Positions 1 to 36,768 of a DNA stretch of 36,768 nt are shown in pieces (position 1 is the stretch's first letter; every line of letters starts with the position of its first letter). A model generated the notes under the pieces. That model ran no database searches. It was given only the letters and a program-made list of their open reading frames with translations, and had not been told where the DNA came from. This DNA is from Dehalococcoidia bacterium (lineage in GTDB: Bacteria > Chloroflexota > Dehalococcoidia > UBA2979), in assembly GCA_003599735.1 (NCBI GenBank), contig QZJI01000029.1, positions 1 through 36,768 on the forward strand. The letters are read 5' to 3'. A program made the translations under genes and the position numbers.

Positions 1-2
1 TC

Positions 3-806
3 GCCGCCGCCCCGCACCTCGCGCCCGCCGCGCCGGACCTCGCCGCGTTCGCCCCGCCGAGGGCGGACGAGACGCCGGATGCCACCTCGCGTGCCTGGCC
101 AGGCCTCTACCTCCCACCGGGGACGCCCGTGGCACAGCCACCGCACGAGGCCATCACCGGCCGCGCGGTGATCGCGGGCGCGCGGGCCGCCTCGCAGACG
201 GGACCTGGCACGCCACCGCCAACCGACGTGGCCGGTCGGGTGCCGGTGTTGCGCCCGCTGGGCCAGGTGGAGAGCACCTACATTGTCGCCGAGTCGTCGG
301 ACGGGATGGTGCTGGTCGACCAGCACGCCGCGCACGAGCGTGTGCTGTACGAGGAGGTGCGCGCGCGGATCGCGGCGGGCGAGCAGCCCAGCCAGCCGCT
401 GCTCCATTCCATGCTCGCCACGCTCTCCGCACCGCAGGCGGCGCTGTTCGCGGGTGGCATGCGCGACCTGGAGGCCATTGGCTGGCAAGTGGAGCCGGCG
501 GACGGCGCTGCCGTGATCGTGCGGGCCATCCCGGCCGCGCTCGCGGGACGCGACGTAGCGCGGGCGCTTGCGGACTACCTCGACCGGCTGGAGGCAGAGG
601 AGCGGCTCTCCGGTCCGGACCGCGCGGCGGCCACGCTCGCCTGCCGCGCGGCGGTGATGGCGGGCGACCACCTAGACGCGGCACAGCAGCGGGCGCTCCT
701 GGACGCCCTCGCACGCTGCGACACGCCGCACACCTGCCCGCACGGCCGCCCGACGATGCTACACCTGAGCCGGGCCGCTCTCGAACGCTCCTTCGGACGG
801 CGGTAG
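3..806 (+). CDS. mutL: DNA mismatch repair endonuclease MutL, C-terminal part (5' end outside window)
   Basis: The reading frame is open from the first bases of the window, so this is the last 267 codons of a longer gene. It carries the MutL C-terminal dimerisation/endonuclease domain. The metal-binding endonuclease motif DQHA-x2-E-x4-E is complete (DQHAAHERVLYE, encoded around 318-353). It is followed by the ACR-type zinc motif (ACRAAVMAGD, about 630-660) and the CPHGRP motif near the C-terminus. MutL nicks the nascent strand in MutH-less mismatch repair, so this organism uses the Bacillus/PMS2-type mechanism. The segment at the usual beta-clamp-binding site reads QPLLHS, where relatives often have Q-x-L-L-x-P, so clamp binding may be weaker. 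The region before the domain is Pro/Ala-rich and resembles the usual linker. The GTG at 129 is an internal codon, not the start. Confidence 0.95.
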   Translation, partial: AAAPHLAPAAPDLAAFAPPRADETPDATSRAWPGLYLPPGTPVAQPPHEAITGRAVIAGARAASQTGPGTPPPTDVAGRVPVLRPLGQVESTYIVAESSDGMVLVDQHAAHERVLYEEVRARIAAGEQPSQPLLHSMLATLSAPQAALFAGGMRDLEAIGWQVEPADGAAVIVRAIPAALAGRDVARALADYLDRLEAEERLSGPDRAAATLACRAAVMAGDHLDAAQQRALLDALARCDTPHTCPHGRPTMLHLSRAALERSFGRR

Positions 807-919
807 GCGCTTTCAGCCCGCACACGGCTTCCGCGAGACTCCCCCCGACCCCCGCGCTACCATCGAGCCTTCCACCCCGCCCGCGACCGACGCCATGCGG
901 CGCGCAGCAGGAGACCGCC

Positions 920-2395
920 TTGCCCGAGCACGCACTCGAACCAATCTTCCACCCGCGCGCCATCGCCCTGGTCGGCGTGTCGTCTAGCGAGGGCGCGGGG
1001 AGCGGCGGCGGGGGTTCCAGCGGGTTCCTCGCCTCGCTCTTAGAGCAGAGGTTCCAGGAGAAGGGCGGCCTTTACCCGGTGAACCCGAAGATGTCGGAGG
1101 TGCGCGGCCTGCGCTGCTACCCGACGCTGCTGGACACGCCTGACCCGGTCGACCACGTCATCTCGCTGATCCCAGCCCGCGCCGTGCCCGCCCTGGTCGA
1201 CCAGGCGATCCAGAAGAAGGTGCGGTCGATCCATTTCTTCACTGCCGGCTTCTCCGAGACGGGCGACCCGGAGATGGCGCGGATGGAGCAAGAAGTCATC
1301 GGTAAACTGAAGGCCGCCGGGATCCGCGCTGTGGGCCCCAACTGCATGGGGCTCTACGTGCCGTCCGAGCGGATCGCGTTCATGAACGGCTTCCCGAAGG
1401 AACCGGGGAACGTGATGATGATCTCTCAGTCCGGCGCGAACGCCGGCGACGTGGTCCACGGCCTCGGGCGGCGCGGCGTGCGCTTCTCGAAGGTGGTCTC
1501 CTTCGGCAACGGGATCGACGTCCGCGCGCATGACCTCTTCGACTACGCCGCCGCCGACCCCCAGACCGAGGTCATCACTGCATATATCGAGGGCGTGCAG
1601 GATGGCCGTCGGATGTTCGAGTCGATCAAGGCCGCCGCCCGCGTCAAGCCAGTGATCCTGCTGAAGGGCGGCCTGACGGGTGCCGGCGCGCGCGCCGCGC
1701 ACTCGCACACGGGTTCGCTGGCGGGGTCGATCGACATCTTCGAGGCGCTCTGCCGCCAGACGGGCGCGATGCGCGCCGAGACGATGGACGACCTGCACGA
1801 CCTGGTGGTGGCGGTGACCACCTCCGTGAAGCGGGTACGCGGGCGGGGCGTGGCCCTAGTCGTCGGCGGCGGCGGCTTCGCCGTGCTGTCGTCCGACGCC
1901 ATCGCCACGGCGGGCCTTGAAGTTCCGCCGACACCAGAAGAGACCAAGCGGTTGCTGCATGAATTTATCCCGGTCGCGGGGACCAGCGTGAACAACCCGA
2001 TCGACACAAACATGGGGACGCCGGAGGTGGCGATGAAGACGCTCCGGATCGTCTCCGAGGCACCCTCGAACGACGTCATCATCGCCACACCAAGCCTCGG
2101 CCAGCGTGGCGCGCCCGGCGACACCACACCGTCAACAGAAGACCGTGAGGGACGCATCCGGGAGCAGATCACCGCGGCGGTAGAGACCTATGCGCGGACG
2201 CAGGAAGAGACCGGCACACCGATTGTGGCGCTGCTCCGCGACCGCACCGTGACCCCGGAACTCTCCGACGTGTTCCAACAGGAGGCGTACCGCGCCGGCA
2301 TCGCGACCTATCCCACGGTGGCGCGGGCCGCGCGGGCGATCTCCCTCATGCTTCGGTGGCGCGAGCGGCGGCAGGGGCTCCCGGCCGTCTTCTAG
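920..2395 (+). CDS. Acyl-CoA synthetase (ADP-forming) alpha-subunit-like protein
   Basis: 491 aa. The N-terminal CoA-binding Rossmann domain (residues about 8-140) is followed by two succinyl-CoA-ligase-like domains. The phosphohistidine segment typical of ADP-forming acetyl/acyl-CoA synthetases is present (SHTGSLAGS, His263). No ATP-grasp beta domain is attached, so a separate beta subunit would be needed for nucleotide exchange, or the protein has another CoA-ester role. The start is TTG 920, chosen because AGGAG at 909-913 sits 6 nt upstream and the CoA-binding fold begins at once. The loop after the first beta strand contains an unusual Gly/Ser-rich stretch (residues 21-35). The next gene starts 11 nt after the stop, so the two are probably co-transcribed. 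The substrate is not predictable. Confidence 0.85.
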   Translation: MPEHALEPIFHPRAIALVGVSSSEGAGSGGGGSSGFLASLLEQRFQEKGGLYPVNPKMSEVRGLRCYPTLLDTPDPVDHVISLIPARAVPALVDQAIQKKVRSIHFFTAGFSETGDPEMARMEQEVIGKLKAAGIRAVGPNCMGLYVPSERIAFMNGFPKEPGNVMMISQSGANAGDVVHGLGRRGVRFSKVVSFGNGIDVRAHDLFDYAAADPQTEVITAYIEGVQDGRRMFESIKAAARVKPVILLKGGLTGAGARAAHSHTGSLAGSIDIFEALCRQTGAMRAETMDDLHDLVVAVTTSVKRVRGRGVALVVGGGGFAVLSSDAIATAGLEVPPTPEETKRLLHEFIPVAGTSVNNPIDTNMGTPEVAMKTLRIVSEAPSNDVIIATPSLGQRGAPGDTTPSTEDREGRIREQITAAVETYARTQEETGTPIVALLRDRTVTPELSDVFQQEAYRAGIATYPTVARAARAISLMLRWRERRQGLPAVF

Positions 2396-2406
2396 CGGTC
2401 GCACCC

Positions 2407-3324
2407 ATGATCCTCGTCGGGCAGTCGCTCCAGTTCCGGCGCGGCGCGCTCGCTGGCGCCTTCGCCCAGGACAACCGCGCCCTCGTGGCCGCCTCCGCAC
2501 GGGCGCAGGTGGAGGCGGGCGCGCAGGCGCTGGACCTCAACTTCGGCATCGACCCGCCGCCGGACGAGATCCCGTGGGGCGTGGCCGCAGTACGCTCGGC
2601 CGTCCCGGAACTGCCGCTCTGGATCGACGCCGGGCGTCCTTCCACGCTCACCGCCGCTCTGCAAGCCTGTGCACGCGACGGCGTGGCCGGGCCACTCGTG
2701 GTGAACTCTCTGCCGACAGGCATGGGGATGAGCGCGGCGGATGAGGCCCTCATCCGCGCGACGGCCGCCGCCGCCGCAGGTCTGGTCGTCTCCCCCAGGC
2801 GCGTCGACCGCGACGGCATCGCGAACAGCGAGGTGGGTTGGGTGATGCACGAGGCGTCCCAGGCCGCAGACCGGGCGCTCGCCCTTGGCGTCCTGCCGCC
2901 GCTCTACTTCGACGCGCTCGTCTATCCGGCACTGCTCGACCCGCAGGGAGTACGCCGGTCGCTTGCGCTGTTGCGCGTCTTTGGCGCGCGCCCCGAGGTG
3001 ACGCCTCTGGCTGCGGTCGGGAACATCGCCTTCGGCGCGCCGCAATCTGTCGCGGTGCCCTTGCGCATCGTCTACGCGGCGGCGGCCACGGGGGCGGGTG
3101 CGGGCGCGCTGATCCTGCCGACGGAGGACGCCGCCTGCGTCCGTGCCGTGCGATTGGCCCTCGGCGAGGTAGAACCGGCCGACGCGGGTGAGGCGTGGCT
3201 CTGCGACGTCGCGGCGTGGACAGCGCGCAACGAGCCGCTCCCGCCCGCACCCGAGGAGTACCGCGAGGCGGCCCGGCTCATCTTCGACGCCGAACGGCCG
3301 CTGAACACGCCGGGCATGCTATAG
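2407..3324 (+). CDS. Pterin-binding (DHPS/AcsE-like) methyltransferase-family protein
   Basis: 305 aa TIM-barrel protein resembling methyltetrahydrofolate:corrinoid methyltransferases (AcsE/MtrH/MetH pterin-binding domain). Aligning by eye with AcsE, I see the first strand ILVGQSL, the ALDLNFG strand, the LWIDAGR strand with its pterin-contacting Asp, VVNSL, YFDALVYP, and AAVGNIAFG with the conserved Asn. Family members transfer a methyl group from methyl-THF to a corrinoid. No corrinoid protein gene is adjacent, although cobO lies about 20 kb away. The start at ATG 2407 aligns with the AcsE N-terminus. An in-frame GTG at 2356 would add 17 residues inside the preceding gene and is less likely. 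It follows the acyl-CoA synthetase-like gene by 11 nt. The substrate is unassigned. Confidence 0.7.
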   Translation: MILVGQSLQFRRGALAGAFAQDNRALVAASARAQVEAGAQALDLNFGIDPPPDEIPWGVAAVRSAVPELPLWIDAGRPSTLTAALQACARDGVAGPLVVNSLPTGMGMSAADEALIRATAAAAAGLVVSPRRVDRDGIANSEVGWVMHEASQAADRALALGVLPPLYFDALVYPALLDPQGVRRSLALLRVFGARPEVTPLAAVGNIAFGAPQSVAVPLRIVYAAAATGAGAGALILPTEDAACVRAVRLALGEVEPADAGEAWLCDVAAWTARNEPLPPAPEEYREAARLIFDAERPLNTPGML

Positions 3325-3334
3325 CCCGCGGCGG

Positions 3335-4129
3335 TCAGGTCCGCTGTCCCCACAGGAGGAGACGCGGGAACGGGAAGAAATACGGCTGCCGATCGCCCTC
3401 GATCGCTAGTAGCGCCGCTTCGTATGCCTCCAGGTAGCGCGGCCAGAGGACGGCTGGGAGGCGCGCCTGGTAGGCGGTCAACAGGCTGCCCTTCAGCCAC
3501 TCCACGGCACCGTGCGTGGACTCCATGACGTGCGGGTAGATTTGCAACCGGACGTGCTGCTCGACAAACCCGAGGTCGTCGAGCAGCCGCGAGTAGAACA
3601 CGGCATCACGCACGGGGTCTTCGCGCACCCAACCGCCGAGGGCGCTCGCGAACGGCTCCCGCTGCGCCACCTCCGTGGTCAGGCGGTGGGGGACGCCCTG
3701 GTTCGCGGGCATCTGCACGGCGATCTGCCCACCGGGCCTCACGAGTTTGACCAGTTCCGCAAAGAGCGTCTCGTGTCCCGTCACCCACTGGAGCGCGGCG
3801 TTGGAGAAGAGCAGGTCGAAGCCCTCGGGGTAACGTGCGGGCATCGAGCGGATGTCCTCGCGGTCGAAACGCAGGCCAGGCCGCACGAACGCGGCGGCCT
3901 TCTCTAGCATCGGGTCGGAGGAGTCCACGCCGACGGTCTCGGCTGCCTGGAGTGCGCCGTGGAGCCATGCGGTCAGCTCGCCCGTGCCGCAGCCTAGGTC
4001 CACCACGCGCATCCCCGGCCTCGGCTGGACAAGCGCGGCCAGGTCGTAAAACGGCCGGCTTCGCTCGTCGCGGAAGCGTCCGTACTGGCTAGGATCCCAG
4101 TTGCCGCGACTGACCGCCTCGTTCGTCAT
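3335..4129 (-). CDS. tam: Trans-aconitate 2-methyltransferase-like SAM-dependent methyltransferase
   Basis: 264 aa, close to the 252 aa of E. coli Tam. The N-terminal W-x-P-x-x-Y...DERxRP signature of the Tam family is visible (WDPSQYGRFRDERSRP). It precedes SAM-binding motif I (VVDLGCGTGELT, residues about 42-53) and the GVDSS acidic-loop motif. Tam methylates trans-aconitate, a toxic by-product of the TCA cycle. The start ATG 4129 has a GGAGA ribosome-binding site 6 nt upstream on the minus strand. It converges with the pterin-binding gene (10 nt gap) and is divergent from the aminotransferase. The methyltransferase class is certain. The exact substrate is a family-level assignment. Confidence 0.82.
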   Translation of the reverse strand: MTNEAVSRGNWDPSQYGRFRDERSRPFYDLAALVQPRPGMRVVDLGCGTGELTAWLHGALQAAETVGVDSSDPMLEKAAAFVRPGLRFDREDIRSMPARYPEGFDLLFSNAALQWVTGHETLFAELVKLVRPGGQIAVQMPANQGVPHRLTTEVAQREPFASALGGWVREDPVRDAVFYSRLLDDLGFVEQHVRLQIYPHVMESTHGAVEWLKGSLLTAYQARLPAVLWPRYLEAYEAALLAIEGDRQPYFFPFPRLLLWGQRT

Positions 4130-4227
4130 CGTTCGTCTCCGCTATGACCTGCCGGACGCGTCACGGGTTTACCATGCCTGCCCGCATCACGCAGGGTCAC
4201 GCGATCCCGGAGCGAGAGGTTGAACCG

Positions 4228-5472
4228 ATGTCCGACGCCCCCCAAAACGCCGCCCGCTGGGCGTACCTCCGCTCGCAGGTGCCGGCGATGGAACGCACCA
4301 CCTACCTGAACGCAGGATTCATCGGGCCGATGTCCAACCAGGTCGCGAAGGCGTTCCGCGACCGCTTCGACCTCGAAGTTACCTGGGGGCCCACAACACG
4401 CTCGGTCTCCGAAGACCGGATGGCAATCACGACACGGTTGAAGGAGGCCGGCGCGCGGATGTTCGGCTGCGACGTGGACGAACTCGCGATCACGGGGAAT
4501 ACAACGGAGGGCGTGAACATCGCCGTGAACGGCGTGGAGATGCGCCCCGGCGACCGCGTGGTGACGACAAACATCGAACACGGAGGGGGCCTGATGCCCG
4601 CCTACCGGCTGCGCGAGCATGGCGCGGAACTCGCGTTCGCGCGGATCGACGCGGAGGACGGGCCAGGCGCGATCGTCGAGCGATTCGACGAGGCGCTGGG
4701 CGACCGGGCCCGGCTGGTAATCCTCAGCGAGATCTCGTTCTCCACGACGCAGGTGCTGCCGGTGCGCGAGATCGTGCAGATGGCGCACGAGCGCGGGGCG
4801 ACGGTGGTAGTGGACGGCGCACAGACGGCGGGGCACATCCCGCTGAATATGCATGCGATGGACGTGGACGCCTACGCCATCCCGAGCCACAAGTGGCTCT
4901 GCGGGCCGGGTGGCATGGGCCTGCTGTATGTGAAACGCGACCGCATCCCCGACCTGGAACCGGTAAAGGTGAGCGGCCGCTACGCCGCTTCGTACGACTA
5001 CGAGGGGAAATTTGAGCCGAAACGCGACGCGGTGACGAAGTTCGAGGTCTCCACGATGTCCTCACCGGCGGCGGCAGGGATGGCCGCAGCGATGGAGCAA
5101 TACCTGGAGTCCGGGCCGCAGGCGCACTGGGATTATGTGCGCTGGTTGAATATCGAGGTGGAGCGGCGTCTGAGCACGATCCCCGGCGTGGAGCTGACCG
5201 GGGCACGTCAGGAGGCGACGCGCAGCGGGTTGTTCCTCTTCCGGCTCCGAGGCACGGATCCAGCTCACCTCGCCTATTACCTGCAGGCGGAGGGCGGCAT
5301 CGTCTGCCGTTCCGTGAAGCAGATGGACTCCGTACGGCTTTCCCTCAACGCCTACAACAACACCACCGACCTCGACCGTGTGGCGGAGTACGTGGAACGT
5401 GCCGCAATGAAGGGGATCCCGGTGGCGGTGCTAGAGGCCGCCCGCGCCGCGGCGGGGCCGGTGGAGGCTTAG
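4228..5472 (+). CDS. PLP-dependent aminotransferase class V family protein
   Basis: 414 aa fold-type I PLP enzyme of the class V group (cysteine desulfurase / isopenicillin N epimerase-like). The PLP lysine lies in SHKWLCGPGGMGLLY, and the preceding VVVDGAQTAGH segment carries the Asp and Gln that contact PLP. The N-terminal YLNAGFIGPMS is typical of this group. Start ATG 4228 is chosen because AGAGG at 4215-4219 is well spaced. The frame continues upstream to ATG 4144, but that extension has no family resemblance. There is no adjacent Isc/Suf gene and no obvious sulfur-mobilising cysteine loop, so a role in Fe-S assembly is not supported. The reaction is unassigned. Confidence 0.85.
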   Translation: MSDAPQNAARWAYLRSQVPAMERTTYLNAGFIGPMSNQVAKAFRDRFDLEVTWGPTTRSVSEDRMAITTRLKEAGARMFGCDVDELAITGNTTEGVNIAVNGVEMRPGDRVVTTNIEHGGGLMPAYRLREHGAELAFARIDAEDGPGAIVERFDEALGDRARLVILSEISFSTTQVLPVREIVQMAHERGATVVVDGAQTAGHIPLNMHAMDVDAYAIPSHKWLCGPGGMGLLYVKRDRIPDLEPVKVSGRYAASYDYEGKFEPKRDAVTKFEVSTMSSPAAAGMAAAMEQYLESGPQAHWDYVRWLNIEVERRLSTIPGVELTGARQEATRSGLFLFRLRGTDPAHLAYYLQAEGGIVCRSVKQMDSVRLSLNAYNNTTDLDRVAEYVERAAMKGIPVAVLEAARAAAGPVEA

Positions 5473-5478
5473 CCTGCG

Positions 5479-5516
5479 GCGGACAGAGGTCCGAGTTGCC
5501 CTGGGCCTCTGTCCGC
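5479..5516. terminator. Perfect 11-bp stem between convergent genes (probable bidirectional terminator)
   Basis: GCGGACAGAGG (5479-5489) pairs perfectly with CCTCTGTCCGC (5506-5516) across a 16-nt loop. It sits 6 nt after the aminotransferase stop and just beyond the end of the small minus-strand gene at 5525. There is no T-run, so it may be an RNA-stabilising hairpin or a weak terminator. Confidence 0.55.
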
Positions 5517-5524
5517 GGTCAGCG

Positions 5525-5653
5525 CTACCGGTAGCGGTAAGCGGTCAGACGGTGCTCCACGCTCCGGCGGAAGTCCTCGCGGGCTTCCTGGTGGGAGGGG
5601 CGGCCAGGCCGGCCATCCCGCACCACCTGCCGGTAATACTCGTCCAGTCGCAT
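5525..5653 (-). CDS. Small conserved-looking protein, 42 aa, function unknown
   Basis: An ORF that length filters miss. ATG at 5653-5651 is preceded on the minus strand by GGAAGGAG, 6 nt upstream, one of the strongest ribosome-binding sites in the window. The 42-residue product begins MRLDEYYRQVVRDGRPGRP and ends RLTAYRYR. It is rich in Arg, Asp/Glu and Tyr, with no Cys and no hydrophobic segment, so it is a charged cytosolic peptide. It ends just before a perfect hairpin shared with the converging aminotransferase gene. An intrinsic terminator at 5758-5797 separates it from the upstream radical SAM gene, so it probably has its own promoter. I do not recognise the family. Confidence 0.6.
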   Translation of the reverse strand: MRLDEYYRQVVRDGRPGRPSHQEAREDFRRSVEHRLTAYRYR

Positions 5654-5757
5654 CTGTGGCTCCTTCCACGCCCGCCGGAGCCGTGCCCTCGACGAGGTGC
5701 TTGGTGCTCGCTGTCGCGAACGCTGGGTGGCCGAATGCCCTTCGGGGGGACTACGCG

Positions 5758-5797
5758 AGAAAAAAACAAAGCCGGGAGGCGATTCGCCTCCGACGGC
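5758..5797 (-). terminator. Rho-independent terminator of the radical SAM gene
   Basis: On the minus strand a GC-rich stem (GGAGGCG / CGCCTCC with outer GCCG / CGGC pairs, 5771-5797) is followed directly by a T-rich tract (TTTGTTTTTTT, complement of 5760-5770). This is the classic intrinsic terminator form, about 130 nt beyond the stop of the radical SAM gene. Confidence 0.85.
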
Positions 5798-5926
5798 TGT
5801 CCGTGACTCGCTCGGGATGTATGCCAGCGCGGCGCCTCACTGGGAAGGGAAGAACGCGCCGGCGCCGTCGAAGGTAAACGAAGCGGGCAATAAATCTTCA
5901 CGCCGGTGGCACGCCGCGAGACACAC

Positions 5927-6850
5927 CTACAACAGCACCAGTTGCCGCTCCGGAGGTGGCGGCTTGATCGGGCGGGCACGACGATCAGCAATCCCGGCCT
6001 CGGTCGCGAGGCGCCGCACGCGCGCGCGGATCGGTTGGTCGACGGAACGGTCGAGATAGGCGCCACGGTAGAGCGAGGCGTAGCGCACCGCCTCCTCCGG
6101 CCAGACCCGCGCGAGGCCTTCGAGGAAGTGTTCTCGCGTGCCGCTCTGGAGATGGAGCGTGCCCGTCCACAGGTGCGTCGCGCCAGCGTCGCGCGCGGCG
6201 CGGACGACCTCCAGTAGTTGCTCGGGGCGGTCGGAGAGGCCAGGCAGCACGGGTGCCATCCCCACGCCCGCCTTAATGCCCGCGTCCACCAACATCCGGA
6301 CGGCGCGCAGGCGCTGGCGCGGCGGCGCGGTACCCGGTTCGGTATTGCGCCAGACATGGTCGTCGAGCGTGGGCACCGAGACGTTCACCGTGACGGGGAC
6401 ACGTGCCGAGGCCTCCGCCAACACGTCGACGTCACGGACGATCAGCGGGCCGCGCGTGATGATGTCGAAGGGCGTGCGGGAGCGGCTCAGCACCTGGATG
6501 CAGCCTCGAGTGAGCCGGTATCCGCCCTCAGCGGGTTGATAGGGGTCGGTGGCCGAGCCGAGCGCGACGCCCTCGCGCCTCCACCCACGCCGCCGCACTT
6601 CGACGTCCAGGACCTCAACGATGTTGGTCTTGACACGGATGGAGCGGCCGTAGGCCTCGCCCGAAGGACGGTCGGCACGCTGTTCGAAGTTGCGGACGTA
6701 GCAGAAAGTGCAGCGGTGGGCACACCCCATGTACGGGTTCAGCGACCAGCCGAAAAACATGCCGCGCACCCGCGTCAGCGCGCTCTTGCACGGCTCCTCA
6801 CGATATTCGATACGGGGCGGGGCGACTTCGGTGAGGGTGCGGTCAGGCAT
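5927..6850 (-). CDS. Radical SAM protein, Rv2578c / SplB-like family
   Basis: 307 aa. The radical SAM cluster motif C-x3-C-x2-C is present as CAHRCTFC (Cys43, Cys47, Cys50), just after the family signature GWSLNPYMGC. The following YVRNFE, TDPYQPAE and TRGC segments match the Rv2578c-type group, which is distantly related to spore photoproduct lyase. Members bind a [4Fe-4S] cluster and cleave SAM. The biological substrate is unknown, and the common label 'DNA repair photolyase' is not proven. The gene is apparently monocistronic, with an intrinsic terminator downstream and a perfect hairpin separating its start from the upstream YeeE pair. Confidence 0.88.
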   Translation of the reverse strand: MPDRTLTEVAPPRIEYREEPCKSALTRVRGMFFGWSLNPYMGCAHRCTFCYVRNFEQRADRPSGEAYGRSIRVKTNIVEVLDVEVRRRGWRREGVALGSATDPYQPAEGGYRLTRGCIQVLSRSRTPFDIITRGPLIVRDVDVLAEASARVPVTVNVSVPTLDDHVWRNTEPGTAPPRQRLRAVRMLVDAGIKAGVGMAPVLPGLSDRPEQLLEVVRAARDAGATHLWTGTLHLQSGTREHFLEGLARVWPEEAVRYASLYRGAYLDRSVDQPIRARVRRLATEAGIADRRARPIKPPPPERQLVLL

Positions 6851-6866
6851 CCCCCCATAGTGAGAT

Positions 6867-6893
6867 GCTCCCCCTCGGTTTCCGAGGGGGAGC
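6867..6893. terminator. Perfect 12-bp hairpin between yeeE-type and radical SAM genes
   Basis: GCTCCCCCTCGG (6867-6878) and CCGAGGGGGAGC (6882-6893) form a perfect stem with a TTT loop in the 72-nt gap between two minus-strand genes. There is no T-tract on either side. It is probably a terminator-like or mRNA-stabilising hairpin at the end of the membrane-protein pair. Read on the minus strand it lies just before the radical SAM start. Confidence 0.5.
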
Positions 6894-6922
6894 TGGCACT
6901 CAGGCGGCGGTCCTGGTCGCCG

Positions 6923-7369
6923 CTACCCGTCGCCCGTCCCACGCGCGAGGACCGGGAGGCGCATCGGCCTCTGCAACTTGGGGTATGCGACGCCGAAGGC
7001 GGCCGCGCCGATGAGCGAGCCGGCGAGGACAGCCAGCGCGTAGACCTTTCCCTCTCCAATGCTCACGAGGATCGGGCCGGGGCACATTCCACTGATCGAC
7101 CAGCCCACGCCAAACAGCACACCGCCGATGACGTTGCCTCGATGGCCGGGCTTGAGTTCGATGACCAGAGGCTGGCCGGTGAGCGTCTTGCCGTAGCGCT
7201 TCAGCAACCAGAGCGACGGCGCGGTGATCGCGACCGCGCTGCCGATGATCCCGTACAGCTGGAAGTTCGTCAGCAGAAACATCCCCTGGATGAAGTCGTA
7301 GTCCGCCGCGCCGGAGCGGCTGAGGACGAACCCGAAGACGGTGCCGAGGACGAGATAGAGCAGGACCAT
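6923..7369 (-). CDS. YeeE/YedE family membrane protein, second half of a split transporter
   Basis: 148 aa with about four hydrophobic membrane segments. It carries the YeeE/YedE (DUF395) repeat with the conserved cysteine motif GVGWSISGMCPGP. This family includes the thiosulfate importer TsuA, in which such cysteines line the transport path. Single-polypeptide members contain both halves; here the halves are encoded by two genes 13 nt apart, as in Pmp-type pairs. The start ATG 7369 follows GGAG on the minus strand. It probably assembles with the product of the upstream gene to import a reduced sulfur compound. The substrate is inferred from the family only. Confidence 0.85.
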   Translation of the reverse strand: MVLLYLVLGTVFGFVLSRSGAADYDFIQGMFLLTNFQLYGIIGSAVAITAPSLWLLKRYGKTLTGQPLVIELKPGHRGNVIGGVLFGVGWSISGMCPGPILVSIGEGKVYALAVLAGSLIGAAAFGVAYPKLQRPMRLPVLARGTGDG

Positions 7370-7382
7370 CGCCGTCTCCTTC

Positions 7383-7883
7383 CTAGAGGATCACGCGGTA
7401 GATGAGGTTGGTTGTGACCACCCCCGCCGCCATGAACGAGATCGTGGTGATCAGGCTGGGGATCTCAAGGTTGGAGAGCCCGAAGATCCCGTGGCCGCTG
7501 GTGCAGCCACCCGCCAGCCGGGTGCCAAACCCGATGAACAGGCCGCCGGCGAACATCCAGACGACCTTGCCGCCCGGCCCCCAGCCAATCTCGGTGTCGA
7601 ACATCCCGAGGTCCCACACGGGCGACCAGCCGCCACCAAGGACGGCGGAGAGGATACCTCCGGACACAAGGCCGGCCAGCAGCGGCAGCCGCCATGGCCG
7701 GCCCGAGGTGATTGCAGATCGCTTGAAGTACGGCGCGTCGAGGACCAGCGAGCAGACATCCTCGAATCCGGTGGAGACACCGAGGCGTCGGTTGGCGACA
7801 GCGAGCAGGGTCAGCGTCACGAAACTGATGCCGAGCCCGGCGACCGCCCAGTGGATCGCCTGCATGTCATGAAGGATGAGCAT
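7383..7883 (-). CDS. YeeE/YedE family membrane protein, first half of a split transporter
   Basis: 166 aa, first gene of the pair. It has hydrophobic segments at about residues 10-28, 66-85, 104-124 and 142-162. The signature GFGTRLAGGCTSGHGIFGLSNL carries the cysteine and His typical of the first DUF395 repeat. A further cysteine lies in EDVCSLVLDAPYFKR. It is co-directional and 13 nt from the second half, so a heteromeric sulfur-compound channel is likely. Start ATG 7883 has GAGG close upstream; an internal ATG (7865) has no ribosome-binding site. It is transcribed divergently from the selenoprotein operon, sharing a 106-nt intergenic region, which may hint at co-regulation with that redox cluster. 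Confidence 0.85.
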   Translation of the reverse strand: MLILHDMQAIHWAVAGLGISFVTLTLLAVANRRLGVSTGFEDVCSLVLDAPYFKRSAITSGRPWRLPLLAGLVSGGILSAVLGGGWSPVWDLGMFDTEIGWGPGGKVVWMFAGGLFIGFGTRLAGGCTSGHGIFGLSNLEIPSLITTISFMAAGVVTTNLIYRVIL

Positions 7884-7989
7884 GGAGCCTCACTTCCAGT
7901 GACCCGCGACCCCTCCGGTGCGGGATGCGCTGCTACTGTACGCGCGCTCCGGGGCTGAGAGGCCCTCATGGACGACCGGGAGATGATCG

Positions 7990-8772
7990 ATGTCCGTAGA
8001 CATCCGCTGGGGTACCCGCACCCGCCTCGACGGCGGGATTGAGGAACGAACGCTCACGCTCGACCGGGGCCACGGTCCGGTGCCGGGGCTGCTCTGGACA
8101 AAGGCAGGCGCCGCCGGGCGCACGCCACTGGTCCTGGTCGGCCACGGCGGCGGCGGCGCGAAGAACGCCGCGAACATCCTCGTCACCCGCAACTACCTGA
8201 CCGGCCAATGCGGCATCGCCACCCTCGCCATCGACGGCCCGGTGCACGGCGACCGCGGTCCGGTGACGGACACGAGCCACCCAGCCTACTCCGAGATGTG
8301 GCGCAGCCCGCGCGCCGTCGATGAGATGGTCGCCGACTGGCAGGGCAGCCTGGACGCGGCGCTCGCGCTCGGCGAGTTCGACGCGGACGCCATCGGCTAC
8401 TACGGGCTCTCGATGGGGACGATGTTCGGCCTGCCGTTCGTCGCGGCGGAACCGCGCGTGGCCGTCGCCGTGCTCGGGCTCTGCGGCGTCCGAGGCACTT
8501 CGATCGACCGAAGCGGCATCGGCCGGCGGCTGGCGGCCGACGCCGCCCGGGTGACGTGCCCGCTGATGTACCACGTACAATGGGACGACGAGCGGTTCGA
8601 TCGGGAAAGCGCGTTCGAGTTGTTCGGGATGCTCTCTTCTCCAGACAAGCGACTGCAGTCCACCCCCGGCCTGCACGCCGGCGTCCCCACTGAGGCGCGT
8701 GACACGCTTCAGTCGTTCCTCGCCGCTCGCGTCGCAGCCCTGCACATCTCCGCAACGGCAGGTGTGCGATGA
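7990..8772 (+). CDS. Alpha/beta hydrolase family protein (dienelactone hydrolase-like)
   Basis: 260 aa. The nucleophile elbow GLSMG (Ser about residue 140) is intact, the oxyanion region HGGGG follows the first strand, and a late Asp (QWDDERFD) and His (GLHAG) can complete the triad. Start ATG 7990 has GGGAG 7 nt upstream. There is no signal peptide, so the protein is cytoplasmic. It is the first gene of a tight operon: its stop overlaps the start of the metallo-beta-lactamase-fold gene (ATGA), followed by the redoxin fusion and the selenoprotein. The context suggests hydrolysis of an ester or thioester in a redox-linked pathway. The substrate is unknown. Confidence 0.82.
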   Translation: MSVDIRWGTRTRLDGGIEERTLTLDRGHGPVPGLLWTKAGAAGRTPLVLVGHGGGGAKNAANILVTRNYLTGQCGIATLAIDGPVHGDRGPVTDTSHPAYSEMWRSPRAVDEMVADWQGSLDAALALGEFDADAIGYYGLSMGTMFGLPFVAAEPRVAVAVLGLCGVRGTSIDRSGIGRRLAADAARVTCPLMYHVQWDDERFDRESAFELFGMLSSPDKRLQSTPGLHAGVPTEARDTLQSFLAARVAALHISATAGVR

Positions 8773-9560
8773 AGCGCGCACGGGTCGGCAACGTCGAGGT
8801 CGTCGCGCTCGTCGACTGCGTCGAGTCGTACGACGCGAACTCGGTCTACGTGGACGCCGTCGAGGCGATCGCACCGCTGAGCGGCTACCTCGACAGCGAG
8901 GGACGCGTCGCGCTGAACTTCGGCTGCTTCCTGCTGCGCGAGGGCGGGCGCACGATCCTCGTCGACACCGGCTGGGGGCCGGAGCACCACGGGCTGCTCC
9001 CGGACGAACTGCGCGAGGCCGGCGTGGGCCTGGACGAGGTCGACACAGTGATCTTCACGCACCTGCACGGCGACCATACGGCGTGGAACCTCGACCGCGC
9101 GACGGGCAAGCCGATGTTCCCGCGGGCGCGCTACCTCGTCCCGCGCGCGGACTGGGACCACTACAGCGCGGCGGGCTCCGCCTCGTTCGTCCGTGATGTC
9201 GCGCCGCTCGAACGGCTCGGCTGCCTCGACCTGATCGAGGGCGAGCGTGTGCTCATGCCGTCGATAACGACGCTGCCGACGCCGGGACACACGCCGGGAC
9301 ACACCAGCATCGCCATCGTCTCCGGCGGGGAGCGCGGGCTCATCCTCGGCGACGTGGTGCTCTCCGAAGTGGACGCGGTGCTCCCGGACCTCCTGAGTAC
9401 CTTCGACGAGGATCGCGAACTGGCACAAAGGACGCGCCGCGCGATCCTCCAGCGGCTCCTCGACGACGGCTCGCTGGTGGGCGCGAGCCACATCCGCGCG
9501 CCCGGCCTCGGCCATTTCGTGCGCGAGGGCACCGGCACGCGTTGGCGGCCGCTGGCGTAG
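8769..9560 (+). CDS. Metallo-beta-lactamase (MBL) fold metal-dependent hydrolase
   Basis: 263 aa. The zinc motif HxHxDH is complete as THLHGDH (His98, His100, Asp102, His103). It is preceded by ILVDTGWG, and the later metal His lies in TPGHTPGHTS. Such proteins hydrolyse lactones, thioesters (glyoxalase II type) or sulfur compounds. The arrangement resembles AHL-lactonase and other small MBL hydrolases. It overlaps the preceding hydrolase by 4 nt (ATGA) and is 11 nt from the next gene, so it is translationally coupled within the four-gene operon. A short coding duplication at about 9280-9305 produces the TPGHTPGH repeat, which is a common feature of the family. Confidence 0.9.
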   Translation: MKRARVGNVEVVALVDCVESYDANSVYVDAVEAIAPLSGYLDSEGRVALNFGCFLLREGGRTILVDTGWGPEHHGLLPDELREAGVGLDEVDTVIFTHLHGDHTAWNLDRATGKPMFPRARYLVPRADWDHYSAAGSASFVRDVAPLERLGCLDLIEGERVLMPSITTLPTPGHTPGHTSIAIVSGGERGLILGDVVLSEVDAVLPDLLSTFDEDRELAQRTRRAILQRLLDDGSLVGASHIRAPGLGHFVREGTGTRWRPLA

Positions 9561-9571
9561 AGAGGCCAGCG

Positions 9572-11137
9572 ATGCCGCTGCCCGCGTTCACCCTCGACAG
9601 CACCGATGGGCCGCGTGCGTTCCCGACGGGGCGGGCGGCGCTGCTGTGCTTCGTGAAGGAGGACTGCCCGACGTGCGGGCTCTCGATGCCGTTGATCGAG
9701 GCGGCGCACCGGGCGTTCAGCGGCGAGGTGGACGTGCTGATCGTGGGTCAGGACGCCGAGGGGAACGCGGTGCTGGTGGAGCGGCACGGGATGACGGCGC
9801 CGGTGCTGGACGACTCCGCGCTACGCGTGTCGTTCGCCTACGACCTGGACACCGTGCCCACGGTGATCCTCGCAGGGCCTACCGGCGAAGAGCGGACGCG
9901 GTTTGTGGGGTTCGGGCGGGACGACTGGCGACACCTCATGGCGTCGCTCGCGGAGGCCTCGGGGCTGCGGGAGCCCGCGGTGGACTGGGACGCCTACCCG
10001 GAGTCGCGGCCGGGGTGCGGCTCGAAGTCGGTGGAGCCGGGGATGGCGGAACGCCTCGAGGCGGAGGCGAGCGGGAGCCCGCTGCGCGCGCGGCGGATCG
10101 AGATCGCGGCGCAGGACGACGAGTTCGAGTTCATGTTCGACCAGGGGCTGACCGACGGCCTCCCGGTCGTGCCGCCGACGCCGGAGCGCGTGCTGCGGAT
10201 GCTGCGCGGGACTCGACGGGACGCGCAGGAGGTGGTGGCGGTGGTGCCGCCGAACATGGCGCCCGCGACCACCGAGAAGATTGCGATCAACGCGGTGATG
10301 GCGGGGTGCCGCCCGGAGTACCTGCCGGTCGTGATCGCGGCGGTCGAGGCGGTCTGCACGGACACCTTCAACGCGCACGGGGTGATGGCGACCACGATGG
10401 GGGCCGCACCGGTACTGGTGGTGAACGGGCCTGTCCGGCACCGCATCGGGATGAACATGGGCCTCGGCGTGCTGGGACAGGGGAACCGCGCGAACGCGAC
10501 GATCGGACGCGCACTGATGCTGGTGCTGCGCAACGTGGGCGGCGCGAAGCCGGGCGGCACGGAGCGATCGACCTTCGGTTCGCCGACGAAGTACACGATG
10601 GCGTTCGCGGAGTGGGAGGAGCGCAGCCCGTGGACGCCGCTCCACGTCGAGCGCGGCTTCCGCGCGGAGCAGAGTGTCGTCACCGCCTTCGGCATGACGG
10701 GCGGCCCGCACCTGATCGTCGACCAGACATCGAGGAGCGCGCGCGCCCTTGGCGGCAGCATCGCCGTGGGGCTCGAATCCGCGGCGCATCCGAAGGCGCA
10801 CCGGTACGGCGACGTCCTGCTGGTAGTCGGGCCGGAACACCTCAACACGCTGACGCGCGACGGCTACACGACGAAGGAGCAGCTGCGCGCCCGGGTGCAG
10901 GAGGTGACGGCGCGGCCGATGGCCGATCTGGTTGCGGACGACGACGTGGGCGGCGGCGGCGCACCCGCCTCGCTAACATCGGAGCAACGGGCGCGGCTCG
11001 TGCCGAAATTCGAGGCGCCCGAGCGGATCAACATCGTGGTCGCGGGTGCGGACGCCGGGAAGTGGTCGGCGTTCTTCGCCGGCTGGACGACCGGGCCGGG
11101 CGGCACCATCCCTACGAGCCGGATCATCGAGGAGTAG
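9572..11137 (+). CDS. Thioredoxin-fold (TlpA-like) domain fused to a large uncharacterised domain
   Basis: 521 aa. The N-terminal domain (residues 1-135) is a thioredoxin/redoxin fold with the redox motif CPTC (Cys32-Cys35) and the cis-Pro segment DTVPTV (Pro96). A linker with an extra cysteine (PGCGSKS) leads into a domain of about 330 residues. That domain begins near LTDGLPVVPPTPERV and contains long Gly/Asn-rich conserved-looking stretches (NMGLGVLGQGNRANATIGRA). I recognise this second domain only as one found in uncharacterised proteins near UGSC-type genes. Start ATG 9572 is chosen because GAGAGG lies 6 nt upstream and the redoxin strand begins directly. It is followed 9 nt later by the selenoprotein gene. 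A dithiol-dependent enzyme working with that selenoprotein is inferred. Confidence 0.75.
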   Translation: MPLPAFTLDSTDGPRAFPTGRAALLCFVKEDCPTCGLSMPLIEAAHRAFSGEVDVLIVGQDAEGNAVLVERHGMTAPVLDDSALRVSFAYDLDTVPTVILAGPTGEERTRFVGFGRDDWRHLMASLAEASGLREPAVDWDAYPESRPGCGSKSVEPGMAERLEAEASGSPLRARRIEIAAQDDEFEFMFDQGLTDGLPVVPPTPERVLRMLRGTRRDAQEVVAVVPPNMAPATTEKIAINAVMAGCRPEYLPVVIAAVEAVCTDTFNAHGVMATTMGAAPVLVVNGPVRHRIGMNMGLGVLGQGNRANATIGRALMLVLRNVGGAKPGGTERSTFGSPTKYTMAFAEWEERSPWTPLHVERGFRAEQSVVTAFGMTGGPHLIVDQTSRSARALGGSIAVGLESAAHPKAHRYGDVLLVVGPEHLNTLTRDGYTTKEQLRARVQEVTARPMADLVADDDVGGGGAPASLTSEQRARLVPKFEAPERINIVVAGADAGKWSAFFAGWTTGPGGTIPTSRIIEE

Positions 11138-11146
11138 GATGCGGCC

Positions 11147-11668
11147 ATGACGCTGATCCTCGACCCCACCGATGAGCGTGTGCCGGTTCGGCGGTCGCTG
11201 ACCGCGCGGCCGGAACACCTGCGCGGCGTGGTCGGGCTCCTCGACATCTCGAAGCCGCGCGGCAACGTCTTCCTCGACCGCCTCGAAGCGATCTTCGGCG
11301 AGCGGCTGCCGGAGGTAGAGGTCCGTCGCTACCGGAAGCCAACGTTCACCAAGCCGGCACCGGAGGACCTGCGACGAAAAATCCTGGAGGAGTGCGGCTT
11401 CGTCATCGAAGCCCTCGCCGACTGAGGATCCTGCACGACGTGCAGTGTGCACGACACCGTCTACTTCGAAACGCAGGGCCGGCCCTCCGTCTTCCTCGCC
11501 TCGACCGAGTTCGTGGACGCGGCGGAAGCGCAGTCGGTCGCCCTCGGGCTGCCGGAGGTACGCCGCGTCTTCGTGCCGCACCCGATCCAGGACGCCCTCG
11601 ACGCCGAGATGCAGGCGAAGGCCGAAGCCGCCTTCGAGGCCGTGGTCGCCGCGCTTCTCGACGGCTGA
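11147..11668 (+). CDS. UGSC-family selenoprotein (in-frame UGA read as selenocysteine)
   Basis: 173 aa if TGA at 11423-11425 is decoded as selenocysteine. The frame before it encodes 92 residues and the same frame after it encodes 80 more before a TGA stop at 11666-11668. The junction reads U-G-S-C-T-T-C (Sec93, Cys96, Cys99), the hallmark of the UGSC family of known selenoproteins and their Cys homologues. The downstream half (HDTVYFETQGRPSVF, then LGLPEVRRVFVPHPI) looks like that family's continuation. A SECIS-like hairpin follows the UGA. Start ATG 11147 has AGGA 7 nt upstream. The second half has no ribosome-binding site of its own. It is the fourth gene of a redox operon after the CPTC fusion protein. 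The reaction is unknown; redox catalysis by Sec/Cys is inferred. Decoding needs selA/selB/selC/selD, which are not in this window. Confidence 0.88.
11439..11453 (+). promoter_or_regulatory. Candidate bacterial SECIS hairpin
   Basis: CGUGCA (11439-11444), loop GUG (11445-11447), UGCACG (11448-11453): a perfect 6-bp stem with G as first loop base. The apical loop begins 20 nt after the UGA, within the 16-37 nt window described for bacterial SECIS elements. An alternative stem CTGCAC-GAC-GTGCAG (11431-11445) overlaps it and also has G first in the loop, but lies closer to the UGA. Confidence 0.6.
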
Positions 11669-11780
11669 GGCCTGTCGGACAACGTCTGCCCGTGAGAGGC
11701 CCCGACTCAAGCGGCTGCGCGCCGTACCATCCCGCGATGACGCGCGAGGCAGGCGCGCACCTCAACGGATCGGAAGCCGG

Positions 11781-12596
11781 ATGACCGAGGCGATCTTCAC
11801 GCGGGACGGCAATCTGTTCGTCCCAACCGACTACGCGCGCGGCCCCTGGCGGCCGGACACGATGCACGGCGGCCCGCCCGCTGGATTGCTCGCGCGCGCC
11901 CTCGAACGGCACGCCGGCGACGGCGCCTTCCAGATGGCGCGGATCACCATCGACCTCTTTCGGCAGCCTCCGTTCGCGCCGGTGTCAGCCGAAGTCAGGC
12001 CGTTGCGGGAAGGGCGGCGGATCCGCGTCCTGGAGGCCTCACTGCTCGCGGAGGGTGTGGAGATCACGCGTGCCTCCGCGCTCTTCCTGCTGCGATCGGA
12101 CGCCGACGGGCAGGAGCATCCGGTCGCACCGCCTCCTGGACCAGAGGGTCTGCCGGGCAACTTCGGCTTCGGTCGCCGTGCGCCGGGCGCGTCGCTGATC
12201 CACGAGCAGGCCCGCCGTCCCGGCTTTGGCAGTTCCGTGGAGACACGCTGGGTGAGCGAGCCGGGCGAATCGCCTCCGACGATCTGGCTCCGCTTCCCCG
12301 TGCCGCTTGTGAAGGGCGAAGAAACATCCCCCTCGGTCCGCGCGGTGACGGTCTCGGACCTCGCGAACCCGCTCTCAAACCAGGTGGCGGACGGCGGGAT
12401 GCCGCGCGGGTTCATCAACGCGGACAACACGCTGTACATGCACCGCGAGCCGGAGGGCGAATGGCTCTGCGTGCAGGCGTCATACCACGAGGAGATCGAG
12501 GGCGTCGGGATCGTCGAGTCGATCTGGTACGACCGCCGGGGCCGATACGGGCGGGGCGTGGAAGCGCGGCTCGCCCAGGAGCGGATCCGGTTCTAG
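11781..12596 (+). CDS. Acyl-CoA thioesterase family protein (TesB-like double hotdog)
   Basis: 271 aa. The N-terminal MHGGPPAGLLARALER and later SDLANPLSNQ match the thioesterase-like superfamily of double-hotdog proteins (TesB-like, 4HBT_3). Such enzymes hydrolyse acyl-CoA to free acid and CoA in the cytoplasm. Start ATG 11781 is where family similarity begins; the frame is open further upstream, but there it is antisense or out of frame to the selenoprotein gene. The ribosome-binding site is weak (GGAAG). The 112-nt gap after the selenoprotein gene shows no terminator, so it may be an extension of that operon. Confidence 0.78.
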   Translation: MTEAIFTRDGNLFVPTDYARGPWRPDTMHGGPPAGLLARALERHAGDGAFQMARITIDLFRQPPFAPVSAEVRPLREGRRIRVLEASLLAEGVEITRASALFLLRSDADGQEHPVAPPPGPEGLPGNFGFGRRAPGASLIHEQARRPGFGSSVETRWVSEPGESPPTIWLRFPVPLVKGEETSPSVRAVTVSDLANPLSNQVADGGMPRGFINADNTLYMHREPEGEWLCVQASYHEEIEGVGIVESIWYDRRGRYGRGVEARLAQERIRF

Positions 12597-12674
12597 CGAC
12601 AGCGAAGGCTGGCCAGGGGTGCGATCATGCACGCCCGGCCTCGATGGGCCGCAGCATACGAGGAGGAGACTCAG

Positions 12675-13253
12675 ATGAGCCGCATCGGCCCGCTCGATCC
12701 GGAAACGATGGATGAGGAACTCCGCAAGGAGTACGACAGCCTGGTGCGCTGGCGCGGCGGCACGCCGCCTCCGGACGGCATGTTCGGCGGGCCGTTCGAC
12801 TCGTGGCTGCGAAGCCCTCAGCTCTGCCACAAGATGCGCGAGTTCGGCGGGATGCTCTGGAACGACACCTCGCTCGACCGCGGCATCGTCGAACTCTCGA
12901 TCAGCGTCGCCGCCTGGTTCTGGCAATCAAACGTCGAGTGGAGCCACGCCGCCACGGCCATCAAGTTCGGCATCGAGCCCACGGTGCTGGACGCCGTCGC
13001 CGCTGGTCGACGCCCGGGCTCCCCGCGCGAGGACGTGCTGCTCGCCTATGATCTGTCGCTTGCGTTCCTCCAAGGGAAGGCGCTCTCCGAGTCGCTCTTC
13101 AACCGCGCGGCCGGCCTCTTCGGTGAACGGGGGCTCGTCGAGGTTGCGGAGATCGTCGGCTTCTACACCGCCGTCGCGTTCACAATCCGCGCGTTCGACA
13201 TCGAACCCGGTGGGGACGCGCCGCGCCCGTTCGCCCGACCAGCGGAGGCGTAG
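12675..13253 (+). CDS. Carboxymuconolactone decarboxylase (CMD/AhpD-fold) family protein
   Basis: 192 aa all-helical protein with the CMD-family segment WQSNVEWSHAATAIKFGI, where the Glu and His align with the family's conserved acid and His. The C-x-x-C found in AhpD-type peroxidase members is absent, so thiol peroxidase chemistry is not supported. The family includes 4-carboxymuconolactone decarboxylase in beta-ketoadipate metabolism and many members of unknown role. Start ATG 12675 has a strong AGGAGGAGA ribosome-binding site at 12661-12669. It lies 78 nt after the thioesterase gene and may be in the same transcript. A hairpin follows at 13268-13285. Confidence 0.8.
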   Translation: MSRIGPLDPETMDEELRKEYDSLVRWRGGTPPPDGMFGGPFDSWLRSPQLCHKMREFGGMLWNDTSLDRGIVELSISVAAWFWQSNVEWSHAATAIKFGIEPTVLDAVAAGRRPGSPREDVLLAYDLSLAFLQGKALSESLFNRAAGLFGERGLVEVAEIVGFYTAVAFTIRAFDIEPGGDAPRPFARPAEA

Positions 13254-13267
13254 ACCCGCGGGCTAAC

Positions 13268-13285
13268 GCGAATCTGACGATTCGC
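13268..13285. repeat. Perfect 7-bp inverted repeat upstream of the diguanylate cyclase gene
   Basis: GCGAATC (13268-13274) and GATTCGC (13279-13285) are separated by TGAC. It lies 15 nt after the CMD gene and 65 nt before the GGDEF gene. No T-run follows, so it could be either a short terminator hairpin or a dyad operator. Confidence 0.45.
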
Positions 13286-13349
13286 TCATGAATTCTCACA
13301 ATCTGCCGAAGATCAGGGGGATCGTCGTGCCAAGGCGGGGCGGCGACGG

Positions 13350-14570
13350 GTGAGGGAATCTGTGCCCACGACGGATCTGGCCGAAGCCGAACATCTACTC
13401 GACACGCTCACGACCCCGGTCGTGGTGTGGGACTTCGACGGCCTGGTGCTGGCAAGCAACAACTCGGCTGCGGCCCTCTTTGGCTACTCGAAGGCACAGA
13501 TGCGCCACCTCACCCGGAATATGGCGGTCCATCCGGAGGATCTGCAGGACGCCCAGGCACGGGCGGCGGCACGCCGTGCCGGCGACCACACACCGAGGCA
13601 CTACGCCCAGCGCATCGTGACCGCGACCGGCACCATACGGCAATGCGCCTGCTCTGCTTCGGTATACGAACGCAACGGCCAGATTGTCGGCACCGTGGTC
13701 GAGTACATCGACGGCGATCGACTGGAGCAGATAGGCGGCGCGTTCGCCCGCAACGCCGCGCTGTTCCGCGAACTGTTCGAGATGAGCCCGGTCGCCGTGT
13801 TCAGTACGGGCATCGACCACCGGTTCGAGATGGTAAACCCGACCGCCCGCCTGCTCCTGCAGCGCCCGATCGAGGAGCTGGAGTCGGTGACGCTGGCAGA
13901 CGTGGTCGCGCCGGAGCATGCTGATCGCGTGGCAACCTCATCTGGCAGCACCGGGAGCGGCGTAGCGGACAACGTGGAGGTGCCGGTCGTCAGGCCGGAC
14001 GGCTCACGCCGGTGGGTACACCTCTCACTCCGTTCATGGCTGGGGCCGGACGGCGAGGTTGCCGGACAGGTCGGGCTCGCCCAAGACATCACGCAACAAG
14101 TGATGGAGCGTCAGGCGGCCGAGACCGCGGCCCGCCACGATGCGTTGACCGGGGCGCTGAACCGGCGGGCGTTCGATGAGCGGGTCGCCACCCCGGTCGT
14201 CCAGAACACCGCCGTCGCCATTATCGACCTCAACGATTTCAAGTCGATCAACGACCGCTACGGACACGGTGTCGGCGATGAGGCGCTCCTCGCGGTGGCA
14301 ACCGCCCTCGACGCTGTGGAGCACGTCGAGGTCTACCGCACGGGGGGCGACGAATTCGCGGTCACGGCGTCCGGGTGGCCAGCGGCACGGTTAGAACGGG
14401 CGCTGCCACGCATCGTACCCGTGCCGGGGCGGGCGCTCCGCGCCTCGCTGGCCGTGGGCGCGGCGGTAGCGCCGGCCGGTACGTTGCTCAGCGCCGCCGT
14501 AGAGACCGCCGACCAGCGGATGTATCGCGCCAAGCGCGCCCGCCAGACCGCCCTTCGCCGCTCCGCGTAG
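13350..14570 (+). CDS. Diguanylate cyclase with tandem PAS sensor domains
   Basis: 406 aa, no membrane segment, so a soluble sensor. PAS domain 1 spans residues about 12-125 and PAS domain 2 about 138-250 (each with the typical N-terminal helix, F-S-T-G-I-D strand and a PAC-like end such as GQVGLAQDITQQ). The GGDEF domain spans about 262-400. The signature GGDEF is intact (332-336), and the DLNDFKSIND helix with substrate and Mg2+ contacts is present. The usual allosteric RxxD inhibition site just upstream of GGDEF is absent, so product inhibition is unlikely. It would make c-di-GMP from two GTP in response to a PAS ligand. The start is GTG 13350 with a loose AGGCGGGG upstream; GTG 13362 is an alternative. 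ctaA follows 53 nt later. Confidence 0.9.
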   Translation: MRESVPTTDLAEAEHLLDTLTTPVVVWDFDGLVLASNNSAAALFGYSKAQMRHLTRNMAVHPEDLQDAQARAAARRAGDHTPRHYAQRIVTATGTIRQCACSASVYERNGQIVGTVVEYIDGDRLEQIGGAFARNAALFRELFEMSPVAVFSTGIDHRFEMVNPTARLLLQRPIEELESVTLADVVAPEHADRVATSSGSTGSGVADNVEVPVVRPDGSRRWVHLSLRSWLGPDGEVAGQVGLAQDITQQVMERQAAETAARHDALTGALNRRAFDERVATPVVQNTAVAIIDLNDFKSINDRYGHGVGDEALLAVATALDAVEHVEVYRTGGDEFAVTASGWPAARLERALPRIVPVPGRALRASLAVGAAVAPAGTLLSAAVETADQRMYRAKRARQTALRRSA

Positions 14571-14623
14571 CAGCACACTGGCGCCGCGGTGAACACATCG
14601 TCTTCTGGGGGTAGAGTCCAAGC

Positions 14624-15580
14624 ATGGAGACGACGCTGCCAGTTGCTAGACGGCGCGGGGCACCGCCCCCGGTCGTCTCCTACGCCTGGTTCACGCTTGG
14701 GTGGACCCTCATCACGATCGTCCTCGGTGCGGTGGTGCGGGCGACGCATTCCGGCGACGGCTGTGGCGCTTCCTGGCCCTCCTGCGACGGCCAATTCTTC
14801 GTGACGGCGCAGACCGAGACGCCGCGCCTCATCGAGTTTACCCACCGATCGGTGAGCGGCCTCAACCTGCTGTTCGTAGCGGGGCTCCTCATGCTGGTCT
14901 TCCGTTCGCTCCCGGTCAGGCATCGCGCACGGCGGACAGCGGTGTGGTCGATGATCTCGATCCTCATAGAGGCGGGCCTCGGCGCGCTGATCGTCCTGTA
15001 CGGCTGGGTCTCGCGAGACACTTCCACACCGCGCCAGATATCGGTGCCGCTCCACCTGGTGAACACGCTGGCGCTCACCGGTCTTATCGCGCTGCTCGTC
15101 TGGCAATTGCGTGGCGGTGGCACGCTCACGTTCGCGCGGAGCCGGGGCGCACGTGCGCTAGCGGGGCTGGCCACACTGCTCGTGCTGGTCGCGGCGACCG
15201 GGGCGACAACTTCGCTTGCGGACACATTGTTCGAGCCAGAATCGCTGGGGCACGGATTGGCCCAGGACCTCGACTCCTCGTCTGCGTTGATCGTGCGGCT
15301 GCGCGTGCTGCATCCGCTGATCGCGATCGTGACGGGGATCGTGATGGCCTCGTACGTATGGCGCCGCCTCGACGACGGCGTGGGTACGCGCCCCGGACAG
15401 GTGGTGCTGGTGCTGCTGGCGGTGCAGGCGGGACTCGGCTCGCTGCATATCGTGCTGCTCACCCCGCTGGCGACGGCGTTGATGCACCTCGCTGTCGCAC
15501 AGACGCTCTGGGTTGCGTTCGCATTCTTCGCCTTCGACCGCCTCGAAGTGCGCGACCCCGGCGGCCTAAGCCTCGACTGA
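14624..15580 (+). CDS. ctaA: Heme A synthase (COX15/CtaA family)
   Basis: 318 aa with eight predicted membrane helices in two four-helix halves. The N-terminal half has GAVVRATHSGDGCGASWPSC, with the conserved cysteine pair of the periplasmic loop, then the heme-ligand histidines in EFTHRSVSG and PLHLVNT. The second half supplies VLHPLIAI and the final LMHLAVAQ. CtaA oxidises the heme O methyl group to give heme A for aa3-type cytochrome oxidase, so the organism respires oxygen. No ctaB or cox genes are adjacent. Start ATG 14624. The last 15 nt overlap the 3' end of convergent modC. Confidence 0.92.
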   Translation: METTLPVARRRGAPPPVVSYAWFTLGWTLITIVLGAVVRATHSGDGCGASWPSCDGQFFVTAQTETPRLIEFTHRSVSGLNLLFVAGLLMLVFRSLPVRHRARRTAVWSMISILIEAGLGALIVLYGWVSRDTSTPRQISVPLHLVNTLALTGLIALLVWQLRGGGTLTFARSRGARALAGLATLLVLVAATGATTSLADTLFEPESLGHGLAQDLDSSSALIVRLRVLHPLIAIVTGIVMASYVWRRLDDGVGTRPGQVVLVLLAVQAGLGSLHIVLLTPLATALMHLAVAQTLWVAFAFFAFDRLEVRDPGGLSLD

Positions 15581-16657
15581 TCCCGCCGCGGGCATCACAT
15601 GTAGATCCTGCGGCGGTAGCTCCAGCGACCACTGTTTCCGCGTCGCGACGCCGAGGACCTCATACGGCCGTGCCGGCATGTCGACCTCGATCAGCGGCCC
15701 ACCGGCGAGCGGGCGCATCTGCAGCAGGTGGTTCGCCCCATACGCCTCCTCCACCTCAACGATCGCGTCGAGCGCGTTCGTCGCCGGCCGGTCGCCCCGT
15801 CGAAGGACCACGCGCTCGGAGCGCACAGCCACGTCAACGGTGTCACCCACGCGCAGTACGCCCACCCAGGAAGCGCATCGCCAGCGCAGCGGCCCTACCT
15901 CAACCTCAATGCTGTCGGGCGCGGTCGCCACCACACGTCCGCGATAGAGGTTGCGGACGCCGAGGAGCTCGGCGACACGCCCCGAAACTGGGCGGGAGAA
16001 GATGTCGTCGGGCGCTCCAGCCTGAAGCACGCGCCCAGCGTCCAACACGACGAAGCGGTCCGCGAGCAAGTAGGCCTCGCGCAGGTCGTGTGTGACGAAG
16101 AGCGCGCCACGCCCGAGTTCGCGCTGGAGGCGGCGCAGTTCGAGGCGGAGCGAGCGGCGGATCGCGTCGTCGAGGGCGGAGAATGGCTCGTCCAGCAGTA
16201 GGAGCCGGACATCGCGCACGAGGACGCGCGCCAGCGCCACGCGCTGGCGCTGGCCGCCGGAGAGCGTGCCGAGATCGCGATCGCCGGCACCTTCGAGGCC
16301 CAGCGCGGCCAGCGATGCTTCGGCCCGTTGCCGCCGGTCGGCACGAGTTCCCGGGAGGGCGAAGGCGACGTTCTCCCAGACGGAGAGATGCGGGAACAGC
16401 GCCAGCTCTTGCACGACATAACCAGTACGTCGTGCTTCCGGAGGGAGGTCGATGCCGTTCGCCGCGTCGAACAACACCTCACCATCGAGGGTGATACGGC
16501 CTCGGTCCGGACGGACGAGGCCGGCAATCGCGCGAAGCGTCAGACTCTTGCCGGCGCCGGATGCGCCGAACAGCACGACGATCTCGCCATGTGCTTCGAT
16601 CGCCACATCCAGTGCGAAACGACCCGTGCAGGTGGTAAAGGCAGCTTCGAGGCTCAC
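15566..16657 (-). CDS. modC: Molybdate ABC transporter ATP-binding protein ModC
   Basis: 363 aa. ABC ATPase with Walker A GASGAGKS, signature LSGGQRQR, Walker B LLLLDEPFSALD and the switch His in FVTHDLREA. A C-terminal TOBE/MOP-like domain (residues about 290-350) follows, as in ModC. The start is GTG 16657, overlapping the modB stop by 4 nt (GTGA). The same frame is open much further upstream across modB, but that is a shadow. It energises molybdate (possibly tungstate or sulfate) uptake with ModA and ModB. Its 3' end overlaps the tail of ctaA by 15 nt, leaving no room for a separate terminator between the convergent genes. Confidence 0.93.
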   Translation of the reverse strand: MSLEAAFTTCTGRFALDVAIEAHGEIVVLFGASGAGKSLTLRAIAGLVRPDRGRITLDGEVLFDAANGIDLPPEARRTGYVVQELALFPHLSVWENVAFALPGTRADRRQRAEASLAALGLEGAGDRDLGTLSGGQRQRVALARVLVRDVRLLLLDEPFSALDDAIRRSLRLELRRLQRELGRGALFVTHDLREAYLLADRFVVLDAGRVLQAGAPDDIFSRPVSGRVAELLGVRNLYRGRVVATAPDSIEVEVGPLRWRCASWVGVLRVGDTVDVAVRSERVVLRRGDRPATNALDAIVEVEEAYGANHLLQMRPLAGGPLIEVDMPARPYEVLGVATRKQWSLELPPQDLHVMPAAGSVEA

Positions 16658-17463
16658 GCGAGGCCTCGTTTCGCTACGATACGGAGCGTCATCAGCAGGA
16701 CCAGCGCAACGGCGAGCAGCACCAACGAGAGCGCGACCGCGCCCGGTAGCCCAAGCGGGCCACCCTCGAAGGCCGCGACGACGGCAAGCGGCAGTGTCTG
16801 AGTCCGGCCAGCGAGGTTGCCAGCGAAGATCAACGTGGCCCCCAGTTCGCCAAGGGCACGCGCCCAGCAGAGCACCGCGCCGGCGAGCAACGGCCCACGC
16901 GCCAGCGGGACGGTAATGCGGCGAAAGACGTGCGCCCGCGAAGCGCCAAGGGTCCGCGCGATCGCCTCCAGTTCCGGGTCGACCGCCTCGAACCCGGCGC
17001 GCGCCGCACGCACGTAGAGCGGCGCCGCCACGAAGGTCTGCGCGACGATTACGGCCAGGGCCGTGAACGGCAATGAGAACCCGGTCAGCGCCTCGATCGG
17101 CTCGCCCAGCAGACCACGACGCCCGAAGGCAGTGAGCAGCGCGACGCCGGCAACCGTGGGCGGCAGCACGATCGGCAGGTCGAGCAGCGCGTCCAGCACC
17201 GCGCCCCCCGGGATGCGGCACCGGGCGAGGAGGTAGGCGACCGGCGTCCCGAAGAGCAGGCTGAGCGTGACCGAAACGGCTGTCGTCACTAGCGAGAGGC
17301 GGAGGGCCGTGCCGACCGCGGGATCGCCCAGCGCCTCGCGGGCACGTGGGTCATCCATGGCGCGCCAGACAAGGCCGGCGAAGGGGAACAAGAAGAAAAG
17401 AGCGAAGACCAACGCGAGCAGCGCGACGGCGAGTGTGGTTCCAGAGGGGCGGCGCTGGGTCAT
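16654..17463 (-). CDS. modB: Molybdate ABC transporter permease ModB
   Basis: 269 aa inner-membrane permease. It has an N-terminal helix at residues 9-33 and then the binding-protein-dependent transport domain. The EAA loop that docks to the ATPase is visible as EAIARTLGASRAHVFRRITVP (about residues 165-185). DLPIVLPPTVAGVALL is a ModB-type signature. Start ATG 17463 overlaps the modA stop by 4 nt (ATGA), and its own stop overlaps the modC start, so the three subunits are translationally coupled. Confidence 0.93.
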   Translation of the reverse strand: MTQRRPSGTTLAVALLALVFALFFLFPFAGLVWRAMDDPRAREALGDPAVGTALRLSLVTTAVSVTLSLLFGTPVAYLLARCRIPGGAVLDALLDLPIVLPPTVAGVALLTAFGRRGLLGEPIEALTGFSLPFTALAVIVAQTFVAAPLYVRAARAGFEAVDPELEAIARTLGASRAHVFRRITVPLARGPLLAGAVLCWARALGELGATLIFAGNLAGRTQTLPLAVVAAFEGGPLGLPGAVALSLVLLAVALVLLMTLRIVAKRGLA

Positions 17464-18254
17464 CGAGAGGGCATAGTAAACCCACGCTTCGTGAGGGACG
17501 TCTGCCCTTCGGCCTCGCGGATGAAGGCGACGAAGGCGAGGCCCGCCGTGGGGTTCGTCCCGCCCTTGAGGGGCACAATGAGGTACGTCGCACTGACGTT
17601 GTAGGCATCCGGGATCGGGATCGCCTCGACCTTCAACGAGGCGCCGACATCAGTCTGATAGACGATGGCGCCGTCGGCCTCGCCGAGTTCGACTTTCGCG
17701 AGGGCGGAGCGGACATTCGCCTCGCGGCTCCGCACGTTCGCGAGGACGCGGCCGCGGAAGTCCGCACCGAATACACCGCTGCGGTCAGCCGCCTCGATCG
17801 ACTGGAGGGCGTACGCGCCCACCGGAACAACATCCGCCGCCAGCACGAGGCGAAGCCCGGGCTTCGCAAGGTCGCCGTAGACCATGATGGCGGTGGAGCC
17901 CGCGGGCTTCGCAACGACGAGGCGATTCCGCGCGAACACCTCGGGCGCGGTGGCAAGTCGATCCGGCTGTACTGTCTTCACCTGCGCTTCGTCCGCCGAG
18001 GCAAACACGTCGGCTGGTGCGCCTTCATTGATCTGGGTGGCGAGCGTGGAGGAGGAGGCGAAGTTCAGGGTGACTTTCGTACCGGGGTACTGGCGCTCGA
18101 ACGCGCGGGTGGCGTCCGCGAACGCCTCGGTGAGCGAGGAGGCGGCCGAGACAATGACTTCGCCCGTCACTTCGGAGGAGGACGGGGGGGCGCCCCCGCA
18201 GCCAGCCAAGAACGCCGCCGCGATGAGCAGCGCGACGAGCGGGCGGGCTGACAC
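17460..18254 (-). CDS. modA: Molybdate-binding lipoprotein ModA
   Basis: 264 aa periplasmic-type solute-binding protein anchored as a lipoprotein. The N-terminal hydrophobic signal ends in the lipobox LAGC (Cys19). The mature domain opens with the ModA signature VSAASSLTEAF and continues with NFASSSTLATQI and GAPADVFASAD, which carry the oxyanion-binding Ser/Asn residues. The start GTG 18254 shares one base with the TAG stop of the small upstream gene, placing modA in the same translational chain as the HD-GYP gene. Confidence 0.92.
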   Translation of the reverse strand: MSARPLVALLIAAAFLAGCGGAPPSSSEVTGEVIVSAASSLTEAFADATRAFERQYPGTKVTLNFASSSTLATQINEGAPADVFASADEAQVKTVQPDRLATAPEVFARNRLVVAKPAGSTAIMVYGDLAKPGLRLVLAADVVPVGAYALQSIEAADRSGVFGADFRGRVLANVRSREANVRSALAKVELGEADGAIVYQTDVGASLKVEAIPIPDAYNVSATYLIVPLKGGTNPTAGLAFVAFIREAEGQTSLTKRGFTMPSR

Positions 18255-18400
18255 TAGCCGAGCCCGCAGAGCGCGAGGAAGCGGCGGGCGGCCTCGGTCG
18301 TGCCGGTACTGGCGGCCAGGCCCACCGCGAGAACGACGAGCGTGAGGTTCGCCGCGGCGGCCCACAGGGCGAGGCGGAGGAGGCGGGTGCGGGGGGTCAC
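18254..18400 (-). CDS. Small single-pass membrane protein, 48 aa
   Basis: GTG 18400 overlaps the stop of the HD-GYP gene (GTGA), and the TAG stop at 18256-18254 overlaps the modA start by one base, so the ORF is framed on both sides by coupled genes. The product starts MTPRTRLLRLALWAAAANL. It has one hydrophobic helix at about residues 9-30 after a basic N-terminus, consistent with an N-in membrane anchor. I do not recognise a family. The position suggests an accessory of either the HD-GYP sensor or the Mod transporter. Confidence 0.65.
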   Translation of the reverse strand: MTPRTRLLRLALWAAAANLTLVVLAVGLAASTGTTEAARRFLALCGLG

Positions 18401-19920
18401 GCGGGCACCTCGCGGCGTTCGGCGTAAGCGACGTTGGCGGCGGCGTAGGAACGCTCCCACTGCGGCTGTACGGCGATGAACGCCTCGACACAGCGGGGGT
18501 CGAAGTGCGAACCGGCATCCTTGCGGATGATGGCGGCTGCCTCATCGGGGGTCATGGGGACGCGGTACGAGCGGTTCGAGCGGAGGGCGTCGTAGACATC
18601 GGCGACGGCGGCGATGCGCGCCTCCAGCGGGATCGCCTCGCCAGCGAGGCGATCGGGGTAGCCGGTGCCGTCCCACTTTTCGTGATGGTGCCGGATCACC
18701 ATCGACTCCACGTCCGAACCGAAGGTGAAGCGCAGGATCTCCCAGCCGCGGCCGGGGTGCTCACGGATGATGCCGAACTCCTCGTCCGTGAGCCGCCCCG
18801 CCTTGTGCAGGATCGCGTCCGGGATGCCGATCTTCCCGACGTCATGCAGCAACGCACCTGCCGCCAGGCCGCGCAGCCGAGGACCAGGCAGCCGCATCTG
18901 CTCGCCCACGAGCACGCTCATCGCAGCAACGCGTTCGCCGTGGCCCAGCGTGTATCCGTCGCGCGCCTCGAGCGCCGCCGTCAGCGTGAGGATCGGCTCG
19001 GTGAGCCCGCTCCTCAGTTGTTCGACGGCGCCCGAGACCGTGAGCGCGGCGAAGGAGTGGACGGTGCGGCCACGCGAGTACTCGAGCACGACGCCCCAGA
19101 GCACGGCGAAGAAACCAGCGAGCAGTTGCAGGTGGTAGAGCCAGAAAGTGCCGCGCCAGATCGCGCCGAAGTGAAGCGAGAGTTGCGCCTGCACGAGCAG
19201 GGCCGCGCCGAGGGCGACCGCGCCGAACATTTGCTGGCCGGTGCGGGCGTACCCCGCGGCGTAACGCACAGCGGTGGTCGTCCCGATCAGCACGACAGAG
19301 GCGAGCGTCATCCACGTGAGCACGACGCTGCCAACAAGCCAGCCGGGTACGGTCTCTGGCCGCGTCAGGCCGACGATGGCGTAGGCGAACAGCACCGCGA
19401 TCACCAGGCCGAGGATGGCGCCGCGCCAGCGGACGATCGCCCGCTCGACGGGCCTCGGCCATTCGACCGTGCTGGCGGCCAGGAAGGCGGCGGAGACGAC
19501 GACGGCGAGGCGTGCGGAGAGGCCCGTCAGGTTGAACAACCAGATGGCCGGGGCGGATTCGGGCGCGCCGCTGAAGCCGTAACCGCCGGCCGTGGAATAG
19601 GAGCCGGTGTAGCTGCTGGCCACCATCACGCCCGGTGTCGCCAAACCATGGACGGTGAAGAGCCCGGCCATCGACAGGAAAGCGAGCGCCAGCATGAGCA
19701 CGCGGGCATTGCGGGCGCGGAAGGCGGCGACACCAGCGGCGACGGCCAGCAGAAGGCAGGTGATGGCGGCGGCGGAGACAACCCAGAAGTGGCCGACCGG
19801 CGACGCCCATTGGATCGCGCGATCCCAGTCCGTCTGAGCGCGCAGGGCGAGGAATGCGGCGCTCGACGCGGCCAGCAGCACGAGCCAAGGCAGGACGGTC
19901 GGGAGCGACCGGCGAAGCAT
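18397..19920 (-). CDS. Membrane-anchored HD-GYP domain protein (putative c-di-GMP phosphodiesterase)
   Basis: 507 aa. The N-terminal 270 residues contain about seven or eight hydrophobic helices. The C-terminal HD-GYP domain has the metal-binding HD in LLHDVGKIGIP, then EHPGRGWEIL and HHHEKWDGTGYPD with the GYP loop. HD-GYP proteins hydrolyse c-di-GMP to GMP or pGpG. The helices carry no PAS or GAF domain, so they probably are the sensor. Start ATG 19920 is preferred because AAGGGG lies 6 nt upstream; an in-frame ATG two codons earlier abuts that site. It heads an operon with the 48-aa protein and modABC and is divergent from the CoA-transferase gene (114-nt gap). Confidence 0.9.
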   Translation of the reverse strand: MLRRSLPTVLPWLVLLAASSAAFLALRAQTDWDRAIQWASPVGHFWVVSAAAITCLLLAVAAGVAAFRARNARVLMLALAFLSMAGLFTVHGLATPGVMVASSYTGSYSTAGGYGFSGAPESAPAIWLFNLTGLSARLAVVVSAAFLAASTVEWPRPVERAIVRWRGAILGLVIAVLFAYAIVGLTRPETVPGWLVGSVVLTWMTLASVVLIGTTTAVRYAAGYARTGQQMFGAVALGAALLVQAQLSLHFGAIWRGTFWLYHLQLLAGFFAVLWGVVLEYSRGRTVHSFAALTVSGAVEQLRSGLTEPILTLTAALEARDGYTLGHGERVAAMSVLVGEQMRLPGPRLRGLAAGALLHDVGKIGIPDAILHKAGRLTDEEFGIIREHPGRGWEILRFTFGSDVESMVIRHHHEKWDGTGYPDRLAGEAIPLEARIAAVADVYDALRSNRSYRVPMTPDEAAAIIRKDAGSHFDPRCVEAFIAVQPQWERSYAAANVAYAERREVPA

Positions 19921-20034
19921 GCGCATCCCCTTAGCAGTCGCCGAGGCCCAGCGTACCGCGCTACGCCCGGCAACGCTCGCCGTCCGGCTATCATCCGCGC
20001 GCGGCCTGCGGGACGCGGCAGCGGAGGGCGGACG

Positions 20035-22472
20035 ATGCTCGAAGGCGTACGCGTGGTGGACCTCTCCCGCGATCCGGGCGCGGCCTACGCGGCGCGGATG
20101 TTCGCCCTGCTGGGCGCGGACGTGGTGAAGGTGGAGCCGCCCGAGGGTGACCCGGCGCGCCGTCGCGGGCCGCGGCGCGGCGATGACGGGGAATCGAGCG
20201 CGCTGTTCGCCTACCTGAACGCGGCCAAACGCTCCGCCATCCTCGACTCCGCTGTTGATGCTGACCGGACGACGTTGCTGCGCCTGATCGGACACGCCGA
20301 CGTGGTGTTCGAGGACGGCGCGCCGGGCTGGTGGAAGGCACGCGGCATCGATTTCGCCGCGCTGACGGCAACGTACTCTCAACTCGTCGTGGTGTCTGTG
20401 ACACCGTTTGGACAGGACGGCCCACGTGCGGGATGGCGTGCGACGGCGCTGACGTCACTCGCCTCGAGCGGTCAACTGGCGCTGAGCGGCGACCCCGATG
20501 CGCCACCGCTGAAGGTGGTGGGCCAGCAGGCGTATTACCAGGGCGGGCTGCATGCGTTCTCCGCCGCGCTCACGGCGCTGTACGCCGTCCGCCGCGAGGG
20601 TCTCGGCGATTGGATCGACCTCTCGCTACAGGAAGTGCAAGCGGCGAGCCTAGAGGCGGCCGGCCCGGTCGCGATGGTGCGTGAGCTCGACACCGGTCGC
20701 GCCGGCAACCAGGCACGCGCGGTATGGGGGATCTACCCGTGTGCCGACGGCTACGTGGGTGTCGCCTCGATGGCGCGGCAGACCGGCTCCGTCTACCGCT
20801 GCATCGAGCACCCTGAACTCGCCGAGGACCCGCGCTTCGCCGACCTCATCAATAACCCAGAGATGAACGAGGTCGCCTCGATGTTGATTGAGGAGTGGAC
20901 GATGGCGCGAAGGGCGCAGGAGATCTTCGAAGCGTCGCAACGGCACCGAGCGCCGTTCTCGCTGATCCCAACGCCTCGCGACTTGTTGGAATGGGCACCG
21001 CTGCGGGCCTCCGGCTTTTGGAGCGAGGTCACGCATCCCACGCTCGGCACACATCCGCTGCCCGGCGCGCCTTTTACTCTCAACGGGGAGCGGGCCCGCG
21101 CCACACGGCCTGCGCCGCTCCTCGGCCAGCACACCGACGAGGTCATGCGCGAGGCGGCGGAGCCACCCCCGGCAGCCCCAGCCTCCGGCGGCCATGCCAC
21201 ACGCCTCCCGTTCGATGGCCTGCGCGTCCTGGATCTTTCGCAGGTGTGGGCGGGGCCGTACGCGGCGCGGTTCCTCGCGGACATGGGCGCGGACGTGATC
21301 CATATCGAAGGGCCGGGGTTTCCGGACGCCGTGCGTGGCCTGATGCGCAGCGATGATCCGCGATCGTTCAACAAGGCGACCTACTTCAACGAGTACAACC
21401 GGAACAAGCGAGGCCTCGCACTTGACCTCCACCGGCCGGAGGGGATGGAGGCGTTCAAGCGGCTCGTGCCGCTCGCTGACGTCGTGATCGAGAACTGGAG
21501 CGTCGGCGTCTCGGAGCGTCTCGACATCGGATACGACGAACTGCGCGCACTGAACCCGCGCATCGTGTTCGTACAGATGCCGGGCTTTTCGAAAGATCTA
21601 CCGGAGTCGGAGCGAGTCGGCTTCGGGCCAACGATCGAACAGATGGGCGGCCTCGTCGCGTTGCAGGGGTATCAAGGCGGGCCGCCGCATAAGAGCGGCA
21701 TCTCGTATGGTGACCCCATCGCGGGATCGTGGCCGCCGGCGCGACCGCCCTCGGCCTCTGGCGCCGCGAAGGCAGCGGCGAGGGGTGCCACATCGTCGTG
21801 TCGCAACGCGATAACGTCATCGGGATGGTCGGAGAGTTCATGGTCGCGGAAGCCCTCGATATTGATTACCCGGTGCGTGACGGCAACCGCGACCCGGACG
21901 CCGCGCCGCACAACGTCTACCGTACCCGCGACGACAACAGTCGCTGGCAAGGTGACGCGCTCGGCCAGCCGGTGGCGGAGTTCCATGACACCTGGGTCAC
22001 GATTGCGGTTGACTCGGACGAGGCGTGGCGCGCGCTCCGCGGGGTTGTGCGGGAGGCACGCCTCGACGACCCGACATACGCGACGCTGTCCGGCCGGAAA
22101 GCCGCGGAGGCCGCCATCGATGCCGTGGTCGGTGAATGGGCACGGGGACGGGACGCGACCGAGGTGGCGGAAGCGCTGCAGGTGGCGGGCGTCGCAGCCT
22201 GTCCGGTGCTGACGCCGCTGATGCTGGTGCGGGACGCCCACCTCGCGGCACGGGAGAACTTCCCGACGACGGCGCATCCCGAAGCCGGCGAGGTCCGCAC
22301 GTCACGCCCGGTGTGGCGGATGGCGCGGCGGCCCACGCCCCGGCCCGCGCCCGCACCGACTTTCGGCCAGCACAACCGAGAGGTGCTGCGCGACCTAGCG
22401 CACTACAGCGACGCCGAGGTAGACGCATTCGAGGCGGACGGGATCATCGCGACCATCCCGACGCGATCATGA
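20035..22472 (+). pseudogene. Tandem-domain CaiB/BaiF CoA-transferase interrupted by a one-base frameshift
   Basis: Two full class III CoA-transferase domains in one polypeptide, 812 aa if the frame is restored. Domain 1 (residues 1 to about 380) opens LEGVRVVDLSRDPGAAYAARM and has the catalytic Asp in WIDLSLQE (Asp195). Domain 2 starts near residue 391 (FDGLRVLDLSQVWAGPYAARF). Similarity runs in one frame to ISYGDPIAG (about 21723) and resumes one base out of phase at VAAGATALGLW (from 21729), which fits a single lost base around 21724-21728. At the catalytic Asp position of domain 2 the codon is GTC (21795-21797, Val). Start ATG 20035 has GGAGGG upstream. The stop overlaps the cobO start (ATGA). 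Either a sequencing error, a recent pseudogene or (less likely) programmed shifting. Confidence 0.85.
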
Positions 22473-23080
22473 CATCAGACATCCCGGACGAAGAGAGCCT
22501 GGACGAGACGCCGGAAGAGGCTGAGGCGTACCGCCGCCTGTTGCGCGAACAGAAGCTGAAGAAGGGACTGCTGATCGTCAACACGGGGACGGGCAAGGGG
22601 AAAACGACGGCCGCGTTCGGCCTCGCGATGCGCGCGCGCGGCCGCGGGATGCGGGTCATCATGATCCAGTTCATCAAGCGAGGCACCGCCCGGTTCGGGG
22701 AGATCCGCTCGGCCCGTGAACTCGGCATCGAAGTGCGTGGGATGGGCGACGGCTGGACGTGGCGGAGCAAGGATCTGGACGAATCGGCGGAACTGGCACG
22801 AGCGGGCTGGGCACGGGCACAGGGGGTGATCGCCGGGGGTGAGTATGACCTGGTGATCCTCGACGAGTTCACGTATCCGCTGCACTATGGCTGGCTGGAC
22901 ACCACGGAAGTCCTCGCATGGATCGCGGCGAACAAGCCGCCGATGCTGCACCTCGCGATCACCGGGCGGTACGCGCCGGAGGCGCTGATCGAGGCAGCCG
23001 ACCTGGTGACGGAGATGCGGCTGATCAAACATCCGTTCAAGGAGCAGGGGATCCGCGCGCAGCCGGGGATCGAGTTCTAG
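22469..23080 (+). CDS. cobO: Cob(I)yrinic acid a,c-diamide adenosyltransferase
   Basis: 203 aa CobO/BtuR-family enzyme. The Walker A loop GTGKGKTT (residues 40-47) is followed by AAFGLAMRARGRG, VIMIQFIK, DLVILDEFTYPL and the terminal EMRLIKHPFKEQGIRAQPGIEF, all typical. It transfers the 5'-deoxyadenosyl group of ATP to cob(I)alamin or cobyrinate. Start ATG 22469 overlaps the CoA-transferase stop by 4 nt (ATGA), so its translation is coupled to a gene that is now frameshifted. No other cobalamin genes are nearby. An adenosylcobalamin-dependent enzyme elsewhere is implied. Confidence 0.93.
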   Translation: MTSDIPDEESLDETPEEAEAYRRLLREQKLKKGLLIVNTGTGKGKTTAAFGLAMRARGRGMRVIMIQFIKRGTARFGEIRSARELGIEVRGMGDGWTWRSKDLDESAELARAGWARAQGVIAGGEYDLVILDEFTYPLHYGWLDTTEVLAWIAANKPPMLHLAITGRYAPEALIEAADLVTEMRLIKHPFKEQGIRAQPGIEF

Positions 23081-23183
23081 GAACCCGGCGTACTTCCCGC
23101 AACGCCCGGATTGCCCGCGCCTATACTCGCGCTGCCCGGCCGCGCTGCCGGCCCCGTCTCGGCTGAACGCAGGAGTCACGGCC

Positions 23184-23945
23184 CTGATCAACAAGATTGT
23201 CGCCACGTTCGATGAGGCTGTCGCTGACCTGCAGGACGACGCCACGATCCACTTCGGCGGGTTCGCGTCGCCGTTCAACAGCCCGTCCTACCTCGTCGCC
23301 GCCGTCGCGCGGCGCGGCGTGAGAGGCATCACGGCGATCTCGACGTCGATGGGCCGGGGACTCGAACATCGTGACTCCCAATCGCCGTGGCTGCCGCCCG
23401 AGTTACGGCCGCAGGACTTCTTCGACGTATCGCTCATGGCCGAACTTCGCCAGTTGAAGAAGGGGATTACCTCGTTTGCCGTCGGCGCACGACACGACCT
23501 GATCTACCCGTTCGAGGAGCGTCTCGCGGAGGGCACGGTAGAGGTCGAGGTGCTCGGGCAGGGGTCGCTGGCGGAGCGGATCCGTTGCGCGCGCGCCGGC
23601 ATCGCCGCGTTCTACACGCCGGTCGGGCCGGGCACCGACGTGGCGAAAGGGAAAGAAGTCCGGGACTTCAATGGCGTCCCGCACGTCCTTGAAACCGCAC
23701 TGTACGCGGACTTCGCGCTGGTCCGGGCATGGAAGGCCGACCGATACGGTAACCTGGTCTACCGCGGCCCGCGGACGTTCAACGAGACGATGGCGGGCGC
23801 GGCGCGGGTCACTATCGCCGAGGTTGACGAAGTGGTCCCGCTCGGCGAACTGAAGCCCGACCAGATCCACACCGCGGGCGTATACGTGCAGCGCGTGGTC
23901 GTGCGTCCAGCGACGCCGGTGACCTCGTGGGAAACGCCCCAGTGA
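23184..23945 (+). CDS. CoA-transferase family I, subunit A (glutaconate/3-oxoacid type)
   Basis: 253 aa from CTG 23184. The canonical start INKIVATFDEAVADLQDDATIHFGGF is coded upstream of the first ATG/GTG, and the only plausible initiator is CTG 23184, placed 9 nt after AGGAG (23171-23175). A later GTG at 23319 would remove 45 residues including the glycine-rich FGGF loop and is unlikely. The GPGTDVAKGKEVRDF and ETALYADFALVRAWKAD segments are typical of subunit A, which binds CoA. It forms a heteromer with the next gene product, whose start overlaps this stop (GTGA), and moves CoA between carboxylic acids. Confidence 0.85.
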   Translation: MINKIVATFDEAVADLQDDATIHFGGFASPFNSPSYLVAAVARRGVRGITAISTSMGRGLEHRDSQSPWLPPELRPQDFFDVSLMAELRQLKKGITSFAVGARHDLIYPFEERLAEGTVEVEVLGQGSLAERIRCARAGIAAFYTPVGPGTDVAKGKEVRDFNGVPHVLETALYADFALVRAWKADRYGNLVYRGPRTFNETMAGAARVTIAEVDEVVPLGELKPDQIHTAGVYVQRVVVRPATPVTSWETPQ

Positions 23946-24622
23946 ACGCCGGTGAGCCGGAGCGACTGCACCCGTCGGTCATGGCGATGATCGTTACGCG
24001 TGACTTCCAGGATGGCTACATCGTGAACCTCGGCGTCGGGTTGCCGCTCGAATGCGCGAACGCCATGCCGCCGGGTCGAGAAATCCTGTTGCACTCGGAG
24101 CTGGGGTTGCTCGGGTTCGGGCCGGTGATCAGCGACCACACGAAGGCCGACCCATACGTGACGATGGTCGGCAACCTGCCGGTGGAGGCGCTTCCCGGCA
24201 TGGTGTTCATGAGCCACGACGAGTCCTTTGCCATGATCCGGGGGAAGCACCTCGACATCGCAGTCCTCGGCGGGCTGCAAGTGGACGTCGAAGGGAACCT
24301 GGCGAACACGCAGTTCGACGGGAAACCGGCTGGGAACCTCGGGGGCGCGCCTGACCTCGCCTACGGGGCGAAACGTACCGTCGTAATGATGCGTCACACC
24401 ACGAATGAGGGCGCGCCGAAGATCGTCAACCGTTGTACGCTCCCGCTCACCGCGCCGCGCTGCGTCACCCGGGTGGTGACGGACGTGGGCGTGTTCGACA
24501 TCGAAGGCGGACGGGTGATCTTGCGGGAGTACGCGCCCGGGTGGACGCCGGAGGCGATCCAGCAGATCACGGAGCCACCGCTCGCCGTGGCATCGGACGT
24601 GCGCGAAGTTTCGCTCGTCTGA
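23942..24622 (+). CDS. CoA-transferase family I, subunit B
   Basis: 226 aa from GTG 23942, which overlaps the subunit A stop (GTGA); GTG 23927 is a possible earlier start. The catalytic Glu lies in LLHSELGLLGFGP, the position of the SENG motif of family I transferases, although Asn is replaced by Leu. VNLGVGLP and KAGNLGGA-like glycine loops (PAGNLGGAPDLAYG) are present. The Glu forms the covalent glutamyl-CoA intermediate. The substrate could be an acetoacetate-like 3-oxoacid or a dicarboxylate; motifs alone do not decide. Confidence 0.88.
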   Translation: MNAGEPERLHPSVMAMIVTRDFQDGYIVNLGVGLPLECANAMPPGREILLHSELGLLGFGPVISDHTKADPYVTMVGNLPVEALPGMVFMSHDESFAMIRGKHLDIAVLGGLQVDVEGNLANTQFDGKPAGNLGGAPDLAYGAKRTVVMMRHTTNEGAPKIVNRCTLPLTAPRCVTRVVTDVGVFDIEGGRVILREYAPGWTPEAIQQITEPPLAVASDVREVSLV

Positions 24623-24737
24623 GCCCAGCGGCCGATGAGGATGCACACACCCGACGAGGCCAGCGGAACTCCCGGCGACCCACCATCGTTTTACCCCTTA
24701 GTGGGATCCGTCACGTCCGTAACGTCGGAGGGGCAGC

Positions 24738-25718
24738 ATGATCAGCCATCTCATTGGTCGGATTCAGACGCAGGTCGCCTGGCAGGTAGGTCTGGGCGCC
24801 GCTGTCGTCCTCGTCGCGTTCGGCGTGGCGACCGCCGTCGTCATGCAGAACAGCAGCGACGACACCTCGACTGTGGGCATCGTGCCGGGCCGAGGATCCG
24901 AAGGTGGCTTCGCGGCGGTCGCCCCTGAGGAGCGCACAACGGCGACAAACTCGGGCGCCCCAGCGCCATCCGCCGGCCAGCCGAGCGGCGACATTATCGC
25001 CGGGAACGATTCGTCGGCTGCCCCGGACGTCGACCGATCCGTCATCCGCACCGGCAGCGTGCAGATGGAAGTGCGCTCGGTCGCCGACACCTTCGAGCAG
25101 GTGCGCACGATCGCCACCGGGGCGGGCGGCTTCGTCGCGGACTCCACCTTTGTCGGCGGCGCGGGCGACCACACAGCCCGCCTGACGCTCCGCGTCCCCG
25201 CTGCCCGCTTCGGTGAAGTGGTGACACAACTCCGCGGCCTCGCGATCGAGGTGCCCACGATCGCGACGAACGCACGCGACGTCACGGGAGAGACGGCCGA
25301 CATCGAGGCGACACTGCGGAACCTGCGAGCGGTCGAGGCGCAGTACGCGCAGCTGCTCGGGCGCGCGAACACGATCGGCGACGTGCTGCAGGTGCAGGAA
25401 CGGCTGAACCAGATGCGCCTGCAGATCGACCGCACCGAGGCCCGCCGTGCGCTGATCCAGTCGCAAACCGAGATGGCCACGCTCACCGTCATCCTGCAGC
25501 CAGCCGGCACCAGCGTCCGCGGTACCGGACTGCGGGCGGCCGCGGTCGAGGCATGGCAGTCGTCGCTCAACACGCTGGAGCAGATCGCGACCGCCGTGGT
25601 CATTGTGGCCGTCTATTCGTGGTGGATCGTGCCTCTGGGCGTCCTCGTGGTATTCCTGGTCAAGCAGCGCTGGACACGGCGGACCGCTACAGAGCAACCG
25701 CCCACGCCGATCGGGTAG
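24738..25718 (+). CDS. DUF4349 domain-containing membrane protein
   Basis: 326 aa. An N-terminal helix (residues about 14-36) leads to a low-complexity Gly/Ser/Pro linker, then the DUF4349 domain from DRSVIRTGSVQMEVRS. It contains VRVP-like LTLRVPAARFGEVV and a coiled-coil stretch (DIEATLRNLRAVEAQYAQLL through RRALIQSQTEMA). A second membrane helix lies near residues 283-308 and a basic tail ends the protein. The extracytoplasmic domain is of unknown function. Start ATG 24738 has GGAGGGG upstream. A perfect terminator follows. No functional link to the CoA-transferase genes is evident. Confidence 0.85.
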   Translation: MISHLIGRIQTQVAWQVGLGAAVVLVAFGVATAVVMQNSSDDTSTVGIVPGRGSEGGFAAVAPEERTTATNSGAPAPSAGQPSGDIIAGNDSSAAPDVDRSVIRTGSVQMEVRSVADTFEQVRTIATGAGGFVADSTFVGGAGDHTARLTLRVPAARFGEVVTQLRGLAIEVPTIATNARDVTGETADIEATLRNLRAVEAQYAQLLGRANTIGDVLQVQERLNQMRLQIDRTEARRALIQSQTEMATLTVILQPAGTSVRGTGLRAAAVEAWQSSLNTLEQIATAVVIVAVYSWWIVPLGVLVVFLVKQRWTRRTATEQPPTPIG

Positions 25719-25743
25719 TGATCTGCCGCAACCACGTGACTTG

Positions 25744-25773
25744 AAGCGGGCCCCAAAGGGGCCCGCTTTCCTT
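25744..25773. terminator. Perfect 11-bp stem terminator after the DUF4349 gene
   Basis: AAGCGGGCCCC (25744-25754), loop AAA, GGGGCCCGCTT (25758-25768), then TCCTT. The stem is very GC-rich and flanked by A/T on both sides, so it may act for transcripts from either strand. It separates the DUF4349 gene from the MFS gene. Confidence 0.85.
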
Positions 25774-25856
25774 GCCCGAATTGCCCGGAAGAGGGCTGGC
25801 GCTACACTCCGGCGACCTCGCGAGATTCATGGCGAGATTCGTGGAAGGCCACCCCC

Positions 25857-27206
25857 GTGGATCGCGACCCCTCGGAATCTCGGTTCCGCCATTCGGTTGA
25901 CCGGGCGCTACGGCCACAGGGACGCGTGTTCTACGGCTGGTGGATGGTGGCGGCAGGCGCGGGCGCGCAGGCGGTCATCGGCGTCCTATTCAACCAGGCC
26001 TTCAGCACGTATGCCGCCGTCCTCCGCCACGACTTCGGCTGGAGCCGGAGCGAGCTGTCGGCTGCGTTCGCGATGGCACGTGTCGAGAGCGGACTGCTGG
26101 GGCCGGCGGAGGGCTGGCTCCTGGACCGCTTCGGGCCCCGGAAGGTCATGGTCTTCGGGCTGACCCTGCTCGGGCTAGGACTGATCGCGTTTTCGTTCAT
26201 CAACTCGTTGCTTTTCTTCTACCTCTCGTACTTCCTGATGGCGATCGGCGCGACGCTAGGCGGCTTCCTCGCGATCACCGTGGCGCTCGTAAGCTGGTTC
26301 AGCCGTCACCGCGCGAAGGCACTCTCGATCACGCAGATCGGGTTCGCGACCGGCGGCCTGCTCATCCCCATCACCGTCGGCGCGATCGAGCAGTTTGGAT
26401 GGCGCCCCACGGCGTTCGTCTCCGGATTCATCATCTGGAGCCTCGGCATCCCGCTGGCAATGCTGATGCGGCATCGCCCGGACCTCTACGGTGAAACTCC
26501 GGACGGCTTGCCCGTCACCGCCGCCAGCGAACCGGGCGGTGGCGGGCACCACTCACGCCATGCCGTCGCGGTGGACGGCTCCGAGGATTTCACGGCCCGG
26601 CAGGCGCTCCGGACATCCGGGTTCTGGTTCATCTCACTAGGACATGCCTCTGCACTGCTCGTGGTGTCCGCTGTGATGGTTCATGTCGTGCTGCACCTGA
26701 CGGAGGGGCTGGGGTACTCGCTGGGCAGCGCCAGCCGGGTGATCGCGCTCATGACCGGGATGCAGATCGTGGGACAGATCAGCGGGGGGATCCTCGGCGA
26801 CCGCTTCGACAAGCGGATCATCGCCACGGTGTGCATGGCGCTGCACTGCATCGCGCTGCTGACGCTCGCTTTCGCCACGAACATGGGGATGGTGATCGCG
26901 TTCGCGGTGATGCACGGCTGGGCGTGGGGCACGCGAGGCCCGCTCATGCAGGCCATGCGCGCTGACTACTTTGGCACGTCAAACTTCGGGAAGATCATGG
27001 GGTTGTCCAGCATGATCGTGACGATCGGCAACACCACGGGTCCGTTGCTTGCGGGCATCGTGGCGGACCGCACGGGAAACTACGAAGTCGGGTTCACCGT
27101 CCTCGCAATCGGGGCGCTCGTCGGGTCGCTGTTCTTCCTGGCCGCAAAGAAGCCGGCGCCGCCGGAGCGGCCCGCGCCGCCAGCAAGCATGGCAGCCGCT
27201 AGCTAG
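25857..27206 (+). CDS. MFS transporter (oxalate/formate or monocarboxylate-type)
   Basis: 449 aa with twelve predicted helices and a hydrophilic loop at about residues 205-245 that is His/Gly-rich. The first helix begins FYGWWMVAAGAGAQAVIGV, typical of the OxlT/monocarboxylate MFS group. The MFS loop 2-3 motif appears as GWLLDRFGPRKVM and its repeat as GGILGDRFDKRII. It probably moves a carboxylate. The start GTG 25857 has GGAAGG about 9 nt upstream. It converges with the response-regulator gene, 18 nt away. Confidence 0.88.
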   Translation: MDRDPSESRFRHSVDRALRPQGRVFYGWWMVAAGAGAQAVIGVLFNQAFSTYAAVLRHDFGWSRSELSAAFAMARVESGLLGPAEGWLLDRFGPRKVMVFGLTLLGLGLIAFSFINSLLFFYLSYFLMAIGATLGGFLAITVALVSWFSRHRAKALSITQIGFATGGLLIPITVGAIEQFGWRPTAFVSGFIIWSLGIPLAMLMRHRPDLYGETPDGLPVTAASEPGGGGHHSRHAVAVDGSEDFTARQALRTSGFWFISLGHASALLVVSAVMVHVVLHLTEGLGYSLGSASRVIALMTGMQIVGQISGGILGDRFDKRIIATVCMALHCIALLTLAFATNMGMVIAFAVMHGWAWGTRGPLMQAMRADYFGTSNFGKIMGLSSMIVTIGNTTGPLLAGIVADRTGNYEVGFTVLAIGALVGSLFFLAAKKPAPPERPAPPASMAAAS

Positions 27207-27224
27207 ACCGGATATCCATTATCC

Positions 27225-27986
27225 TTAGCGGATCACGTACCCGGCACCCCGAATCGTGGCGATGAGGCCGGCGGCACCGGCGTGCTTCAGCTTGGCCCGC
27301 AGACGAGAGATTTGCGCTTGCACAAAATTCGGTGAGCCGTAGGTCTCGTGACGCCAGACCGCCTGCGAGACAGCATCCGCGCTCAACACCACACCTCGAT
27401 GTTCAAGGAGGAGGCGGAGGATCGCGAACTCGGTCGCGGTCAGCCTGAGCGGCGCGCCGCGGACGAAAGCCTCCTCTGTCGCCCGATTGAGGATCAGATT
27501 GTAGGGTTCCCCCGTCTGATAGAGATTGTCACCGGGGCGGGTACGCCTGAGCACGGTTTCCGCACGCCAAGCGAGTTCGGTGGCCGTGAGGCCGCATCCG
27601 ATTACATCGTCCGCGCCGAGGTCGAACCCGCGCGACTGGGCTAAGGGGCCGCCAGTGGTTATGACGATAACCGGCATCTCACCCAGGCGACGTGCCTCTG
27701 TCAGGACCGCCATCCCGGGGATGTCGGGCAGTCGATCATCCAGCACCATGAGGTCGAACGCGGAGCGCCTTAGCAGGTCAATCGCACCTCGGCCCGACCC
27801 GACGGACGCGAACTCGACACCCTGATACTGGAAGGAGTCGCGAAACTGACGCCAGTACTGCTCATCCGGACCGGCGAGGAGGATTGAAACAGCGCCAGAC
27901 CGGGACGCGGCCGAGGCTGCTGAGTACAGCGAAGACTCACCAATCAGCATCTGTGACTTTCTAGTGCTGTCGTCTAAGGCTGTCAT
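27225..27986 (-). CDS. OmpR-family transcriptional regulator with an atypical receiver
   Basis: 253 aa. Receiver-like domain at about residues 32-150 and winged-helix DNA-binding domain at about 160-252 (LRLTATEFAILRLLLEHRG ... GSPNFVQAQISRLRAKL ... TIRGAGYVIR). The phosphoacceptor-type Asp is present in VLDDRLPD. The N-terminal acidic pair is only partly kept (LLAGPDEQ), and the conserved Lys of the KP motif is replaced (DDVIGCGLT). Phosphorylation-independent control is therefore possible, and no histidine kinase is adjacent. Start ATG 27986 follows GAGGG at an 11-nt spacing; ATG 27950 is an alternative with a poorer site. The ribosome-binding site lies within a long inverted repeat. Confidence 0.85.
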   Translation of the reverse strand: MTALDDSTRKSQMLIGESSLYSAASAASRSGAVSILLAGPDEQYWRQFRDSFQYQGVEFASVGSGRGAIDLLRRSAFDLMVLDDRLPDIPGMAVLTEARRLGEMPVIVITTGGPLAQSRGFDLGADDVIGCGLTATELAWRAETVLRRTRPGDNLYQTGEPYNLILNRATEEAFVRGAPLRLTATEFAILRLLLEHRGVVLSADAVSQAVWRHETYGSPNFVQAQISRLRAKLKHAGAAGLIATIRGAGYVIR

Positions 27987-27997
27987 CGGAGGGTTCA

Positions 27998-28047
27998 CCC
28001 TCACGAGGCCGGTACGCATTGGGGGCTCGCACCCGGCCTCGTGAGGG
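27998..28047 (-). promoter_or_regulatory. 15-bp inverted repeat covering the regulator's ribosome-binding site
   Basis: CCCTCACGAGGCCGG (27998-28012) and CCGGCCTCGTGAGGG (28033-28047) are perfect reverse complements with a 20-nt loop. On the minus-strand mRNA the 3' arm contains the GAGGG that would pair with 16S rRNA for the start at 27986. A second, competing hairpin GAGGG-TGAA-CCCTC covers the same bases. It may be a terminator of the preceding gene, a translational switch, or a protein-binding dyad. Confidence 0.6.
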
Positions 28048-28059
28048 CGGGACCATGCT

Positions 28060-28482
28060 CTAGGCAGGCACCTGGGTCTGACGATGAGGCTGGTACCACC
28101 GCGCCTTGCGACCGGCGACGTGCGCGACGCCCAGCCGGACCTCGTCCGCGGTGACATCCAGGACGAACCGCACCTGCCGCTTGCGGGCGAAGGCAAGGGG
28201 CCCGTCCGGCGCCACCGACTCGAAGACGAACGCCTTGCCGGCGGCGTCCGCCAGCGTGAACGCGACGACGATCTCCGCCCCCGTGATCGACGGCAGTTCG
28301 TGGAACTCCGCCCGGAGGTCATTGGCCGTCGCCTCATCTAGATAAGACGCCAGGAGTTCGTACACAGCGACCCCGTCGACGGGACCCTGCGCCATTTTAC
28401 GGATCTCAACCCGGAGGTCTGGCTCCGTAGCCAGGACTCGTGTGACTTCAGCTGTAATCCTGCGACATTCGGGACCGCTCAT
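28060..28482 (-). CDS. Hypothetical protein, 140 aa
   Basis: No family recognised. It is soluble, with no signal peptide or membrane helix. The N-terminal half is acidic and helical (AEVTRVLATEPDLRVEIRKMAQ; DEATANDLRAEFHELP). The C-terminal half looks like beta strands (GAEIVVAFTLADAAGKAFVFESV; RQVRFVLDVTADEVRLGVAHV) and ends in a basic tail. The start ATG 28482 has AAAGGCGG upstream. It is divergent from the LuxR-type regulator and 73 nt ahead of the atypical response regulator on the same strand, so a regulatory or sensor role linked to them is a guess from position. Confidence 0.7.
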   Translation of the reverse strand: MSGPECRRITAEVTRVLATEPDLRVEIRKMAQGPVDGVAVYELLASYLDEATANDLRAEFHELPSITGAEIVVAFTLADAAGKAFVFESVAPDGPLAFARKRQVRFVLDVTADEVRLGVAHVAGRKARWYQPHRQTQVPA

Positions 28483-28552
28483 ACATACCGCCTTTCTGAC
28501 TTCGTTGTAGACTCCCCAGCAGGGATCGAGATCGGCCAGATAACCTAGGTAC

Positions 28553-28587
28553 TCGACTACGTATCATTCGTCAGATATCATATTTAT
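28553..28587 (+). promoter_or_regulatory. Candidate sigma-70-type promoter giving a leaderless LuxR-family mRNA
   Basis: TCGACT (28553-28558), a 17-nt spacer and TATCAT (28576-28581) match the -35/-10 layout. The start site would then fall at or next to the ATG at 28586. No ribosome-binding site precedes that ATG in an AT-rich stretch, which fits leaderless translation. A second TATCAT lies at 28562-28567. Confidence 0.45.
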
Positions 28588-30130
28588 GATGGACAGTCAG
28601 AGCGACCCAGTACAGGAGGCTTGGCACCTTCTCCGGACTCACGCGGATGAGCTCCCTGACTTCTGGACGGGGGTCTACCGGCGTGGGCTAGAGTCCGCGT
28701 TCCGCAAGGGCGATTCGCGCTCAGGCGTCGGGTTGGCGATCTTCGCGGCTCTTTCGCTTGAATACCAAGGCAAGCCCGGACGGGCCATCACCCATCTTGA
28801 CGACGCACTCTCCGTATTCGCATCGGACCGCGCGGCGCGCGCACGCCTGCTCGCGCGTCGGGCCCTGGTCGAGGCGATTTGTGGCACAGACTCCGCGGCG
28901 CAGACGCTGGCGCGTGCCCGACGCGGGATCCGCGGGCTCGACGCCGACGATGCACTTGATCTCGACATCTACACCGCAGTCGTGAAGGCGATCCTGCTGG
29001 ATGCCGACTGCGTGGTATGCGCGGAACGTGCTGTCGCTGCTGCCCGCGGCACATCCGCGATGACGATGGCGGAGGGCATTAAGCCCTGGGTCATCACCGC
29101 GATGCAGGCATTCGGCATGGCGGAACGCGCGGAGATATGGACCGCTTCGCTGAGCGCCCATACCGACGTTGCCGGCGACATGTTCCGCCGGGCCGACGTC
29201 GCCGCACTCGACTTCGCCGCACGCTCGCGGGCGCAGGTCTGCGAGCCGGATGAAGAGGTGCTGGCCGGGGCGCCGCGCAACACGATCGCGCGGTGGCGCA
29301 TCGGAGTGACCCGGCTGTACCTCAGCCTCCTCCAGCGCGACCGGACGAAGGCCGCCGCCGCGCTCGAAACGCTCGGTGGACTCGCCGGACGCATGAACCC
29401 GATCTGGGGATCGAGCCTCCCGGCCTATCGAGCCGCGCGCGACGCATGGTTCGAGGACGGAGCTGGCAGCCCATTCCCGACGCCACCGGAGGCCGTGTCG
29501 GCGGTGACGCTCCCAGCCGCGCTCGCGGGACTCAATGCGTCGAGCCAGGCCGGCAGCCAGGACGACGCCGTCCTCTGGCGACGGTGGGCAGACGGACTGC
29601 CACCGCACATCCAGTCGTCGCTTGGCTGGCCGGTTTCCATCGACCGGTTGATTGCGCTGAGCGACATCCGACTGGGACGCGTCGGGAACGCGAAGCGGCG
29701 GTTCGAGCGCGCCGTGCGGTGGGCGGAGGCGGGCGGCTACTTCATCGAGCGTGCGATTGCCCTTGTACAGCTAGCGGAGCTCGCCACCCTCGCGTCACTC
29801 CCCACCACGCGCGAACGCTGGCAGGGACTCCGGCGGCGCGGCCGCGCGGAGCTAGACGGTCTGGGCATCGACCCTGACCCGCTGGCCTACCAGGTCGCGC
29901 GCGCGCTGGCGCTAGGCCGCACCTCTGACTATTCGCCGAAGCTGACGCCGCGCGAAGTGGAGGTGCTGTCACTCCTCGCGCGCGGACACACACACCGCGA
30001 GGTTGGCACATCACTTGGAATCTCGTGGCGCACCGCGCAGGTCCATGCGGCGAGCGCGTACGGGAAGCTTGACGCGACGAGCCGCATCACCGCGATCTCC
30101 CGCGCGCGCGAACTCGGCTTGCTAGCGTAG
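28586..30130 (+). CDS. LuxR-family transcriptional regulator with helical (TPR-like) N-terminal region
   Basis: 514 aa. The C-terminal 65 residues are a LuxR-type helix-turn-helix: LTPREVEVLSLLARGHTHREV, then the recognition helix segment SWRTAQVHAASAYGKL. The first 440 residues are Ala/Arg-rich helices that look like degenerate TPR repeats, as in MalT/LAL regulators, but there is no Walker A or B ATPase module. It may bind a small molecule or a protein partner. ATG 28586 is followed at once by a second ATG (28589); neither has a Shine-Dalgarno sequence. It is divergent from the 140-aa unknown gene. Confidence 0.82.
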   Translation: MMDSQSDPVQEAWHLLRTHADELPDFWTGVYRRGLESAFRKGDSRSGVGLAIFAALSLEYQGKPGRAITHLDDALSVFASDRAARARLLARRALVEAICGTDSAAQTLARARRGIRGLDADDALDLDIYTAVVKAILLDADCVVCAERAVAAARGTSAMTMAEGIKPWVITAMQAFGMAERAEIWTASLSAHTDVAGDMFRRADVAALDFAARSRAQVCEPDEEVLAGAPRNTIARWRIGVTRLYLSLLQRDRTKAAAALETLGGLAGRMNPIWGSSLPAYRAARDAWFEDGAGSPFPTPPEAVSAVTLPAALAGLNASSQAGSQDDAVLWRRWADGLPPHIQSSLGWPVSIDRLIALSDIRLGRVGNAKRRFERAVRWAEAGGYFIERAIALVQLAELATLASLPTTRERWQGLRRRGRAELDGLGIDPDPLAYQVARALALGRTSDYSPKLTPREVEVLSLLARGHTHREVGTSLGISWRTAQVHAASAYGKLDATSRITAISRARELGLLA

Positions 30131-30147
30131 CCCTCAGATGGCTCGGG

Positions 30148-30510
30148 CTATCCCCCCGCGAGTTTCACCCGATGTCCGAGGGCGATGAGTCGGTCTTCGA
30201 GCCGCTCTCGGTGGTCGCCTTGTATTTCCAGCACAGAGCCTTCGCGCGTACCACCGGCTCCGCAGAGCTGCTTCAGATCTTTCAGAAGTGCGTCCAGCTC
30301 ACGCGTCCCGCCCGGCAGGCCGGTGACAATGGTCACGGTTTTACCACCCCGGCCTTTCTTCTCGCGCTGGATGCGGACGAAGCCGTCAACGGGGAGTGGC
30401 GGACGCGGCGCGGACTGCCGGGTTCGCATACGCGCCGGGAGGGAAGGCGGCTTCCGATCAACACGGCCACCATCGGTGGAATAGACGAGCCGGGAATTCG
30501 GGTCGGGCAC
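30148..30510 (-). CDS. yciH: SUI1/YciH family translation factor-like protein
   Basis: 120 aa. A basic, Pro/Arg-rich N-terminal tail of about 45 residues leads into the SUI1/eIF1 fold: VRIQREKKGRGGKTVTIVTGL, then LDALLKDLKQLCGAGGT, then VLEIQGDHRERLEDRLIALGH. This is the bacterial YciH group, which can affect start-codon fidelity on the 30S subunit. The start is GTG 30510 with GGAG 6 nt upstream. It converges with the LuxR-type gene, with 17 nt between stops. Confidence 0.9.
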   Translation of the reverse strand: MPDPNSRLVYSTDGGRVDRKPPSLPARMRTRQSAPRPPLPVDGFVRIQREKKGRGGKTVTIVTGLPGGTRELDALLKDLKQLCGAGGTREGSVLEIQGDHRERLEDRLIALGHRVKLAGG

Positions 30511-30580
30511 GGATCACTCCTCAACGCTCGGACCACACTCATCGTAGGTGACAGCCAGATTCGGATGACAACCTCGCGGG

Positions 30581-30593
30581 GGGCGAACGTCCC
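30581..30593. repeat. 13-bp repeat, copy 1 (GGGCGAACGTCCC)
   Basis: GGGCGAACGTCCC in the gap between yciH (minus, starts 30510) and the PspC remnant (plus, starts 30659). An identical 13-mer occurs at 31826-31838, upstream of the SHOCT gene. On the minus strand it reads TTCGGGACGTTCGCCC, vaguely like a GGGAC-type regulator box. Confidence 0.5.
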
Positions 30594-30658
30594 GAAAAGT
30601 CGAGGACTCCTTTGTCTGCTAACACAAGGACGCGTTCCTATGTGCGTGGGGGATCCCC

Positions 30659-30859
30659 ATGACCCAAGAACCACCCGGGGATGCACCGTCTACGCCGCCG
30701 GCGGCACCGGCCAATCCAAGGCGGCGACTGGCTCACCCGATCGAGACACTAATCGCGTGTTCAACTGGACTGGCGGGAGGGGTTGCCACCCATTTCGGGG
30801 TTGACCCGATCCTCGTCCGGTTGACCATGGTGGGGGCCGCGAGGCGTACCAGGTGCTGA
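30659..30859 (+). pseudogene. Truncated PspC-domain protein
   Basis: 66 codons. The segment GLAGGVATHFGVDPILVRLTMV is the front part of a PspC domain, whose usual form is GVCGGxAxYFGxDPxxVR followed by a hydrophobic helix. Here the frame ends six to seven residues later (GAARRTRC, stop), so the membrane helix is missing, and I find no continuation in other frames before the convergent gene at 30866. The gene keeps a start ATG 30659, but the product is probably non-functional. It may be the remnant of a deletion that brought the methyltransferase-family gene close. Confidence 0.6.
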
Positions 30860-30865
30860 GGCTCA

Positions 30866-31381
30866 CTACCCCGACGGACGTCGCAGTCGTGGGACAAATC
30901 GGGGCGTCCGCCGGGCGTATTCGCGGTAGCCGGAAAATCGCTCTGCCAGCAGCCGCTCCTCAAAACGGGCTTTAAATGAGAGCAACGCGAAGAGCGCAAG
31001 GAATGTGGCAGCGGCGAGCACAGTACCGGCGACCATGACAAGTCCTACCGCGAGCAGCAGCAGCCCCGCGTATATCGGATGGCGGACAAAGCGGTACGGG
31101 CCGTCGTCCCGCAGCACTGCTCTATCAGAGGGTGCGGGGTGTGTCCGCAACTCGCGCCCGAGTTGCCGGGAACCCATGATTGCGATAGCTCCACCGCCCA
31201 CCGCGGCCAATACACCCAGAACCCACCGGAGCGACGAGGTTTCTTCAGCACCCCCGACCTCGACCAACAGAGCGCCCAGCAGGATGAATTGTCCGGTGAC
31301 GAAGAGCCAACCGAGTCGGGCGTCCGTTACGGACTGCACGGGAGCGAGATTCGAGGATGGTCCACTTGGGGGCACTGACAT
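30866..31381 (-). CDS. Isoprenylcysteine carboxyl methyltransferase (ICMT)-family membrane protein
   Basis: 171 aa with about four to five membrane helices. The C-terminal catalytic signature is present: GPYRFVRHPIYAGLLLL, then FEERLLAERFSGYREYARRTPRFVP, with the SAM-contacting RHP and the Glu pair. Bacterial members of this PEMT/ICMT-like family methylate small molecules or lipids; the substrate is usually unknown. Start ATG 31381 is chosen because GAGG lies 7 nt upstream; an in-frame upstream start would add six residues. It converges with the truncated PspC gene. Confidence 0.82.
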   Translation of the reverse strand: MSVPPSGPSSNLAPVQSVTDARLGWLFVTGQFILLGALLVEVGGAEETSSLRWVLGVLAAVGGGAIAIMGSRQLGRELRTHPAPSDRAVLRDDGPYRFVRHPIYAGLLLLAVGLVMVAGTVLAAATFLALFALLSFKARFEERLLAERFSGYREYARRTPRFVPRLRRPSG

Positions 31382-31464
31382 CCCTACCTCGCGCCTCACC
31401 CGGCCGCGAGTAGATACACTACGCCGCCCGACACTTCGGCACGTTCCGACACCTGATCGCGAAT

Positions 31465-31740
31465 CTAGCGTGGGCTCGACCGATGCTCGCGCAGATCCTG
31501 CACGATCTGAAGGAACCGCTCACGGTCGATCTCGCCACGCGCATAGGAGCGGCGAACTTCATCTTCAGCCGAGTCGGCAAAGTCCCCCGGCGCCCGGACA
31601 CCGGACCCCATGATCGCCCGAAAGGCGAGCACCAACACCAGGACGAGCGGCAGCCAGACCAGCAGCATCATGAATCCCATACCGATCCACCCCGCGGCTC
31701 CCCAATCATTCGTCCCCCAGTTGCCATGCCAGTACCACAT
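31465..31740 (-). CDS. SHOCT-domain small membrane protein
   Basis: 91 aa. A Trp/Gly-rich N-terminus (MWYWHGNWGTNDWG) is followed by one membrane helix (residues about 18-45) and a C-terminal SHOCT motif (DEVRRSYARGEIDRERFLQIVQDL). SHOCT tails occur on many small membrane proteins, often beside stress or metal-handling genes, and their role is poorly defined. Start ATG 31740 has GGAG 6 nt upstream. The ICMT-family gene lies 83 nt downstream on the same strand. Confidence 0.85.
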   Translation of the reverse strand: MWYWHGNWGTNDWGAAGWIGMGFMMLLVWLPLVLVLVLAFRAIMGSGVRAPGDFADSAEDEVRRSYARGEIDRERFLQIVQDLREHRSSPR

Positions 31741-31825
31741 CGTCAGCTCCGTCCTCGAACGCTACCCCATTCCATCCTGCCTTTTCGACCGTCGTCCGAT
31801 ACGAGGCGAAGGTCGGTGACCACAC

Positions 31826-31838
31826 GGGCGAACGTCCC
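31826..31838. repeat. 13-bp repeat, copy 2 (GGGCGAACGTCCC)
   Basis: Exact match to 30581-30593, here 86 nt upstream of the SHOCT gene start and about 90 nt upstream of a possible His-rich ORF on the plus strand. It is followed by an imperfect inverted repeat (TATTCAGG...CCTGAAT, about 31841-31895). Confidence 0.5.
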
Positions 31839-31929
31839 AAACGTATTCAGGCCTCGATGCCCGCCAAGGTGCGGCACTGTGGAGGCACCTGAATGCCTAG
31901 ACTGTGCTCGCCAGACGGGGGAGACACCT

Positions 31930-32178
31930 GTGGGCGACGAGCATGGGCAACACGGACATAACCCTCATGGGCGCACGCCGGCGATCAGGCCGACCACGAC
32001 CACTGACAGTACCAGCGGCGATCGTTCTCCGCGCGCACGACGCCGGTCGCCGTGCCACGCTCATCGCACCGAACGCGGCAGGATACGACAGGCCAGCCCG
32101 GGACAGGTCGATAGTCGGAGGTGCCATAGTTCGTCATGCTGCACTGATGGCTATCGAACAGGTCATCCGGCGTCATGA
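31930..32178 (+). CDS. Possible small His-rich ORF (uncertain)
   Basis: GTG 31930 is preceded by GGGGGAG (31917-31923) with ideal 6-nt spacing. The first residues are GDEHGQHGHNPHG, a metal-binding-like His run, but after about 30 residues the sequence becomes Arg/Ser-rich without recognisable structure until the stop. It could be the 5' remnant of a metal-transport gene whose remainder has been lost, or a chance ORF. The rest of the 31741-32183 interval, outside this ORF and the 13-bp repeat, shows nothing I can identify. Confidence 0.28.
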   Translation: MGDEHGQHGHNPHGRTPAIRPTTTTDSTSGDRSPRARRRSPCHAHRTERGRIRQASPGQVDSRRCHSSSCCTDGYRTGHPAS

Positions 32179-32183
32179 CGCGG

Positions 32184-33287
32184 CTACCCCTCGAATCCCT
32201 CAACGAGCATGTCCAGCGCAAGTGAAAGTGGCGGGCGTAGTGCCGTTCCAGCAAACGAATCAGCAAGGAGGCGCGCCACTACACCGTCTCGTCGGTAGTG
32301 CCTGCCACCGCTGAGTGCGAATAATTCAGCGCAAAGCTTGGTCGCCTCTGCCGATACGTAGGTCTTCATCCGAAGGACGCGGGCGGCATATGCGGGCCCG
32401 GCAGCAGGACGCCAAGCGGCCGCGGTCTCGTAAAGATATGCGGACATCGCTTCCTGTTTCATGCGTGCATCAGCAAGACGTAGCCGGATTGCGGGCGACG
32501 CGGGCGCGGGTACACTCAACGCATTGAGGATGCCGGTGGCGCAACCCAGCGGAATCGCCGCAAATAAGCAGTACCAGTAGGTTACGGGCTGAACCACCTC
32601 AATGAAGTTCGGGAAGCCGCAAATCTCGGAAGCAGGCGCATCCTCATAGTGGACACTCTGGCTCTCGGTGGCGCGCATGCCGAAGCCATCCCAGTCGTTG
32701 GCGATCTCTACCCCCGGCGCGTGCGTCGGGACATAGAAGAACTCGACCACACCCGCGCCTGGAAGATCCTCCTGGGAGACTTTCGCGGTTGAAAGAAACA
32801 TGTCCGCATTCGCACCTGAGGAGGCCAGGATTTTCGTCCCGGTGATCCTCCAATCGCCCTTACCGACACTCCGGGCAACCGTCTTCGTCGCCGCCAGCGA
32901 ACCGCCCGCACCCGCTTCGGAGTTGCACGCGGCATACAAGCGGCGGGAGCGATAATCAGCGGCAACTCGTTCAGTCTGCGCGATCCATGCTGCTCGATAC
33001 TCCGGAGGTGCGACATCCGCGCCTGCGCCATAGATTCCCGCAAGTCCAAGCGGCATCGCCGCGACCAGCGCGGTCGAGGGAGCTGCGGCCGAGAGCATTT
33101 CAATGGCACGAACCGCGTCGAGCGGTGTCCAACCATCACCGCCAAGGGAGCCTGGAAAGGGCGCGATCAGCAGCCCCGACCTAAAGAGTTCCGACACGCT
33201 TTCGATCGGATATCGATCAGGACTCGCACGTTCACGCTCGGCAGCGCGTTCCACCAGCTCAGTCAGGTCCTCTGGTCGCAAAGACAC
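32184..33287 (-). CDS. Acyl-CoA dehydrogenase family protein
   Basis: 367 aa flavoprotein of the acyl-CoA dehydrogenase superfamily. N-terminal helical domain (SLGGDGWTPLDAVRAIEML), a middle beta domain (WRITGTKILASSGANADMFLSTAKV; DWDGFGMRATESQSVHYEDAPA), then the C-terminal helical domain (RLADARMKQEAMSAYLYETAAAW; FALSGGRHYRRDGVVARLLADSF). The usual catalytic Glu is not obvious by eye, so it could be a monooxygenase-type (DszC/HpaB-like) relative rather than a true dehydrogenase. The start is GTG 33287 with AGGAGG 5 nt upstream. It is divergent from the Baeyer-Villiger monooxygenase gene. Confidence 0.82.
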   Translation of the reverse strand: MSLRPEDLTELVERAAERERASPDRYPIESVSELFRSGLLIAPFPGSLGGDGWTPLDAVRAIEMLSAAAPSTALVAAMPLGLAGIYGAGADVAPPEYRAAWIAQTERVAADYRSRRLYAACNSEAGAGGSLAATKTVARSVGKGDWRITGTKILASSGANADMFLSTAKVSQEDLPGAGVVEFFYVPTHAPGVEIANDWDGFGMRATESQSVHYEDAPASEICGFPNFIEVVQPVTYWYCLFAAIPLGCATGILNALSVPAPASPAIRLRLADARMKQEAMSAYLYETAAAWRPAAGPAYAARVLRMKTYVSAEATKLCAELFALSGGRHYRRDGVVARLLADSFAGTALRPPLSLALDMLVEGFEG

Positions 33288-33715
33288 TGCACCCTCCTAC
33301 TCCGCAGAGATCCGCAAAACTAACACACCAGCAGCGACACCTCGGAGTCTGTATCCAGCCGTCGTGGCCTGTTGCCCAAGTCAATCGGCCCGACTACTCG
33401 CTACGAATCGGAAGCCGTCCACTGCGTGTCGATCCGCGGGGGACGCCGCAAGGTCTGCATCACGGTGCAGTATTCGCTCGATAGCCAGCCTTCAGCGATT
33501 CCTAGATTTCGTGCAATGACAACGTCCGCTCCTCCAGCCTTTGGTGGCGCAGTCAGGTCCGGTCGCGCGCTCCAGCACATTCGTCATATTTCAATCACCG
33601 GGCGCCAGCGTAGCCGTCGCAGCGGGACAAGCAGATACCAGGACAATTATCCCCCGTTGCGGAATCGCGGACGGGATCCTGCTATTGTCCGGCTCGATCC
33701 GTCGAGGGAGCGCAC
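33288..33715. other. 428-nt intergenic region without a recognisable gene
   Basis: It separates the divergent acyl-CoA dehydrogenase-family and monooxygenase genes. Short open frames exist on both strands, but none has a family-like sequence together with a ribosome-binding site. It is less GC-biased than its surroundings near 33590-33700 (CATATTTCAATC; GACAATTATCC), where promoters for the two flanking genes probably lie. I see no tRNA or strong hairpin. Confidence 0.5.
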
Positions 33716-35662
33716 GTGAATCTGACCAAGAACTATCCGCCGATCATGGCCTCCGACGAGGAACTCCGCGCGGCGCTGGAGGCGGCGCATGTCCCCTCGT
33801 TGATGAACGCACTGGTTCACGTCAGCGGCGACATCAGCCACATCCGCGGCGACATCCGGCCGGTGGCGGCTCTGTTCCAGGATCCACAGGGTGGCATCTC
33901 GCGCGAGGACCAGGCGCGCGGACGGGCGATCGCGTTCGAGGTGCTGAAGGCGTACCGAGATGGCGGTAGCCAGATTCCGCCACGCCCCTCCGACGACGCG
34001 ATCGAGGAGATGACGGACTACATCATCGGCGAAGGAGTGCCCCGAGACTACAAGCAGTTTCTGCATGCCGAGTTGCGGATCGACGGACAGGATCCCTACG
34101 CGCACCCATCGTTCGACGGGATTCCGGAACAGGTCCGGCAAGACTTCCATGTCGTGATCATCGGCGCGGGGATGTCCGGCCTGCTCGCGGCGATCCGTCT
34201 CGACCAGGAGCACATCCCGTACACCATCATCGAGAAAAACTCCGAGGCCGGCGGGACGTGGTGGCAGAACCAGTACCCCGGCTGCCGCGTGGACAACCAG
34301 AACCACATCTATTCGTACTCGTTCGAGCCCTACGACTGGCCATACTGGTACTCCAACCGACAGGTACTGTTCGAGTACTTCAACCACTGCGCTGACAAGT
34401 ACGGCATCCGCCCGAAGATCCGCTTCAACACCGCGGTCGACTCCGCGCGGTTCGACGAGTCGACAGGCCGGTGGACGGTAACGGTGCGGCCGAAAGGCGG
34501 CGCACCCGAGGAAATCGTGGCGAGCGCCGTGATCAGTGCCGTAGGCCAGTTGAACCGGCCTCGGCTACCCGCAATCATCGGTCGCGAGTCATTCGAGGGG
34601 GTGGCGTTCCATTCCGGCGAGTGGCGGCATGACGTCGACCTGACGGGGAAGCGGGTCGGTGTCGTGGGGACGGGGGCGAGCGCGTTCCAGTTCGTGCCGG
34701 AGATCGCACAGCAGGCATCGGAGGTGGTGATCTTCCAGCGGACACCACCGTGGATGGGACCGCAGCCGATCTATCGCCAGCCGATCCCGGAGGGGAAACA
34801 CTGGCTGCTAAAACATGTGCCCTTCTACTACGAGTGGTACCGCTTCGCGCTGTTCTGGCGGAGCAGCGAAGGGATGCTGAAGTCGGTAACGGTCGACCCG
34901 GAGTGGACCGAACCAGGGTCAGTCAGCCGCGCGAACCAGTTGATGCGGCAGACGATGACGGCGTACATCACACGAGAACTGCAGGATGCGCCGGATATCC
35001 TCGCGCACGCGATCCCCGACTACCCGCCGGGCGGAAAGCGGATGGTGGTGGACGATGGCAACTGGCTGCGCGCGCTGAAGCGCGACAACGTGCGCGTGGT
35101 GGTCGACCCGATCGCGGCGATCACTCCCACGGGGATCACGACGCAGGGTGGGCAGGCCGAGGCGTTCGACGTGATCGTCTACGCGACGGGGTTCCAGGCG
35201 AGCAACTTTCTTATGCCGATGGACGTGTACGGTCGTGACGGCGTGGAACTACACGACCGATGGGCGGGAACGGCGCGCGCGTACAAGGGGATCACAATTC
35301 CCGGTTACCCGAACTTGTTCATGCTGTACGGGCCAAACACGAACATCGTGGTGAACGGAAGCACGATCTTTTTCGCCGAGTGCGAGATGCGATACGTGAT
35401 GGGCTGCATCCACATGCTCCTGTCGCAGGGCAAGGCGGCGATGGACGTGCGCCGCGAGGTCCACGATGCCTACAACGAGTGGATTGACCAGGGGAACGCG
35501 CTGAAAGCGTGGGGCACCTTCGGTGTGACGAGCTGGTACAAAAACACGGATGGGCACGTCACTCAGAACTGGCCGTTCACGCTCCTCGAGTTCTGGACAC
35601 AGACGCGCGAACCGGACCCCGGCGACTATGAGTTCATCGAGGCGCGGGTGCCAGTCGGATAG
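33716..35662 (+). CDS. FAD-dependent Baeyer-Villiger-type monooxygenase (HAPMO-like)
   Basis: 648 aa. An N-terminal extension of about 140 residues precedes the FAD Rossmann motif GAGMSG (150-155). The Baeyer-Villiger fingerprint FxGxxxHxxxW is exact (F293, G295, H299, W303), and the NADPH motif GTGASA follows at about 318-323. Length and the N-terminal extension match 4-hydroxyacetophenone monooxygenase-type enzymes, which insert oxygen next to a ketone to give an ester. The start is GTG 33716 with GAGGGAG 5 nt upstream. It is followed 109 nt later by the crotonase-fold gene and is divergent from the acyl-CoA dehydrogenase-family gene, suggesting a ketone or aromatic side-chain degradation group. 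The actual substrate is unknown. Confidence 0.88.
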   Translation: MNLTKNYPPIMASDEELRAALEAAHVPSLMNALVHVSGDISHIRGDIRPVAALFQDPQGGISREDQARGRAIAFEVLKAYRDGGSQIPPRPSDDAIEEMTDYIIGEGVPRDYKQFLHAELRIDGQDPYAHPSFDGIPEQVRQDFHVVIIGAGMSGLLAAIRLDQEHIPYTIIEKNSEAGGTWWQNQYPGCRVDNQNHIYSYSFEPYDWPYWYSNRQVLFEYFNHCADKYGIRPKIRFNTAVDSARFDESTGRWTVTVRPKGGAPEEIVASAVISAVGQLNRPRLPAIIGRESFEGVAFHSGEWRHDVDLTGKRVGVVGTGASAFQFVPEIAQQASEVVIFQRTPPWMGPQPIYRQPIPEGKHWLLKHVPFYYEWYRFALFWRSSEGMLKSVTVDPEWTEPGSVSRANQLMRQTMTAYITRELQDAPDILAHAIPDYPPGGKRMVVDDGNWLRALKRDNVRVVVDPIAAITPTGITTQGGQAEAFDVIVYATGFQASNFLMPMDVYGRDGVELHDRWAGTARAYKGITIPGYPNLFMLYGPNTNIVVNGSTIFFAECEMRYVMGCIHMLLSQGKAAMDVRREVHDAYNEWIDQGNALKAWGTFGVTSWYKNTDGHVTQNWPFTLLEFWTQTREPDPGDYEFIEARVPVG

Positions 35663-35771
35663 CACGGCGGACCTCAGACATACCCGGGCCAACCCAGCAC
35701 GGTTGTAATACACTCCGCACGCCCTCGGCGGTCGGCCGTGAGGCATGCGCGAGCACGAGAGGGAGCGCCCG

Positions 35772-36554
35772 ATGAGCAACACGGTAATTTACGAAGTCCG
35801 CGACCACATTGCCTACGTCACGCTGAACCGTCCGGAGGCGCTGAACGCGTTGAACTTCGAGTTGAGCGCGGCGCTGGAGGAGACTTGGTATGCGTACGAC
35901 GCGGACCCGGAGGCATGGGTGGCGATCCTCACAGCGAACGGTCGGGCGTTCTGCTCCGGCGCAGACCTGCGCCAGCGAAACGCGGAGACGGCGCCCACAA
36001 GCCATCGACCGACACACAGCCTTGGCCACGGGGTGGACATCTACAAACCGATCATCGTGGGCGTGCATGGGTACTGCCTCGCCGCGGGGATCGACCTCGT
36101 CCTGCCGTGCGACATCCGTGTGGCAGGGGAGAGTGCGCAGTTCGGGATGACGATGACTCGTGTGGGGGTGATGGCCTCGACGGGCGCCTCGCAGTTGCCG
36201 CGCTCGATCCACTGGGCACACGCGATGGAGATGCTGCTGACGGGCGAGCGCGTCAGTGCGCAGGAGGCGTACCGCATCGGCCTCGTGAACAAGGTAGTGC
36301 CTGACGCGGATATTCTGACAACATGCGAGGAATACGCGGCGAAGATCCTGCGGAACTCGCCCACGGCGGTGCGGCTGACCAAGGAAGCCGCGATCCGCGG
36401 TCGCGACGCAAGCACGATGGCGGAAAGCCTGAAGATCGGTTTTGGAATTCAACGTGTGATGCGCGCCACCCCCGACGCGAAGGAAGGGCCGCGTGCCTTC
36501 GTCGAGAAGCGCGACCCTCAATGGCAGCCTGCGGACGTCGGCGGGGTTCACTAA
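35772..36554 (+). CDS. Enoyl-CoA hydratase/isomerase (crotonase) family protein lacking classic catalytic Glu residues
   Basis: 260 aa crotonase fold. The oxyanion-hole segments are clear: AFCSGADLR (residues about 60-67) and GYCLAAGIDLVLPCD. At the position of hydratase Glu144 there is Asp108 (GID), and at Glu164 there is Met128 (QFGMTMTRVG). CoA-ester binding is expected, but classical hydratase chemistry is doubtful; isomerase, dehalogenase, hydrolase or CaiD-like reactions are open. Start ATG 35772 is chosen because GAGAGGGAG precedes it by 6 nt; an in-frame ATG at 35745 lacks this. It lies downstream of the monooxygenase and is probably co-expressed. Confidence 0.88.
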   Translation: MSNTVIYEVRDHIAYVTLNRPEALNALNFELSAALEETWYAYDADPEAWVAILTANGRAFCSGADLRQRNAETAPTSHRPTHSLGHGVDIYKPIIVGVHGYCLAAGIDLVLPCDIRVAGESAQFGMTMTRVGVMASTGASQLPRSIHWAHAMEMLLTGERVSAQEAYRIGLVNKVVPDADILTTCEEYAAKILRNSPTAVRLTKEAAIRGRDASTMAESLKIGFGIQRVMRATPDAKEGPRAFVEKRDPQWQPADVGGVH

Positions 36555-36736
36555 CCCGCGGCCTGCTCGGGACTGCCGCCCATCACGCTTCGTTCAGACA
36601 GTCTTGCAGTGGTGGCGCGGTCGGTATCCGTCCCGCACCGTCCGCGCCACCGCACACGGACGAGGGCCACACCTGGCACCACTCAGACCTATACCTCACC
36701 TCGACCATCGTCCGCGGTAGGGGCGAGGGTCAGGCG

Positions 36737-36768
36737 ATGCCGGCATTCGGCGGCCGACTGACGCCCGA
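36737..36768 (+). CDS. Possible start of a gene running out of the window
   Basis: ATG 36737 follows GAGGG (36725-36729) with 7-nt spacing, and the ten codons to the window edge are open (MPAFGGRLTP). Too short to identify. The interval 36555-36736 before it has no recognisable feature. Confidence 0.3.
   Translation, partial: MPAFGGRLTP

Follow-up and report, generated by a model that had tools for sequence, protein, structure and literature searches.

A UGSC-family selenoprotein gene in a Dehalococcoidia genome, its conserved partner, and a possible relationship to the GrdB selenocysteine domain

The window analyzed here is positions 1–36,768 of contig QZJI01000029.1 (assembly GCA_003599735.1) from a Dehalococcoidia bacterium; the UGSC gene, its partner gene, and the features within and around them are on the forward strand. 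Positions 11147–11668 read as a single selenoprotein gene of the UGSC family, encoding 173 aa with selenocysteine (Sec) at residue 93. In the fuller interpretation, which seems to us somewhat the better bet, this protein carries a GrdB-like Sec domain and acts together with the product of the gene immediately upstream as a thioredoxin-fed reductase of the Grd/Prd type. The UGSC family has been named since at least 2008 (PMC2398784), and was still uncharacterised in a 2026 review (PMC13188914). As a selenoprotein, the product of this gene simply extends this known family; what is added is a proposal for its function, which combines a Sec domain resembling that of GrdB, a partner that is almost always present and has no family model, and a thioredoxin domain within the system as the source of electrons. 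If the proposal is true, many other bacteria, aerobes included, have a counterpart of the reductase chemistry known from amino-acid-fermenting anaerobes.

The reading frame and its in-frame UGA

The UGSC gene begins at ATG 11147, 9 bp beyond the end of the partner gene, which stops at 11137; a possible Shine-Dalgarno sequence, AGGAG, can be read directly in the sequence at 11130–11134. The frame meets a TGA at 11423–11425, continues open through GSCTTCS, and ends at the TGA at 11666–11668, taken as the true stop codon both from the reading frame and from the PF24696 match, which ends there. This gives 92 residues, Sec, and 80 more. The sequence-only reading had given the coordinates of this frame correctly, but counted 74 further codons past GSCTTCS where there are 73. 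Read with Sec, the protein is MTLILDPTDER...VIEALADUGSCTTCSVHD...VPHP..., with UGSCTTC as residues 93–99. Under translation table 11 the same frame yields a 92-aa ORF (11147–11425), and GTG 11447 is a possible in-frame start for a 73-aa remnant ORF downstream; inspection by eye revealed no ribosome-binding site for the part of the frame 3′ of TGA 11423. It had been suggested that routine annotation would miss the protein. This is only partly right, because NCBIfam and Pfam already include UGSC models.

Both of these models match the 173-aa sequence above their cut-offs, in agreement with the family assignment originally made without database searches: NF041046 (UGSC_fam) at 154.3 bits (cut-off 125), and PF24696 at 148.4 bits (cut-off 25). 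Taken separately, the two halves match consecutive parts of the UGSC model (upstream, positions 2–92 at 1.9e-14; downstream, positions 94–171 at 5.4e-20), which argues that the open frame past the TGA is not there by chance. In homologues from the same genus, third codon positions are the main site of substitution on both sides of the TGA: for one of these (L039), there are 5, 3, and 32 substitutions at codon positions 1, 2, and 3 upstream and 3, 2, and 17 downstream; for another (L037), 10, 1, and 21 upstream and 3, 2, and 19 downstream. With the UGSC family (PF24696, NF041046; PMC2398784) the window protein has in common a full-length match, Sec in U-G-S-C, and the HD, GxP, and VPHP motifs. 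It is encoded by its own gene apart from the partner, rather than fused to it, and otherwise shows no essential difference from the family.

Conservation of the Sec codon was followed in a sample consisting of 81 UGSC copies from relatives and the copies flanking the best 80 partner loci in named genomes. There is a TGA at the aligned Sec codon, one per copy, in 155 complete copies; two truncated matches (L145 and L161) fall outside this number. A fused UGSC–partner copy (L092, 2907–4523) has neither Sec nor Cys at the site, and no Cys form was found anywhere in the sample, relatives and flanking copies included. Of the Sec and Cys versions that the sequence-only reading had ascribed to the family, then, only the former was encountered here, although 21 Cys forms are counted in the literature, alongside 255 Sec forms, from ocean data (PMC2398784). 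Candidatus Blastococcus massiliensis (L152) has TAG at the exact Sec codon, and the tRNA-Sec in its genome has the anticodon CUA. UGSC proteins with UAG-encoded Sec have already been reported from the Geodermatophilaceae (PMC5330540), with the same combination of TAG site and tRNA-Sec CUA, and L152 is such a case; the window gene differs from that system in having an ordinary UGA and tRNA-Sec UCA.

Positions 93, 94, and 96 of the UGSC alignment are nearly invariant. Cys96 is present in 154 of the 155 copies and Cys99 in 109, and it is plausible from the sequence that Sec93 forms a selenol/dithiol redox center with these two cysteines.

Hairpin and selenocysteine machinery

A SECIS-like hairpin, CGUGCA-GUG-UGCACG, is found at 11439–11453, 14–28 nt after the UGA, with its loop at 11445–11447. 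With positions counted from the U of the UGA (0), bases 16–21 pair with bases 30–25, leaving a loop of three bases that is usually GUN. Pair 20/26 (11443/11449) connects two third codon positions; of 145 distinct sequences, 142 have a standard pair here (107 C-G, 33 G-C). In shuffled controls, which ignore relatedness, the mean was 91, and none of 2000 reached 142. In terms of codons, TGG or GGG at +6 is accompanied by GTC for the valine at +8 in 23 of 23 cases, and TGC at +6 by GTG in 68 of 68. Because GTC and GTG are synonymous, protein constraint is not the cause of this covariation. A covarying hairpin just 3′ of the UGA is what would be looked for in a bacterial selenoprotein. The window contains no Rfam matches and no tRNA genes.

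The source assembly (2.0 Mb in 82 contigs, 70% complete) contains a tRNA-Sec with anticodon TCA (65.9 bits), selB, and selA. The lack of selB and selC had been named in advance as a finding that would refute a selenoprotein; both genes are there. Of the four machinery genes to be looked for, selA, selB, and selC were thus located, and selD gave only a sub-threshold match. This last is most likely due to incompleteness of the assembly, since a search of 29 relatives found a full selD in 27, all four congeners among them. The selD of most relatives (L210–L213 and others) is interrupted by one TGA, and SelD is probably itself a selenoprotein in these. More broadly, UGSC matches above cut-off were found in 28 of 60 genomes searched, the source genome included; among the other 27, selA was not found in just two (G043 and G057, both ~81% complete). 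With SelA, SelB, and tRNA-Sec at hand and a SECIS-like hairpin directly behind UGA 11423, Sec is presumably inserted at residue 93.

Other interpretations of the UGA can be weighed against these results. It could be a genuine stop, a sequencing error, or part of a pseudogene, leaving the downstream half as a relic or as a separate gene; GTG 11447 is in frame, and could start such a 73-aa ORF. Given that the TGA is kept across phyla, that substitutions downstream are protein-like, that the SECIS covaries, and that a TAG variant occurs with a matching tRNA, this seems vanishingly improbable. It is also very improbable, if slightly less so, that the codon specifies a residue other than Sec, such as Trp or Cys by near-cognate suppression: the genome has tRNA-Sec(UCA), selA, and selB, the hairpin is SECIS-like, and in Blastococcus the Sec codon and the tRNA-Sec anticodon are both altered in a matching way. 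The family models, the conserved TGA, the covarying hairpin, the presence of selA, selB, and tRNA-Sec, and the Blastococcus TAG with its CUA tRNA-Sec strongly support the original claim of one 173-aa UGSC-family selenoprotein.

The partner gene and its thioredoxin-like domain

The partner gene (9542–11137, start codon uncertain) encodes a thioredoxin-like domain and an uncharacterised domain of ~365 aa; relatives and other phyla show the same arrangement. The sequence-only reading had noted neither this gene nor the possible relationship to GrdB discussed below. The N-terminal domain (9542–9931) is thioredoxin/redoxin-like, with the motif CPTC; its matches to AhpC-TSA (24.1 bits) and Redoxin (22.1 bits) are weak, both lying below the Pfam cut-offs. 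The UGSC-associated domain (10037–11134), recognized by alignment, has no match in Pfam or NCBIfam.

The ~365-aa domain is a same-strand neighbor of UGSC, or fused to it, for 76 of the 81 copies in relatives; the remaining five are short or contig-end loci only. From the other direction, a UGSC match flanks 78 of the best 80 partner loci in named genomes, with two on the opposite strand, and these loci come from Chloroflexota, Proteobacteria, Actinomycetota, Acidobacteriota, and others. An earlier study already noted UGSC fused to an unknown domain (PMC2398784), which may be the same as the ~365-aa domain, to which UGSC is fused in L092. The predicted model of a fused UGSC–partner protein has a pLDDT of 93.3 and a pTM of 0.93. 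No PDB match usable for the fold of the partner came from the structure search, in which most hits for the fused model were to its UGSC part.

Among partner copies, 76 of 83 from named genomes and 21 of 84 from relatives carry the thioredoxin domain. Its distribution in relatives follows the UGSC type: it is found beside 21 of 34 copies with Cys99 (UxxCxxC) vs. none of 46 others, with no thioredoxin domain in view for the other 13 Cys99-type copies. This association may be a matter of lineage inheritance. In named genomes, selA and selB are in the flanks (at most ~4 kb) of 18 of the best 80 partner loci, and a tRNA-Sec gene in the flanks of 16. As far as checked, the near-constant ~365-aa neighbor domain, frequently joined to a thioredoxin domain with a CxTC motif, is new, as are the confinement of the thioredoxin domain in relatives to neighbors of UxxCxxC-type UGSC and the linkage of selA/selB to the UGSC operon in these 18 named loci.

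On contig C71 of the source genome (5407–8183; L046) lies another UGSC gene, this one of the UGSCTAW type, with a tandem pair of partner-domain genes after it. Some relatives in the same class have many copies, with 12 UGSC matches in G055 and seven in G043; several are fused to the partner domain (L054, L079, L086–L090, and others).

Relation to GrdB and proposed function

The predicted UGSC model (pLDDT 95.8) consists of five beta-alpha units, with Sec starting the third helix; as modeled, rather than solved, the topology is alternating beta/alpha and not that of thioredoxin. By hhalign, in which E-values for UGSC and GrdB refer to a single pair and not to a database, the UGSC profile aligns with GrdB-like domains of relatives at 96.3% and with GrdB of grd loci at 96.8% and 96.1%, with Sec on Sec and the alignment reaching the C-terminus. 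The UGSC–GrdB alignment still scores 55 when the Sec and Cys columns are masked, and the best of 60 column-shuffled controls scores 23. Among the matches listed at E ≤ 1 for 70 UGSC members, PF07355 (GRDB) does not occur, and it does not match the window protein at E ≤ 0.01. At the level of sequence profiles, UGSC looks like a distant relation of the GrdB/PrdB Sec-domain family and not a member of it. The two have in common the Sec-domain profile, UxxCxxC, the coincidence of Sec residues, and an HP motif near the end. They differ in that UGSC has no GRDB Pfam match and a partner unlike either GrdE or GrdB, and that PF09338 (GrdE) has no match in the source genome (70% complete). Unlike the GrdB/PrdB system, UGSC is carried also by Phenylobacterium, Hyphomonas, and Blastococcus, all aerobic genera. 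The open-licence PMC literature yielded no earlier statement of a UGSC–GrdB relationship; as far as checked, this profile alignment with GrdB/PrdB is new, as is the predicted alternating beta/alpha fold in place of the published thioredoxin-like one.

Two further identities for the partner were considered and rejected: GrdE, by profile comparison (0.1%), and another part of GrdB, to which there is no similarity at the profile level. Foldseek and VIA-align searches with the UGSC model found common doubly wound alpha/beta folds only, and no function was drawn from them; the best VIA Z (10.9) was to a designed protein, with many unrelated families nearly as high. No solved structure is significantly related by sequence.

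In glycine reductase, thioredoxin is the electron source (PMC13188914). Judging by the sequence comparisons above, a role as a thioredoxin-fed selenoenzyme reductase is likely for UGSC and its partner. The partner protein (9542–11137) would bind a substrate, which would be attacked by the Sec93 selenolate; Cys96 would resolve the product as a Sec-Cys selenenylsulfide, and Cys99 and the partner's CPTC thioredoxin domain would supply electrons and reset the Sec center. UGSC would in this way work like a thioredoxin-fed Grd/Prd-type reductase, with a partner whose sequence is related neither to GrdE nor to the remainder of GrdB. More tentatively, and at a little short of an even chance, UGSC and its thioredoxin-fused ~365-aa partner could constitute an undescribed selenoenzyme complex, a third Grd/Prd-type branch found in several phyla including aerobic genera, and sometimes equipped with its own selA-selB-tRNA-Sec module.

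A simpler role would be that of a thiol-disulfide or peroxide oxidoreductase acting much as thioredoxin does, the likeness to GrdB not being functional. UGSC has been described as likely Trx-like (PMC2398784) and grouped with proteins of Trx-like fold (PMC13188914), and both its UxxC motif and the thioredoxin domain on the partner would suit such a role. The predicted topology of five alternating beta-alpha units does not, and neither do the profile comparisons, with 1.1% for UGSC against the partner's thioredoxin-like extension and 96% against GrdB domains; we consider this explanation the less likely one, and prefer the thioredoxin-fed reductase.

Short genes for GrdB-like selenoproteins, with UxxC motifs, also occur in relatives (L100–L111); a ferredoxin-like ORF adjoins one of them (L100). 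Elsewhere in the window, a 1235-aa ORF at 18505–22212 has two matches to CoA-transferase family III.
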